A DNA stretch of 64,000 nucleotides from Salinisphaera hydrothermalis C41B8 (GTDB lineage Bacteria > Pseudomonadota > Gammaproteobacteria > Nevskiales > Salinisphaeraceae). Of this stretch, positions 1 through 64,000 are shown piece by piece. Where the stretch lies: contig NZ_APNK01000019.1 in the NCBI RefSeq assembly GCF_000732535.1, positions 1-64,000 of the forward strand. Direction: 5' to 3'. The first letter of the stretch is position 1. Each line of letters begins with the position of its first letter. The position numbers and the translations under genes are program-made. The notes beneath the pieces were generated by a model, which saw only the letters and a list, made by a program, of their open reading frames with translations, did no database searches and had not been told where the DNA came from.

Positions 1-52
1 ACTTCTTCCTCAAAATCAAAGCCGCGTTTCCCGGTAAAGTGCGATGAACCAT

Positions 53-83
53 AAAAAAGGCCCCGCCGCAATGCGACGGGGCC
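53..83 (-). terminator. Rho-independent terminator of sodA
   Basis: Read on the minus strand, the arms GGCCCCG and CGGGGCC enclose a short loop and are followed by a run of six T. It sits about 30 bp past the sodA stop codon, so it should end that transcript. Confidence 0.8.
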
Positions 84-113
84 GGATCGGGCGTTGGCCC
101 GGGACGCTTCAGC

Positions 114-722
114 TTAGCTGGCGGCGTCGAACTTCTTGGCGATGCCGTCCCAGTTGACGACGTTCCACCAGGCTTCGACATATTCCGGCTTGCGGTTCTG
201 ATACTTCAGGTAGAACGCATGTTCCCATACGTCCAGGCCCATGATCGGCTTCCCGGACTCCGCGACCACGTCCATGACGGGGTTGTCCTGGTTCGGGGTC
301 GGCACGATCTTGAGCTGATCGCCGCCGGCCGGCACGAGCCACACGAAGCCGGACCCGAACAGGCCGGTCGCTTCGCCGGTGAATTTTTCCTTGAAGTCGT
401 CGAACGAGCCGAAGCTCTTGTCGATGGCTTCGGCCAGCTTACCGGTGGGTTTGCCGCCGCCGTTGGGCGACATGGTTTCCCAGAAGATGATGTGGTTGAG
501 ATAACCGCCACCCTGGTTGCGAACCGCGGCGCCGTGCTGGCCGGCTTTCGACAGGATCGTTTCCAGATCCTGATCGGCCAGTGGCGTGTCCTCGATGGCC
601 TTCTGGAACTTGGTCAGATAGGCATTGTGATGCTTCTGATGATGGATCTCCATGGTGCGCCCATCGATGTAGGGTTCGAGCGCATCGTAATCGTAGGGCA
701 GATCGGGCAGTTCGAATGCCAT
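114..722 (-). CDS. sodA: Superoxide dismutase, Mn-type signature
   Basis: Converts superoxide to oxygen and hydrogen peroxide in the cytoplasm. The 202-residue length and N-terminus (MAFELPDLPYDYDALEPYID) match the Fe/Mn-SOD family. Metal ligands are His27, His77, Asp164 and His168 (the last two in GLDVWEHAFYLKY). Metal type: the position that is Gln69 in E. coli Fe-SOD is a Gly here (Gly73 in GGGYLNH), and the alternative outer-sphere Gln is present as Gln145 (PNQDNPVM). That is the Mn-SOD pattern, although the enzyme could be cambialistic. No signal peptide is seen. It is transcribed alone from its own promoter and ends at a strong terminator. Confidence 0.93.
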   Translation of the reverse strand: MAFELPDLPYDYDALEPYIDGRTMEIHHQKHHNAYLTKFQKAIEDTPLADQDLETILSKAGQHGAAVRNQGGGYLNHIIFWETMSPNGGGKPTGKLAEAIDKSFGSFDDFKEKFTGEATGLFGSGFVWLVPAGGDQLKIVPTPNQDNPVMDVVAESGKPIMGLDVWEHAFYLKYQNRKPEYVEAWWNVVNWDGIAKKFDAAS

Positions 723-764
723 GACGTAGTCCTTGTTGTCATGAATGAATCAACGTCGCCTACT

Positions 765-792
765 TATATAAGGATTAGACCGTTCATTTCAA
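765..792 (-). promoter_or_regulatory. Sigma-70-like promoter of sodA
   Basis: On the minus strand, TTGAAA (787-792) is followed after 16 bp by TATATA (765-770), about 42 bp before the sodA ATG. No clear Fur or SoxR site was recognised. Confidence 0.5.
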
Positions 793-912
793 AGGCCCGT
801 CCGCCACGGCGCGTTGTGCGGCGGCCCGGAATCGTCGGTACCCACGCTGCTGCGCGTCGCGTGGTCGTGCTTTTGTGCCGCGGGCTTGATCCGAATGCGT
901 TTACACCCCAGT

Positions 913-918
913 TATAAT
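913..918 (+). promoter_or_regulatory. Consensus -10 box upstream of grxD
   Basis: A perfect TATAAT lies 37 bp before the grxD ATG. The nearest -35-like hexamer (TTGATC at 886-891) is 21 bp away, longer than usual, so only the -10 call is made. Confidence 0.4.
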
Positions 919-955
919 GGGTTCGTATTCAACCCCCAGATCCGAGGTACGGCCA

Positions 956-1297
956 ATGAGCGCGAAAGCTATGGAAGTCATCAAGCAGGAAGTCGAAGGC
1001 AACCCGATCGTGCTGTACATGAAAGGGACGCCGGATTTCCCGCAGTGCGGGTTTTCGGCCCGCAGCGCCGAGGCGATCAAGGCCTGCGGCGTGCCGTTCA
1101 AGGCCGTCAACGTGTTCGACGATGAAGAAATCTACCGCCAGGGCGTGAAGATTTATTCGAACTGGCCGACGATCCCGCAGCTTTTCGTCAACGGCGAACT
1201 GGTCGGTGGTTCCGACATCGTGATCGACCTGTTCCAGTCCGGCGAGTTGAAGCCGATGCTGCAGAAGGCGGCGGGCCAGGAGCCGGCCAACGGCTGA
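956..1297 (+). CDS. grxD: Monothiol glutaredoxin, Grx4 type
   Basis: Small cytoplasmic CGFS glutaredoxin of the kind that binds and delivers [2Fe-2S] clusters, often with BolA proteins, rather than acting as a general disulfide reductase. The 113-residue product carries the CGFS active site with Cys31 (DFPQCGFSARS), the WPTIPQLFVNGELVGGSDI glutathione-binding region and a conserved C-terminal helix. The start is the ATG preceded by GAGG; an upstream in-frame ATG at 917 would overlap the -10 box and has no ribosome site. It is monocistronic, divergent from sodA, with about 140 bp to the next gene. Confidence 0.93.
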   Translation: MSAKAMEVIKQEVEGNPIVLYMKGTPDFPQCGFSARSAEAIKACGVPFKAVNVFDDEEIYRQGVKIYSNWPTIPQLFVNGELVGGSDIVIDLFQSGELKPMLQKAAGQEPANG

Positions 1298-1437
1298 ACC
1301 ATGACGTGCGATAGCACGTCGAACCATTACGCCGTCGTCGACCGGTGCGTTAACCGTGTCGGCGGCGGCGATTTCGTATTCTGCGGGCCGGACGCTGTAT
1401 TTCATGGCGCCCGGCCCGTTCATCGCGAGGTCGGCGC

Positions 1438-2205
1438 ATGAGTTCCGGTGCGGATAATCCTCATATCGGCGTGATTCTGATCGGCGACGAATTGCTCTCG
1501 GGCAAGCGCCAGGACAAGCATATGCCGGCCGTTATCGAGATGCTGCAGGAGCGCGGCCTGGAGCTCGCGTGGGCGCGGATGGTCGGTGACGATGCCGCGC
1601 TGCTCGAACGCACGCTGGTCGAGACGATGGAGACCGACGACATCGTCTTCAGCTTTGGCGGCATTGGCGCCACGCCCGACGACCGCACCCGGCAATGTGC
1701 CGCACGCGCCGCCCACCGCGAGCTCGAAATCAATCCGGAAGGCCGCGAGATTCTGGAGGACAAGTTCGGCGACGAGGCCTATCCGAATCGTATCCACATG
1801 GTGGAATGGCCGGCCGGCGCCGCCGTGATTCCGAACCCGGTCAATCGCGTACCGGGGTTCAGCCTGGGCGATCATCATTTCGTACCCGGTTTCCCGAGCA
1901 TGGCGTGGCCGATGGTGGCCTGGGTGCTGGATACGCACTACGCTTATCTGCACGATGCCGAGCGCAACGTTGAGTATCTGGTCGAGGTATTCGACACACC
2001 GGAAAGCGCGCTCATCGACCTGATGCAGCGCGTGATGGATGCGCATCCGTTGGTACGGATCGCTTGTCTGCCGGCTGCCGACGGCCAGCGCAAGATCGAA
2101 TTCGGTGTGCGTGGACGGCCGGCGCCGGCTGCCGAGGCGTTCGATGCGCTGGTGTCCGCGTTGAACGAATCGTCCATTCCGACCGGCGCCTGTACCTCGC
2201 GCTAG
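1438..2205 (+). CDS. Stand-alone CinA/MoaB-like molybdopterin-binding domain protein
   Basis: A 255-residue cytoplasmic protein of the CinA N-terminal (COG1058) family. The fold is seen in VILIGDELLSGKRQDKH near the N-terminus and in the FSFGGIGATPDDRT loop, the counterpart of the GGTG(I/L)GP(T)xxD loop of MoaB/MogA. The C-terminal PncC amidase domain of full CinA is absent. The exact reaction of such single-domain members is uncertain: CinA enzymes hydrolyse NMN or ADP-ribose, while others are simply labelled molybdopterin-binding. The ATG is preceded by GAGG at 7 bp. No operon partner is obvious. Confidence 0.8.
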   Translation: MSSGADNPHIGVILIGDELLSGKRQDKHMPAVIEMLQERGLELAWARMVGDDAALLERTLVETMETDDIVFSFGGIGATPDDRTRQCAARAAHRELEINPEGREILEDKFGDEAYPNRIHMVEWPAGAAVIPNPVNRVPGFSLGDHHFVPGFPSMAWPMVAWVLDTHYAYLHDAERNVEYLVEVFDTPESALIDLMQRVMDAHPLVRIACLPAADGQRKIEFGVRGRPAPAAEAFDALVSALNESSIPTGACTSR

Positions 2206-2301
2206 GGTTTAGGTAGTCTTGCTCAGTACCTAGATCGTTGAGCCCGCAGTAAAAACGGTTGTCGCAACCGGGGGGAGGTCGCTGCGAGCAAAGGGGGCGT
2301 C

Positions 2302-3942
2302 TTGGATCATAGCCGTCGTCTGCGCCTGACCACTTTGTCGCGCGTTTTACGCACGCGAGTCACGCGCACGGCTTATTACGGATTGGCGATCGCGATCATC
2401 GCCATCGCTGTTGCCACATTGGCCAATGCCTATCTCCAGGCAGGCGCTGCCTCGCTTGGCGCAATCTGGCGGGCGCAGCTGGAGAATCCGACGCTCTGGC
2501 TTCTCGACAGCATGCCGTTCGTATTCCTGTTGTGGGGACAGTATGTCGGTTTGGTGGTTTCCACCGAAGCCAGCGCGATGGTGCTGGATGAAACCGAGGA
2601 TCTGCGCGGCGATAACGCGGTTCTGGCGGCCGAGGCGCGGCGCTCGCAACGGATCGATCCGCTTACCGGTCTGGTCAACCGCAGTCATTTTGTCGACAGC
2701 CTGGAAGCCGACATCGAGGCCGCCCAGCTGAGCAGGACCACCGTCGGGGTGATCGTGGTCGATCTCGACGGATTTTCCGAGATCAATCAGCATTACGGCC
2801 AGGCTAATGGCGATCGCGTACTGGTGGCCATGGCGCGTCGGCTGAGCCACGCGGTGCCTGCAGCGGCCACACTGGCACGGTTGGATGCGGATCGGTTCGG
2901 CGTGACGGTGACTGAGCCCGCCTCGGCCGACGAACTCGAGCGCATTGCCGAGCGTATCCGCGATGCCATCGCGCCGCCGTGTCCGCTCGATGGCTTGTCG
3001 CTCCAACTGGTGGCTAGCGCCGGCGGTGCGTGCTACCCCGACAATGCCATCGATGCCTACGGCTTGCTGGATGCGGCCACCCAGGCCATGCAGGATGTGA
3101 AGTCGCGCGGCGGCGATTTCAGCATGGTCTGTTCGAAGCGCGAAGTGCGCGGCGTCGTCATGCACTCGTTGTCGGCCGAGTTGCGACGTGCCATCGACGA
3201 GGACGAACTGGTCCTGTATCTGCAGCCGTTGGTCGATGTCTCGGCGGCCAAGACTTACGGCGCCGAGGTTCTGGTCCGGTGGCAGCATCCGCGGCGCGGC
3301 CTGATCATGCCGGGCGACTTTATTCCGCGTGCGGAACGCAGCGGCCTGATGGATGATCTGACGTTCTGGGTGTTGCGCCGAGGCATCGGATATGCGGCCC
3401 GGCTTCGTCAGGGCGGGCGCGATCTGCGGATCTCGATCAACGTATCGGCGCGCTCGCTTCTGCGACGCGATTTTCCGGATAACCTACAGAAGTTAATGGA
3501 TGAGCGGGGGCTGCCGGGCACGGCGCTGACGCTTGAGTTGACCGAAGACACCCTGATGGCCGATCAGAGCCGGACGCTCGAGATCGTGGAGCGGCTGGCC
3601 GCGACCGGGGTGCAGATTTCCATCGACGACTTCGGCACCGGCTATTCCCAGCTGGCTTATCTCAAGCGCCTGCCGGTGTCGGAGATCAAGATCGATCGCT
3701 CCTTTGTACAGGATATGCTCGAGTCCGATACCGATCTGTCGATCGTGTCCGCGACGATCAGCCTGGCGCATGCGTTGAAGCTGCGTGCTGTCGGCGAGGG
3801 GGTGGAATCGAGCGCGCAGCTCGAACGCCTGCGCGCGCTGGGTTGCGATCTGATCCAGGGGTTTTATGTCGGACACCCCATGCCGGTCGGGCAGTTCGAG
3901 CGTTGGCTGCGGGATCGCGATACGCATACCCCGGTGTCATAG
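2302..3942 (+). CDS. Membrane GGDEF-EAL protein, likely c-di-GMP phosphodiesterase
   Basis: A 546-residue signalling protein. Two hydrophobic stretches (about residues 25-47 and 65-88) anchor it in the inner membrane, followed by a GGDEF domain (about 115-275) and an EAL domain (about 290-540). The GGDEF catalytic motif reads DADRF (195-199), so cyclase activity is unlikely. The EAL motif reads EVL (322-324), but the metal-binding Glu is kept, as are NVSA, ELTED, DDFGTGYS, the Lys in EIKIDRSF and the Glu in EGVES. This suggests an active c-di-GMP hydrolase. The start is TTG, preceded by AGGGGG; no better ATG lies upstream. Confidence 0.85.
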   Translation: MDHSRRLRLTTLSRVLRTRVTRTAYYGLAIAIIAIAVATLANAYLQAGAASLGAIWRAQLENPTLWLLDSMPFVFLLWGQYVGLVVSTEASAMVLDETEDLRGDNAVLAAEARRSQRIDPLTGLVNRSHFVDSLEADIEAAQLSRTTVGVIVVDLDGFSEINQHYGQANGDRVLVAMARRLSHAVPAAATLARLDADRFGVTVTEPASADELERIAERIRDAIAPPCPLDGLSLQLVASAGGACYPDNAIDAYGLLDAATQAMQDVKSRGGDFSMVCSKREVRGVVMHSLSAELRRAIDEDELVLYLQPLVDVSAAKTYGAEVLVRWQHPRRGLIMPGDFIPRAERSGLMDDLTFWVLRRGIGYAARLRQGGRDLRISINVSARSLLRRDFPDNLQKLMDERGLPGTALTLELTEDTLMADQSRTLEIVERLAATGVQISIDDFGTGYSQLAYLKRLPVSEIKIDRSFVQDMLESDTDLSIVSATISLAHALKLRAVGEGVESSAQLERLRALGCDLIQGFYVGHPMPVGQFERWLRDRDTHTPVS

Positions 3943-4023
3943 CGTGCGGTTGCCCCGGGTGCTGCCTGCGTCGGTGCGACCGGGCCCTATCGCGGGAGAA
4001 TAACGACTGCGGGCGCCGGCGGC

Positions 4024-5007
4024 CTACAACTCGAATACCTGACCAAATGCAGGCGCAATGAATGCCGTATCGGTCAGACCGTGACGCGCGCGCGCCGTCG
4101 CCAGGTCGTGAATCGGCTGGTCGCGCGGCTCGTCGGTGAGTTTGAAGGTGGCGAAATGGATACCCATCGACTGGCCCGCTTCGAGTTCGTTGTGCGCGGT
4201 CACCGCCTCGTCGGGATTCATATGCTGCGCGCGCATGAGCTCGCGCGGTTCGTAGGCGCCGATCGGGAGCATGGCGAAGTCCGGCGCGCCCAGGCGTTCG
4301 CGGATCCACCGAAAATGCGGGCCGTAACCGGTGTCGCCGGCGAAATAGAGCCGGTGTGACGCGGTCTCGATCCAGAATCCGGCCCACAGGCTGCGATTGC
4401 GATCGAACAGCCCGCGTCGCGACCAGTGCTGGGCCGGCACCGCTGTAATCGACAATCCGTCGTCCAGCGGCTTCGAGCTGTGCCACCAGTCCAGTGTGAC
4501 GATCCGACGGCTGCCGCGTCGTGCCAGCCAACGGTTCAGACCCAGGCCGGCCAGCAGCACCGGATCGTCGCGCCGGACCAGTGCGGTAATGGTAGCGCGA
4601 TCCAGGTGGTCGTAATGGGCGTGGCTGATCAGCACGAGGTCGATCGGCGGCAGATCGGCCCAGTCGATGGCCGGCGGTGTATGTCGGCGTACGCCGATCC
4701 CGGGCATCGGGCCAACGTGGGCGGCATAGACCGGGTCGGTGATCAGGTTCAGGCCTTCAAGCTGAATCAGGACGCAGGCGTGGCCGATCCACGTGATGCG
4801 CGGCGTCTCGCTGCGTCGCGGTGGAATCTCGATGTCCGGCGCGTCGACGTCCGGAGCGGCGGGTGGCCAGCTCGGGCTGCGCGGACGCAGCAGCCAGCGC
4901 CATAATCCGAAGCGACGACGCCGGCTACTGCGTTGGCGCCAGGGGTTGGAAAACCGCCGCCCGTCGAAATGGGCGCCGGCGTGCGGCGGCTCGAACGACT
5001 CGCTCAA
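4024..5007 (-). CDS. Metallo-beta-lactamase-fold hydrolase, NAPE-PLD/UlaG-like
   Basis: A 327-residue predicted Zn-dependent hydrolase. The metal site SHAHYDHLD lies near residue 130, followed by AVPAQHW, FAGDTGYGPHF and a late MGIHFATFKLTDEP His. The pattern, including WIGHACVLIQLEGLNLITDPV, matches the family containing N-acyl-phosphatidylethanolamine phospholipase D and bacterial L-ascorbate-6-P lactonase-like enzymes; the substrate cannot be told. The start chosen is TTG at 5007, which overlaps the TGA of the upstream sulfurtransferase (TTGA), suggesting translational coupling. A longer frame to 5055 lies inside that gene. The N-terminal ~55 residues are Arg/Pro-rich and poorly conserved in look. 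Confidence 0.8.
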   Translation of the reverse strand: MSESFEPPHAGAHFDGRRFSNPWRQRSSRRRRFGLWRWLLRPRSPSWPPAAPDVDAPDIEIPPRRSETPRITWIGHACVLIQLEGLNLITDPVYAAHVGPMPGIGVRRHTPPAIDWADLPPIDLVLISHAHYDHLDRATITALVRRDDPVLLAGLGLNRWLARRGSRRIVTLDWWHSSKPLDDGLSITAVPAQHWSRRGLFDRNRSLWAGFWIETASHRLYFAGDTGYGPHFRWIRERLGAPDFAMLPIGAYEPRELMRAQHMNPDEAVTAHNELEAGQSMGIHFATFKLTDEPRDQPIHDLATARARHGLTDTAFIAPAFGQVFEL

Positions 5008-5819
5008 GCGCCGGTTTCCACGGGCGTGTCTTCGGCATTGCCCCAGTCGGACCAAGCGCCGGGGTAGCCGCGCACGTGCTCGTAGCCGAGCGCCTTGAGC
5101 ACCAGATAGGCATACGACGAGCGCACGTGGGTTTGGCAGTAGGTCGCGACTTCCTTGGATGGGTCGATATCGCGCTCTGCGAGCATACGCCGGATCTCGG
5201 CGAGATCCCGCAGCTGGCCGTGGTCGTTCTTCAGCTGTTGCCAGTCGAGATTGACCGCGCCGGGCACATGACCGCCGCGGGCACTGCGCACATCTTCGCC
5301 GGCGAATTCGGCAGCACTGCGCACATCGAGAATGCGGACATCGCTTTCCTCTCGATGCTGGGTGATCCAGTTGCGGTCGGCGATGCCCTGGCCTTGCCGC
5401 GTGACCTGGAAGTCAGTGGCGTCATGCCGCACGGTGCCGGATTCGAGCGGTAGACCGGCCGCATGCCATGCACCCAGGCCGCCATCGAGCAGACTGAATT
5501 TCGCGTGGCCCATCACGTCGAGCGTGTAGAGCAGGCGGGCCGCCTGGCCGTCACCCGCCCGGTCGTAGGCGACGATATGAGCGTCGTTGCGCAGCCCGGC
5601 CTTCGAAAAGACGTCGGCCAGGGTGGCGTCGTCGGGGATGAGGCCGCCGACCGCGCCGTCCTTGGCCGTGAAATCCGCCATGGCGAGCCGATGCGCTCCG
5701 GGGATATGGGCGTCGGCGAAATCGTCCGGTGTATCGACGGCCACGATCTGAACATCGGCGTCGTCCATCGCGGCATGCAAAGTGGCGGGTTTGACGAACA
5801 GGTCCAGCTTGGCGGCCAT
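5004..5819 (-). CDS. sseA: 3-mercaptopyruvate/thiosulfate sulfurtransferase
   Basis: A 271-residue tandem rhodanese that transfers sulfur from 3-mercaptopyruvate or thiosulfate to a thiophilic acceptor. The N-terminal rhodanese domain is non-catalytic. The C-terminal one has Cys228 in the loop TYCQTHVRSSYAY. The CQTHxRS loop is typical of proteobacterial SseA proteins, so the preferred donor is not certain. The ATG is preceded by GAGGAG. Its stop codon overlaps the TTG start of the downstream metallo-hydrolase gene, so the two probably form an operon. Confidence 0.88.
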   Translation of the reverse strand: MAAKLDLFVKPATLHAAMDDADVQIVAVDTPDDFADAHIPGAHRLAMADFTAKDGAVGGLIPDDATLADVFSKAGLRNDAHIVAYDRAGDGQAARLLYTLDVMGHAKFSLLDGGLGAWHAAGLPLESGTVRHDATDFQVTRQGQGIADRNWITQHREESDVRILDVRSAAEFAGEDVRSARGGHVPGAVNLDWQQLKNDHGQLRDLAEIRRMLAERDIDPSKEVATYCQTHVRSSYAYLVLKALGYEHVRGYPGAWSDWGNAEDTPVETGA

Positions 5820-6026
5820 GATTCTCCTCGATCACCGGTGGGCGGCATCGCGCAGCCGCGCCATAGCCTCTCGCCACGGCGCGGCCTCAGCGTGCTCCCA
5901 GTTTACATCAGCGCGACGCGGCGCTGGACGGCAAAGCGCCGATCCACGGAGACGCGACCGGCCCACGCGACGGGCCAGCATGCCCGCCGCCACAGTTCGG
6001 TCGCCGGCCTATTGCCGAGACGCGGT

Positions 6027-8396
6027 CTAGACGTCCTCGCCGGCCAGGAACAGCCAGGTGGAGACCACGGTATCGGGGTTGAGCGACATGCTCTCGATGC
6101 CCTGATCGAGCAGCCAGCGCGCCAGATCCGGATAGTCGGACGGGCCCTGGCCACAGATGCCGACGTATTTGTTGTTGCGCTTGGCGGCCGCGATTGCTTT
6201 TTCGAGCATGATCTTGACCGCCGGATCGCGTTCGTCGAACAAATGCGAGATCAGGCCGGAGTCGCGATCCAGGCCGAGCGAGAGCTGGGTCATGTCGTTG
6301 GAGCCGATCGAGAAGCCGTCGAAGTATTCCAGGAACTCGTCGGCAAGCACGGCGTTCGAGGGCAGCTCGCACATCATGATGATCTTGAGATCGTTCTCGC
6401 CGCGCTTGAAGCCGTGCGATTCGAGCAGTTCGGATACGCCCTTGGCCTCGCCGAGTGTGCGCACGAACGGGATCATGATCTGGACGTTGGTCAGCCCCAT
6501 GTCGCCGCGCACGCGCTTCATGGCCTCCAGCTCTAGTTCGAAGCAGGGCTTGAAGTCCTCGGCCAGATAACGCGAGGCGCCACGCCAGCCGATCATCGGG
6601 TTCTCTTCCTCCGGTTCGTAGGCCTCGCCGCCGATGAGGTTGGCGTATTCGTTGGACTTGAAGTCCGACAGACGCACAATCACGGGCTTCGGGTGGAAGG
6701 CCGCAGCGATGGTGGAGATACCCTCGACCAGCCGGTCGACATAGAAATTCACCGGATCGGCATAGCCCGCGATATGCGCGTCGATGGTGGCCTTCAAATC
6801 ATCCGGCTGCTGGTCGTATTCGAGCAGGGCGCGCGGATGGATGCCGATCTGACGGTTGATGATGAACTCCAGCCGCGCCAGGCCCACGCCTTCGTTCGGG
6901 ATCGAGGCGAAGTCGAAGGCCCGGTCGGGGTTGCCGACGTTCATCATGATCTTGGTGCCGATCTCGGGCATCTTGTCGAGCGAGACTTCGTCGACGTTGA
7001 AGTCGATGATGCCTTCGTAGACATAGCCGGTATCGCCCTCGGCGCAGGACACCGTGACGTCGGTGCCGTCGGCGAGTTGGTCGGTCGCGTGGCCGGTACC
7101 CACGACGGCGGGGATGCCGAGCTCGCGCGCGATGATCGCGGCGTGGCAGGTGCGCCCGCCGCGGTTGGTCACGATCGCCGAGGCGCGCTTCATGACCGGC
7201 TCCCAGTCCGGGTCGGTCATGTCGGTGACCAGGATGTCGCCGTTTTCGACCTTGTTCATCTCCTTGATGGAAGACACGTTGCGCACGCGACCGGCGCCGA
7301 CGCGTTGGCCGATCGAACGGCCGGTGACGAGCACGTCGTGCCCGGCGGCGTTCAGGCTGTAGCGCTCAAGCGTGGCCGAGTTGGATTTCACCGTCTCCGG
7401 GCGCGCCTGCAGGATATAGAGCTTGCCGGTCTCGCCGTCCTTGCCCCACTCGATGTCCATCGGCCGGCCGTAGTGCTTCTCGATGATCATGGCTTGGCGC
7501 GCCAGCGCCTCGGCATCCTCGTCCGACAGCGAGAAACGCCGCTGATCGGCGGCGTCGACATCCACGAATTCGGTGGTCTTGCCGTGCGAGCGATCGGCGG
7601 TATAGACCATCTTCACGGCCTTACCACCCTTGACGCGACGCAGGATCGCGGGGCGGCCGGCTTCGAGATTGCCCTTGTAAACGTAGTATTCGTCGGGGTT
7701 GACGGCGCCCTGAACTACGGCCTCGCCCAGGCCCCAGGAGCTGGTGATGAACACCACCTTGTCGAAACCGGATTCGGTGTCGATGGTGAACATCACGCCC
7801 GAGGCACCGGTATCCGAGCGAACCATGCGCTGGATGCCGGCCGAAAGCGCGACCTGGCTGTGCTCGAAACCCTTGTGCACGCGATACGAGATGGCGCGAT
7901 CGTTGAACAACGAGGCGAACACGTCCTTGATGGCGAGCATGACGTTGTCGAGCCCGCGCACATTGAGGAAGGTTTCCTGCTGGCCGGCGAACGAGGCATC
8001 CGGCAGGTCCTCGGCCGTGGCCGAACTGCGTACGGCCACGGCCATGTCGTCCTGGCCTTCGGCCAGCGTGGCGAACGAGTCGCGGATGGCGGCTTCGAGC
8101 GCCGGCGGGAAGGGGTGATCCAGCACCCACTGACGGATCTTCGATCCGGTGGCGGTCAAGGCATCGACATCGTCGACGTCCAGGGCATCGAGTGCCTGGT
8201 TGATGCGGTCGGCCAGCCCGTCGTGGGCCAGGAATTCACGATAGGCGGCCGCCGTGGTGGCGAAACCGTCCGGTACCGAGACGCCGGCGTCGGCCAAGTG
8301 ACTGATCATCTCGCCCAGCGAGGCGTTCTTGCCGCCCACCGATTCGACGTCGTTCATCCCCAGCTGGCTGAACCAGGCTACATACGAGTTATCCAC
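6027..8396 (-). CDS. ppsA: Phosphoenolpyruvate synthase
   Basis: Makes PEP from pyruvate and ATP, releasing AMP and phosphate, for gluconeogenesis. The product is 789 residues (E. coli 792). Order: ATP-grasp-like PPDK N-terminal domain, swivelling phosphohistidine domain with the His in [15 protein letters not shown] (about residue 417), and a TIM-barrel PEP-utilising domain ending in [12 protein letters not shown] with the catalytic Cys. The start is GTG at 8396 because GGAGGA stands 8 bp upstream; a longer frame to 8432 has no ribosome site. It is divergent from ppsR, the gene for its regulatory kinase/pyrophosphorylase, with about 160 bp between them for both promoters. Confidence 0.95.
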
Positions 8397-8557
8397 GCTC
8401 GCTCTCCTCCGAAGTGAATACTGGAATGGCAATATGAAAATCTTTGCTGCCGCATTTTACATGGTGCGGACGTGAACCGGGGCGTAACAGTGAACGGTTG
8501 GGCACCCTGGGTGAGGGGCCTCTGGTGGCACCGGCCCGGCTCGTGCACGATGACGTC

Positions 8558-9397
8558 ATGAGCACGACTTCCGACACGCCGCTGCGATCGATTTTCTTCT
8601 TGTCCGATCGGACCGGTATCACGGCCGAAACCCTGGGCGCGACGCTGCTGACGCAGTTCGACGAAAGCCAGTTCAAGCAATCGACGCTGCCGTTCATCAA
8701 TTCGGACGAAAAAGCACGCTCGGCGTTGGAATACATCGAATACATGGGGCGCACGAGCGGCCTCAAGCCGATCGTATTCTCGACCACGGTGTCAGATAGC
8801 GTCCGCGATATCCTGCGTGCCGGCAATGTATTGTTCATGGACTTGTTCGACAGCTTCCTGCCGCAGTTGGAGGCCGAGCTCGAGACCAAGTCCAGCCATC
8901 TGGAAGGGCGGGCGCACGGCATCGCCGACAAGGATGTCTACGAATCGCGGATCGAGGCCATGAACTATGCGCTCACCCACGACGACGGCGTGGGCGAGCA
9001 GGGCTATGGTGACGCGCATGTGATTCTGGTCGCGCCCTCGCGCTGTGGTAAAACGCCGGTGTGCATCTATCTCGCGATGCAGCACGGCATCTACGCCGCC
9101 AATTACCCATTGGCGGAAGACGATTTCGAGGGGCGCCGACTGCCCGCGGCCCTGGCGCCCTATAAGGACAAGCTTTACGGCTTGTGTATTTCGGCGGAAC
9201 GCCTGCATCAGATTCGCAGCGCCCGTCGGCGCGGCAGCCGGTATGCCGATGTCGGCCAGGTGAGCTACGAACTGCGCCAGGCCGAGCAGCTCTACAAGCG
9301 TCACGGTATCCCGTACGCGGACACCACCAACAAGTCGATTGAAGAGATCGCGACTCTGATCATGGAAGACAAACATCTCAGGCGGCGGTCGTTCTGA
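8558..9397 (+). CDS. ppsR: PEP synthase regulatory kinase/pyrophosphorylase
   Basis: DUF299 family protein of 279 residues. It controls PEP synthase by ADP-dependent phosphorylation of a Thr next to the catalytic His and by phosphate-dependent removal. Visible signatures: IFFLSDRTGITAETLG at the N-terminus and the P-loop APSRCGKTPVCIYLA near residue 157. The divergent ppsA confirms the target. ATG 8558 (MSTTSDTPLRS) is chosen by family length; the ribosome site is weak and the start could differ by a few codons. Confidence 0.93.
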   Translation: MSTTSDTPLRSIFFLSDRTGITAETLGATLLTQFDESQFKQSTLPFINSDEKARSALEYIEYMGRTSGLKPIVFSTTVSDSVRDILRAGNVLFMDLFDSFLPQLEAELETKSSHLEGRAHGIADKDVYESRIEAMNYALTHDDGVGEQGYGDAHVILVAPSRCGKTPVCIYLAMQHGIYAANYPLAEDDFEGRRLPAALAPYKDKLYGLCISAERLHQIRSARRRGSRYADVGQVSYELRQAEQLYKRHGIPYADTTNKSIEEIATLIMEDKHLRRRSF

Positions 9398-9455
9398 TGC
9401 GCCTTCTTCATGATTCGTCAGTTGAAATGACCACCGTCTGCCTTATAGTCGGCGC

Positions 9456-9938
9456 ATGGTCAAAGTAAAGCGTAACCACTGGCTCGCGGAGGTCACCCCG
9501 CGCAGCTTCACCGGCCTCATGGGTCTTTACGAAAGCAATTACCGGCGTTTCGAGCGTCTCGCGCCCGAGCTGGATCTGCCGTTCGAGCAGGCGACTTCGG
9601 TCGGCGAAGACGCGACGCTGTATCTGCGCGTCGTCGAGCGCTGTCGCTATACCACCACGGTGAACCTGACGTACTGGTTCGGTGAGGGCGATGAAGCGCA
9701 CGCCGATCCGGATCTCACGCTACGTCTGTACCGTGATGCCCAGCTCGCGGAGGCGATCTACTGCGATGCACGTTCGCGTTATGCCTCGCTTGCCGGTGTC
9801 CCCGATATTGACGACGCCGTTCTCGACAGCCAGTGGCCGCGTAACCTGCTGCTCAACAAGTGGCTGGCCTATTGCCTGGCGCAAGGGCATAGCTTCGGTG
9901 GCGCTCATCGGCCGCGGCGAGAACCGACGGAAAGCTGA
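9456..9938 (+). CDS. yqiB: DUF1249 family protein (YqiB-like)
   Basis: A 160-residue soluble protein resembling the YqiB/DUF1249 family: LMGLYESNYRRFERLAP near the start, TTVNLTYWF and DPDLTLRLYRDAQLAE in the middle, and a Trp/Asn-rich LLLNKWLAYCLAQGH end. In other gammaproteobacteria family members often sit near nudF and cpdA; that context is absent here. Function unknown. It follows ppsR by 58 bp on the same strand and could be cotranscribed. Confidence 0.75.
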   Translation: MVKVKRNHWLAEVTPRSFTGLMGLYESNYRRFERLAPELDLPFEQATSVGEDATLYLRVVERCRYTTTVNLTYWFGEGDEAHADPDLTLRLYRDAQLAEAIYCDARSRYASLAGVPDIDDAVLDSQWPRNLLLNKWLAYCLAQGHSFGGAHRPRREPTES

Positions 9939-10151
9939 CGCCCGGCGCTCGTAGCGCGTGAGCCAAGTACGCGTCCCCGGCATGCGTTATAAACGATTGT
10001 CGGGCTGATCCTCGATTTTGTTTGACGCCGCACAACGCGCGGCGCGACCGGACGAGGGCGGTTGCCGCCGGGACGAGCCACGCCAGCGCCCGCCGCTTCA
10101 TCACAATATGCGCCCGGTGGCCGTCGGCGTCGCTGTGGACGCGCCTATCGT

Positions 10152-11885
10152 TTATCGTTCCGGCGCTCGCTCTGGGGCGAGCTGCAAGCCGACCTGATCG
10201 ATCGTGCCCGCATCCAGCTGGCGCACGATGAGCCGTAACGGACCCAGCTCCACGATATCGCCTTCGACCGGTCGGCGGCGCAACCGCTTGCGCATGAGCT
10301 GAGCCACGTCGTACTGCCGTTCTTCATCGGACAATTCGATGCCGTAGACATCGGCCAACTCGCTGCTGGCTGCGTGGCCTTCGATCGTGAAGGGGCCGAA
10401 GAAACGCGCGGGTTTCACTCCGTCGTGGCGGGTATCGCCGCGGAATAGCCGAGCGAGCTCGCTGTGATGGCGGTGTCCGGCCAGCACATAGAGCTTGTCG
10501 CCTACGGTGTAAACAAAGCCCTGGCGCGGAAAGCGCAGCCGCGCTCCGCGAGTGACCGCGATCACTCGGAGCTCCTCGTAGCGCGATAGGGCGTCGCCGG
10601 CGGTGTTGGCCAGAATGGAGTCCGGCTCGATACGAAACGCCACGATGCCGAATCGATCGTCGCGCTTGCCGTCGAGCTCGAATGTTTCGACCGGTTCTGG
10701 CGCCTGCGGCATCTGCAGCTTGAGCAGTCGAGCCATCGCGCCCAGCGATGTGCCCTGGATCAGTAGCGAGACCAGCACCACGGCGAAGGTCAGGTCGAAC
10801 AGAAACTGGCCGCCCTCGAGATTGATCATTAGCGGGAAAAGCGACAGAACGATCGGCACCGCGCCGCGCAGTCCCACCCAGGCGATGAACCCTTGTTCGC
10901 GGCTCGGGAAATGGAACGGCAGCAGGCTCAGCCATACCGCGACCGGCCGCGCGACGAAGATCAGGAACAAGGCGATCAGGAACGCCGGCACGGCGTCCGC
11001 AAGCAGCTGACTCGGGTTCACGAGCAGACCGAGTACCAGGAACATGCCGGCCTGAGCCAGCCATGCCAGCCCGTCCATGACGCGGAAAACGTGTTCCGTG
11101 GCTTCGTTACGCCGATTGCCGACCACGACTCCGACCAGATAAATCCCGAGAAAGCCGCTGCCGCCGAGTTGATTGATAGCGGTAAAGGCCATGACGCCAC
11201 CCGAGGCGATCAGCAGGGCGTACAAGCCTTCGACCAGCGGCAGGCGCGAGGCGAGCCAGGACAGGACATAGCCGAGCGCTACCCCGCCGATGATGCCGAT
11301 GCCGAACTGACGGATCAGTTCCTCGGCGACCGTGGTCAGATGAAACCCTTTGTGCTGGCCGATGGCGCTCATCAGATAGGTCACGAGAAAGATGGCCATC
11401 GGATCGTTGGTACCCGATTCGATCTCGAGCGTTGCGCTAACGCGCTGGTTGAGGGTCACGCCGCTGCCGCGTAGCTGCGAGAACACGGCGGCTGCGTCGG
11501 TGCTGGCGACGATCGAGCCGAGCAGCAGACCGTAGCGCCAGTCGACGTCGAGCACCGCAGCGATGAACGCGCCGGCCAGCGACGCCGAGACGAGTACGCC
11601 GACCGTGGCCAGTGATAGGGCGGGGCGTAGCGCCACGCGGAATGTTTCCAGCGAGGTACGTAGTCCGCCGTCGAGCAGAATGACCGCAAGCGCGAGATTG
11701 GCGATGAAGAACGCCAGCGGCACGCTGTTGAACTGGATATGCCCGATCCCTTCGCTGCCGGCGAGCATGCCGCAGACCAGGAAGATCAGCAGCAGTGGGG
11801 GCCCGAAGCGCGCCAGCGAGCTGGCCAGCACGCTGAGGAACAGGATCAGGCCAATAAAAAAGAGGATGATATTAATATCGCTCAT
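10152..11885 (-). CDS. nhaP2: Potassium/proton antiporter, CPA1 family
   Basis: A 577-residue inner-membrane antiporter resembling CvrA/NhaP2 in order and length (E. coli 578). About twelve membrane segments fill the first ~390 residues, including the ion-site region ASTDAAAVFSQL and the LEIESGTNDPMAIFLV segment typical of CPA1 exchangers. The C-terminal cytoplasmic part shows a TrkA-C-like nucleotide-sensing region (FRIEPDSILANTAGDALSRY onwards) and then a CorC/HlyC-type end. It would extrude K+ in exchange for H+, relevant to a salt-exposed organism. Single gene, convergent with the yqiB-like gene. Confidence 0.88.
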   Translation of the reverse strand: MSDINIILFFIGLILFLSVLASSLARFGPPLLLIFLVCGMLAGSEGIGHIQFNSVPLAFFIANLALAVILLDGGLRTSLETFRVALRPALSLATVGVLVSASLAGAFIAAVLDVDWRYGLLLGSIVASTDAAAVFSQLRGSGVTLNQRVSATLEIESGTNDPMAIFLVTYLMSAIGQHKGFHLTTVAEELIRQFGIGIIGGVALGYVLSWLASRLPLVEGLYALLIASGGVMAFTAINQLGGSGFLGIYLVGVVVGNRRNEATEHVFRVMDGLAWLAQAGMFLVLGLLVNPSQLLADAVPAFLIALFLIFVARPVAVWLSLLPFHFPSREQGFIAWVGLRGAVPIVLSLFPLMINLEGGQFLFDLTFAVVLVSLLIQGTSLGAMARLLKLQMPQAPEPVETFELDGKRDDRFGIVAFRIEPDSILANTAGDALSRYEELRVIAVTRGARLRFPRQGFVYTVGDKLYVLAGHRHHSELARLFRGDTRHDGVKPARFFGPFTIEGHAASSELADVYGIELSDEERQYDVAQLMRKRLRRRPVEGDIVELGPLRLIVRQLDAGTIDQVGLQLAPERAPER

Positions 11886-12047
11886 GCGGCAGCGTAATCG
11901 GCGGGCAGCGTCGCGTGTTTGTTATTAACGTTAACCGATTGGAGCTGGACCGTTCCCGAATCGCGACTCGCCGTAATTGAAGTGCGCTTTATCTGGCGAA
12001 AGATCCGATTAGAATATGCATAGAGCATTTAGAAATAACGGTCGGCC

Positions 12048-12878
12048 ATGGCGATTATTTTCGGCGTATTGGTCGGGCTCGCCCTCGGCCTCACGGGCGG
12101 AGGCGGCTCCATATTCGCGGTGCCGCTACTCATCTACGCGCTGCATGTCGCGCCGCGTGACGCTGTCGCCATATCCTTGATTGCGGTGGCCGTCACCGCG
12201 GCCGCGGGCGCGGTCGAAGGGGCCGTGCGTCGCGTGATCGAGCTGCGCGCAGCTGCCATCTTCGCGGCGGCTGGCGTCGCCTGCGCGCCCGTGGGCGTGT
12301 GGCTCGGGAACCGCGTACCCGGCGAAGTCACGGTGGTGGCGTTTGCCTGTCTGATGTTGATGGTCGCGGTGCGCATGATCATCAAATCCTATAGCGCGCC
12401 GGAGCAGGCCAGCGTCATTCGCGCGCGTGTCGCCGATGATGCGGCCGCTGATGCGGCCACGGTATGCCGCTATAGCGCCGACGGTCGGCTCAGGCTCACC
12501 GCGCGCTGCAGCCTCGCGTTGCTGGGCGCCGGTGTGTTGGTCGGGGTGCTATCCGGTTTTTTCGGAGTGGGCGGGGGGTTCCTGATCGTACCGGCCTTGA
12601 TGTTAATTACCGACATGGGAATCCACCGGGCCGTATCAACGTCGCTGCTGGTCATCGCACTCATTGGGTTATCCGGCGTCGTTTCCGCCGTGTTCGCCGG
12701 GCGACACATCGAACCCATGCTCACGAGTCTGTTCATCATCGGCGGAATCGTCGGCATGGGCGCCGGCCGAGCACTGGCCCAGTATCTCGCAGGGCGTACG
12801 CTCCAACTCGTGTTTGCCATCGGCATGATCGCGATCGGGACGGTCATGCTGGTGCAGCGGCTCGGCTGGTGGAGCTGA
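12048..12878 (+). CDS. TauE/SafE family membrane permease
   Basis: A 276-residue, eight-segment membrane protein with the internal duplication of the TauE/SafE (DUF81) family: a Gly-rich first loop (GLALGLTGGGGSIFAVPLLIY) repeated in the second half (GVLSGFFGVGGGFLIVPALMLI). Family members export sulfite, sulfoacetate or other small organic anions; the substrate is not deducible. It has no operon partner. Confidence 0.83.
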   Translation: MAIIFGVLVGLALGLTGGGGSIFAVPLLIYALHVAPRDAVAISLIAVAVTAAAGAVEGAVRRVIELRAAAIFAAAGVACAPVGVWLGNRVPGEVTVVAFACLMLMVAVRMIIKSYSAPEQASVIRARVADDAAADAATVCRYSADGRLRLTARCSLALLGAGVLVGVLSGFFGVGGGFLIVPALMLITDMGIHRAVSTSLLVIALIGLSGVVSAVFAGRHIEPMLTSLFIIGGIVGMGAGRALAQYLAGRTLQLVFAIGMIAIGTVMLVQRLGWWS

Positions 12879-12920
12879 TGAGGTCGAGCCAAATCTTCGC
12901 AAGAAGGCGGCGACGCGCAT

Positions 12921-12955
12921 AAAAAAGCCCGCCACGTTGTAACGAGGCGGGCTTT
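12921..12955 (-). terminator. Terminator of the tmRNA gene
   Basis: AAAGCCCGCC (12924-12933) pairs with GGCGGGCTTT (12946-12955). On the minus strand the stem runs into six T. It lies 47 bp past the tmRNA 3' end and also separates it from the convergent TauE-type gene. Confidence 0.82.
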
Positions 12956-13001
12956 CCTGGAGCCACGGTCACGCCATTGGCGTTTCAGTGTCTCCACGCG
13001 T

Positions 13002-13360
13002 TGGTGGAGGCGGCGGGAATCGAACCCGCGTCCGCGGATTCTCAACCCTCGGGTCTACATGCTTATTTCGTCTTTGATTGTCGGCGTGAGCTACCCGACG
13101 AAAAGGGACAACTCACGCGTATCTTCGTTTGCTCTTAACGGGTCGGCCCGAAGCGGGGCCTCGCCGCGAGTCTATGAGAGTCGATACCCGTGACCGGAAG
13201 CACAGACACTTACCGGGCGGGCACTAGCGGGCTTTAAGCCGCTAGAGCGTAGTTGTCGTCGTTCGCAACTAGCTTAGGATGCAACCGGATTAACGAGGAA
13301 GATTGCAACCTCGGCATGCACCTCGGGTTTTGACATCCGCGTCGAAGCCATGTCGCCCCC
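13002..13360 (-). ncRNA. ssrA: Transfer-messenger RNA (tmRNA)
   Basis: Rescues ribosomes stalled on broken mRNAs. On the minus strand the 5' end GGGGGCGACATGGCTTCGAC and the 3' part, with the T-arm GGTTCGATTCC and terminal GCCTCCACCA, form the alanyl-tRNA-like domain, including the encoded CCA. The tag reading frame (13234-13266) encodes ANDDNYALAA followed by TAA, close to the E. coli tag ANDENYALAA. Length is about 359 nt, within the one-piece tmRNA range. It lies 95 bp downstream of smpB, which encodes its protein partner, on the same strand. Confidence 0.96.
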
Positions 13361-13454
13361 GAAAAAGCGTATTCATTGTAACAGCGTCTGAGATGCGGTG
13401 TGTGATCCAATTTTCAATAGCCGCCGAACAAAAGACGCGTCGGCGGCCGCCCGA

Positions 13455-13934
13455 TCAGCCGTCGCTGCGCATGATCTGCGCCTTGCGGCGTTGCCAATCC
13501 TGGGTTTTCTTGGCCTCGCGCTTGTCGTGCTTGGCCTTGCCCTTGGCGAGCGCGATCTCGAGCTTGGCCTTGCCGCGGCTCCAGTACATCGCCAGCGGCA
13601 CGATCGTGTAGCCTTTCTGTTCGGTGGCGCCGATCAGGGTGGCGAGTTCGCGTTCGTGTAGCAGCAGCTTGCGCGTTCGAGTTGCGTCGGCCACCACGTG
13701 CGTGGACGCGGATTCGAGCGGCTGGATATGGCTGCCCAGCAGAAACGCCTCGCCATCCTTGATCAGGACGTACGCTTCGGCGATCCGTCCCTTGCCGGCG
13801 CGCAGCGATTTGACCTCCCAGCCCTCGAGAACCAGACCCGCTTCGAGACGGTCTTCAATGAAGTAGTCGTGGCGCGCTCGCCGGTTAAGCGCGATCGTGC
13901 TCGACGACTGCTTTTTGTCCTTACTCTTGCTCAT
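13455..13934 (-). CDS. smpB: SsrA-binding protein SmpB
   Basis: Binds the tRNA-like domain of tmRNA and is essential for trans-translation. The 159-residue product shows the OB-fold core [20 protein letters not shown] and [19 protein letters not shown], then a basic tail ([20 protein letters not shown]) of the kind that enters the mRNA channel. ATG 13934 gives the usual start (MSKSKDKK); the frame extends upstream but has no family support there. The tmRNA gene follows directly downstream. A TATAAT on the minus strand lies only 6 bp before this ATG. Confidence 0.95.
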
Positions 13935-13971
13935 GGACTTATTATAGCCGTCGAGGCAAGCTCTGCGGGCC

Positions 13972-15360
13972 ATGGTTCTTCCATATCGTCCGTCACCACA
14001 GCTCTGGTCGTCTTCTGCGCGGTTCGTCATCGTATGCACCGCGGCGATCGTGAGCTTGGGCGATTTTTGGCGGCTGCCGTATCTGTTGTCGACCTACGGT
14101 GGCTCGGCGTTTCTGTTGATCTATCTGTTGGCGCTGGTGTTGATGGGTGTGCCGGTGTTTAGCGCGCAAGTGCTTATGGCGCGCGGCAGTCATACGGACG
14201 TACCCGGTGTCGTGTCGTTGTGGACACGCAATAAGCCGCACTCCCGGTTCTGGATATTCGGCGCCTACGCAACGCTTGTCGGTGCGTTGTTGTTGTTATC
14301 GGCTTATGCCGTGATCGCGAGCTGGTCGCTGGCCTATTGCATGCGCGCCGTGTTCGGCGGTCTGCCGGGCGCGTCGGTTGCGCAATCCGCGGCTCATTTC
14401 GTGACGTTCGCACGCGATGGAGAGCGCGGTCTGGGATGGCTGCTCCTGTTCGTGCTGCTGTTGGTGGCCACCACCGCCCGTGGTTTACAGCGAGGAACCG
14501 AGCCGGTCATGCGCACGCTGGCCGCCTGTATGCTGGGCGTGTTGACGTTGCTCTTGGTGGTGACGATTTGGCAAGGGCCGGCTAGCGGGGCGGCTCGACA
14601 TCTACTGTATTTCGACCCGGCCGCTGTCGGGGCTCGTGGCGTTCTTGAAGCGCTGTATCAGGCGTTCTTTTCTTTGAGCTTGGGCACCGGCGTCATCGTG
14701 GCTCTAGCATCACACTTACCCGCCCGGGCGCCGGCCGTACGCCTGTCGGCTATCGTGATCGTGGCCAGCCAGATCATCGCATTGGCTTTCGCGTTGGTGC
14801 TCGCCAGTCTCATGCCGGGTGTCGGGCTTGAGTTTTCCGCGGGGGTGCAGCGTGTATTCGAAGTGCTGCCCGTCGGGGTTAAGCCGGTTTGGACCATGGC
14901 GTTGTTGTTCATTCTGCTGGCCATGATCAGCATGACGACCGGTATTGGCTTGTTCGAGACGCTAGTCCAGACGGTATCGCACCGTGCACGCGTGCCGCGG
15001 TTGCAAGCGTCGGTATACACTGGGGTCTTGGTGGCGGCTCTGGGGCTTATGGCTCAGAATGCGTTCGGTGTGCTATCGAGTTGGCGGATGTTCGGTCGCA
15101 ACCTGTTCGACTGGTTCAGTCTGATCAGTACGCATTGGCTGATTCCCATTACCGGGCTCATGCTGTGTGTGCTCGTTGGTCGAGTGCTGGCACGCCGCCG
15201 TTTGATCGAGGCATGGAGTCCGTATCGAGACGAAGCCGGCATGGCGACGTTCGCGCTTTGGCACGGCTTGTTACGTTATCCGGCGCGAATCGCCTTGATC
15301 GCTGTAGTCGCTTACGCGCTGGGCGCGTTGGATCTGATCGAAGCCATCTGGAACCCGTAA
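13972..15360 (+). CDS. Sodium-dependent transporter, NSS/SNF family
   Basis: A 462-residue inner-membrane protein of the neurotransmitter:sodium symporter family (LeuT relatives). The first segment region ([20 protein letters not shown]) corresponds to the unwound TM1 motif GNxWRFPY of the family, with Asp-Phe in place of the usual Asn-Val, so sodium or substrate coordination may be altered. It would import an amino acid or similar solute with Na+. It starts 37 bp from the divergent smpB and ends 4 bp before rnfH, so it probably shares a transcript with rnfH. In many gammaproteobacteria ratA occupies this slot. Confidence 0.82.
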
Positions 15361-15364
15361 GCCG

Positions 15365-15655
15365 ATGAGCGAACAACCGAGCAAACGCGTTGAGGTGGTT
15401 TTCGCATTGCCGGGCCGGTGTTGGCGGGAAAACGTAAGTGTGCCTGTTGATGCTGATGCGCAGGCGGTGGCAGAAGCGTCCGGCCTGGCTATGGTTTGCC
15501 GCGAGGCGACCGGGCGAGGGCCCGCGGCTTACGGCGTATACGGACGTAAGATTAATGCGGCGGATGTCGTGGGTGACGGTCAGCGGCTTGAGTTGTATCG
15601 CCCGCTGACCGTCGACCCGCGCGAGCGTCGTCGGCGTCGTACCGAAAAGACATAG
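15365..15655 (+). CDS. rnfH: RnfH family protein (UPF0125)
   Basis: A 96-residue ubiquitin-fold protein of the RnfH/YfjF family: VEVVFALPGRCWRENVSVP at the start and YGVYGRKINAADVVGDGQRL followed by EXYRPLxxDP, which is the family's C-terminal signature. The role is unclear; homologues accompany ratA near smpB and bamE, and that neighbourhood is preserved here apart from ratA. The tail is very basic (RERRRRRTEKT). The start lies 4 bp after the transporter stop. Confidence 0.88.
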   Translation: MSEQPSKRVEVVFALPGRCWRENVSVPVDADAQAVAEASGLAMVCREATGRGPAAYGVYGRKINAADVVGDGQRLELYRPLTVDPRERRRRRTEKT

Positions 15656-16086
15656 AATCAGCCGAGCGCTGCGTTGCTCGGCTGGAATCCTTGCGCGGGC
15701 GCCGTTCGAGGCGCCGATTGCCATACTTCGGTGGGGCGGCAGCAGAGTCATCCGCTAAGTCGGGCCGACTCCTCAGCTCTCGACTCTTCGAGCAGCGCCG
15801 AAAGAAATGCCGGGGTATCCGCGATCCCGCACCAACGGTTGCAGGCGGCGCGGCGGCACCCGGCTTTGTATGCCATGTCTCGCCGTGAAACAGCGTTTAA
15901 TGGGGAAGGCGAGAGCCGTGCGGGCGGTAGCCCCGAACCAACCCGCGACGTTTCAATTCCGGAGGTCATAGTCCAGGGTTCGGCGACTCGTCACCGGCCG
16001 GACGGCAGGGCGGAGGGGCGCACGCTGATGCGTTACGCCTCCTGCCAAGCCTCGATACGACTGGGCGCGCCGCCCGGGCCGGTCCA
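15656..16086. other. Spacer between rnfH and bamE, no recognisable gene
   Basis: 431 bp between convergent genes. It holds a 9-bp perfect stem (CAGCCGAGC at 15659-15667 with GCTCGGCTG at 15676-15684) directly after rnfH, without a T-run. Open frames across the rest have no ribosome sites or recognisable protein features. Confidence 0.5.
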
Positions 16087-16662
16087 TTACGGTGTGATCG
16101 GGCGTTGCCCCGGTAGCGGCTCGCCGTGGTCTCCCATCGGCTGTGTTTGCGGCGCCGTACCCACGTTCGATGGCCGGTTCCGGCCCGGCATCGGGGCGTT
16201 AGTCGAACCTGGACCGCTCCCAGTATTGGCACTGTTGTTAGGCGTGCCAGCATTGCGCGTGTCAAGCGCAGCGCCGCTCGTATTAGTGGCGGCAGGCAAC
16301 TCATCACTGTCGTTGGGCCCGGACGCGTTGTTCGACTTGAACGACTTTGAGGCGTATTCCTCGTCGCCTTCGATATCCGAGAGCTTGTCGTTCACGAAGT
16401 ACAGATCCAGCTTCGACTGACGGACATGCGCGTTGGGATTGCGGTAATAGAACACGTAGTCCCAGCGATCGGCTTCGAACGGCGATTGGATCAATGGCGT
16501 GCCGAGGACATAGGCGACCTGTTTCTTGGTCATGCCCTTCTGAAGCTTGGCGACCTGGTCGGCGGTCACGATGTTGCCCTGCACGATCGGAACGCGAAAG
16601 AACACCGGGAGACTGCAGGCGGAAAGCGCCAGCAGCATCACGAGCGCAGCGATTAGTTTCAT
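16087..16662 (-). CDS. bamE: Outer membrane assembly lipoprotein BamE, with long tail
   Basis: BamE (SmpA) is a lipoprotein subunit of the beta-barrel assembly machine. The 191-residue precursor has a signal peptide and lipobox LALSAC with Cys16. The mature domain carries QGNIVTADQVAKLQKGMTKK and VLGTPLIQSPFEADRWDYVFYY, hallmark BamE text. The BamE domain ends near residue 100. About 85 further residues are rich in Asn, Pro, Gly, Ser and Thr (low complexity), unlike the ~113-residue E. coli protein. ATG 16662 fits the signal peptide start. Confidence 0.92.
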   Translation of the reverse strand: MKLIAALVMLLALSACSLPVFFRVPIVQGNIVTADQVAKLQKGMTKKQVAYVLGTPLIQSPFEADRWDYVFYYRNPNAHVRQSKLDLYFVNDKLSDIEGDEEYASKSFKSNNASGPNDSDELPAATNTSGAALDTRNAGTPNNSANTGSGPGSTNAPMPGRNRPSNVGTAPQTQPMGDHGEPLPGQRPITP

Positions 16663-16785
16663 AAGATCAAAGCCCCTTGTCGCGAACCGCATCATACGGC
16701 AGGCCTTTTTCGGCTGCCAAACGATAAACGCATGCCGACGGGCCTCGGCCCGGTATTGGGCGCCGTGCTGGTACCGTCGAACCCG

Positions 16786-18468
16786 TCACCCCGGCGCTTG
16801 GCCGGCGCGCGCGATCATGTCGGCCGCATGGGCTCGCGTTTGTTCGGTCAGCTCGACGCCACCCAACATCCGCGCAAGTTCTTCCACGCGATCTTCATCG
16901 TCGAGCGTGTTAATGCGCGTCCTCGTCTGGCCATTTTTGACCTGTTTGGACACGTGCAGATGGTGCTGGGCCTGAGCCGCCACCTGGGGCAGGTGGGTAA
17001 CGCACAGCGATTGTCCGCTCACGCCGAGCGCGCGCAGTTGACGGCCGACGATTTCGGCCACGCCGCCACCGATTCCGGTATCCACTTCGTCAAAGACCAG
17101 GGTCGGCACGCGGGTGCGCGAGGCCGCGATGACTTCGATAGCGAGGCTGATGCGCGAAAGTTCGCCGCCCGAGGCGACGCGGTCCAGCGGGCGGGCGCTT
17201 TGGCCCGGATTTGCGGCGATCAGGAATTCGATATGGTCGGTGCCGGTGGGCGAAACCCGCTCGCTCGCGTCTGCCCGTACACGAACGCTGAATTCCCCCT
17301 CAGGCATACCCAGCGATCGGATGATGTCGGTGATGGCGCGACCGAGTGGTTCGGCCGCCTGCTGGCGCGCGGCGCTCAGGGCCTGTGCGGCCTCGAGATA
17401 ACGCTTGCGCTGGCTCTGTTCATCGGCCTTGAGTTGTGCCAGTTTTTCGTCGGCACCCTCGAGTTCGGCCAGTTCGGCGCGCAGGCGCTCGGTCAAGGCG
17501 TCGAGTTCCTCGGGCGCGACGTGATGCTTGCGCGCGATGTCCCGCAGGGTGCCAAGCCGATTTTCCACTTCGGTGAAGCGTTGCGGATCGATGTCGAGCG
17601 CCTCGACGTGACGTCGCAGACTGTCGGCGGCCTCCTGGGCCTGGATAAGCGCGTTGCCGACCAGCTCGGCGATCGGTTCGAATCCGGCGTCGATGCCGGA
17701 GAGTTCGGCAAGCAATCGCTCGGTGGCGCCCAGGCGCTCCGTGGCGGCGCCGTCATCGGCTTCGTAGAGCAGCGCGAGCGCGCGCTGGCCGTCGCCGATC
17801 AGGCGTTCGGCGCTGGCCAGGCGTTTGTGTTCGGCCTCGAGTGCCTCGAGTTCGCCCGGCTCGAGCCCGAGCGCGTCCAGTTCCTCGACCTGATAACGCA
17901 GCAGATCGATACGCGACTCGCCGCGTCCGTCGCGTTGCTCGATGCGTTCGATGGCGGCGCGGGTGGCCCGTAGCCGGCTGGCTGACGCCTGGACCGCGGC
18001 CAGGGCCTGCCCGTGCTGGCCGTATTCATCGAGCAGGTCGCGTTGTGCTTCGCGCTTGAGCAGAGATTGATGCGCATGCTGGCCGTGAATATCGACCAGG
18101 CATTCGCCGAGCGACTTCAGTTCTCGGACCGGCATCGGTGTGCCGTTGATCCAGCCCCGGCTGCGGCCTTCCCGGGCCACCACGCGCCGGATGACGCATT
18201 CTTCGTCGGCGTCCAGCTCGTGATCAGCCAGCCAGGCGGTCGCGGCCGGGGCATCGGCCAGCGTGAAGCGCGCGGTGATGTCGGTGCGATCCGCGCCTTC
18301 GCGGACCGCCGCGCCATCAGCCCGGTCGCCCAGAATAAGGCTGAGTGCATCCACCAGAATGGATTTACCGGCGCCGGTTTCACCGGACAATACCGTCATG
18401 CCGTTGCCGAATTCGACCGCCAGGCGGTCGATGATGGCGAAGTTCCGGATCGTGATTTCTGCCAGCAT
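16786..18468 (-). CDS. recN: DNA repair protein RecN
   Basis: An SMC-like ATPase for double-strand break repair. The 560-residue product has an N-terminal Walker A (SGETGAGKSI, about 28-37), long coiled coils in the middle (about 150-365) and the C-terminal ABC part with VASGGELSRISLAIE and the Walker B TLVFDEVDTGIGG. It is probably damage-inducible, because a perfect LexA-type palindrome lies 40 bp before the ATG. It follows nadK on the same strand at 67 bp. Confidence 0.96.
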   Translation of the reverse strand: MLAEITIRNFAIIDRLAVEFGNGMTVLSGETGAGKSILVDALSLILGDRADGAAVREGADRTDITARFTLADAPAATAWLADHELDADEECVIRRVVAREGRSRGWINGTPMPVRELKSLGECLVDIHGQHAHQSLLKREAQRDLLDEYGQHGQALAAVQASASRLRATRAAIERIEQRDGRGESRIDLLRYQVEELDALGLEPGELEALEAEHKRLASAERLIGDGQRALALLYEADDGAATERLGATERLLAELSGIDAGFEPIAELVGNALIQAQEAADSLRRHVEALDIDPQRFTEVENRLGTLRDIARKHHVAPEELDALTERLRAELAELEGADEKLAQLKADEQSQRKRYLEAAQALSAARQQAAEPLGRAITDIIRSLGMPEGEFSVRVRADASERVSPTGTDHIEFLIAANPGQSARPLDRVASGGELSRISLAIEVIAASRTRVPTLVFDEVDTGIGGGVAEIVGRQLRALGVSGQSLCVTHLPQVAAQAQHHLHVSKQVKNGQTRTRINTLDDEDRVEELARMLGGVELTEQTRAHAADMIARAGQAPG

Positions 18469-18507
18469 CGCGTGTTCCGTTCGGCGCCCGCGAAGGGCGT
18501 CGTCCTA

Positions 18508-18527
18508 AACTGTATGGAAATACAGTT
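18508..18527. promoter_or_regulatory. LexA (SOS) operator of recN
   Basis: The 20-bp stretch AACTGTATGGAAATACAGTT has perfect 8-bp arms and contains CTGT-N8-ACAG, the gammaproteobacterial LexA core. It lies between nadK and recN, 40 bp upstream of the recN start. recN is a known SOS gene in E. coli. Confidence 0.85.
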
Positions 18528-18535
18528 CTACTGTA

Positions 18536-19444
18536 TCAGACTCCGGTTGCCTGCTGGCCACGGCCCCAGTGAAGTTTGTTGCGCAGGATATTGAAGTAGT
18601 CGTAGCCGGGCGGATGGATCAGATGCAGATCGTAGGGCGCCCGTGCCACGACCACGCTGTCACCGGCAGCGAGCCCCTGGCTGACCTGACCGTCGCTGGT
18701 GTAAAGCGCGCCGCCTTCGATCGTATGGGCGACGTGGATCTCGATCTCGTGATGGGCATCCACGATCAGCGGCCGGTCGGAGAGGGTATGCGGACAGATC
18801 GGCACCAGCGCCAGCGCATTCATGCCGGGGTGCATGACCGGGCCGCCACCGGACAGCGCGTAGGCCGTCGAGCCGGTGGGGGTGGCGATGACCATGCCGT
18901 CGGCGCGGTGATGACTGATGAAATCGCCGTTCATGTAAGTGTCGAAGTCCAGTACGCGGGCGAAGGCCTGATTGCGGACCACGCACTCGTTGATCGCCAG
19001 TACGCCCTCGGTGTCTAGGTCGTCGCCGGCCGGTTTGAGGCGAGCCGTGATCATCAGCCGGGCTTCGGCGATGTAATTTCCGGCGAAGACGTCGTCGAAG
19101 GTTGTCTTCATGTCGTCTGGCAGGACGTCGACCATGAAGCCCAGCCGGCCGAGATTGATGCCGAGCAACGGCACCCCGTGTGCCGCGACCGCGCGTCCAG
19201 CGTCCAGCAGCGTCCCGTCGCCCCCGACCACCACGACCATATCGCTTGCCGCGCCGAGCTCGCTTCGCGGGCAGGCAATAACGCCATAATCCGCGGCCGA
19301 ATGCGAATCGTCGATCAATACGCGCTTGCCGCGGCCGAGCAAATCGGCGGTCAGGGCATGGAGCGTGCGGGTCACGCCCTCATCGTTGTGTTTCGCGAAA
19401 ATGCCGATGGTGGAAAAGGTGGTGCCCATCGAGGCCGAGTCCAT
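18536..19444 (-). CDS. nadK: NAD kinase
   Basis: Phosphorylates NAD to NADP. The 302-residue product has the kinase signature VVVGGDGTLLDAGR (GGDGT 74-78), the NE motif in LAINECVVRN, the Gly-rich IATPTGSTAYALSGGGP and a PICPHTLSDRPLI segment, all typical of bacterial NadK. The first ATG is taken; a second at 19429 (MGTTFSTIG) is equally possible because neither has a strong ribosome site. The neighbours recN and, divergently, grpE-dnaK-dnaJ follow a common proteobacterial order. Confidence 0.94.
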   Translation of the reverse strand: MDSASMGTTFSTIGIFAKHNDEGVTRTLHALTADLLGRGKRVLIDDSHSAADYGVIACPRSELGAASDMVVVVGGDGTLLDAGRAVAAHGVPLLGINLGRLGFMVDVLPDDMKTTFDDVFAGNYIAEARLMITARLKPAGDDLDTEGVLAINECVVRNQAFARVLDFDTYMNGDFISHHRADGMVIATPTGSTAYALSGGGPVMHPGMNALALVPICPHTLSDRPLIVDAHHEIEIHVAHTIEGGALYTSDGQVSQGLAAGDSVVVARAPYDLHLIHPPGYDYFNILRNKLHWGRGQQATGV

Positions 19445-19550
19445 GGCCGGGTGAAGGGCTTAAGCATTCACACGTTGACGCACAATTTCAACGCATGCGT
19501 GGGCAATGGCTAATACCCGGCACAAGCCGCGTCGAAAGATTGCGCGATGT

Positions 19551-19578
19551 CTTGAAATGCCGGCGGCCAGCCCAATTC
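19551..19578 (+). promoter_or_regulatory. Sigma-32-like heat-shock promoter of grpE
   Basis: CTTGAAA (19551-19557), 13 bp, then CCCAATTC (19571-19578) closely match the RpoH consensus (CTTGAAA, 11-16 bp, CCCCATNT), 84 bp upstream of grpE. Confidence 0.72.
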
Positions 19579-19662
19579 TTGGCTTCAGTCGGCGTCGCGG
19601 CCGAGAACTCGGCCCGGCGAACAACCAATTACCTGCAATAAGTAAGGAAGTGGGGATTTGCA

Positions 19663-20289
19663 ATGAGTCAGCACGACGAGCGCCAGACACCACACGGCGA
19701 GCAGGATTCTGCTGCCGAAAATGCGCCGCGACCGGATATCGAGAAGGTCCAGGACGGCAGTGAAGAGTATGTGGACGCCGGCAAGGCGAGCGCCGACAGT
19801 GTGGCCGAGACGGACGAACTGATGGCCGAACTCGATCAAGCCCGGGCGGAAGCCGAGCAGTACCGCGATCAGGCCGTGCGTGCCGCCGCGGAGTTGGAGA
19901 ACGTGCGCAAGCGGGCACAGCGGGACGTCGAATCCGCCCGCAAGTTCGCGATCGAGAAATTCGCATCGGAACTGCTGGGCGTGCGCGATAGCCTCGAACT
20001 CGGTCTCAAGGCCGCCGAGGACAACCACGGCGATTTCGACAAGCTCAAGGAAGGCATGGAGATGACCAATCGCATGCTGGCTTCGAGCATGGAAAAAGTC
20101 GGGATCGAGCCGATCAATCCGGAAGGTGAGACCTTCAATCCCGAATATCACGAAGCCGTGTCGACCCAGCCGACTGACGAGCTGGCGCCGAACACGGTCG
20201 CCTCGGTCATGCAGAAGGGCTACACCTTGAACGGCCGCGTGCTTCGCGCCGCCATGGTGACGGTCGCCAAGCCGGCCGGGGATAGTTAA
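19663..20289 (+). CDS. grpE: Nucleotide exchange factor GrpE
   Basis: Releases ADP from DnaK. The 208-residue protein has an acidic N-terminal region (1-45), a long coiled coil (about 50-115) containing LENVRKRAQRDVESARKFAIEKFASELL, and the C-terminal beta domain NPEYHEAV...NTVASVMQKGYTLNGRVLRAAMVTVAK. ATG 19663 is preceded by AAGGAAGTGGGG. dnaK follows after 114 bp that contain a second heat-shock promoter. Confidence 0.95.
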   Translation: MSQHDERQTPHGEQDSAAENAPRPDIEKVQDGSEEYVDAGKASADSVAETDELMAELDQARAEAEQYRDQAVRAAAELENVRKRAQRDVESARKFAIEKFASELLGVRDSLELGLKAAEDNHGDFDKLKEGMEMTNRMLASSMEKVGIEPINPEGETFNPEYHEAVSTQPTDELAPNTVASVMQKGYTLNGRVLRAAMVTVAKPAGDS

Positions 20290-20305
20290 AAAGCAGCGCG
20301 GGCTG

Positions 20306-20334
20306 CTTGAAAAGCCGAGGGCGTCGCCCCAAAT
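20306..20334 (+). promoter_or_regulatory. Sigma-32-like heat-shock promoter of dnaK
   Basis: CTTGAAA (20306-20312) and CCCCAAAT (20327-20334) are 14 bp apart, 70 bp before dnaK, allowing dnaK to be induced separately from grpE. Confidence 0.7.
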
Positions 20335-20403
20335 CGTTTGTCAAGCAAAGTTTTGAGCCGCTGCCAACGCAGCGCAAATTGAAGAATCAAGAGGGACCAA
20401 GAC

Positions 20404-22359
<1,956 letters not shown>

Positions 22360-22381
22360 GACCGGGCGAATATCGCCACGC

Positions 22382-22416
22382 GCCGGGGCAGCGCCAGCCG
22401 CTGCCCCGGCATTTTT
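22382..22416 (+). terminator. Terminator of dnaK
   Basis: GCCGGGGCAGC (22382-22392) pairs with GCTGCCCCGGC (22400-22410) around a 7-nt loop and is followed by ATTTTT, 23 bp past the dnaK stop. Confidence 0.88.
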
Positions 22417-22489
22417 GATTCAACGCAGGTGAAAACGGCCGGGCGACCGGTTCGGTACGAAGACAGTTGATAGCCTGCTGTTTCTCAAC

Positions 22490-22538
22490 GCCTTTGAAAA
22501 TAAAAGCCAGCGCTTGTCCGTCTTTTATTTTCAAAGGC
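22490..22538. repeat. Perfect 17-bp inverted repeat before dnaJ
   Basis: GCCTTTGAAAATAAAAG (22490-22506) and CTTTTATTTTCAAAGGC (22522-22538) are exact inverted copies around a 15-nt loop. The stem is strikingly AT-rich for this genome. It ends 56 bp before the dnaJ ATG, after the dnaK terminator. No T-run follows, so it is not a standard terminator. Confidence 0.85.
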
Positions 22539-22593
22539 TTCGCGGTCGATGGCAGCGGCCGTGCGGTTCAATCAGGGATCTTGGACAACGATC

Positions 22594-23730
22594 ATGGCAA
22601 AACGCGACTACTACGAGGTTTTGGGCGTTTCGAAGAGCGCTTCACAGGACGAGATCAAGAAGGCCTACCGCCGTCTGGCCATGAAGAATCATCCGGACCG
22701 CAATCCGGGTGACGAGGACGCCGAGGCGCGGTTCAAAGAGGCTTTCGAAGCCTACGAAGTCCTGTCCGATGATCAGAAAAAAGCCGCCTACGACCAGTTC
22801 GGCCATGCCGGGCTGGGCGGCGCCGCCGGCGGTGGTGGCTTCGGCGGCGCGGGTGCCGGCGGGTTCGGCGACATCTTTGGCGACATTTTCTCCGATATCT
22901 TCGGCGGCGGCATGGGCGGCGGACGCCAGCGGGCCGCGCGTGGCGCCGATTTGCGCTACGACCTGGACCTCGATCTGGAAACCGCGATCGAAGGCGATAC
23001 GGTCGAAATCCGTATCCCCACGCTGGAACAATGCGAAGCTTGCGGCGGCGACGGCGCCGAGCCGGGATCGCCGGTCGATACCTGCGATACCTGCAAGGGC
23101 AACGGCCAAGTGCGGATCCAGCAAGGCTTTCTGTCGATCCAGCAGACCTGTCCGGACTGCCAGGGCTCGGGCAAGAAAGTCCGAAACCCGTGCCGGAAAT
23201 GTCATGGCGACGGCCGCGTGCAATCGTCCAAGACGCTGTCGGTCAAAGTGCCGCCGGGCGTCGACAACGGCGATCGCATTCGCCTGTCGGGCGAGGGCGA
23301 AGCCGGCGAAATGGGTGGCCCGGCCGGCGATCTTTACGTGCAGATCAACGTCAAGCCGCATGAGTTCTTCGTGCGCGACGGCAACAACCTGCGCGCCAAC
23401 GTACCGGTCGACATGATCACGGCCGCGCTCGGCGGCGAGATCGACGTGCCGACGCTCAAGGGCAAGGTCAGCCTGCGTGTGCCGGCCGAGACCCAGTCGG
23501 GCAAAACCTTCCGGCTGCGCGGCAAGGGCGTGCAATCGGTCCGGACTTCGTCGCCCGGTGATTTGCTGGTCAAGGTGAGCGTCGAAACGCCGGTCAACTT
23601 GAACAATAAGCAGAAGAAGCTGCTCGAGGAATTCCGCGACTCGCTGGAAGAAAGCGGCCGCAGCCACAGCCCGGCGACGACCAGCTGGCTGGACAAGGCC
23701 AAGCGCTTCTTCGGCGAACATCTGAGCTGA
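22594..23730 (+). CDS. dnaJ: Co-chaperone DnaJ (Hsp40)
   Basis: Delivers substrates to DnaK and stimulates its ATPase. The 378-residue type I protein has a J domain (1-70) with HPD in [11 protein letters not shown], a Gly/Phe-rich linker (about 75-115), four zinc-binding CxxCxGxG repeats ([32 protein letters not shown]) and a C-terminal substrate domain. ATG 22594 gives the classical start [12 protein letters not shown]; an in-frame ATG 45 bp upstream has no family support. Confidence 0.97.
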
Positions 23731-23736
23731 TCGGTC

Positions 23737-24543
23737 ATGACCACGCGTGTAGCAATCAACGGCGCGTCGGGCCGCATGGGCCGTGAACTGGTCGTGGCCT
23801 GTGGCAAACGCGAGGATCTGGAGCTGACCGCGGCGTTTGCCTCATCCGGCAACGATGCGCTCGGCCTGGATGTCGGTCGCCTGGCCGGGGTCGCCGAAAC
23901 CGGTGTGAAACTGGCCGACTCCAGCACCATGGGCGCGACGGATTTCGACGTGCTGGTCGATTTCTCGCTGCCCGATCCGTCGATTGCGGCCCTGCGTGTC
24001 TGTCGCGACAAGGGCGCGGCGATGGTCATTGGCACCACCGGCTACTCGGGGGCGCAACAGGACGAGATCGATGCGGCGACCCGCGACATCGCGATCGTTC
24101 AGGCACCCAACTACAGCGCCGGGGTCAATCTCTCGCTGGATCTCGTACGGCGTGCGGCGGCCGCGCTCGGCGACGATTTCGATATCGAGATCATCGAAGC
24201 CCATCATCGTCACAAGGTGGATGCGCCGTCGGGAACCGCGCTCAAGCTGGGCGAAGTGGCGGCCGAAGCCACCGGGCGTCATCTCGATGAATGCGCCGTC
24301 TATGCACGCCAAGGCCATACCGGCGCCCGCGATCGCAATACCATCGGTTTTTCGACCGTACGCGGCGGCGATATCGTCGGCGAGCATACGGTGATGTTCG
24401 CGGGCGAGGGCGAGCGCATCGAAATCACGCACAAGGCGAGTTCTCGCCAGACTTTTGCCGGTGGCGCGATGCGCGCGGCAGTCTGGGCGGCCGAACAACG
24501 CGCCGGGCACTACGACATGGGCGACGTGCTGGGTCTGTCGTAG
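23737..24543 (+). CDS. dapB: 4-hydroxy-tetrahydrodipicolinate reductase
   Basis: Reduces the DapA product with NAD(P)H in the lysine and diaminopimelate pathway. The 268-residue protein begins with the Rossmann motif INGASGRMGREL and carries the catalytic/substrate motif EAHHRHKVDAPSGTALKLGE. IGTTGYS and APNYSAGVNLSL are also family text. The start lies 6 bp after the dnaJ stop, so cotranscription with dnaJ is likely. carA follows, a gene order seen in several gammaproteobacteria. Confidence 0.95.
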   Translation: MTTRVAINGASGRMGRELVVACGKREDLELTAAFASSGNDALGLDVGRLAGVAETGVKLADSSTMGATDFDVLVDFSLPDPSIAALRVCRDKGAAMVIGTTGYSGAQQDEIDAATRDIAIVQAPNYSAGVNLSLDLVRRAAAALGDDFDIEIIEAHHRHKVDAPSGTALKLGEVAAEATGRHLDECAVYARQGHTGARDRNTIGFSTVRGGDIVGEHTVMFAGEGERIEITHKASSRQTFAGGAMRAAVWAAEQRAGHYDMGDVLGLS

Positions 24544-24635
24544 GCTCCAATACCCCGGACGGCTGGCGGCGCAGCCGGTGAATCGATATACTCTCGCCGC
24601 CTTGCGGCCTGTGTCATCCAGTATTGGAGTCCCCA

Positions 24636-25763
24636 TTGCGCCCGAAAGCCGTACTTGCGCTCGAAGACGGAAGTATTTTTCGCGGCCGCGCCATTGGTGC
24701 GAGCGGCCGTACGATCGGAGAGGTGGTATTCAATACCGCCATGACGGGATATCAGGAAATCCTGACCGACCCGTCCTACCGACAGCAGATGGTCACCCTG
24801 ACCTATCCCCACATCGGCAATACCGGCACCAACGGCGAGGATATCGAATCCGCTGGCGTGCAGGCCGCCGGCCTGATCATTCGTGAAGTCCCGCGCGCGC
24901 CCAGTAACTGGCGCAGCGACAACGGTCTGATCGCCTATCTGGAAGCCAATGGCATCGTCGGCATCGGCGATATCGATACGCGGCGCCTGACGCGTCTGTT
25001 GCGTGAAAAAGGCGCACAGAACGGCGCCATTCTTGCCGGCGACGATATCGACGAGGACGAAGCGATCGCCGCCGCTCGAGCGTTCCCCGGTCTGAAAGGC
25101 GCCGATCTGGCTGCTGACGCCGGCACCCGCGAATCCTATACCTGGACCGAAGGCACCTGGATCGGTCCGAACGACCTGCACAGCCCGGCCGAGCCGCGGT
25201 TTTCGGTCGCGGTGTATGACTACGGCGTGAAGTTCAATATTCTGCGCCGGCTGGTGGATTGCGGCGCGAAAGTGACGGTCGTGCCGCCGAAGACCCCGGT
25301 CGACGAAGTGCTCGACATGGGCGTGGACGGCGTGCTGCTTTCCAACGGGCCCGGCGACCCCGAGCCCTGCGACTATGCGATCGCCACGTGCCGCGAGCTG
25401 ATCGAGCGCAAATTCCCGACGTTCGGTATCTGTCTCGGCCATCAGATTCTGGGTCTCGCGGCCGGTGGCCAGAGCCTGAAGATGAAGTTCGGCCACCATG
25501 GTGCGAACCATCCGGTGCTGGATGTGGCGTCGGGCGAGGTGATGATCACCAGCCAGAACCACGGCTTCGCGATCGACGAAAACAGCCTGCCGGAGAACGT
25601 CCGCGTGACGCACCGGTCGCTGTTCGACCAGACCCTCCAGGGGATGGAGATGATCGACGCGCCGGTGTTTTCCTTCCAGGGGCACCCGGAAGCGAGCCCC
25701 GGCCCGCACGATGTCGGGCCGTTGTTCGAGCGGTTCATCCGCCTGATGGAAGCGCATCGATAG
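24636..25763 (+). CDS. carA: Carbamoyl-phosphate synthase, small (glutaminase) subunit
   Basis: Hydrolyses glutamine and passes ammonia to CarB for arginine and pyrimidine synthesis. The 375-residue product has an N-terminal CPSase domain ([20 protein letters not shown]) and a C-terminal class I glutamine amidotransferase with the nucleophile Cys in [12 protein letters not shown] and the His/Glu pair in [13 protein letters not shown]. The start chosen is TTG 24636 ([12 protein letters not shown]), because GGAG stands 6 bp upstream and the N-terminus aligns with E. coli CarA; a TTG at 24624 is the alternative. A small cassette separates it from carB. Confidence 0.95.
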
Positions 25764-25793
25764 TCCGCAAATAAACGCAAGATGAGCGCAAAT
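25762..25793. repeat. Left inverted repeat of the carA-carB insert
   Basis: The stretch starts AGTCCGCAAATAAACGCAAG and ends ATGAGCGCAAAT. It is an imperfect inverted copy of 26174-26204 (two mismatches and one indel over about 31 bp). It overlaps the last two bases of carA and the first codons of the GxxExxY gene. Confidence 0.85.
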
Positions 25794-26174
25794 GAAGACA
25801 ATATCTCCAGGCGCGTCATCGGTTGTGCATTTGCGGTCAGTAACGAGCTCGGCGCGGGCTTTCTAGAGAATGTCTACGAAAGCGCGCTGGCGGTAGAACT
25901 TGGCAAACAGAATATCCGATTCGAGAAGCAGAAAGCGCTCGATGTCTATTACAGCGGAACGATCGTCGGTCGCTACATCGCCGATCTGATCATCGACGAT
26001 AGGCTGATTCTCGAAGTGAAAGCGCTTTCGGCGATCACGCCGACGCATGAAGCGCAGCTGATGAATTATTTGCAGGCGACGGGTATTACCGTTGGTTTGC
26101 TGTTGAATTTTGGAACGCCGCGGTTGGGCGTGAAACGGATCGTCAAGTCATACGACGACTCGATCGTGATCTGA
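25782..26174 (+). CDS. GxxExxY family protein
   Basis: A 130-residue protein of the GxxExxY family. The name-giving motif is G26-F-L-E29-N-V-Y32. Later text ([18 protein letters not shown], with Asp68, Glu78 and Lys80, then HEAQLMNYL) looks like a PD-(D/E)xK nuclease-type core. No biological role is established for the family to my knowledge. The gene sits inside the carA-carB pair and its ends lie within or against long inverted repeats, which suggests that gene and repeats moved together. Base composition is visibly less GC-rich than in carA or carB. The frame is intact, so it may be expressed with carAB. Confidence 0.85.
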
Positions 26175-26204
26175 TTCGCGCTCATTTGCGTTTACTTGCG
26201 GACT
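26174..26204. repeat. Right inverted repeat of the carA-carB insert
   Basis: Inverted partner of 25762-25793. The reverse complement starts AGTCCGCAAGTAAACGCAAA. It begins at the last base of the GxxExxY stop codon and ends 7 bp before the carB ATG. Confidence 0.85.
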
Positions 26205-26211
26205 GAGAAAT

Positions 26212-29200
26212 ATGCCCAAGCGCACCGACCTAAAAAGCATTCTCGTGATCGGCGCCGGCCCGATCGTGATCGGCCAGGCCTGCGAGTTCGACTACTCCGG
26301 CATGCAGGCCTGCAAGGCGCTCAAGGACGAAGGCTTTCGCGTCATCCTGGTGAACTCCAATCCGGCCACGATCATGACCGATCCGGAGACGGCGGATGCG
26401 GTCTACGTCGAGCCGATCACCTGGCAAACGGTCGCCAAGATCATCGCCAAGGAAAAGCCGGACGCGCTATTGCCCACCATGGGCGGCCAGACTGCGCTGA
26501 ACTGTGCCCTCGATCTGTTCTACAACGACGTGCTTAAAGAGCACGGCGTGGAAATGATCGGTGCCTCGCGCGATGCCATCGACATGGCCGAGGACCGCAA
26601 CGCGTTCCGCGAGGCGATGACGGAAATCGGGCTCAAGACGCCCGAGTCCAAGACCGTGCACACCATGGCCGAGGGCGAGGAAGTCCAGGCGCGTATCGGT
26701 TTCCCGATCATCATGCGGCCGTCGTTCACGTTGGGCGGCACCGGCGGCGGTATCGCCTACAACAAGGAAGAGTTCGAGGATCTGCTTTCGCGCGGCCTCG
26801 AACTGTCGCCGACCAACGAAGTCCTGCTCGAGCAGTCGGTGCTCGGCTGGAAGGAATACGAGATGGAAGTCGTCCGCGACCATGCGGACAACTGCATCAT
26901 CATCTGTGCGATCGAGAACATCGACGCCATGGGCGTGCATACCGGCGACTCGATTACGGTTGCGCCGGCCCAGACGCTGACCGACCGTGAATATCAGGTC
27001 ATGCGCGACGCCTCGCTGGCTTGTCTACGCAAGATCGGTGTTGATACCGGTGGCTCGAACGTGCAGTTCGCGATCGATCCCGATAGCGGCGACATGATCA
27101 TCATCGAGATGAATCCGCGCGTGTCGCGTTCCTCGGCGCTGGCCTCTAAAGCGACCGGCTTTCCGATCGCCAAGGTCGCGGCCAAGCTGGCGGTCGGCTA
27201 TACGCTGGACGAGTTGCAGAACGAAATCACCGGCGGTGCGACCCCGGCCTCCTTCGAGCCGTCGATCGATTATGTCGTCACCAAGATGCCGCGCTTCACC
27301 TTCGAGAAGTTCCCGGCGGCCGATGATCGCCTGACCACCCAGATGAAGTCGGTGGGCGAGGCGATGGCGATCGGCCGCAACTTCCAGGAATCGCTGCACA
27401 AGGCAATGCGCAGCCTGGAGATCGGCTCGGATGGTTTCGAGCCGAAGCTCGACGATGTCAGCACCGATGCCGCACGAGACACGCTGCGCAGCGAGCTGTC
27501 CACGCCGCGCTATGATCGGATCTGGTACATCGGCGATGCCTTCCGGGCCGGCTTTACGGTCGACGAGGTGCACCAGCTTACGCATATCGACCCGTGGTTC
27601 CTCGACCAGATTGCGGAACTCATCGAGATGGAGGGCGAGCTCGCTCACTCGACCATCGGCGACCTGGATGCGGACACGTTGCGCGCCTACAAGCGCAAGG
27701 GTTTCTCCGATCTGCGTCTCGCGACGCTGCTGGGCTGCGACGAATTCGCCGTACGTCGCGCGCGTCTGACGCACGGCATCGTCCCGGTCTACAAGCGCGT
27801 GGATTCCTGTGCGGCCGAATTCCCCACGGCGACCGCTTATCAATATTCCTCTTATGACGAGGAATCCGAGGCCAATCCGACGGATCGCGACAAGATCATG
27901 GTGCTCGGCGGCGGGCCCAACCGCATCGGTCAGGGGATCGAGTTCGACTATTGCTGTGTCCATGCCGCGCTTGCCATGCGCGAAGACGGCTACGAGACCA
28001 TCATGGTCAACTGTAACCCGGAGACGGTCTCGACCGACTACGACACCTCGGATCGCTTGTATTTCGAGCCGCTGACCTTCGAAGACGTGATGTCGATCAT
28101 CGACGTCGAAAAGCCCAAGGGCGTGATCGTGCAGTACGGCGGCCAGACGCCGCTCAAGCTTGCACGGCGGCTCGAGGCGGCGGGCGCGCCGATCATCGGC
28201 ACTACGCCGGACTCCATTGATCTGGCCGAGGATCGCGATCGCTTCCTCAACCTGGTGAACAAGCTCGGGCTGAAGCAGCCGGCCAACCGCTCGGCGCGCT
28301 CCGAGGCCGAGGCCATGCGCCTGGCCGAGGAAGTCGGCTTTCCCATGGTCGTGCGTCCGTCCTATGTGCTCGGCGGCCGCGCCATGGAAATCGTCTACGA
28401 GCCGGAGGATCTGCAGCAATACATGTCGGCGGCGGTGAAAGTGTCACCGGATTCGCCGGTGCTGCTGGATCGCTTCCTCGAAGACGCGATCGAGCTCGAT
28501 GTGGATGCCGTGTGCGACGGCACCGATGTCTTTATCGGCGGCATCATGGAGCATATCGAGCAGGCTGGCGTGCATTCCGGCGACTCGGCCTGCAGCCTGC
28601 CTCCTTACAGTCTCGGCGCCGAGGTGCTGGACGAAGTGCGGCGCCAGACGGCGGCGCTCGCCAAGGGGCTCTCGGTTGTCGGCCTGATGAACGTTCAGTT
28701 CGCGATCCGCGGCGGTGAGGTTTACCTGCTCGAAGTCAATCCGCGTGCCTCGCGTACGGTGCCGTTCGTGTCCAAGGCCACGGGCATGCCGCTGGCCAAG
28801 ATCGCGGCGCGCTGCATGGTCGGGCAGACGCTGGTTGCCCAGAACGCCGGGGTGGAGCGCAAGTTGCCGCACTTCGCGGTCAAGGAGGCGGTGTTCCCGT
28901 TTTCCAAGTTCCCGACCGTCGACCCGCTGCTCGGTCCGGAAATGAAGTCCACCGGCGAGGTCATGGGTGTGGGTAAGACGTTTGGCGAAGCATTCGCCAA
29001 GTCGCAGCTGGCCAGCGGCGTCGGTTTGCCCGAGGCGCCGGGCGTGGCGCTGATCACGGTGCGCGATGCGGATAAGCCGCTGGCGATCGAGATGGCGCGT
29101 GAGCTGGTCGCGGCTGGCTTTACGGTGGTGGCCACCCGCGGCACCGCCACGGCCCTGACCGACGCCGGGATTGAATGCACGGCGGTGAACAAGGTCAAGG

Positions 29201-29439
29201 AAGGCCGCCCGCATATCGTTGACATGATCAAGAACGGCGAGATTCAGCTCGTGGTCAATACCACTGAAGGCAAGCGGGCGATCGAGGAGTCGCGGTCGAT
29301 CCGCATGACCTCGCTGCGCTACAAGGTGTCGTATTTCACGACCATCGCCGGCGGCCAGGCCTGTGCGACCGCATTGTCGGACGAGCGGGCGCTCGATGTG
29401 TACGCGCTGCAGGAAATCCAGGCGCAGGTCACGGCGTAG
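26212..29439 (+). CDS. carB: Carbamoyl-phosphate synthase, large subunit
   Basis: Makes carbamoyl phosphate from bicarbonate, ammonia and two ATP. The 1075-residue length equals the E. coli enzyme within two residues. It has the internal duplication of two ATP-grasp synthetase halves ([38 protein letters not shown]), the oligomerisation region between them and a C-terminal methylglyoxal-synthase-like allosteric domain ([17 protein letters not shown]). The ATG is intact despite the insert just upstream. Confidence 0.98.
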
Positions 29440-29469
29440 TCGCTCTGAACCGGCCGAAGCTGGCCGCGC

Positions 29470-29741
29470 TAGGGCGTGTTGAGGTTTCGTTCGAGTCCGC
29501 GCCAAGCGCTGTTTTGCGGCAAGACGAGGCGTAGCGAACGTGGCGTAGTGGACCTATGCGAGAGAGCTATAACGCTGGATTGCCGCAAAACAGCGCTTGT
29601 CCCGAAGGGTTGGGCCGCAAATCGCGCCCTGCTGCGTTGCGAGTCTGGGGCGTGGCACGCCACGACGCGGCGACTCGCGCCTTGCCGGACACGATTTGCG
29701 GTCTCCAACGCGGCGCTCGCACGAAACCTCAACACGCCCTA
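29470..29741. mobile_element. MITE-like element with TA target duplication
   Basis: A 268-bp non-coding element (29472-29739) with perfect 19-bp terminal inverted repeats GGGCGTGTTGAGGTTTCGT and ACGAAACCTCAACACGCCC, flanked on both sides by TA. Inside are two large palindromic blocks: a perfect 20-bp pair at 29503-29522 and 29580-29599 (core GCGCTGTTTTGCGGC), and a second block with arms CCGCAAATCG (29615-29624) and CGATTTGCGG (29692-29701). Open frames on both strands have no protein-like features. The TA duplication and GGG...CCC ends recall non-autonomous relatives of IS5- or IS630-type elements, but no family is proven. It ends 19 bp before the ectA start. Confidence 0.8.
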
Positions 29742-29760
29742 AGGGGCGGCCAGCAAAAAA

Positions 29761-30360
29761 ATGAGCGGATGGTATAATCCAAAGCCTCACTCGAACCGAA
29801 AAGCAAGAGCCATCGCAAAGACTGACTCTTCGACTTCAGATGAAGTCCAGTTCCGGCCGCCAGCCAAACACGACGGCGCCGGTATTCTTCGACTCGTACA
29901 CGATCTGGGCGTACTCGACCCGAACTCGGCCTATGCTTACATGCTCATTGGCGAGCATCATGCCGATACCAGTGTTGTGGCCGAGATCGACGGCCGCCTG
30001 GCCGGTTTCATAACCGCTTATATTCTGCCGCGATATCCCGACATCCTGTTTGTCTGGCAGGTAGGGGTGTCCGAGGCTGGGCGCGGCCAAGGGCTGGCCA
30101 CTCGCATGTTATTCGAGATCCTCAAGCGGCCCGCCTGTTTCGACGTGCATTATCTCGATACAACGATCGGGCCGAGTAACGAACCCTCGCAGGCGCTGTT
30201 CCGCGGTTTAGCCCGACGCCTAGATACGTACGTCGAGGAAACCGAGTTGTTTTCGAGCGACTTGTTTGGCGACTTCGACGACCAAGAGCACGAGCCCGAG
30301 ATATTATTCCGGATCGGACCGTTCGACGCCAAGACGGTTCGCGGCGCCTTGTTCGACTAG
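29761..30360 (+). CDS. ectA: L-2,4-diaminobutyrate N-acetyltransferase
   Basis: Second enzyme of ectoine synthesis, acetylating diaminobutyrate. A GNAT-fold protein of up to 199 residues: DLGVLDPNSAYAYMLIGEH is the EctA signature, and FVWQVGVSEAGRGQGLATRM is the acetyl-CoA binding motif. VHYLDTTIGPSNEPSQALFRGLA and the C-terminal RIGPF also match. ATG 29761 is the only conventional start upstream of the domain. However, a perfect extended -10 (TGGTATAAT, 29770-29778) overlaps its first codons, so true translation could begin later, with ATC 29812 (giving AKTDSS...) as one possibility. ectB follows at 61 bp. Confidence 0.92.
   Translation: MSGWYNPKPHSNRKARAIAKTDSSTSDEVQFRPPAKHDGAGILRLVHDLGVLDPNSAYAYMLIGEHHADTSVVAEIDGRLAGFITAYILPRYPDILFVWQVGVSEAGRGQGLATRMLFEILKRPACFDVHYLDTTIGPSNEPSQALFRGLARRLDTYVEETELFSSDLFGDFDDQEHEPEILFRIGPFDAKTVRGALFD
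29770..29778 (+). promoter_or_regulatory. Extended -10 promoter motif at ectA
   Basis: TGGTATAAT fits the TGnTATAAT extended -10 exactly. It lies within the predicted first codons of ectA and 29 bp after the MITE-like element. No -35 box is evident, as is common for extended -10 promoters. Confidence 0.45.
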
Positions 30361-30421
30361 TTCGCACCCCACTGTCGCTCTCTCATCCGAAAGCAGCCGA
30401 GTTCGCGCTCAGGAGTTCATC

Positions 30422-31699
30422 ATGGAAATTATCAACCGTCTCGAGTCGGAAGTGCGTGGTTACGTCCGCTCGTTCCCGAAAGTGTTCACGCACGCCAAGG
30501 CCAACAAGATGACGACGGAGGACGGGGCCGAATACCTCGATTTCTTCTCCGGCGCCGGCGCGCTGAACTATGGCCATAACGACGAGGTCATGAAAAAAGC
30601 GTTGCTCGATTACATCGAGTCGGATGGCGTGACCCACGGCCTGGATATGGCTACGGATGCCAAACAGCAGTTCCTCGCTACCTTCGAGGACGTGATCATG
30701 AAACCGCGGAACATGGAGTACAAAATCCAGTTCCCGGGGCCGACGGGTACCAACGCGGTCGAAGCAGCGCTCAAGATCGCGCGCAAAGTCAAAAAGCGCG
30801 ATCGCGTATTGTTTTTTACCAATGCCTATCACGGCATGACACTGGGTGCGCTGGCGGTGACCGGCAACGCGTCCAAGCGCGGCGGTGCGGGCGTGAATAT
30901 GCCGGGCGCGACGCCGATCCCGTATTCCGGCTACTTCGGCGAGGGCCGCGACACCGCCGACGATCTCGACATGATGCTGTCGAATAGTTCATCCGGTCTC
31001 GAGAAACCGGCGGCCATTATTTTGGAAACGGTCCAGGGCGAAGGCGGTATCAACGTCGCCGATTTCGATTGGCTGAAGAAGATCGAAGCGCTGTGTCGCA
31101 AGCACGACATGCTGCTAATCGTCGATGACATCCAAGCCGGCGTCGGCCGAACTGGCCCGTTCTTCTCGTTCGAGCCGGCCGGTATCAGCCCGGACATCAT
31201 CACCGTCTCGAAATCGTTGTCGGGTTACGGCCTGCCTTTGGCGATCACCATGATCAAGCCCGAGTACGACATCTGGGCGCCGGGCGAGCACAATGGCACG
31301 TTCCGTGGCAACAACCATGCGTTCATCACCGCCATGGCTGCGCTCAACGAATACTGGCGCGACGATAAGCTCGAGAAGTCGGTTCTGCGCATGAGCGATC
31401 GTATCCAGGAGCGTTTGAACGGCATCTTGAGCGCGAACCCGGCGTTCAAGGCCGAGGTGCGCGGTCGTGGCTTCTTCATCGGCATCGATTGCGAACAGGC
31501 CGAGTTGGCTGACGAAATCGCCGCCGAGTGCTTCAAGAATCACCTGATTTGCGAAACGGCCGGCCCGGACGACAACGTTATCAAGGTGATGCCGCCGTTG
31601 ATCAGCCCGGATGCCGATATCGAGGCCGGCCTCGATATTCTCGAAACGGCCATCAAGACGGTGCTGGATAAGCACGGCCTCTTGAATAACGCGGCCTGA
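30422..31699 (+). CDS. ectB: Diaminobutyrate-2-oxoglutarate transaminase
   Basis: First step of ectoine synthesis: aminates aspartate semialdehyde from glutamate using PLP. The 425-residue class III aminotransferase shows FPGPTGTNAVEAALKIARKVKKR, the cofactor region VDDIQAGVGRTGPFFSFE, the PLP-binding Lys in ITVSKSLSGYGLPLA (about residue 264) and FRGNNHAFITAMAAL. ATG 30422 is preceded by AGGAG; longer upstream frames overlap ectA and are not real. Middle gene of ectABC. Confidence 0.96.
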   Translation: MEIINRLESEVRGYVRSFPKVFTHAKANKMTTEDGAEYLDFFSGAGALNYGHNDEVMKKALLDYIESDGVTHGLDMATDAKQQFLATFEDVIMKPRNMEYKIQFPGPTGTNAVEAALKIARKVKKRDRVLFFTNAYHGMTLGALAVTGNASKRGGAGVNMPGATPIPYSGYFGEGRDTADDLDMMLSNSSSGLEKPAAIILETVQGEGGINVADFDWLKKIEALCRKHDMLLIVDDIQAGVGRTGPFFSFEPAGISPDIITVSKSLSGYGLPLAITMIKPEYDIWAPGEHNGTFRGNNHAFITAMAALNEYWRDDKLEKSVLRMSDRIQERLNGILSANPAFKAEVRGRGFFIGIDCEQAELADEIAAECFKNHLICETAGPDDNVIKVMPPLISPDADIEAGLDILETAIKTVLDKHGLLNNAA

Positions 31700-31794
31700 G
31701 CCGAACGTTCCAATACGTTTTAATTCGGGCACACAGCCGCCGGTATCTTTGCTGTAGGATGAAACCGGTGGCTGTAAACAACTAAGGAGTCGTT

Positions 31795-32184
31795 ATGAAG
31801 ATCATCCGCACCGAGGACCTGCGCGGTACTGATCGGGAAGTGGTGAGCCCGGATGGGTGGACCAGCGTTCGTTGGCTGCTGGCCAAGGACGGCATGGGCT
31901 TCTCGTTTCACGAAACGACGTTCCCGCCCGGCCTCGAATTCGATATGTGGTACAAGCACCACTTCGAAGCGGTGTTCTGCTATCAGGGCGAGGGCACGAT
32001 CGTAAATCGCGATACCGGCGAGGAATTCGAAATCCGCCCGGGCACGGTATACGCGCTGGATAACCACGACCGCCATACGCTGAAGGCCAAGACGGAAATG
32101 AAGCTCGTCTGCTCCTTCAACCCGCCGGTGACGGGGCGTGAGATTCACGATGAGGATGGCGCCTACGTTCCGCCGGAGGACTGA
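31795..32184 (+). CDS. ectC: Ectoine synthase
   Basis: Closes N-gamma-acetyl-diaminobutyrate to ectoine with loss of water. The 129-residue cupin-fold protein matches the family in length and text: [16 protein letters not shown] at the start, [33 protein letters not shown] with the metal-binding region, and [17 protein letters not shown]. Preceded by AAGGAG and followed by a strong terminator that ends the operon. No ectD, ectR or dedicated aspartokinase is linked. Confidence 0.97.
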
Positions 32185-32215
32185 TCCGGACGAGCCGGCA
32201 TCGTGTATGCCAGCG

Positions 32216-32249
32216 ATGAAAAAACCCGGCCGAGGCCGGGTTTTTTCAT
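32216..32249. terminator. Bidirectional terminator after ectC
   Basis: ATGAAAAAACCCGGC and GCCGGGTTTTTTCAT form a perfect 15-bp stem around a CGAG tetraloop, with T-runs in both directions. It serves ectC and the convergent small membrane protein gene. Confidence 0.93.
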
Positions 32250-32273
32250 GGGCGTGGGGTGGTCGGTGTTCGG

Positions 32274-32585
32274 CTAGACGGTCAACCCGCCGATCAATGC
32301 CCCGACAATGAGCGGGAAAAGCTGAATCACCAGCACCAGAAACAGGCTGATCGAGGCGATCGCACCGATGATGGGCAACCCGGTGAGTGCGGTGCCGGCG
32401 CCCAGCAAGATCAGACACAGGACGATGGTTGGCAGGATGGCAGCGAGTACGCCGCGCCCAGCACTGCCGGCGGTGCGGCCGCCGACGAATCCGGCGAGCA
32501 AAGGGCCCGCGACCGGTAGCCAGAACAATACCAGCGAGATGACGACCATCCAAATGATGGCCATGACCAGACTACCTTTTTCCAT
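32274..32585 (-). CDS. Small membrane protein of unknown function
   Basis: A 103-residue protein with three predicted membrane segments (about 8-24, 45-68 and 72-100) joined by Gly-rich turns ([14 protein letters not shown]). It resembles small DUF5518-like or Gly-zipper membrane proteins, but no family is assigned with confidence. The ATG has a strong GAGGGAG upstream, which favours it over longer frames running antisense into queH. It is divergent from queH and convergent with ectABC; no functional link is visible. Confidence 0.65.
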
Positions 32586-32663
32586 GCATGCTCCCTCGTG
32601 GACTCGGTGCTTCACATTACGGACAATGCACGCAATTATCGCATCGCTAGGTGGGACCGCGAC

Positions 32664-33407
32664 ATGAATGCCCATAGTCTCGACAATTACGAACGCCCCG
32701 AGCTGATCCCGCCGGAACCGGGTACGAAACTGCTCATGCATTCCTGCTGTGCCCCCTGTGCGGGCGAAGTGCTGGCGGCGGTCAAGGCCTCGGGTATCGA
32801 CGTCACGGTGTTTTTCTATAACCCCAACATCCATCCGCAGGCCGAGTACGAGATGCGCAAGGCCGAGGACACGCGCTATTGCGAAGAGCTCGGCATCCCG
32901 CACATCGACGGCGATTACGATACCGACAACTGGTTCGATCGGATTCGCGGGCTCGAGGACGAACCCGAGCGCGGGCGGCGTTGCACGGTATGCTTCGATA
33001 TGCGATTCGAGCGCACCGCGTTGTTCGCGGCCGAGCATGGCTATCACATGATCTCGTCGACGCTCGGGATCTCGCGCTGGAAGAATATGGCGCAGATCAA
33101 CGAAGCCGGCGTGCGCGCGACCTCTCGTTATCCCGAGGTCACCTACTGGACGCTCAACTGGCGCAAGAAGGGTGGCGCAGCGCGCATGATCGAAATCGCC
33201 AAGCGCGAGGCGTTCTATCAGCAGGAGTATTGCGGTTGCGTCTACAGCCTGCGCGACACCAATAAGCACCGCCGAGAGATGGGCCGCGAACGGATCCAGA
33301 AAGGCGTGAAATTCTATGGTCGCGAGGCAGTGAAAAGCCCGGTGCCGAGCTCGGGCCGCGGCGAATATCCCTGGTTGAAACAGCCGGCGGACGGCTCCGA
33401 AAGCTGA
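32664..33407 (+). CDS. queH: Epoxyqueuosine reductase QueH
   Basis: Last step of queuosine synthesis in tRNA: reduces epoxyqueuosine. The 247-residue DUF208 protein carries the cysteines that bind an Fe-S cluster and a second metal: [13 protein letters not shown] (Cys28, Cys29, Cys32), [10 protein letters not shown] and QEYCGCVYS. It replaces the unrelated QueG used by E. coli. ATG 32664 is chosen because the longer frame from 32598 runs into the divergent promoter region. queF of the same pathway is also in this window. Confidence 0.92.
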
Positions 33408-33511
33408 TAGTCACGCGCGTCGAGCGCGCGACACCATCGTGGGGCATGTATTCGCTTTAGCTCGCGAGCGGGCTCGGTAGCCGGCTAGCGGGGCGGTCGG
33501 GTGTCATCGCC

Positions 33512-33539
33512 CCGGGGCGCAGCTGTGACCGCGCCCCGG
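33512..33539 (+). terminator. GC-rich hairpin between queH and gshA, weak terminator
   Basis: CCGGGGCGC (33512-33520) pairs exactly with GCGCCCCGG (33531-33539). It lies between convergent genes but lacks a T-run, so termination by it is uncertain. Confidence 0.35.
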
Positions 33540-33582
33540 CTGTTGCATCGACGGGCGGCATGGCGAGCCCGCGTCATCTGCA

Positions 33583-34947
33583 TCAGTAGGCGAATTCCTC
33601 GAACACCGGGTCGACCGATTCGTTCCAGCGCCCGTGATAAAGCGTGAGCAGCTGCTCCGCCGGCGTGACGCCGGTCTCGGCGATTTCGGCCAACTGATCC
33701 AGAAACATCGACTCGTCGCGGTCAGTACTATCGAGCTGCGCGCGGCGCCGGAGGCCGCCCTGTGCGATGCGGATCGTCTCGCGGGCAATGTCGCCGAGCG
33801 TGCCGCCACGGAACGGGGTCTTCAAGCCGTACATCGGCGCCTGGTCGCGCAGATGGTTGCGCTCTTCGCGGGTGAAGTCGGACACCAGGTTCCAGGCTTC
33901 GTCCAGCGCGACGCTGTCGTAGCACAAGCCGGCCCAGAGCGCCGGCAGGGCGCACAGGCGACGCCACGGCCCGCCGTCGGCGCCGCGCATTTCCATGAAG
34001 CGCTTCAGGCGCACCTCGGGGAAGATCGTTGTCAGATGATCGTCCCAGTCGCCCATGGTCGGGCGCTCGCCGGGTAGGGCGGGCAGTTTGCCGGCCAGAA
34101 AATCGCGGAAGGATTGGCCGGACGCATCGATATAGCGTCCGTCGCGATAGACGAAATACATCGGCACATCGAGCGCGAATTCCTTGTAGCGTTCGAAGCC
34201 CATGTCCTCCTCGAACACCCAGTCGAGCATGCCACAGCGATCCGGGTCCGTATCGGTCCAGATATGGCTGCGATAGGAGACAAAGCCGTTGGGCTTGCCT
34301 TCCTTGAACGGTGAGTTGGCGAACAGGGCGGTAGCGATCGGCTGAAGCGCGAGGCCGACCCGGAACTTCTTGATCATGTCGGCTTCAGAGCCGTAGTCCA
34401 GGTTCACCTGCACGGTCGAGGTCCGCAGCATCATGTCGATGCCGAGGGTGCCAACCTTGGGCATATAGGCCTTCATGATGTCGTAGCGCGCCTTGGGCAT
34501 CCACGGACAGTCCTCGCGCGGCCACTTGGGCTGGAAGCCAAGACCAATCAGGCCGACGTTCATCTCGGCGGCCACTTCCTTGACCTGACGCAAGTGGATA
34601 TGGATCTCGTCGCAGGTCTCGTGAATGGTATGCAGCGGCGCTCCTGCCAGCTCGAGCTGGCCGCCCGGTTCGAGCGTAATGTGGCACTGCCCCATTTCGA
34701 GCGCGACTACGCGGCCGTCTTCGACCATCGGCTGCCAGCCGAAACGCTGGAGCTTGTGCAGGAAGGTCGAAATGCTCTGGTCGCCGTCAAAAGGCAGCGG
34801 GCGCAGCGTGTCGCGATCGAACACGAATTTCTCGTGCTCGGTGCCCAGCCGCCAGCGGCTGGGCGGCTTACAAGCGTCTTCGAAGTAGGCGACCAGCTGA
34901 CGCTCGTCGGTGATCGGCGCGCCGCCGGACTGTGAAGGAGCGGACAT
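33583..34947 (-). CDS. gshA: Glutamate-cysteine ligase, plant/alphaproteobacterial type
   Basis: First enzyme of glutathione synthesis. The 454-residue protein belongs to the GCS2-type lineage found in plants and many alpha- and some gammaproteobacteria, not the E. coli GshA lineage: [64 protein letters not shown] and [22 protein letters not shown]. The start MSAPSQ at 34947 has GGGAG 5 bp upstream; a frame seven codons longer lacks one. Confidence 0.93.
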
Positions 34948-35102
34948 GGTTTCTCCCAAGGGCGGCATCGCGAGTAGTCAGCGCGGCCGCCGGAATTTTG
35001 CGACATGGTAACGTTTCGAGGTTGTGCGAGGGTAGTTGTGCCATGCACGGGTGTCCCTGCCTGTATTTACCGAGGCCGTGACGGCCACAAAGGATTCGAC
35101 CA

Positions 35103-35978
35103 ATGATCACCACGACGCAGCCCGCAAGCCGGCTGGACTGCTACCTGCGACTCACGCGCCTGAACAAGCCGATCGGCATTTTCCTGGTCGTCTGGCCCAT
35201 GCTATGGGCGCTGTGGCTGGCCGCCCGCGGCCTGCCGAACCTGTGGGTGTTGTTCGTGTTCGTGGTTGGCGCGGTGCTGATGCGGTCGGCCGGTTGTGTG
35301 ATGAATGACTATGCCGACCGGCATATCGACGGCCACGTGAAGCGCACCAGGGCGCGACCGCTGGCGACCGGCGAAGTCGCCGAGAAAGAAGCGCTAGGGC
35401 TGTTTGTCGTGCTGTGTCTGGCGGCGTTTGCCCTAGTGCTCACGCTTAACGGGCTGACCATCGCCATGGCGTTCGTCGGCGTATTTCTCGCCGCCCTTTA
35501 TCCGTTCACCAAACGCGTGACGCACTGGCCGCAGATGTTTCTGGGGGCGGCCTTCGGCTGGGCGGTGCCGATGGCGTTCGCGGCCCAGAGCGGGCACGTG
35601 CCGGCCGGCGGGTGGGTGCTGTTCATCGCCACGCTCATCTGGGCGCTGATCTACGATACCTACTACGCCATGGTCGATCGCGACGACGATCTCAAGATCG
35701 GCGTGAAATCCACCGCCGTGCTCTGGGGCGAGCGCGACCGCGCCATCATTGGCGCGTTCCAATGCCTGTTCTATGCACTGCTGGTGATCGTTGGCGTGAT
35801 GTTCGGGCTGGGCTTTTTCTACTATCTCGGGCTGGCGGCCGCGGTCGTCATGTCGATCTACCATCAATGGATCACTCGCGACCGGAGTCGCGAGGCCTGC
35901 TTCAAGGTCTTCATGCAGCACAATTTCCTTGGCGGCATCGTATTTCTCGGTTTGGTGCTCGACCTGGCGCTGGCATAA
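35103..35978 (+). CDS. ubiA: 4-hydroxybenzoate polyprenyltransferase
   Basis: Attaches the polyprenyl tail to 4-hydroxybenzoate in ubiquinone synthesis, in the inner membrane. The 291-residue protein has about eight to nine membrane helices and the two Asp-rich prenyl-diphosphate motifs: [26 protein letters not shown] and [18 protein letters not shown]. The N-terminus [23 protein letters not shown] is classical UbiA. The next gene follows by 49 bp on the same strand. Confidence 0.95.
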
Positions 35979-36027
35979 GCAGCAGGGTCGCTGCCCACAA
36001 ACCCGACACTTTCAAGGGCTGATTCGC

Positions 36028-37074
36028 ATGCAAGCACGTATCGTAGCCAAGGGGCTGTTCGCCTGCTTCGAGTCCGGTCTCACCGATGCCGACGACAATC
36101 CGGTCAATGTCGAGATATCAGCCGTGGCCTGGAACGGCGAGCGCCTGGTATTCGGCAGCGACAAGGATGTTCCGGGCGCGCATCGCTCGCCGGTATTCTC
36201 CATGGCGGTCGCGGACGGCGTGCCGCACGAGAATTCGGTGTCGTACTACACCGCCGAGCTGATCAAGCATGCCGAGAAATACGAGGACTTCGCGCTGACG
36301 GACGACGGGCGACATCTCGTGGCGACGACCGGCTTCGATCGGGTGGCCGAGGACGGCGCACATCAGGATGTCTATAACCGGCTGCTGGTCTGGCCGTGTG
36401 AGGCGCCCGATGCGCCGCAGCTCGTGGCCGAGCGCAGCAATGAAGGCGTGCGCAGCTCCGTGGTGCTGCGCGATCATCTGTCGGCCATTCTGGGCGCGCC
36501 GTATTTCAAGATCGAGGGTCTGGCGAGTGTGCCGACCGCGGACGGCGGCGATCCGCTGCTGTTGTTCGGGACTCGCGAAGTCGGTGCGGACCACGAGAAC
36601 TTCGACTACGTGGCCCGGGTCGTCGGCGTGCCGTATCGCGTAGACGGTAACGAAGTCACGCTGAGCGGCGATTTCGTCGACTTGTACGCATTCGATCCGT
36701 CGCGCTGGCCGGGCGTGCGGTTCGAGGTCGGCCTGTCGAGTCTTGAGTACGATCCGCGCGAGGATCGTCTCTACTTCCTGACGAGTTTCGAAGTCGACGA
36801 CGGCCAGGGCGGCGATCGGATCGGTGCCTATCTCTGGTCGCTGACACGGGCTGCGTTTCATGCCGGAGAACAACCGACGCTGGTGGAAACGACCGACGGC
36901 GCGCCGCTGGAGTTTCACAACAAGGCGGAAGGCGTGGCGGTACTGCCTGACGGTCGCTTGTTCGTCGTCTACGACCCGGACCGGGAATTGACGCTCGAGG
37001 CCGAGCATCCGCAAGACCGGCGCCAGATGCATGAGGCGCCGTATACATTGCTCGAACTCGTCCAAGGAGCCTGA
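36028..37074 (+). CDS. Hypothetical protein, possible beta-propeller
   Basis: 348 residues, soluble, no signal peptide. Not recognised as a named family. Repeated short strands with Asp/Gly turns (ISAVAWNGERLVFGSDKD, ALTDDGRHLVATTGFD, KIEGLASVPTADGGDPLLLFG, KAEGVAVLPDGRLFVVYDPDR) suggest a beta-propeller or phytase-like/esterase-like repeat fold; that is inferred from pattern only. ATG 36028 follows CAAGGGC. It lies between ubiA and bioA on the same strand and may share their transcript. Confidence 0.7.
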   Translation: MQARIVAKGLFACFESGLTDADDNPVNVEISAVAWNGERLVFGSDKDVPGAHRSPVFSMAVADGVPHENSVSYYTAELIKHAEKYEDFALTDDGRHLVATTGFDRVAEDGAHQDVYNRLLVWPCEAPDAPQLVAERSNEGVRSSVVLRDHLSAILGAPYFKIEGLASVPTADGGDPLLLFGTREVGADHENFDYVARVVGVPYRVDGNEVTLSGDFVDLYAFDPSRWPGVRFEVGLSSLEYDPREDRLYFLTSFEVDDGQGGDRIGAYLWSLTRAAFHAGEQPTLVETTDGAPLEFHNKAEGVAVLPDGRLFVVYDPDRELTLEAEHPQDRRQMHEAPYTLLELVQGA

Positions 37075-37155
37075 CCTGATGCCCGGCGGTGAGAGTGTTT
37101 AGAATGCCGGCCCGCCGCGCGCGGCGGATTCCATTCAGCAGATAAAGCGTAAGCC

Positions 37156-38514
37156 ATGACCAACCAGGATCTGATCGCTCGCGATCTGAACGTGCTGTGG
37201 CACCCGTGCACACAGATGAAGGATACCCAGCAGCTGCCGCCCATTCCGATGCGGCGCGGCGAGGGCGTCTGGCTCGAGGATTTCGACGGCAACCGCTATA
37301 TCGACGCCGTGAGTTCCTGGTGGGTCAATATCTTCGGCCACGCCAATCCGGCCATCAACGCCCGCATCAAGACCCAGCTGGATACGATCGAGCATGTCAT
37401 GCTGGCCGGGTTCACCCATGAGCCGGCGGTCGAGCTGGCCGAGCGCCTGGTGGATATCACGCCGCCGGGCCTCGACAAGGTCTTTTATGCCGACAACGGC
37501 TCGGCCGCGGTGGAAGTCGCGCTCAAGATGAGCTTTCACTACTGGCGTAATACGGGCCACGGCGAAAAGACGCGTTTCATCAATCTGAGCAATAGCTATC
37601 ACGGTGAAACGCTCGGCGCGCTCGCGGTCGGCGATGTCTCGCTCTACAAGAAGACCTACGAGCCGTTGCTGCTCAAACCTCTAACCGCGCGTTCGCCGGA
37701 TTGCTTCCACCGTGAGCCGGGCATGTCGTGGGAAGAGCACAGCCGTTTGGTGTTCGCCGACATGGAGGCGCTCCTGGCCGAGCATGCGCACGAAACCTGC
37801 GCAGTGATTGTCGAGCCCCTGCTGCAATGCGCCGGCCACATGCGCATGTACCATCCGGTGTATCTCGAGCTGCTGCGCGAAGCCTGTGACCGCTACAACG
37901 TGCATTTGATCGCCGACGAGATCGCCACCGGCTTCGGGCGCACCGGGACGCTGTTCGCCTGCGAGCAGGCCGGCGACAACGGCATCACCCCCGATTTCAT
38001 GTGTCTGTCGAAAGGCATTACCGCCGGTTATCTACCGATGTCGGTGGCGATGACCACCAACGAAATCTACGACGCGTTCTACGACGAATACGAGAATCTC
38101 ACCGCGTTTCTGCACTCGCATTCGTATACGGGCAACCCGTTGGCCTGTGCGGCGGCGCTGGCGACCCTGGACGAGTTCGCCGCGCGCGACCAGATCAACG
38201 CCAACCGTGTACTGTCCGAGCGCATGGCCCAGGCGACGGCGCCATTGGCCGATCACCCGAACGTCGCGGAAGTACGTCAGACGGGCATGGTGCTGGCCAT
38301 CGAAATGGTCAAGAACAAGGCCAGTCGCACGCCGTTCGACTGGCGCGAGCGACGCGGCCTGCGTGTCTATCGCCACGGGCTGACTCGGCAGTCGTTGCTG
38401 CGCCCGTTGGGCGACACGATCTACTTTATGCCGCCCTATGTGATCTCGCCGGAGCAGATCGATCATCTGGCCGAAGTGGCCGCGGAAGGGATCGATCACG
38501 CTGTCTCGACTTGA
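37156..38514 (+). CDS. bioA: Adenosylmethionine-8-amino-7-oxononanoate aminotransferase
   Basis: Makes 7,8-diaminononanoate in biotin synthesis, using S-adenosylmethionine as amino donor. The 452-residue class III PLP aminotransferase begins LWHPCTQMKD, typical of BioA, with SSWWVNIFGHANP, DNGSAAVEVALKMSFHYW, LIADEIATGFGRTGTLFACE and the PLP Lys in CLSKGITAGYLP (near residue 284). The other bio genes are not in the window. A strong terminator follows. Confidence 0.95.
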   Translation: MTNQDLIARDLNVLWHPCTQMKDTQQLPPIPMRRGEGVWLEDFDGNRYIDAVSSWWVNIFGHANPAINARIKTQLDTIEHVMLAGFTHEPAVELAERLVDITPPGLDKVFYADNGSAAVEVALKMSFHYWRNTGHGEKTRFINLSNSYHGETLGALAVGDVSLYKKTYEPLLLKPLTARSPDCFHREPGMSWEEHSRLVFADMEALLAEHAHETCAVIVEPLLQCAGHMRMYHPVYLELLREACDRYNVHLIADEIATGFGRTGTLFACEQAGDNGITPDFMCLSKGITAGYLPMSVAMTTNEIYDAFYDEYENLTAFLHSHSYTGNPLACAAALATLDEFAARDQINANRVLSERMAQATAPLADHPNVAEVRQTGMVLAIEMVKNKASRTPFDWRERRGLRVYRHGLTRQSLLRPLGDTIYFMPPYVISPEQIDHLAEVAAEGIDHAVST

Positions 38515-38585
38515 ATCACGCGCGCTGCTAGCCTGTGCCATTCGCGTACGGGCGACGCCCTGCGCTCCCATTTTCGAACGTCGCG

Positions 38586-38617
38586 AAACGGTCGCCGTCT
38601 CGGGCGACCGTTTTGTT
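38586..38617 (+). terminator. Terminator after bioA
   Basis: AAACGGTCGCC pairs with GGCGACCGTTTT around GTCTCG and is followed by GTTTT. It separates bioA from greA. Confidence 0.85.
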
Positions 38618-38649
38618 TTCAACGCTATGAATCATACCGAGGTGGTTTG

Positions 38650-39132
38650 ATGGATCGTACGCCACTGACTGAAAGCGGTGCGAAAGCGCTGCGCGAAGAA
38701 CTCGAACGTCTGAAGAAGACGGAGCGTCCGCGTATCGTCGCGGCCATCGAGGAAGCGCGCGCGCATGGCGATCTCAAAGAGAACGCGGAGTACCACGCCG
38801 CCAAAGAAGAACAAAGCTTCAACGAAGGCCGGATCGCCGAAGTCGAGTCAAAGCTCGCTTCCGCCCAGATCGTCGATGTTGCCAAGGCCGGTGCCCAGGC
38901 TAACGGCCGGATCATCTTCGGTGCCACGGTGGACCTGGCCGATGAAGATTCCGGAGACGAGCTGACCTATCAGATCGTTGGCGAGGACGAAGCCGATATC
39001 AAGAAAGGCCTGTTGTCGTTCGCGTCGCCGATCGCGCGGGCGCTGATCGGCAAGAGCGAAGGCGATGTCGTCGACGTCGAAGTGCCCGGCGGCAAGCGTA
39101 CTCTGGAAGTGGTCGAGGTACGCTACCGTTAA
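38650..39132 (+). CDS. greA: Transcription elongation factor GreA
   Basis: Stimulates RNA cleavage by backtracked RNA polymerase. The 160-residue protein has an N-terminal coiled coil with the acidic tip [16 protein letters not shown] and a C-terminal FKBP-like domain ending [14 protein letters not shown]. The start is ATG 38650, which overlaps a TTG in the same frame and follows GAGGTGG. It faces yhbY across a shared hairpin. Confidence 0.95.
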
Positions 39133-39138
39133 GACGTG

Positions 39139-39169
39139 AAAGGCGGCGACGGTCTCAGTCGTCGCCTTT
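39139..39169. terminator. Hairpin between greA and yhbY
   Basis: AAAGGCGGCGAC and GTCGTCGCCTTT pair over 12 bp with one G-U wobble. It overlaps the yhbY stop codon. The T-runs are only three long on each side, so it is a modest bidirectional terminator. Confidence 0.5.
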
Positions 39170-39445
39170 GTCCGGATTCGGCCGATAAAGTGTGGCAGTC
39201 CGACCGATCTGCTGGACGCAGACCGCGTCCATGGCCTCGCAGGCTTGTTCAACGTCCGCCTTGAACGCGGCCTTGTCATCCGCCACCAGCTTGACCTTTA
39301 CCAGTTCGTGATCGGTCAGCGCCCGGTCGATTTCGGCGAGCACGGCGTCGGACAATCCGGCCGCCCCCGACTGCACGATCGGCTTCAGATGATGGGCCTG
39401 CTTCTTGAGCGAAAGTCGGGTCGTTTTATCCAGGGCGACGGGCAT
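39155..39445 (-). CDS. yhbY: CRM-domain ribosome assembly protein YhbY
   Basis: A 96-residue single CRM-domain RNA-binding protein that acts on pre-50S ribosomes in E. coli. It shows the family text LSLKKQAHHLKPIVQSGAAGLSDAVLAEIDRALTDHELVKVKL with the GxxG-type loop. The start is ATG 39445 (MPVALDKTTR), giving the standard length; the ribosome site is weak. It is divergent from rlmE, as in many proteobacteria. Confidence 0.92.
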   Translation of the reverse strand: MPVALDKTTRLSLKKQAHHLKPIVQSGAAGLSDAVLAEIDRALTDHELVKVKLVADDKAAFKADVEQACEAMDAVCVQQIGRTATLYRPNPDKGDD

Positions 39446-39483
39446 GGTGTCCACGTGTACGAGCAAACGAGCAGTATAAAGCC

Positions 39484-40104
39484 ATGAGCAAGCGAAGCGA
39501 CACCAAACGCTGGTTGGCGGCGCACCGGTCGGACCCGTACGTGAAGGCGGCCCAATCCGACAATTATCGATCGCGAGCGGTTTATAAACTCGCCGAAGTC
39601 GACGACAAGGACCGGTTGCTTGCCGGCGCTCGTTGCGTAATCGATTTGGGCGCGGCGCCGGGCGGCTGGAGTCAGTATGTGCGGCGGAAGCAGCCGGACG
39701 CCCGCGTGATCGCGCTTGATCGCCTGCCCATGGACCCGATCGACGGTGTCCGGTTTCTGCAAGTCGATTTTGGTGAACAGGAAGGCCTCGACGCGCTGAT
39801 GGCCGAACTCGATGGCACGCCGGTCGATCTTGTACTTTCCGATATGGCCCCCAATCTAACCGGCGTAAAGGCAGCCGATCAGGCCGCCGTGATGCAGCTT
39901 GCCGAACTGTCGCTCGCCCTGTGTAGCGATGTACTGCGTCCCGATGGCGCGCTGCTGATCAAGGTTTTCCAGGGTGAGGGTTTCGACGAGCTGCTGTCCG
40001 ACATGCGCTCGCGCTTCGCCCGGGTCGCGGTTCGCAAACCCAAGGCCTCTCGGGATGCGAGCCGCGAAATGTATCTGCTGGGTATGGGCTGGCAGGGCGA
40101 TTGA
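39484..40104 (+). CDS. rlmE: 23S rRNA 2'-O-ribose U2552 methyltransferase
   Basis: RlmE (FtsJ/RrmJ) methylates U2552 in the ribosomal A-loop using SAM. The 206-residue Rossmann methyltransferase has the motif VIDLGAAPGGWSQYV, SDMAPNLTGVKAADQAAV with catalytic Asp, LIKVFQGEGF with catalytic Lys, and KPKASRDASREMYLLG. The catalytic Lys near the N-terminus lies in SRAVYKLAEVD. ftsH follows after 122 bp, the usual order. Confidence 0.95.
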   Translation: MSKRSDTKRWLAAHRSDPYVKAAQSDNYRSRAVYKLAEVDDKDRLLAGARCVIDLGAAPGGWSQYVRRKQPDARVIALDRLPMDPIDGVRFLQVDFGEQEGLDALMAELDGTPVDLVLSDMAPNLTGVKAADQAAVMQLAELSLALCSDVLRPDGALLIKVFQGEGFDELLSDMRSRFARVAVRKPKASRDASREMYLLGMGWQGD

Positions 40105-40226
40105 ATCGATGCGTCGGTCGCATCGGTCGACCGCGTAGTGTAGGTACATGATGGTTTACACTGTCGGCATAGAGTCGAACGAATAACCAATACGATCGCC
40201 GAGGTCGGCGATCGAGGACGACAATC

Positions 40227-42194
40227 TTGAACGAACTTGCGAAGAATCTGCTGCTCTGGGTGGTGATCGCGCTCGTGCTGATGAGTGTGTTCTCCAGCTT
40301 CGCGCCGTCCGGCTCGACCGGATCGAGCATGGCGTATTCGGACTTTCTGACGAAGGTCAAGAACGACAATGTCTCTCAGGTGCATATCGAGGATCATCAG
40401 ATCTCGGGTCAGCTGACCTCTGGGCAGAAGTTCCATACCTACAGCCCGGAAACCGACAACAAGGCGATGATCGGCACGCTGCTGGATCATAACGTCGAGA
40501 TCACGGGCGAGCCGCCGAATCAGGGGTCATTCCTCAAGCAGATCCTGATTTCCTGGTTCCCGTTCCTGCTGCTGATCGGCGTGTGGATTTATTTCATGCG
40601 CCAGATGCAGGGCGGCGGCAAGGGCGGTGGCGCCATGTCGTTCGGTAAATCCAAGGCCAAGATGATGGCCGCGGATCAGATCAAGCTGACCTTTGCCGAT
40701 GTGGCCGGCGTTGAGGAAGCCAAGTCCGAGGTGCAGGAGCTGGTCGAGTTCCTGTCGGACCCATCCAAGTTTCAGCGGGTCGGCGGTAAGATTCCGCGCG
40801 GCGTGCTGATGGTGGGTTCCCCGGGTACCGGCAAAACGCTGCTGGCCAAGGCGATCGCCGGCGAGGCGGGGGTGCCGTTCTTCTCGATCTCGGGTTCCGA
40901 TTTCGTCGAAATGTTCGTCGGCGTCGGCGCCTCGCGTGTTCGCGATATGTTCGAGCAGGCCAAGAAGCAGGCGCCGTGCATCATCTTCATCGACGAAATC
41001 GATGCGGTCGGCCGCCAGCGCGGTGCTGGTCTCGGCGGCGGCCATGACGAGCGTGAGCAGACGCTTAACCAGCTGCTGGTCGAGATGGACGGTTTCGAGG
41101 GCAGCGAAGGCGTGATCGTCATCGCGGCCACCAACCGCCCGGACGTGCTTGACCCGGCGTTGCTACGCCCGGGCCGTTTCGACCGCCAGGTCGTGGTGCC
41201 GCTGCCCGACGTGCGCGGCCGCGAGCAGATCCTCAAGGTGCACATGAAGAATGTGCCGGTGCACGAGAACGTCAAGCCGAGCATTCTGGCGCGCGGCTGC
41301 CCCGGATTCTCGGGCGCCGATCTGGCGAACCTGGTCAACGAAGCGGCATTGTTCGCCGCCCGCGCGAATCGCCAGGAAGTCACGCAGGACGACTTCGAGC
41401 GCGCCAAGGACAAGATCATGATGGGCGCCGAGCGCAAATCCATGATCATGAACGAGGACGACAAGCGCATGACGGCCTATCACGAGGCCGGCCATGCCAT
41501 CATCGGTCTGTCCGTGCCGCAGCACGACCCGGTGCATAAGGTCACCATCGTGCCGCGTGGCCGTGCCCTCGGTGTGACGATGTTCCTGCCCGAGGAAGAT
41601 CGCTACAGTTATTCCAAACAGCGTCTGATCAGCCAGATCTGCTCGCTGTACGGCGGTCGTCTGGCCGAAGAGATCATCTACGGCAAGGACATGGTCACGA
41701 CCGGCGCCTCGAACGATATCGAGCGCGTGACTGAGATCGCCCGCAACATGGTCACCAAGTGGGGTCTGTCCGATCGCATGGGGCCGATCGCGTACAACAC
41801 CGAGGACAGCGAGCCCTTCCTCGGCAAGGCCGCGACCCAGGGCGGCGGTATCTCGGACGAGACCGTGCATGCCATCGACGAAGAGATCCGCGCGATCATC
41901 GACGGCTGCTACGAGCGCTCGCGCCAGATCCTTGAAGACAACATGGATAAGCTGCATCTGATGGCCGATGCGCTCATGAAGTACGAGACCATCGACCGCA
42001 AACAGATCGACGAGATCATGCAGGGCCACGAGCCGGGTCCGCCGGAGAGCTGGAGCGATTCCGATGCCTCGGGCCCGGGCAATGGTGGTTCCGGTGCGAG
42101 CGTCGGGACGGATGAAGGCGCGAGCGAATCCGGCAGCGGCAAGCAAAGTGGCGGCGATAGCGTGCCGAGTCCGGCGCATCACCGACAATCCTGA
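40227..42194 (+). CDS. ftsH: ATP-dependent zinc metalloprotease FtsH
   Basis: Membrane AAA+ protease for quality control and regulated turnover (in E. coli sigma-32 and LpxC). The 655-residue product has two membrane segments (about 5-25 and 105-125) bracketing a periplasmic domain, Walker [13 protein letters not shown] (about 195), Walker [13 protein letters not shown], the SRH region [19 protein letters not shown] and the zinc site HEAGH (about 418-422). The start is TTG 40227 with GAGGA upstream. The Ser/Gly-rich C-terminal tail is of no clear function. Confidence 0.97.
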
Positions 42195-42206
42195 CCTGGG
42201 AAACGA

Positions 42207-42241
42207 GCCGGCGACTTCTGGTAGAAGTCGCCGGCTTTTTT
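42207..42241 (+). terminator. Terminator between ftsH and folP
   Basis: GCCGGCGACTTC pairs perfectly with GAAGTCGCCGGC around TGGTA, followed by six T. It ends only 11 bp before the folP ATG. Confidence 0.92.
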
Positions 42242-42252
42242 GTAGGTAGCGC

Positions 42253-43122
42253 ATGGCTTTCAATACTCGACAGACGCCGCGCCGGGTCGTTAACGGCGCC
42301 CAAAGACAAGTCGCGCTCGAACCACCCGCGGTCATGGGCGTGCTCAACGTTACGCCCGATTCGTTTTCCGACGGCGGGCTCTATGCGGCGGCCGACGCCG
42401 CGGTCGAGCGGGCGCTCGCCATGATCGAGCAGGGCGCCGCGATCATCGATATCGGCGGTGAATCGACGCGTCCCGGCGCCTCCCCGGTATCGACCGGGGC
42501 CGAACTGGATCGTGTTTTGCCCGTGGTCAAAGCACTGCGGGCGCGCAGCGATATCTTCATCTCGGTGGATACGAGTAACCCCGAGGTAATCGAGGCCGTC
42601 TGCGCGGCCGGCGCCGACATGATCAACGATATTCGTGGTTTAACGCGGCCGGGCGCGCTGGAAGCTGCGATCGCCGCCGACGCGGCCGTCTGCGTCATGC
42701 ACATGCAGGGCGAGCCGGCCACTATGCAAACGAAACCGGTTTACGACGATGTCGTCGGCGAGATCAAAAGCTATCTGGCCGAGCGTGTCGCGGCGTGTTG
42801 TGCCGCCGGCATGACGCTCGATCGCATCACGGTCGATCCCGGATTCGGGTTTGGCAAAACGTTGGCACACAATCTGGCGCTGCTGCGCGCCGTGGATGAG
42901 CTCGGCGTCGAGGGCTGCCCGGTCCTGATGGGCGTATCGAGAAAATCGATGTTCGCGCATCTATTCGATCGCGACGATATGGGCTCGCGCATCAACGGCA
43001 GCTTGGGCGCCGCATTCTGGGCGACGCTACGGGGCGTCGGTATTATTCGCTGCCACGATGTGCGCGAGACAGCCGAGATGGTGTGTCTCGCCTATCGTTT
43101 GATGCCGCTTCACGGTGGTTGA
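42253..43122 (+). CDS. folP: Dihydropteroate synthase
   Basis: Condenses p-aminobenzoate with the pterin diphosphate in folate synthesis; it is the sulfonamide target. The 289-residue TIM-barrel protein shows [45 protein letters not shown] and [21 protein letters not shown] 42253 lies immediately behind a strong terminator, so either the terminator is leaky or initiation is close by. glmM follows at 38 bp. Confidence 0.95.
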
Positions 43123-43160
43123 GGCGTGTCGCGATAGACACGGCAACGGGGAGAACGGAC

Positions 43161-44543
43161 TTGGGTCAGAAATATTTCGGAACGGATGGTATTCGCGGAG
43201 AAGTCGGCGAGTATCCGATGACGCCGGATTTTGCACTGCGCCTGGGGTGGGCGGCCGGTCGCGTTCTACTGCGACGGCTCAACGAACGCTCGGGCGATGA
43301 TGTGCGCGGCGCGCGTCCCTGCGTCGTTATCGGCAAGGACACGCGGCTGTCGGGTTATATGTTCGAATCCGCCCTCGAGGCCGGATTCGCATCAGCCGGC
43401 GTCGATGTGCTGCTGGTCGGGCCGCTGGCCACGCCGGGCATTGCCTATCTCGCACGCACGTTCCGTGCGCTGGCCGGCGTCGTGATCAGCGCGTCGCACA
43501 ACCCGTTTGCGGACAACGGGGTGAAATTCTTTTCCCATCATGGCCAAAAGCTGGACGACGCGCTCGAGGCCGAGATCGAGGCCGAGCTCGATGAGCCGCT
43601 GGCGTGCGTCGCCTCGGACAAGCTCGGGCGCGCACGGCGTGTGGAGAGCGCCTCGGGCCGCTATATCGAATTCTGCAAATCCACCGCACGTCTGGCGAAC
43701 GGTGGCCTGCGCGGCCTCAGCCTGGTGGTTGATTGCGCCAACGGCGCGACATACCAGACCGCGCCGGAGGTATTCCGCGAGCTCGGCGCTACGGTGCATG
43801 TCATCGGCAATACGCCCGACGGTCTCAACATCAACCAGGAGTGTGGTTCGACGCATCCCGCCAACCTGGCCGCCGAAGTCCGGCGTCGCGGTGCGGATGC
43901 GGGCATTGCGCTCGATGGCGACGGCGACCGCTGCATCATGATCGACGCAAGCGGTGCCGTGGTCGATGGTGACCAGCTGCTCTATGTCATCGCCGAAGAG
44001 CGTCGGAGAGCCGGGGAATTACGCGGGCCGGTGGTGGGCACGCTCATGAGCAACCTCGGGCTCGCGCTCGCTCTTGAGGCCCGCGGTGTCGAATTCGAAC
44101 GCGCCCGCGTCGGTGATCGCTACGTCTTCGAACGTCTGCAGGAGCGCGGCGGCATCATCGGCGGCGAATCGTCCGGGCATTTGCTCTGTCTGGACCGTGC
44201 GACAACCGGTGACGGAACCGTATCCGCGCTGCAGGTGCTGACCGCAATGTGTGATCGCGGCGAACCGTTGTCGAGTCTGGTGGCCCCGGTGGAAAAATGC
44301 CCGCAGACTCTGATCAACGTACGCGTCGGGCGCGGCGCAGCCGAAGCTCTGATGCAAGACGATGTGGTGGCACAGGCCGTTTCCGAAGTCGAGGCTACGC
44401 TTGGCGGCGACGGACGGGTATTATTGCGCCCCTCGGGCACCGAGCCATTACTGCGAGTGATGGTCGAGGGGCGCGATGGCGAGGCGGTCGAGCGCCATGC
44501 CAGGCGTCTGGCCGACGTGGTCGACCAGCGCGCCGCAGTCTGA
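43161..44543 (+). CDS. glmM: Phosphoglucosamine mutase
   Basis: Interconverts glucosamine-6-P and glucosamine-1-P for peptidoglycan and LPS. The 460-residue protein has the N-terminal [10 protein letters not shown], the phosphoserine loop [10 protein letters not shown] (Ser112), the metal loop [13 protein letters not shown], the sugar loop GGESSGH and the phosphate-binding end [16 protein letters not shown]. The start is TTG 43161 ([10 protein letters not shown]) preceded by GGGGAG; an upstream in-frame ATG lies inside folP. Slightly longer than E. coli GlmM (445). Confidence 0.95.
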
Positions 44544-44575
44544 TCCAAACGCGATTCACTATCGACGGAGAAACC

Positions 44576-45331
44576 ATGACGCGTCGCAAATTCATTGCCG
44601 GTAACTGGAAAATGAACGGCAGCGTGGGGCAGGTCGATGCGTTCGGCCGCGCGCTGGTGGAGGCCGCGCCGTCGCTGGACTGCGATCTGGCGGTCTGCGT
44701 GCCGTTCGTTTATGTCGAACGCCTGGCGCGCGCACTCGAGTCGACGCATGTTGCCGCCGGCGCCCAGGATCTGTCGAGCGAAGTGGATCCGGGCGCGTTT
44801 ACGGGCGAGATCAACGGCAGCATGCTGGCTGAGTGCGGCGCGCGCTATGTCGTGGTCGGGCACTCGGAGCGCCGCGAAATGTTCGGCGAGACCGACGACA
44901 TCGTGGTCGCTAAGGCCGAGGCCGCGATTGCGGCTGGTCTGACGCCGATCGTATGCATCGGCGAATCCTTGGAACAGCGCGAGGCGGACGAGACCGAAAA
45001 TGTGCTGGCGCGCCAGATCGGCGCGCTGACACGGGGCTGCGAGCGACGCACGCTGGAAGCCATGGTGCTCGCTTATGAGCCGATCTGGGCCATTGGTACC
45101 GGCCGCTCGGCCACCCCGGAGCAGGCTCAGTCGGTTCATGCCTTCGTGCGGTCCCAAATCGCGAATTGGGATGCTACAATAGCCGACTCGCTGCCGATAC
45201 TTTACGGCGGCAGCGTAAAACCGGATAATGCGTCGGCGCTTTTCGCTGGCGCTGACGTCGACGGGGCGCTCGTCGGCGGGGCATCGCTCAAAGCGGACTC
45301 ATTCGTCGATATCGCGCGCGCTGTTATCTAG
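44576..45331 (+). CDS. tpiA: Triosephosphate isomerase
   Basis: Interconverts dihydroxyacetone phosphate and glyceraldehyde-3-phosphate. The 251-residue TIM barrel has the substrate Lys in FIAGNWKMNGS, His in VVVGHSERREMFGE, the catalytic Glu in LAYEPIWAIGTG and the phosphate loops PILYGGSVKPDN and GALVGGASL. ATG 44576 has GGAG upstream; longer frames lie in glmM. secG follows at 24 bp, a standard gammaproteobacterial order. Confidence 0.96.
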   Translation: MTRRKFIAGNWKMNGSVGQVDAFGRALVEAAPSLDCDLAVCVPFVYVERLARALESTHVAAGAQDLSSEVDPGAFTGEINGSMLAECGARYVVVGHSERREMFGETDDIVVAKAEAAIAAGLTPIVCIGESLEQREADETENVLARQIGALTRGCERRTLEAMVLAYEPIWAIGTGRSATPEQAQSVHAFVRSQIANWDATIADSLPILYGGSVKPDNASALFAGADVDGALVGGASLKADSFVDIARAVI

Positions 45332-45355
45332 CGCGCCGAGCGGACATTAGGTTGC

Positions 45356-45790
45356 ATGGTTTATACGATTCTGGTCATTGCGCAGGTCGTCATCGCGTTG
45401 GCTCTCATCGCGCTGATTCTGCTACAGCACGGTAAGGGCGCCGACGCCGGTGCGGCATTCGGCAGTGGCGCCTCGGGCACCGTGTTCGGCGCCAAGGGCT
45501 CGGCCAATTTCATGAGCCGTGCTACCGCGGGGCTGGCCACGTTGTTCATGTTGACCAGTCTGACGTTGGCGTACCTGGTTAACGGAGCGAGCGTTGGCGC
45601 TGGCGGCGGTAGCGTGACCGATCAGCTGACCCAGCGCGCCGGTAGCGGCGCGTCGGTGGTGCAGCAACAGACCGAGAACAAGGGCGCTGGCGATCAGGCC
45701 AAGAAGGTTCAGGGTGGGCAATCCTCCGGATCGGCTGGCAGCGCATCGAGCGATAAGAGCAAGAACAACGGGCCCAAGATCCCCGACTAG
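45356..45790 (+). CDS. secG: Protein translocase subunit SecG
   Basis: Small SecYEG subunit that aids protein export. The 144-residue protein has two membrane helices (about 3-22 and 52-72) linked by the family's GKGADAGAAFGSGASGTVFGAKGSANFMSRATA loop. The remaining ~70 residues are a polar, Ser/Gly/Gln-rich tail. tRNA-Leu(GAG) lies 16 bp downstream, as in E. coli. Confidence 0.94.
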   Translation: MVYTILVIAQVVIALALIALILLQHGKGADAGAAFGSGASGTVFGAKGSANFMSRATAGLATLFMLTSLTLAYLVNGASVGAGGGSVTDQLTQRAGSGASVVQQQTENKGAGDQAKKVQGGQSSGSAGSASSDKSKNNGPKIPD

Positions 45791-45806
45791 CCCACGGGAC
45801 GATTTT

Positions 45807-45891
45807 GCCGACGTGGTGGAATTGGTAGACACGCTGTCTTGAGGGGGCAGTAGCGAGAGCTGTGCCGGTTCGAGTCCGGCCGTCGGCACCA
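45807..45891 (+). tRNA. leuU: tRNA-Leu (anticodon GAG)
   Basis: An 85-nt class II tRNA with acceptor arms GCCGACG and CGTCGGC, anticodon stem CTGTC/GGCAG with loop TTGAGGG (GAG), a long variable arm, T-arm CCGGTTCGAGTCCGG and encoded CCA. It reads CUC and CUU. The position after secG is conserved with E. coli leuU. Confidence 0.96.
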
Positions 45892-45894
45892 TCT

Positions 45895-45930
45895 AAAGCC
45901 GTGTCCTGTTTCAGGGCGCGGCTTTTTTTT
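45895..45930 (+). terminator. Terminator after tRNA-Leu
   Basis: AAAGCCGTGTCCT pairs with AGGGCGCGGCTTT (two G-U pairs) and is followed by a run of T. It ends the tpiA-secG-tRNA region. Confidence 0.88.
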
Positions 45931-46114
45931 GTCCATCTCCGCGTAGTCCGGGCGATGGCGGTGCGTTGGCGTTCCCGGATCGGCGGCATTTCGCGTCGGT
46001 AGTCCGCCGCTGAATGCAGACAGCGCAAATGGCGGACCGAGTTTTTCGACCGCCACGGTCCCGGGCACCTTTTGAGCTGTCTCTCCGTTTCTGAAGACGT
46101 GTATCCGCCGATTG

Positions 46115-46294
46115 CGCAGATTACACAGATGGCCGTTAAGCGTTTGGGCAACAAACAGGCCGTGGCGCGGACGGCTAAATGCGCTTCGTCGTCAACGAGA
46201 GTTTTGGATTTGGATGTTCTCGCTAGCTCTGCCGCCAGTTAGCGTCTCGAATGCGCTACATCGCGAAAGCGCAACCTCATCTGTGTAATCTGCG
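46115..46294. repeat. Inverted 17-bp repeat pair
   Basis: CGCAGATTACACAGATG (46115-46131) and CATCTGTGTAATCTGCG (46278-46294) are exact inverted copies 146 bp apart. A variant of the left word (GCAGATTTACGCAGCTG, near 46470) follows TCCGCGGATC and precedes GCGGTTAAGCG, paralleling the context of the left copy, so a unit seems to be duplicated. Confidence 0.7.
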
Positions 46295-46530
46295 AGTCGT
46301 TTTCCTCGCCGAACGAAGTCCGGAACACACAACGGCGCCCTGCATCAACCAAGTCGACACCCGCTCGCCATTTGCTTCATCTGCGTTCATTGGCTGACGG
46401 AGCGCGCAACGTATTCGGTTTTCAGGTGTGTCGCTTCGTTCCTTGAGACATCGATCCGCGGATCGATGCAGATTTACGCAGCTGAAGCGGTTAAGCGTCG
46501 GCGGCGCTATGAGCCCATGGCGCGAACGCC

Positions 46531-46604
46531 AGCGTGCGCTATGCCTCGTCTCGCTGCCAAACTGCGCTTGGCGCGGACTCCCACGAAACCTCAACAGACC
46601 ATAG
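46531..46604 (-). mobile_element. Decayed end fragment of the MITE-like element
   Basis: Read on the minus strand, this matches the left 70 bp of the 29470-29741 element: TGTTGAGGTTTCGT, then GAGTCCGCGCCAAGCGC, then AGACGAGGC and TAGCG with several substitutions. The outermost bases (GGTCTG instead of GGGCGTG) and the other end are lost or diverged. Confidence 0.65.
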
Positions 46605-46910
46605 GCCGCGAAAACCCGGTCGGCGATCTGCATTGTCTGCGGGTGGCCTCTTAGAGGAAGGAGGTCCCGAAAGCCGAAAGACGCCTGTTCCGATGCCGTC
46701 TCGTGAGACGGAGCAGGTGCGTTTGTTCTGCGGTATCCGGCGCGATGTCGTAATCAACGGCAACGGGGCCGGAAGACATTGATCCGAGAACGGAGCTGCC
46801 GGCGGCGCGGACACCGCGATGAGCCTGGCGGCAAAGGGGCGCTCCGACGTCGCCATCGCCCGTCATGCCGGGCTTTGCGACACTTGTGAAATAAACTCGC
46901 AATAAAAGGC

Positions 46911-46938
46911 TTGCGTCTACCGGTGTCTATGGTAATCT
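46911..46938 (+). promoter_or_regulatory. Possible upstream promoter of the tRNA-fMet/rimP operon
   Basis: TTGCGT (46911-46916), 16 bp, TAATCT (46933-46938). Just downstream, CCGATTGG (46953-46960) and CCAATCGG (46965-46972) form a perfect 8-bp hairpin. Confidence 0.4.
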
Positions 46939-47007
46939 GCGCCTCGCGTTGACCGATTGGACAGCCAATCGGGCGGGCTTCAAAAGCAAGTCGAAGCAAA
47001 TTTCGCC

Positions 47008-47036
47008 TTGCAATTTAGTCCGCAACTAGATATAGT
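47008..47036 (+). promoter_or_regulatory. Promoter of tRNA-fMet and downstream operon
   Basis: TTGCAA (47008-47013), 17 bp, TATAGT (47031-47036): a good sigma-70 promoter whose start point would fall just before the tRNA 5' end. Confidence 0.75.
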
Positions 47037-47051
47037 TTCGCGCTCATCGGG

Positions 47052-47128
47052 TGCGGGGTGGAGCAGTCTGGCAGCTCGTCGGGCTCATAACCCGAAGGTC
47101 GCAGGTTCGAATCCTGCCCCCGCTACCA
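47052..47128 (+). tRNA. metY: Initiator tRNA-fMet (anticodon CAT)
   Basis: A 77-nt tRNA with anticodon loop CTCATAA, three consecutive G-C pairs in the anticodon stem (GGG/CCC) and A11-U24 in the D-stem, the hallmarks of initiators. The 1-72 position is unpaired, as required, but as U1-U72 rather than E. coli C1-A72. CCA is encoded. The position before rimP-nusA-infB matches metY. Confidence 0.94.
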
Positions 47129-47141
47129 CAACTGGTTATTG

Positions 47142-47167
47142 AAAAGCCCCCGATGTGGGGCTTTTTT
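47142..47167 (+). terminator. Terminator/attenuator between tRNA-fMet and rimP
   Basis: AAAAGCCCC pairs with GGGGCTTTT around CGATGT, followed by T. Since rimP starts 35 bp later with no clear promoter between, it probably attenuates rather than fully stops transcription. Confidence 0.8.
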
Positions 47168-47201
47168 GTTGGCGACTCATAATCGCCGAGTCATCACGTC
47201 T

Positions 47202-47663
47202 ATGCCGCACCGCCTGCACAAGCTGCTCGAGCCCGTAGTAACCGATCTGGGTTATGAGTTGTGGCACCTGGAATCGGTGGGTGCCGGCAAGAACGCCGTA
47301 TTGCGTCTTTATATCGACTCGTCCGAAGGCATCGGTATCGAAGACTGCGAAGCGGTAAGTCACGAGGTCAGCGCGGCGCTGGACGTGGCCGACGACGATC
47401 GTGGCGACAGTTATCAGCTCGAGGTCTCGTCGCCCGGGCTGGATCGCCCGCTTGCCAGTGCAGCGCATTTCGAGCGCTTCATCGGCGAGCGTGCGCGCGT
47501 CAACATGTTCGCGCCCGTAGCAGGGCAGCGTAAATTCAAAGGCCAGATTCGCGCCGTAAAGGGCGAGGTGGTTGAGTTGGCATGCGATGACGCCACATAT
47601 GACCTACCTATTGGCGATATGGCCAAAGCGCGACTGGAGCCGGTATTCGACAGCGACGATTAA
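47202..47663 (+). CDS. rimP: Ribosome maturation factor RimP
   Basis: Needed for 30S subunit maturation. The 153-residue protein shows EPVVTDLGYELWHLESVG, LRLYIDSSEGIGIEDCEAVSHEVSAALDV and LEVSSPGLDRPLASAAHFERF, all classical RimP text, then an Sm-like C-terminal domain. The start is ATG 47202 by family length; the ribosome site is weak and an earlier TTG lies in the terminator. First protein gene of the nusA-infB operon. Confidence 0.93.
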   Translation: MPHRLHKLLEPVVTDLGYELWHLESVGAGKNAVLRLYIDSSEGIGIEDCEAVSHEVSAALDVADDDRGDSYQLEVSSPGLDRPLASAAHFERFIGERARVNMFAPVAGQRKFKGQIRAVKGEVVELACDDATYDLPIGDMAKARLEPVFDSDD

Positions 47664-47728
47664 GGCGACGGATTTGGCCCGCAACGGCTCGTCAAGGGTC
47701 GGCGTAAGAGAAACACTCAGGTGGTGTT

Positions 47729-49255
47729 ATGAATAAAAATGTCCTTTTGGTCGCCGAAGCGGTATCGAACGAAAAAGGCGTCGATCGCGAGATCATCTTC
47801 GAGGCGATCGAAGCGGCCCTGGCCTCGGCTACGCGCAAGAAACACGGTGGCGAGATTGCCGTGCGCGTCGATGTCGACCGTAAGACAGGCGATTACAAAA
47901 CCTATCGTCGCTGGCTCGTGATCGATCCGGGCGCCGAGGGTGAAGACGGTGAACCCGTGTTCATCGAAGCGCCGGAGCGCGAGATCTCGCTTGAAACCGC
48001 GCGCGAAACGCATCCCGAAGTCGAAGCCGGCGAATATATCGAAGAGCCGATGGAGTCGGTCGAGTTCGGGCGCATCGCCGCGCAGGCGGCCAAGCAGGTT
48101 ATCGTGCAGAAAGTGCGCGAAGCCGAGCGTGCTCAGATCGTCGACGCTTACAAGCACCGCGTGGGCGAGCTCATTACCGGGCTGGTCAAACGCATGGAGC
48201 GCGGCGCGGTCATTCTGGATTTGGGCGGCAACGCCGAAGCGATTATCCCGCGCGATCAGATGATTCCGCGCGAGCCCATGCGTCCGGGTGATCGCGTGCG
48301 TGGATATCTGTACGATGTACGGCCCGAGCAACGCGGCCCGCAATTGTTCGTGTCGCGCAGCAAGCCCGAGTTTCTGATCGAGTTGTTCAAACTGGAAGTT
48401 CCCGAAGTCGGACAAGGGCTCATCGAGCTGCGCGGTGCGTCGCGTGATCCGGGGCTACGTGCGAAGATCGCCGTACAGGCCAAGGATCGTCGCATTGACC
48501 CGGTCGGCGCCTGCGTCGGAATGCGCGGATCGCGCGTACAGAGCGTATCGAACGAGCTGGCCGGCGAGCGTATCGATATCATCATGTGGAACGAAAATCC
48601 GGCGCAGTTCGTGATCAACGCCATGGCGCCGGCGGATGTGGAATCGATCGTCCTCGACGAAGATTCGGGTAGTATGGATCTGGCGGTTGCCGAGGAATCG
48701 TTGGCCAAGGCCATCGGTCGGGGCGGGCAGAATATCCGCTTGGCATCGGAGTTGACCGGCTGGAAGCTCAACGTCATGACGCTCGAGGATGCGGACGCGA
48801 AGAGCGAGGCTGAGGGCGAGCAGCTTCAGGCCATGTTCCGCGACCAGCTCGACGTGGATGACGAAGTGGCGGTCATCCTCGTACAGGAAGGTTTCACTTC
48901 CACCGAGGAAATCGCCTACGTTCCCGAAGCGGAGCTGCTCGAGATCGAGGAATTCGACGAGGATATCGTCGACGAGCTTCGCAGCCGCGCCCGCGATTAT
49001 CTGCTGTCCAAGGCAATTTCGAGCGCCGAGGGTGGTAGTGCGGAGTTTGATGCGGATCTGCTCGAAGTCGACGGGGTCGACGAAGAGTTCGCGGGTCAGT
49101 TGGCCGCGGCAGGCATTAAATCGCGCGACGAGTTGGCCGAACTCGGCGCCGACGAGCTCATCGAGCTGGTCGAGATCGATGAGAAAGCCGCTGGCGAATT
49201 GATCATGGCCGCCCGTGCGCACTGGTTTGCCGACGAGCAGGCCAGCGCAGAATAA
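47729..49255 (+). CDS. nusA: Transcription termination/antitermination factor NusA
   Basis: Binds RNA polymerase and nascent RNA to control pausing, termination and antitermination. The 508-residue protein has the N-terminal polymerase-binding domain (1-~125), an S1 domain ([35 protein letters not shown]), two KH domains ([33 protein letters not shown]) and two acidic C-terminal repeats as in E. coli. The ATG follows AGGTGG. Confidence 0.97.
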
Positions 49256-49319
49256 TAGGGCGATAAGACAGACGGATTGCCGGCGCGAACAACGCGTGGC
49301 ACCACGGAGTAAGCAAAAT

Positions 49320-52037
49320 ATGGCGCAAACGACAGTCAAACAGCTGGCATCGGAAGTCGGTATTCCGGTGGAGCGACTTGTCTCGCGCTTGGCCGAGGCG
49401 GGCGTGTCCGCTTCGTCGGCCGACGATCAGATCAGCGACGACGATAAACTCAAGCTGTTGCGTCACTTGCGCTCGGCGGAAAGTAGCCGGTCGGGTGGAA
49501 AGCTGGGTGCGAAGCGTTCGAGCGTGTCCCTGCGACGCCGCTCGACGTCCGAGCTCAAGGTAAACACCGGGCGTGGTGGATCGTCGGGACGCACGGTCAG
49601 CGTCGAGGTGCGCAAACGCCGGACCTATGCGAATCGGGGGCAGCAGTCCGACGATGAGCAGGCTCCGGCGCGCGCGCCTGAAGCCGAGGCGAGCGAGATC
49701 ACGCAAGAGCAGGCCGAGGCCCAGCGCGTAGCCGAGCAGGAACGCGCGGAAGCCGAGGCCGCCGAGCGTGCCCGCCGCGAGGAAGAAGAACGCAAGGAGG
49801 CCGAAGAGCGCGCGCGTCGCGAGGAAGAAGAACGCCAGCGCGCTGAAGCCGAAGCCAAGCGTCAGGCCCAGATCCAGGCACAGAAGGAAGCCGAGGCTCA
49901 GGCCAACCGCGAAGCCATGGAGCGTGAACGTGCGCGCCTTGGCGTGCGCGTGGACGCCGCGCGCTCCCGGGCGCAGGAAAACCTGCGTCGTGCCGCGGAA
50001 AGCCATGGCCGGACCGAAGAAGACGTGGCGCGTGAACGCGAGCGCGAACGCGCCGCGCGCGGACAAGCCCAGCCTGCTAACGCCGCGGGCGATGCCGGCA
50101 AGGGCAAGGGTAAGTCGCGCAAGGAACTGCATGTCGCGGAAGGCAAGCAGGGCCGGCGCAAGGACAAGAAAAAGCGTGGCGGCGGCCGTCGACAGAAGAA
50201 TGTCAACGTGGCTACCGAGCACACTTTCGAGCGGCCGACTGCGCCGGTTGTGCGCGACGTCGAAATCCCGGAACTCATCACTGTGGCCGATCTGGCACAG
50301 CGGATGGCGGTCAAGGGCGGCGAAGTGCTCAAGCGCATGATGAAGCTGGGCGTCATGGCGACCATCAACCAGACGGTCGACCAGGAAACCGCGCAGATCA
50401 TCGTCGAGGAGATGGGGCACAACCCCAAGCCTGTGAGCTCGGAAACCGCCGAGGAAGCGCTGGCCCAGGAAGTACGCGCCGAAGAAGATCAGGTCGAAGG
50501 CGTCGCCCGTGCGCCCGTGGTTACGATCATGGGGCACGTCGACCACGGCAAGACCTCGCTGCTAGACTACATCCGGCGGACCAAGGTGCAGGCCGGCGAA
50601 GCCGGTGGCATCACGCAGCATATCGGCGCCTATCACGTGAAGCACGACAAGGGCGCGATCACGTTTATCGATACGCCCGGCCACGCCGCGTTTACCCGCA
50701 TGCGGGCGCGTGGCGCCGAAATCACCGATATCGCGATCCTTATCGTGGCCGCGGATGACGGCGTCATGCCGCAGACCAAGGAATCGATCCAGCATGCGCG
50801 CGCGGCGGGCGTACCGATCGTGGTTGCGGTGACCAAGATGGACGTGTCCGGCGCGGATATCGAGAAGGTCAAGTCGGGTCTGGCGAGCGAAGATCTCATT
50901 CCCGAAGATTGGGGCGGCGACATCCAGGTGGTCCCCGTTTCCTCCAAGACTGGCGAGGGTGTCGACGATCTGCTGGACGCGGTGCTGCTGCAGGCCGAAG
51001 TCAGCGAATTCAAGGCGCCGATCGACGTCGCCGCGCGCGGCGTGGTGATCGAGTCGAGCCTCGAGACGGGCCGTGGCCCGGTCGCGACGATTCTGGTCAA
51101 GGCGGGCAAGCTCAAGCGGGGTGACAGCATCCTCGCCGGGCCGCACTACGGCCGCGTTCGCGCGATGTTCAACGAGCTCGGCGAACAGGTGAAAGAAGCC
51201 GGCCCGTCGATTCCGGTCGAGGTGCTCGGTCTTTCGGGTACGCCGGAAGCCGGCGACGATGCCTTCGTTGTGGCCAACGAGAAAAAGGCCCGCGAAATCG
51301 CTGCCCAGCGCGAGGAACACCAGCGCGAGTCGAAGCTGGCCCAACAGCAGGCGGCTCGGCTCGAGGAAGTGTTCTCCGCGATCGGCGAAGACGGCCCGGC
51401 CGAGAGCAAGGATCTCAACCTGCTCATCAAGGGCGACGTGCAAGGCAGCGTGGAAGCGCTGGTCGAGTCGTTGCGCAAGATCCCGAGCGAAGAGGTCAAG
51501 ATCCGTATCGTGTCGAGCGGCGTGGGCGGTATCAGCGAGTCGGACGTGGAACTGGCGCTCGCGTCACAGGCGATCATCATCGGTTTCAACGTTCGTGCCG
51601 ATAACAAGGCGCGCAAGACGATCGCGGAAACCGGCGTGGACGTGCGCTATTACAGCGTGATCTACGAAGCGATCCAGGACGTCACCGACGCCGTCAGCGG
51701 TCTGCTCGGTACCGAGCTGCGCGAAGAGATCATCGGCCTAGCCGAGGTTCGCGACGTGTTCCGCTCGTCCAAGCTCGGCGCGATTGCCGGTTGTGTGGTC
51801 GTCGACGGCGCCGTGGTGCGAGGTCAGCCGATCCGCGTGCTGCGCAATAACGTGGTCGTCTACGAAGGCGAGCTCGAGTCGCTGCGTCGTCACAAGGACG
51901 CTGTGGACCGCGTGCCGGCGGGTACCGAGTGCGGTATCGGCGTGAAGAACTACAACGACGTGAAGCCGGGCGATCAGATCGAGGTGTATGAGCGCACCGA
52001 GGTGCAGCGCAAGGTCGCCGATACCGAAACGGCCTGA
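49320..52037 (+). CDS. infB: Translation initiation factor IF-2
   Basis: GTPase that places initiator tRNA on the 30S subunit. 905 residues. The N-terminus has an IF2 N1 domain ([16 protein letters not shown]), then a very charged Glu/Arg/Ala helix (about 130-260) and a second IF2-N domain (about 310-380). The GTPase domain (from about 400) has [28 protein letters not shown] and VVAVTKMD, followed by the C-terminal tRNA-binding domain. The start is ATG 49320 with GGAG upstream; longer frames overlap nusA. Confidence 0.97.
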
Positions 52038-52045
52038 TATCGGTA

Positions 52046-52474
52046 ATGGCACGAGAATTCTCACGTCGTGAGCGTGTAGGTGAGGAACTCAAGCGTGAGC
52101 TTGGGATCCTCATCACCACGCAGGTCAAGGATCCGCGGGTGTCGTTGGTGACCATCACCGATGTCGATGTGTCCCCGGATCTGAAACACGCCAAGGTGTA
52201 CGTCGGCAATTTCGACGTGACCGCGCCTGCCGAGAAGTCGGCGGAGGCCGTCGAAGGGCTGCGCGCGGCCCGCGGTTATCTGAAGAAACAGCTCGGCAAA
52301 CGGCTTCGTCTGCGCGTAATGCCGGATCTCCGCTTCGTGGAGGACGCCACCGAGCGCGAGGCGCAGCGCCTGGACCAGATCATCTCCAGTGCGGTGCGTG
52401 AGGATCGCGCGAATGCAGAGTCCGCCGAGCCCACGGACGAAGACTCGACAGACCCGGATCGTGGCGCGTCGTAA
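52046..52474 (+). CDS. rbfA: 30S ribosome-binding factor RbfA
   Basis: Cold-related factor that binds helix 1 of 16S rRNA in late 30S assembly. The 142-residue KH-fold protein has RVGEELKRELGILITTQVKDPRVSLVTITDVDVSPDLKHAKVYV and LKKQLGKRLRLRVMPDLRFVED, typical RbfA text, then an acidic tail. It starts 8 bp after infB and overlaps truB by 14 bp. Confidence 0.94.
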   Translation: MAREFSRRERVGEELKRELGILITTQVKDPRVSLVTITDVDVSPDLKHAKVYVGNFDVTAPAEKSAEAVEGLRAARGYLKKQLGKRLRLRVMPDLRFVEDATEREAQRLDQIISSAVREDRANAESAEPTDEDSTDPDRGAS

Positions 52475-53384
52475 AAAAGGACGTGACGTCGACGGGGTGA
52501 TTTTGCTGGACAAGCCGTTGGGCTTGTCCTCGAATCACGCCCTCCAGCGCGTCCGACGCGCTTTCGACGCCCGCAAGGCCGGCCATACCGGCAGTCTCGA
52601 TCCTCTGGCCACCGGCTTGTTGCCGATATGCCTCGGCGAGGCAACGAAGCTCTCGTCCTATCTGCTGGAGTCGGACAAGCATTATCGCGTCACCGCGCGG
52701 CTCGGATACGAGACCACGACCGGTGACGCCGAAGGCGAGATGTCGCGTGCCAGCGATGTCGATATGCCGACGGGCGTTGCGCTCGATACCCTGCTGGCCG
52801 GCTTCGTGGGCCCGCAACAGCAGATTCCGCCGATGTATTCGGCGCTGAAGGTCGACGGCAAGCCCCTTTACGAATATGCCCGCGAAGGACAGACGATCGA
52901 ACGCGCGCCGCGGCCGATCACCGTCCATTCTGTCGAGCTCGTTGAGGCCGGAGACGGCCGACTCACGCTCGACGTCGCCGTGAGCAGCGGCACGTACGTC
53001 CGTACGCTGGTCGAGGACATCGCCCGGGCCTGGGGCGGCTGTGCCCACGTCGCGGCGCTGCGCCGGACCCGGGTTGGCCCGTTGGGCTTCGAGCGGCCGA
53101 TGATCGATCTCGAGCAGATCGAGTCCGCGGCCAACGAAGATCCCGCCCGGCTCGGGAATTGGTTGCAGCCGATCTCGTCCTTGATCGCCGATTGGCCGCG
53201 GGTACGGCTGGATTCCGAGCAGACAGAGGCTGTATTACACGGTCAACGCCTGCGTGGCGACTGGGAAGCCGGCGACACATTGGTCCGGCTGGAGTCGGAT
53301 GACGGTCTGCTGCTCGGGCTCGGGCGTTGTGAAATCGAGGGCGAATTGCGGCCGAAGCGCCTGTTTGCGCGCCCACAGCCGTAA
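52461..53384 (+). CDS. truB: tRNA pseudouridine-55 synthase
   Basis: Makes pseudouridine 55 in the T-loop of tRNAs. 307 residues. Catalytic Asp47 lies in GHTGSLDPLATGLLPICLGEATK; YRVTARLGYETTTGDAEGE, QIPPMYSALKVDGKPLYEYAR and SGTYVRTLVEDIA are family motifs, and a PUA domain ends the protein. The start is GTG 52461, giving ARRKKGRDVDGVILLDKP, which matches E. coli in position. It overlaps the rbfA end by 14 bp, implying coupling. Confidence 0.94.
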   Translation: MARRKKGRDVDGVILLDKPLGLSSNHALQRVRRAFDARKAGHTGSLDPLATGLLPICLGEATKLSSYLLESDKHYRVTARLGYETTTGDAEGEMSRASDVDMPTGVALDTLLAGFVGPQQQIPPMYSALKVDGKPLYEYAREGQTIERAPRPITVHSVELVEAGDGRLTLDVAVSSGTYVRTLVEDIARAWGGCAHVAALRRTRVGPLGFERPMIDLEQIESAANEDPARLGNWLQPISSLIADWPRVRLDSEQTEAVLHGQRLRGDWEAGDTLVRLESDDGLLLGLGRCEIEGELRPKRLFARPQP

Positions 53385-53421
53385 ATGCGCCTAAATCCCC
53401 TAAGATAGTGGGCGGCATCGG

Positions 53422-53450
53422 TTGTGCCGTGGCCACTTCGCCGCTAGAAT
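53422..53450 (+). promoter_or_regulatory. Candidate promoter of rpsO
   Basis: TTGTGC (53422-53427), 17 bp, TAGAAT (53445-53450), located after truB and about 160 bp before rpsO, where E. coli also has an rpsO promoter. Confidence 0.45.
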
Positions 53451-53500
53451 ACGCGCTCCATTGAATCCGGCGGTCCATTCTTAACAACTGGCCGCGCACG

Positions 53501-53555
53501 GGCTTTTTCCAAACGGTGAGCTGAACGTCGACTTGGCCCCGGTTTGGAAAAAGCC
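53501..53555. repeat. Perfect 14-bp inverted repeat in the rpsO leader
   Basis: GGCTTTTTCCAAAC (53501-53514) and GTTTGGAAAAAGCC (53542-53555) are exact inverted copies around a 27-nt loop, ending 55 bp before the rpsO ATG. It lies downstream of the candidate promoter, so it would be in the mRNA leader. No T-run follows. Confidence 0.82.
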
Positions 53556-53610
53556 AGACTGCATCACAATCCAGTTGTGCGGACTCGCCAAAACAACTCC
53601 AGGAGTGATT

Positions 53611-53880
53611 ATGGCTCTGTCGACGCAAGAAAAAGCCGACGTCATCGAGAAATACGGACGCGGTTCGAACGACACGGGTTCGCCCGAAGTACAGATCGCG
53701 CTGCTGACGACTCGCATCAGCCAGCTCGGCGCTCATTTCGACCAGCACAAGGGCGACCATCATTCGCGTCGCGGCTTGCTGAAAATGGTCAATCGTCGCC
53801 GCAAGCTGCTCGATTACGTCAAACGTCATGACGCCAATCGCTACAAGGCGATCATTCAGGACCTGGGTCTGCGCCGTTAA
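53611..53880 (+). CDS. rpsO: 30S ribosomal protein S15
   Basis: Binds 16S rRNA early in 30S assembly. 89 residues, the canonical length, with [50 protein letters not shown] and the C-terminal [15 protein letters not shown] 53611 follows CAGGAG. A long hairpin in the leader may mediate control, since S15 represses its own translation in E. coli. A terminator separates it from pnp. Confidence 0.97.
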
Positions 53881-53909
53881 ACGCGCGGTCGGTTCCGATT
53901 GATCGTACG

Positions 53910-53947
53910 AAGCGCCCCTCGGGATGCCCGAGTCGGGCGCTTTTTTG
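53910..53947 (+). terminator. Terminator between rpsO and pnp
   Basis: A stem AAGCGCCC/GGGCGCTT topped by CTCGGG/CCCGAG, followed by T6. The rpsO-pnp spacer in E. coli also holds a terminator with read-through into pnp. Confidence 0.88.
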
Positions 53948-53978
53948 TTTTCGAAAGCAGGAAGTCAGGAAAAAATAC

Positions 53979-56102
53979 GTGAGTAAAGTAGAAGTCACCA
54001 GCCGGCAAACCTTCCAGTACGGTGAGCACAACGTCACCCTGGAAACCGGTGAAATCGCGCGCCAGGCAGACGGCGCGGTCATGGTCAGCATGGGCGACAC
54101 CGTGGTTCTCGTGACCGCGGTGGGCAAGAAGGAAGCCAAGCCCGACGCCAATTTCTTTCCGCTGACCGTCAATTATCAGGAACGGACCTACGCCGGCGGC
54201 AAGATTCCGGGCGGGTTCTTCAAGCGCGAAGGGCGCCCGGGCGAGAAGGAGACGCTGACCTGTCGTCTCATCGACCGGCCGATCCGTCCGCTGTTCCCGA
54301 AGGGCTTCTATAACGAAGTCCAGATCATCGCGACCGTGATGTCGGTCGATCCGGAAATCGATTCGGACATTCCGGCGATGATCGGTGCCTCGGCCGCGCT
54401 CGCACTGTCCGGCATGCCGTTCGACGGCCCGATCGGCGGCGCGCGCGTCGGCTACGCCAACGGCGAATACGTGTTGAATCCGAGCGCGACCCAGCTCAAG
54501 GACAGCGACCTCAACCTGGTCGTCGCCGGTACCTCCGACGCGGTGCTGATGGTCGAATCCGAAGCGAAGCAGCTGTCGGAAGAGATCATGCTGGGTGCCG
54601 TGTTGTTCGGCCATGAACAGCTGCAGGCGGCCATCAAGGCGATTTCGGCGCTGACCGCCGAAGCCGGCAAGCCGGCCTGGGACTGGCAGGCGCCGGCCAA
54701 GGACGAGTCGCTGGCTGAAGCCGTGGCGCGCGTTGCCTCCGACGACGTCACCGCCGCCTACCAGATCGCCGATAAGCAGGAGCGCCAGGCGCGCCTGGGC
54801 GAGATCAAGGATAAGGTGGTCGAGGAACTGGCCGCGGCCGAAGGCGAGGATGGCTATGCGTCCGAAGACGTCAAGGCCGCTCTGGGCGACCTCGAGAAGA
54901 AGACGGTACGTTCGCGCATCCTCGAAGGTCAGCCGCGTATTGACGGCCGCGACACCCGCACCGTGCGCGATCTGACGATCCGCACCGGCGTGCTGCCGCG
55001 GACTCACGGTTCCGCGCTGTTCACCCGTGGCGAGACGCAGGCGCTGGCGGTGGCCACGCTGGGTACCGGCCGCGATGCACAGCTGATCGACGCGGTGGAA
55101 GGCAAGTATGAAGATCCGTTCATGCTGCACTACAACTTTCCGCCGTACTGCGTCGGCGAGACCGGCTTCATGGGCAGCCCCAAGCGCCGCGAGATCGGTC
55201 ACGGCAAGCTGGCCAAGCGCGGCATCATGGGCGTGCTGCCGGACCTCGAAAACGAGTTCCCCTACGTCATGCGTGTGGTCTCGGAAGTCACCGAATCCAA
55301 CGGCTCGTCGTCGATGGCCTCGGTCTGCGGCACCAGTCTGGCACTGATGGACGCCGGTGTGCCGATCAAGGCGCCGGTGGCCGGCGTGGCCATGGGCCTG
55401 ATCAAGGAAGGCGACAAGTTCGCCGTGCTCACCGACATCCTGGGCGACGAGGATCACCTCGGCGACATGGACTTCAAGGTGGCGGGCTCCAAGAACGGCG
55501 TCACCGCGCTGCAGATGGACATCAAGATCGGCGGTATCACCCGCGAGATCATGGAAGTCGCGCTGGATCAGGCCAAGGAAGGCCGGATGCACATCCTCGG
55601 CGTGATGTCCGAGGCGATCGACGCCCCGCGCAAGGAAGTCTCCGAGTGGGCGCCGCGCATCTTCACGATCAAGATCGACTCCGAGAAGATCCGCGACGTC
55701 ATCGGCAAGGGCGGCGCCACCATCCGCTCGATCACCGAGGAAACCGGGGCGTCCATCGACATCGAGGACGACGGCACGATCCACGTGGCCGCAGTCGACA
55801 AGTCGGCGGCCGATCTCGCGATCAAACGGATCGAGGAGATCACCAAGGATATCGAAGCCGGTCAGATCTACGAGGGCAAGGTCGTTCGCATCGTCGACTT
55901 CGGCGCCTTCGTTAATCTGGCGCCGGGCCGTGATGGTCTGGTCCATATCTCGCAGATCGCCCAGCATCGGGTCGAGAACGTCTCGGACGAGCTGTCCGAA
56001 GGCGAGATGGTCAAGGTCAAGGTTCTGGAAGTCGACCGTCAGGGCCGTGTGCGCCTGTCGATGAAGGAACTGGCTGAACCCGAGGAAAGCGCCGAAGAGT
56101 AA
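53979..56102 (+). CDS. pnp: Polynucleotide phosphorylase
   Basis: 3'-5' phosphorolytic exoribonuclease and degradosome component. The 707-residue protein has two RNase PH domains (1-~220 and ~310-545) joined by an alpha domain, the second carrying [23 protein letters not shown], then a KH domain ([25 protein letters not shown]) and an S1 domain ([31 protein letters not shown]). The start is GTG 53979 preceded by CAGGAAGTCAGGA. Confidence 0.97.
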
Positions 56103-56138
56103 TTTCGCTTCGGCAGCGAGCCATAACGGCAACGCGAA

Positions 56139-56166
56139 GGGCGCCTCTCCGGAGGCGCCTTTTTTA
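56139..56166 (+). terminator. Terminator after pnp
   Basis: GGCGCCTC (56141-56148) and GAGGCGCC (56153-56160) form a stem followed by T5. It ends the rimP-pnp operon. Confidence 0.87.
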
Positions 56167-56847
56167 TGGCTCTTCGCATATTAGCGGGCCGATGCAAAAC
56201 CGGATCATGGTCTCGGCTGGATGGTTAGGTGGGCTGCGGTGCCACCGTTCACGGAATACGCTAAGCCCTAATGCGCCGCGTCTGTATTCCCGTCCCGTTG
56301 TGCGGCGACGGCGAGGCGTGGTGTCGGCGGGTGTCCGGCGCACGGCGCCGGTGCGTCCAGCCTGTCTGAGCATCGCCAAAGCGATGCGCCATTGTCATCG
56401 ACCAGGTGGGCGCATCCCGCCGGCACCACGCCTCGCCGTGAACCGGCGAAGCCAGCGCTGTGCCGGGTGCTCTTCTCTTGGTTACTTCTCTTGAGCAAGC
56501 AAGAGAAGTGACTCGCGCTGCAGCGCGAAACCAAAGGCCGGCGAAGACCCGCAGGTTAGACTGTTCGAGTGCGAGGTCGGAGGGGCTGACCCATTGCATG
56601 GCTTAGTCGTATCTACCCATGCCTGAACCCCCGGGACTCGCCGGAATCATGGCCCCACTAACCCGCGATGAACCTTTTTTTATGGGGTTCGCGTATTCAC
56701 AAGGCCATGGCGCCCTGTGAATCGAGACGCTTCAGGTATGGCGCCTGAAGAAATCCGCGAAGAACTTTTGATGCGCGCGGCCGCCGAATGAGCGGTTCAT
56801 GTTCAGGGCGAGAGCCCTGAAAACTCCGACGATGGGATCGTGACCAT
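56167..56847. other. Hairpin-rich spacer without recognisable gene
   Basis: About 680 bp. Inverted repeats include ACTTCTCTTG with CAAGAGAAGT (56484-56509), the palindrome CGCGCTGCAGCGCG (56514-56527), CTTCAGG with CCTGAAG (near 56730-56750) and TTCAGGG with CCCTGAA (near 56801-56821). Open frames on both strands are Arg/Pro-rich with no protein-like features. The TTCTCTTG...CAAGAGAA part followed by a CGAAACCAAAG-like end resembles intergenic repeat text common in GC-rich gammaproteobacteria. Confidence 0.55.
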
Positions 56848-56875
56848 AAAAAAAGCCCCCTTGGGTAAGGGGGCT
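56848..56875 (-). terminator. Terminator of the candidate small RNA (and of phaR)
   Basis: AGCCCCCTT and AAGGGGGCT pair over 9 bp around a 4-nt loop; on the minus strand seven T follow. Confidence 0.9.
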
Positions 56876-56936
56876 AAGTGCGAGAAAGGCCGTTAGGCCT
56901 TTCGGAGGAGATTCGAGGGTCGCCTTGGCGACCGAG
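56848..56936 (-). ncRNA. Candidate small RNA
   Basis: Minus strand. From a start near 56935 the RNA would form hairpin 1 (arms GGTCGC and GCGACC), a single-stranded CUCCUCC (56904-56910), hairpin 2 (GAAAGGCC/GGCCTTTC, 8 bp) and a terminator hairpin with a T-run (56848-56875). About 90 nt, no open frame. A sigma-70 promoter lies directly upstream. It is on the same strand as phaR and could instead be a 3' UTR product, but the separate promoter argues for its own gene. The CUCCUCC stretch is complementary to ribosome-binding sites. Family not recognised. Confidence 0.6.
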
Positions 56937-56941
56937 ACCTA

Positions 56942-56969
56942 AGTATAGTACGACTTTCGTATAAATCAA
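56942..56969 (-). promoter_or_regulatory. Promoter of the candidate small RNA
   Basis: On the minus strand, TTGATT (56964-56969), 16 bp, TATACT (56942-56947), in an AT-rich island between phaR and the hairpins. Confidence 0.6.
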
Positions 56970-56999
56970 GCAACGACGATCGGAAAATTTTTAGGGTTG

Positions 57000-57533
57000 T
57001 CAGTCCGATGAGCGAGCCTCGTGGCTATCGGGCGTGTCCGGGTCTTCGTCGGTCGTCTGTAACTCTTGAGGCGGGGATGCATCGCGTCGCGCCAGATTGG
57101 AAAGAAACTCGCGCCGCACACTTCGCCATATCGGCAACTGATCCTGCGACAGCTCACGTAGGGCGGCCAGCGGGGTGTTGGCGCCCAGTAAGCGGCGGAG
57201 GCGCCCTCGGAACTGTGACTGCTGTTCGTTGAAGAACTCCAGCGACAGTTCGAGATAGGAACTCATCGTGCTCTGCATCGAATCGCCGTAAAAACGGATG
57301 ATGTTGCGTAACACCTCGGTCCGAAAGATCGGGTTTCCGCCTTCTTCCTGCTCGCTGATCACCTGCAACAGGATGCTGCGTGTGATATCGCGGCCGCTGC
57401 GCTTATCGACGACCTTGAAGTCTTCGTTGGCGATCACGAGTTGGCGAATGTTTTCGAGGGTGATATAGCGGCTGACTTCGGTGTCGTACAGCCGGCGGTT
57501 CGGATATTTCTTGATGATCCGTTCGGAGGGCAT
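57000..57533 (-). CDS. phaR: Polyhydroxyalkanoate synthesis regulator PhaR
   Basis: Binds DNA and PHA granules to regulate phasin genes. The 177-residue protein has the PhaR N-terminal DNA-binding domain (RIIKKYPNRRLYDTEVSRYITLENIRQLV, residues 5-35) and the accumulation domain (DITRSILLQVISEQEEGGNPIFRTEVLRNIIRFYGDSMQ), then a charged tail. PHA synthase genes are not in the window. It faces pnp across the hairpin-rich spacer. Confidence 0.92.
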   Translation of the reverse strand: MPSERIIKKYPNRRLYDTEVSRYITLENIRQLVIANEDFKVVDKRSGRDITRSILLQVISEQEEGGNPIFRTEVLRNIIRFYGDSMQSTMSSYLELSLEFFNEQQSQFRGRLRRLLGANTPLAALRELSQDQLPIWRSVRREFLSNLARRDASPPQELQTTDEDPDTPDSHEARSSD

Positions 57534-57894
57534 CGGCGTCTCGATTACGGCGTAGCGCGAGCATTGACGTCAGTGTGCCAGACGCTTGGCCAAAGGCCGA
57601 TGATTCACGTTGGCGCAGTGTGCGCCTGCTGTGAACCCTGTCGCGGCATTTTTGAACGGCGGGACGATGTGATGGGAGTTCGAGCGAGCACGCCCGATCA
57701 TGCGTTATCGCGTTCAAGCGAAGTATGGCGTGTGTAAGGCAACAGCCCGCGCGTCATACGGGCTGTTGCGTTCGCTGCTCGGGGCAGGCTGGGGCCGCGA
57801 CCGTTTCCACCGCAACCGCCGCCGCAATCCGGCACGACGAAGCAAATACGACAGCGCCAGCCCGCAGCTCCGGCGACGAAGCCGCGGCCGGAAT
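57534..57894. other. Spacer between dksA and phaR
   Basis: 361 bp without a convincing gene. It contains an 11-bp perfect stem, GCAACAGCCCG (57739-57749) with CGGGCTGTTGC (57759-57769), downstream of dksA but without a T-run. The rest should hold the phaR promoter. Confidence 0.5.
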
Positions 57895-58338
57895 TCAGCG
57901 CCCGAGCTGGCGCTCCCGGATCTCGTCCAGGCTCTTGCAATCGACGCAGAGCGTCGCTGTCGGACGTGCTTCGAGACGGCGAATACCGATCTCCGTACCG
58001 CAAGTCTCGCAGAACCCGTATTCGTCACGATCGACGCGGGCAATCCCTTGATCGATCTTGCGAATGAGCTTGCGCTCACGATCGCGCGTGCGCAGTTCGA
58101 GGCTGAACTCCGACTCCTGGCTCGCGCGGTCGGTCGGATCCGGGAAGTTGGCCGCCTCATCCTTCATGTGATGCATGGTGCGGTCGACTTCCTCCATGAG
58201 CTCTTTTTTCCACTGCACGAGGATGCCGCGAAAGTGCTCGCGCTGCGCCTCGTTCATGTATTCCTCGTCCTCGTTCGGGACGTAGGGCGTAAACTCTTGA
58301 GGCGCGTCGAGTTTTGACGTGTTTTCCGTAGTCGCCAT
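57895..58338 (-). CDS. dksA: RNA polymerase-binding transcription factor DksA
   Basis: Works with ppGpp at the polymerase secondary channel to control rRNA and amino-acid promoters. 147 residues: a long coiled coil with the acidic tip DPTDRASQE (Asp67, Asp70, Ala72, equal to E. coli Asp71, Asp74, Ala76) and a four-Cys zinc finger (Cys110, Cys113, Cys131, Cys134). All key residues are present. The start is ATG 58338 (MATTENTSKL). Confidence 0.95.
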   Translation of the reverse strand: MATTENTSKLDAPQEFTPYVPNEDEEYMNEAQREHFRGILVQWKKELMEEVDRTMHHMKDEAANFPDPTDRASQESEFSLELRTRDRERKLIRKIDQGIARVDRDEYGFCETCGTEIGIRRLEARPTATLCVDCKSLDEIRERQLGR

Positions 58339-58486
58339 GGTGCTCTCGGGTCGACAAACAGCGCGTACCTTTAGCAAAAATGATGCCGCTGTGCAATCGA
58401 ATCTACGCGAGTTCGTGGGTTCGGGCGGGTTTCATGCCTCGACCTGCGCACTTGTTCGCTCGATAGCGGGCAGGTGTTCATACATA

Positions 58487-59260
58487 TCAACGACTGTCGT
58501 GGCCTGTTTTGACATCGATCAACGGATAATCGGTTTCCATATACAGCAATGTCGCGCCGATCACCGCAGCTGGCATCACGACGAGATTGGCCAGCGGAAG
58601 CGCCGTCGCCAACGTAACCACGCTACCAAACCCCAGGTGGCGCCATCCCCGCGCATATAGCCGCTGCATCTTGGCGTCGAACGGCAGCCCGCGGTTGGCC
58701 ATCGGTTGGTCCAGATATTCGAATGCCAGCATGAAGGCGCCGAATACGAACCACAGCGGGGCGATCGCCAGATTGGCGACCGGGATGAACAGAAGCACCA
58801 GACTCACGAGGCCGAGGAGCGCGGCGCGCGAAGCGTAATAGCGCAGCCGGCGCAGCTCGCCGATCAACCCGTCCCACATTTCGCCGGCGATGCTCATGCC
58901 GCTGTTTGGCTCATGACCGGTGTGCAGTTTTTCGACGCGCGCCGAGAGCATGCCGTTGAACGGGCTGGCAATCAGATTGGCGAGCAGCGTGAAGAAGTAA
59001 CAGAACGCCAGCGTGCTGATGATCATACCTAGCCACCAGAGCACGTCCTCGAGCCAGGCCAGCCATGTCGGCAGGCCCGCCAGCCAGGCGTTGAGCCAGT
59101 CGTTGAGTTGCCAGCCCAACAGTCCCATGAGCGCGACGATCAGAACAACGTTCACCAGCACCGGCAGAATTACGTAGCGGCGCAGCCCTGGCGCGGTAAG
59201 CAAGCCGAAGCCGCGGGCGAGATAGCTCGGGCCGATGATCAGTTCGCTGACGGGATTCAT
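58487..59260 (-). CDS. cysZ: Sulfate transporter CysZ
   Basis: A 257-residue inner-membrane protein of the CysZ/EI24 family that brings sulfate in for cysteine synthesis. It starts GPSYLARGFGLLTAPGLRRYVILPVLVN, has NLIASPFNGMLSARVE and a C-terminal FEYLDQPMANRGLPF, all typical, with about four to six hydrophobic segments. dksA lies 148 bp downstream on the same strand. Confidence 0.9.
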   Translation of the reverse strand: MNPVSELIIGPSYLARGFGLLTAPGLRRYVILPVLVNVVLIVALMGLLGWQLNDWLNAWLAGLPTWLAWLEDVLWWLGMIISTLAFCYFFTLLANLIASPFNGMLSARVEKLHTGHEPNSGMSIAGEMWDGLIGELRRLRYYASRAALLGLVSLVLLFIPVANLAIAPLWFVFGAFMLAFEYLDQPMANRGLPFDAKMQRLYARGWRHLGFGSVVTLATALPLANLVVMPAAVIGATLLYMETDYPLIDVKTGHDSR

Positions 59261-59367
59261 CTTTCGTTCGATTAACGCGTCCTAGAGTATCGCTCGCATT
59301 CTAGTGGTTTCAGCGTCGACAGGCGTTGAAACACCGGGTCGAAAGCCACAGCGATCGAGAACAAGAC

Positions 59368-60063
59368 ATGACTCAACAAACCCTGATTCGTGCTGCCGTG
59401 GTGGCGTTGCTCGTGCCTACATTCGCGCTGACCGCCTGTTCCAAAAGTAACCAGGATCAGGCCCAGAATGCACAGGCGCAGCTGCAGCAGGCGAACAAGA
59501 ATCTCGAACAGGCTCAGCAGAATCTAGCCGAGGCGAAACAGCAGGCGGCCGAGGCCAAAGCTGCGCAAGAAAAACAAGCGGCACAGAAAAAGGTGACCGA
59601 GGCCGAAAAAGACAAGGCCGAAGCCAAGCAGAAGCAGAGCGAAGCCAAGCAGGCCTCGGAGCAGAAAACACGCCAGGCGCGCAGCGAAGCGCGTAACCAG
59701 GCCAAGAGCGAGTCCAAACCGGTGTGTAGCGATTGCGGCACCATCAGTTCCATCACGCCGATTCAGCGCAATGCCCAGCACGGCAGCGGTGTTGGTGCGG
59801 TCGCGGGCGGTGTGGCCGGCGGCGCGATCGGCAGCCAGATTGGTCATGGCGCCGGCAAGACGATCGCCGAAATCGCCGGTGCGCTCGGCGGCGCGTATGC
59901 CGGTAACGTGGCCGAAAAGCATATCCGCAAGGTGACGGTCTATCGGATCAACGTCGCGATGGATGCTGGCGGAACGCGTACGGTGACGCTGAATTCAGCC
60001 GACGGTATTTCGACGGGTACCCGGGTTCGTGTCGAGGGCAACAACCTCGCGCCATTGCATTAA
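59368..60063 (+). CDS. Lipoprotein with coiled coil and glycine-zipper 2TM domain
   Basis: 231 residues. Signal peptide with lipobox LTAC (Cys24), then about 95 residues of Gln/Ala/Lys/Glu heptads forming a long coiled coil, then a C-terminal glycine-zipper domain (GSGVGAVAGGVAGGAIGSQIGHGAGKTIAEIAGALGGAYAGN) as in SlyB/17-kDa surface antigen proteins, ending in a basic beta-strand region. Likely an outer-membrane or periplasm-spanning lipoprotein. A CSDC pair precedes the zipper. ATG 59368 fits the signal peptide. Exact function unknown. Confidence 0.82.
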   Translation: MTQQTLIRAAVVALLVPTFALTACSKSNQDQAQNAQAQLQQANKNLEQAQQNLAEAKQQAAEAKAAQEKQAAQKKVTEAEKDKAEAKQKQSEAKQASEQKTRQARSEARNQAKSESKPVCSDCGTISSITPIQRNAQHGSGVGAVAGGVAGGAIGSQIGHGAGKTIAEIAGALGGAYAGNVAEKHIRKVTVYRINVAMDAGGTRTVTLNSADGISTGTRVRVEGNNLAPLH

Positions 60064-60069
60064 CCGTAT

Positions 60070-60107
60070 ACGAAAAAGCCCGCCTCATATGAGTCGGGCT
60101 TTTTCGT
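60070..60107. terminator. Bidirectional terminator between lipoprotein gene and queF
   Basis: ACGAAAAAGCCCG and CGGGCTTTTTCGT pair perfectly over 13 bp, with a palindromic CTCATATGAG on top. It has T-rich exits in both directions and serves convergent genes. Confidence 0.9.
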
Positions 60108-60127
60108 AAGCACGATTGCCGGTGCGG

Positions 60128-60517
60128 CTACGGCAGGTCGACGCGCGGCGCCGGCTGCCAGCCTTCGGCGCGATGCTCGGCGATGACCGTGGTGTCGATA
60201 CCGCCGCGGACCCAGAATTCCGCCGTCAGGCGCATGAACCGGGGCGCGGTCGCGGCAACCAGGTCGGAGAGGATCTTATTGGTCACGGCTTCGTGGAACG
60301 CGCCTTCGTCCCGATAGGACCAGACATAGAGCTTGAGCGATTTCAGCTCGACGCAGGTGGCTTCTGGCACGTATTCCAGATGCAGCGTCGCGAAGTCCGG
60401 CTGGCCGGTGACCGGGCACAGACAAGTGAACTCCGGGATGCGCATACGGATCGTGTAATCGCGCTCCGGTGTCGGGTTATCGAAGGTGTCCAGGGAACGG
60501 CTCGGTGAAGAGGGCAT
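60128..60517 (-). CDS. queF: 7-cyano-7-deazaguanine (preQ0) reductase
   Basis: Reduces preQ0 to preQ1 with NADPH in queuosine synthesis. The 129-residue short (type I, B. subtilis-like) form has the catalytic Cys34 in [15 protein letters not shown] and the substrate motif ELKSLKLY (59-66). E. coli QueF is the long duplicated form, so this is a different subtype. With queH elsewhere in the window it supports a full queuosine route. Confidence 0.93.
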
Positions 60518-60644
60518 GGTGCTTTGGCGTCGTGTCGAATAAGGGCGGCGCTAGGTTACACTAGCCTGCTTTGCACGCGTAGCGGTGGGGCAATAATGCG
60601 CGAAAGCCAGGGCATCACAACGGGTAGCGCGGACTAAAAGCCGC

Positions 60645-63600
60645 ATGCGACTGACCCAGATCAAACTCGCCGGATTCAAGTCGTTCGTCGACCCGACGAC
60701 GCTCTCGCTCGCGTCGAATCTAACCAGCGTCGTGGGCCCCAACGGCTGCGGCAAGTCGAACGTCATCGACGCGGTGCGCTGGGTCACCGGCGAATCGAGC
60801 GCGCGCCAACTGCGCGGCGAAGCGCTGGAAGATGTCATCTTCAACGGTTCGAATGCGCGCAAGCCGGTAGGCCGCGCCTCGGTCGAGCTTCGGTTCGACA
60901 ACAGCGAGGGCAAGCTGGGCGGCCAGTATGGCGCGTTCGCTGAGATTTCGGTGCGGCGTGAACTCACCCGCGAGGGCGGCTCCAAGTACTTCATCAATAA
61001 CACGCGCGCGCGTCGGCGTGACGTCGTCGATCTGTTTCTGGGTACCGGGCTGGGCGGGCGCAGTAACTATGCGGTGATCGAACAGGGCGCGGTCAATCGC
61101 TTGATCGAAGCCAAGCCCGAAGACATGCGGCAAGTGCTCGAGGAAGCGGCCGGCATCTCCAAATACAAGGAACGTCGTCGCGAGACCGAGAATCGCATTC
61201 GACACACGCGCGAAAATCTCGAACGACTCGACGACCTCATCTCCGAGATCAGCCAGCGGCTATCCACGCTCAAGCGCCAGGCCGCCAACGCCGAGAAATA
61301 CAAAACCTTCAAGGCCGACGAACGCCGGCTGCGTGCGGAGCTGCTCACACTGCGCTGGCAGGAGCGCGCCGGTGAGGTCGAGGCCGCCGAAGCTACCTTG
61401 CGGCAAACCGAGGAACGGCTGCGCACGGCCATATCGGCGCGCCGGCAGGCCGAGAGCGCGCGCGACACGGCCAACAAGGCCCAGCAGGCCGCGATGACCG
61501 AGGTCCAGAACCGTCAGGCGGCGTTCTACGACGCCCAGGCGAACGTCGGTCGTATCGAACAGGCACGTGACCACGCTCGCGAAGTCGAGCAGATGCGCCA
61601 GCGCGAGCGCCAGTCCCTGGTGGACCGTTTGGACGGGCTGCGTCAGCGTCGCTCGGTCGACGGGGATGCCGATCAGACGCTGGTCGCGGAACAGCAGACG
61701 CGGCAACAGGAGCGGGATGCGGCGGCGGCTGAACTCGAGGCCGCGCGCCAGCGCTTGGCTGCAGCGGAAAAAGAAGCTGCAGATGCAGAGGCCGCGTGGG
61801 ATGAATTCAACGCGGGCGAGCACAATCCGGTACAGCAGCTCGACGCCGAGCGCACGCGAGCGCGCTACGCCGTACAGCAACGCGACGCGCTGGCCGAGCG
61901 CGACGCGGCCCGGCGCGCGGAGCGTGAGCGTTTGCCGGCCATCGACGAATCGGCGTTGACCGGCGCCGAGCAGGACGTGGCCACGCGCACGCAACAGATC
62001 GAGGCGGATCGCAAACAGGCGGCGACCGCGGCCGAGGCGATCGAGTCGTTGCGCGCGGCGATTGCCGAGGCTGAGCAACGCCTCACCGCGCAGCGTACCG
62101 AGCTCGGTGAGCGTCAGGCAGAGCTGGCCTCCGAACGCAAAATGCAGCAAGCCGTGCTGCGCGAAGACGACGAGGCGATCAACGCCTGGCTGAGCGCGCG
62201 CGGGCACGGCCAGGCCGAAGGCGTGGCGCGGCGCGTGCGCGTGCGCGACGAATGGCGAGCCGCCGCCGAGGCCGCGCTCGGCCCGTTGCTGCGCGGCTTC
62301 ACCGTGGCGGATCTGGCCGGCGATGCGTCGCCCGACGCGCCCGATTGGCCCAACGAACCGGTCACGCTGATCGAGGCCGAGCGCGATCTATCGGTGGCCT
62401 CCGGCGATGCACCGGGCGGGTTCGCCTCGCTGGCCGAGGGTATCGAGGGCCCGGCCGCGATCCGTGCCGCCGCCGCCGATGTGTTCGTGGCGCCGGACCT
62501 CGCCCAGGCACTGGCGGCTCGGACCCAGCTCGGCGCGCAGCAATGGCTGGTGACGCCCGATGGCTGCCGCATCGGACCGGGCAGCCTCACCACGCCGGCC
62601 CCCGAATCGGCCGAGCGCGGCGTGTTCGAGCGCGAACAACGGATCGCCGCGCTGGAAGAGGCGGTGCGCGACCTGACCCAGCAGCGCGATGCCAGCGAAG
62701 CAACGCTGACCGAGCGCCGCGAGCAGCTCGAAGCGCGCCGAGCCGAGGCCAGCGCCCTGGACGGACGGATCGGCCAGGCCCAGCGCGAACTCGAAACCCA
62801 GCGTGCCGAGCTCGAGGGCCAGAAACTGCGCGCGGAGCAGACGCGCCGGCGCAATGCCGAGATCGAGGCCGAACTGGCGGATCTGGCCGAGCAGTACGCG
62901 CAGGCACGAGACCAGGCCGAGGCTGCAAATGCGCGCGTGGCCGAACTGGAAACCGAGGCCGAGCGTTTTGCCGCCGCGCGCACTCAGGCACGCGAGACGC
63001 TGGCCGCGACGCGTAAGAAGCGCGATACGGCGCGTAGCGAAGCAGCCCGGGCCGAGCGCCGCGTCGGCGAGCTGGATGCCGCCCTGGCGAAACTGGCCAG
63101 CCGGCGCGAGAACCTCGCCTCGCGGCTCGCCGACACCGATCATGCCGTCGAGGACGTGCGCCAACAGCTCGAACGCTTCGACGCCGACGCGCCCGATGAC
63201 GACATCACCCACGATTACAGCGCCGAAGACCTGAACGCCGCTCGCGAAACGCAGGCGACGGCCGAGCGGGAACTGCGCGCCGCGCGTGACGCGCTCAAGA
63301 CACGCGAAAGCGAGCTTGAAAAAAGCGCGCAGGCCACGATGAGCGCCGAGCAGGATGTCGACGCCGCGCGCGACGCGTTGCAACAGGCCCGGGTGGATGT
63401 CGAAACCGCCGGCGTGCGGCGCCAGGGTGTAGTCGAGCAGCTGTCGGAATTGGGCGAGGCTCCGGCCGATATCGCCAAGACGTTGCCCGAGGAGGCGACG
63501 ATCGAGGCCTGGCAGGCCTCGATCGAAGCCGTCGAGCGCAAGATCGCGCGCCTTGGGGCGATCAATCTGGCGGCGATCGAGGAATACGATGAGGTCGCCG

Positions 63601-64000
63601 AGCGCGAGAAGTATCTGGGCGAGCAACGTGCAGATCTGTCGGAAGCGTTGTCGACGCTCGAGCAGGCGATCGCCAAGATCGACCGCGAAACGCGCCAGCG
63701 CTTCAAGTCGACCTACGATCAGGTCAACAGCCGCTTCTCGGAAATGTTTCCGCAGCTGTTCGGGGGCGGCGAGGCCGCACTCGAACTCACCGACGAGGAT
63801 TGGCTCACCACCGGTGTCCGGGTCATGGCCCGCCCGCCCGGCAAGCGCAACGCGTCAATCCAGATGCTGTCGGGCGGCGAGAAGGCGCTCACCGCGGTGG
63901 CGCTGCTGTTCGCGCTGTTCGAACTCAACCCGGCGCCGTTCTGTATGCTCGACGAGATCGACGCGCCGCTTGACGACGCCAACGTGTCCCGCTTTTGCGA
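60645..64000 (+). CDS. smc: Chromosome segregation protein SMC (truncated by window end)
   Basis: Condensin ATPase for chromosome folding. The first ~1118 residues are present. Walker A GPNGCGKSN (31-39), then coiled coil (about 170-500), a hinge region with AEAALGPLLRGF and VTPDGCRIGPG (about 525-650), the second coiled coil, and the C-terminal ABC signature LSGGEKALTAVALLFALFE (about 1075) with Walker B FCMLDEIDAPLDDANV. Only the last few dozen residues are missing. ATG 60645 (MRLTQIKLAGFKSF) is the family start. It is a true SMC, not MukB. Confidence 0.96.
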   Translation, partial: MRLTQIKLAGFKSFVDPTTLSLASNLTSVVGPNGCGKSNVIDAVRWVTGESSARQLRGEALEDVIFNGSNARKPVGRASVELRFDNSEGKLGGQYGAFAEISVRRELTREGGSKYFINNTRARRRDVVDLFLGTGLGGRSNYAVIEQGAVNRLIEAKPEDMRQVLEEAAGISKYKERRRETENRIRHTRENLERLDDLISEISQRLSTLKRQAANAEKYKTFKADERRLRAELLTLRWQERAGEVEAAEATLRQTEERLRTAISARRQAESARDTANKAQQAAMTEVQNRQAAFYDAQANVGRIEQARDHAREVEQMRQRERQSLVDRLDGLRQRRSVDGDADQTLVAEQQTRQQERDAAAAELEAARQRLAAAEKEAADAEAAWDEFNAGEHNPVQQLDAERTRARYAVQQRDALAERDAARRAERERLPAIDESALTGAEQDVATRTQQIEADRKQAATAAEAIESLRAAIAEAEQRLTAQRTELGERQAELASERKMQQAVLREDDEAINAWLSARGHGQAEGVARRVRVRDEWRAAAEAALGPLLRGFTVADLAGDASPDAPDWPNEPVTLIEAERDLSVASGDAPGGFASLAEGIEGPAAIRAAAADVFVAPDLAQALAARTQLGAQQWLVTPDGCRIGPGSLTTPAPESAERGVFEREQRIAALEEAVRDLTQQRDASEATLTERREQLEARRAEASALDGRIGQAQRELETQRAELEGQKLRAEQTRRRNAEIEAELADLAEQYAQARDQAEAANARVAELETEAERFAAARTQARETLAATRKKRDTARSEAARAERRVGELDAALAKLASRRENLASRLADTDHAVEDVRQQLERFDADAPDDDITHDYSAEDLNAARETQATAERELRAARDALKTRESELEKSAQATMSAEQDVDAARDALQQARVDVETAGVRRQGVVEQLSELGEAPADIAKTLPEEATIEAWQASIEAVERKIARLGAINLAAIEEYDEVAEREKYLGEQRADLSEALSTLEQAIAKIDRETRQRFKSTYDQVNSRFSEMFPQLFGGGEAALELTDEDWLTTGVRVMARPPGKRNASIQMLSGGEKALTAVALLFALFELNPAPFCMLDEIDAPLDDANVSRFC

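Follow-up and report, generated by a model that had tools for sequence, protein, structure and literature searches.

The stretch of DNA analyzed here, hereafter the window, comprises 64,000 nucleotides of the genome of Salinisphaera hydrothermalis C41B8 (G000); in what follows, genus denotes Salinisphaera, order Nevskiales and class Gammaproteobacteria. On its minus strand, between phaR and the convergent pnp, lies a predicted small RNA (sRNA) gene, the parts of which are collected in Table 1. A first-pass annotation of the window had proposed, without stating the strand, a compact unit of about 90 nt with a TTGATT-N16-TATACT promoter, consecutive hairpins, a terminator and a single-stranded CUCCUCC between the first two hairpins, and each of these elements was recovered. 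The promoter (56969-56942) is the sole sigma70-like site found by a promoter scan of the region 56000-58500, but the match alone is not significant since shuffles of this region average 0.6 such sites versus the one found. The predicted fold, at -41.6 kcal/mol, is more stable than every one of 200 shuffles (mean -27.65; z -4.46). Within it, CUCCUCC is predicted to be 96-97% unpaired for RNA starts at 56937-56932 and 74% unpaired if the RNA starts immediately after the -10 box; in the folds of 12 genus sequences its mean unpaired fraction is 74-100%. The window RNA carries the conserved, single-stranded CU-rich stretch that characterizes anti-Shine-Dalgarno sRNAs.

Table 1. Features of the predicted sRNA locus and its neighbours, in window coordinates
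Feature	Position	Strand	Basis
pnp, polynucleotide phosphorylase, convergent neighbour	53979..56102	+	TIGR03591, 1100.7 bits
Intrinsic terminator with U-run	56848..56875	-	scan (stem 56875-56854); 8/8 pairs changed on both sides
Predicted sRNA, ~87 nt	56849..56935	-	sequence and fold; start inferred from -10 box, +/-3 nt
Unpaired linker UCGCACUU	56876..56883	-	UCGCAC invariant in genus; CGCAC in 65/71 order sequences
Hairpin 2, GAAAGGCC-UAAC-GGCCUUUC	56884..56903	-	covariation, 7/8 pairs changed on both sides (71 sequences)
Exposed CUCCUCC, complementary to GGAGGAG	56904..56910	-	invariant in 13 genus sequences; 70/71 aligned order sequences
Hairpin 1	56918..56933	-	sequence variable within genus; folds upstream of CUCCUCC in 12/12 genus sequences folded
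Position of PhaR-type site in most relatives (GCACYGCAACA after -10 T)	56930..56941	-	absent in window
-10 box TATACT	56942..56947	-	promoter scan
Palindrome TACGAAAGTCGTA in promoter spacer	56949..56961	-	exact at sRNA promoter of G009, G010, G001 and G005 too
-35 box TTGATT	56964..56969	-	promoter scan; TTGA[CT]T at equivalent place in 13 genus sequences
phaR, PHA synthesis repressor, upstream neighbour	57000..57533	-	TIGR01848, 157.3 bits, cut-off 109.45

Within the genus, blastn searches detect the sRNA in 13 of the 14 genomes, the exception being a genome that is 81% complete. Across these 13 sequences CUCCUCC, the stem of hairpin 2 and UCUCGCAC are invariant, and hairpin 1 varies. A covariance search in relatives, which the first-pass annotation had suggested, was conducted with a model spanning CUCCUCC through the terminator, hairpin 1 being considered in the genus sequences only. 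This model matches 81 of 85 order genomes at E<=1 and 79 of 85 at E<=3e-4, the latter with 127 copies, one to five per genome, which occur in tandem in 11 of the 79 genomes. In an alignment of 71 order sequences, 96% of cells pair and 15 of the 16 base pairs show changes on both sides; double changes fill 108 cells, where shuffles give 22.3 and slid controls no more than 22, a count that leans toward structure because the alignment was fitted to it. CUCCUCC is retained in 70 of the 71 sequences, all of them found with a model that itself contains CUCCUCC. Alignment A2 omits L011, which is identical there to L010. At several loci (L068, L063, L070, L073, L075, L078 and L093) two or three sibling copies with differing promoters lie near phaR and pnp.

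Matches also occur beyond the order. Among 369 genomes drawn from the class, a broader model matches 17 at E<=0.01, of which four are from the order; six of the remaining 13 matches are strong (E<1e-8), and two loci outside the order (L241 and L243) adjoin phaR, L241 with a PhaR-type site (see below). A pattern scan of named genomes returned 63 stretches, largely from Salinisphaera, Solimonas, Nevskia, Sinimarinibacterium, Hydrocarboniphaga and other members of the group, with six (in Flavobacteriales, Lachnospiraceae, Planktothrix and three archaea) that resemble chance. No match to the sRNA was obtained in a search of the plasmid collection. Comparison across relatives lends good support to an sRNA gene in its own right, as proposed earlier, and to its conservation together with the exposed anti-ribosome-binding-site stretch. 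The same annotation had recognised no known family, and indeed no match is obtained at Rfam's own thresholds; judged from its sequence, the window RNA belongs to an RNA family that is absent from Rfam, and we regard this family as new but its functional kind as one already known. A literature search, conducted mostly without subscription papers, found no sRNA reports for the genera of the order. The RNA described here hence provides a conserved regulatory RNA for an order without a described sRNA in the literature searched, and one whose regulator and mechanism are testable.

The genomic neighbourhood of the sRNA, which the first-pass annotation had described as downstream of phaR, is itself conserved. 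PhaR is listed in 75 of the 79 genomes with strong matches, and in 67 of these 75 no more than 1.6 kb separates phaR from a copy of the sRNA; phaR-sRNA-pnp is a common arrangement. Among the 127 copies found at E<=3e-4, the promoters of 78 were read. The sequence TGC[AG]NYGCANCA occurs upstream in 61 of the 78 copies, where letter shuffles would give 0.0, and in one of the 78 stretches taken downstream; for its core YGCRNYGCR the figures are 65 upstream, 10 downstream and 3.2 from shuffles. These counts are not independent, because the site was noticed before the test and the copies are related. In 60 of the 61 site-bearing promoters the site is joined to a TATA-type -10 box as TATACTGCACYGCA, and TATACTGCACYGCAACA, as in a Solimonas promoter, can be viewed as a putative PhaR operator sequence. 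The core is the motif reported for Sinorhizobium meliloti PhaR (AniA), which binds the mmgR promoter and represses the MmgR sRNA (PMC12542648). Apart from the genus genomes described below, 11 copies in the rest of the order, some of them adjoining phaR, lack the strict site. Elsewhere in the genomes, exact TGCAMYGCAACA outnumbers its reversed control in 10 of 13, the exceptions being G000, G009 and G010. In G014 a further PhaR-type site stands ahead of a gene whose Phasin_2 match (E 1.4e-4) falls short of the Pfam cut-off; a thiolase gene follows such a site in G004, and an acyl-CoA thioesterase gene in G082. Several sites have no evident gene behind them; upstream of phasin-family genes (TIGR01841), for which gene starts were rough, none was found in 30 loci.

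The promoter in the window departs from this pattern, the 160 nt upstream containing no YGCRNYGCR core. Within the genus, the PhaR-type site is absent at the promoters of G000, G009, G012, G001, G005 and G010, and present in seven other genomes. The first three of these six retain a PhaR match despite their site-less promoters; G001, G005 and G010 have none, and have kept the sRNA. Exact TACGAAAGTCGTA stands at the sRNA promoter in all of the six except G012, and thus in the three relatives that have lost phaR. Near copies of this palindrome are present in all seven genomes searched, and the contexts of five share no evident pattern. Since the site is absent from the window promoter, PhaR control, with its putative binding, is a claim that applies to the order and does not extend to the species of the window.

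PhaC_N matches are found in 45 of the 85 order genomes and in all 14 of the genus, including those without PhaR (in G006 only under the cut-off). Of the 40 order genomes lacking such a match, 37 retain a strong sRNA match, which indicates that the sRNA-PhaR module is independent of a recognised PHA synthase; judged by these genomes, the storage polymer alone cannot explain the retention of the sRNA. The storage regulator itself often outlives the synthase, with PhaR listed in 39 of these 40 genomes. Such natural losses of phaR, its site and the PHA synthase offer ready comparisons.

These data bear on how the RNA relates to described families. The best Rfam match is alphaproteobacterial MmgR (RF00519; 24.2 bits, E 0.0095 for 601 bases searched), and a PhaR-type promoter site is common to mmgR and most of the order, so that homology with MmgR merits consideration. 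We nonetheless regard it as unlikely: the score lies under the 41-bit threshold, as does that of L034 (26.2 bits), and the window lacks the PhaR promoter site, the core of which is present in 65 of the 78 copies. Further, the CU-rich stretch of MmgR aligns with the linker that follows hairpin 2, leaving CUCCUCC in the window RNA without a counterpart there, and the PhaR site is placed between the -35 and -10 boxes in mmgR (PMC8401924), but after the -10 box in the sRNA promoters of the order. The two thus resemble each other in the link to PhaR, which represses and binds at the MmgR promoter and has a putative site at most of the order's copies, and differ in sequence and layout, the window RNA having an extra hairpin and CUCCUCC and its promoter no PhaR site. 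Membership in RF02278, the betaproteobacterial "toxic" double-hairpin sRNAs (ncS03, ncS05, ncS27 and ncS62, with the relative S17), likewise appears improbable. The succession of CUCCUCC, hairpin and terminator is shared, as is the presence of several copies per genome in the Burkholderia ncS RNAs and Bordetella S17 (PMC5688073, PMC10987360, PMC11722255), but the scores (21.2 bits in the window, 25.9 in L064) compare with a threshold of 50 bits. Of 15 order loci, L064 alone matches RF02278 at E<=1, no family's threshold is reached among the Rfam matches listed for these loci, and no RF02278 match at E<=0.001 was found in the window's genome or in G001, G008 and G078. The RF02278-like RNAs read also have another stem and a second CU-rich stretch in the loop of hairpin 1 (the loci read show CTCCTCCA(C/T)CCTCC), in contrast to the UAAC loop of hairpin 2 in the window RNA, which lacks a second such stretch. 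Moreover, the strict site (TGCANYGCA) is absent from the 29 upstream stretches read of the 30 RF02278-like loci (none was obtained for L262; L251 and L252, which do not belong to RF02278, are not counted).

Two other explanations would deny the sRNA an independent identity altogether. One holds that it is the phaR 3' untranslated region with its terminator, released by processing; read-through from phaR is indeed likely, as the scan reported no terminator between phaR and the sRNA. However, -35 and -10 boxes of its own are present in all 13 genus sequences, copies located away from phaR, such as L048 and L056, possess a promoter and a site themselves, and the sRNA is kept in the three genomes without phaR, all of which renders this origin very unlikely. 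The other, that a terminator, an accidental promoter and a CU-rich stretch have come together by chance, could appeal to the promoter match, which by itself is within chance, but it is contradicted by the covariation and by a conservation that lifts the feature far above chance, leaving it a negligible probability.

RF02278-like RNAs are themselves frequent across the class, mostly below the threshold, with matches in 102 of the 369 genomes at E<=0.001, two of them over the threshold. These widespread sub-threshold sRNAs (CTCCTCCATCCTCC..., L253-L282 around 1503) often have TATTAGA-like promoter stretches. On visual inspection, looser PhaR-like sites are apparent at L254, L265 and L270, so that part of this family may also have a link to PhaR. 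Overexpression of ncS27 slows growth, silencing of its CU-rich part raises growth (PMC5688073), and the RNA is thought to act on the ribosome-binding sites of carbon-metabolism mRNAs (PMC5688073, PMC10987360); S17 lowers several genes, its overexpression not being similarly toxic in E. coli (PMC11722255). The sibling NmsR sRNAs of Neisseria resemble the order's RNA in directing unpaired CU-rich stretches at the ribosome-binding sites of metabolic genes, and in being tandem siblings (PMC5688073), but the Rfam scans gave no match to such a family and the order's sRNA is tandem in only a small minority of genomes. MmgR of S. meliloti likewise has an exposed CU-rich stretch, and it acts post-transcriptionally in storage metabolism (PMC12542648, PMC8401924).

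The reading that we favour, and consider quite probable, is that of an order-wide anti-Shine-Dalgarno sRNA of the PhaR regulon, which would lower the translation of carbon-metabolism mRNAs. It builds on conservation, structure, neighbourhood and the presence or absence of sites, all read from the DNA; for transcription, pairing, Hfq, PhaR binding, the direction of control and targets, we infer the following course. The sRNA would be transcribed separately and act in trans, its exposed CUCCUCC pairing with purine-rich ribosome-binding sites and thereby dampening translation of a group of mRNAs, most of which probably serve carbon uptake and catabolism. Such pairing is suggested because CUCCUCC is kept and the studied RNAs share this feature; the retained, exposed CUCCUCC together with the U-tailed terminator argues for Shine-Dalgarno pairing by analogy with these RNAs. 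Hfq is probably involved, if the precedent of MmgR carries over. By the same precedent, free PhaR would close the promoter via the site fused to the -10 box, and the promoter would open when PhaR is drawn off by storage granules or by another signal, so that carbon excess would put a brake on continued carbon breakdown. In the species of the window, which has lost the PhaR-type site, another regulator, perhaps at TACGAAAGTCGTA, presumably took over. CU-rich anti-ribosome-binding-site motifs are also found in the CcsR or cuckoo RNAs of Alphaproteobacteria.

More tentatively, at somewhat less than even confidence, PhaR coupled to an anti-Shine-Dalgarno sRNA could be a recurrent carbon-status switch, present in Alphaproteobacteria as MmgR and in this gammaproteobacterial order either independently or by ancient descent, which outlived PHA synthase in many order genomes, multiplied into siblings and was rewired in the window's lineage to a new regulator at TACGAAAGTCGTA. 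The data suggest that PhaR control of anti-ribosome-binding-site sRNAs is a wider theme than MmgR alone; a literature search on PhaR with sRNAs, mostly without subscription papers, had MmgR as the sole case recognised among the matches listed.

Target prediction, also proposed in the first-pass annotation, gave weak results overall, with one recurrent lead. The search covered about 0.45 Mb (0.11 Mb from the window's genome) and 434 crude gene starts. Among these, 15 of the 19 phaC and phasin starts sought were found, and their pairing was not favoured (between 0.06 and 0.99 of the genes pair as well); as shared targets phaC and the phasins were rejected, their starts being spread across the whole range of pairing energies, and the phasin starts in particular show no favoured pairing; lowered phasin production is a feature of MmgR. 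The best match of the search, 9 nt, falls on the ribosome-binding site of ppsA, encoding phosphoenolpyruvate synthase (CGGAGGAGA, window:8396-8411, minus strand), and this candidate was likewise set aside, the match being present in G000 and G009 and absent in the three other relatives read. The ribosome-binding site of fadD contains GAGGAG in 7 of 10 orthologs versus 19 of 202 ORFs, which makes fadD the best recurrent candidate, though a lead only, given that these orthologs share ancestry and that gene calling was crude. In all 10 Salinisphaera sampled (L283, L286, L288, L290, L292, L294, L296, L298, L300 and L302), a single 20-kb stretch contains both fadD and phaC.

The sole exact TGCACTGCAACA in the window's genome precedes a 180-aa ORF on contig C17 (L285:227-769, minus strand), for which no Pfam or NCBIfam family was found above the cut-off. 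Its product would have a basic, Lys/Ala/Arg-rich tail, from which derives an impression of likeness to phasins, and its ribosome-binding site is predicted to pair with the sRNA at -11.6 kcal/mol, near the best 5%.
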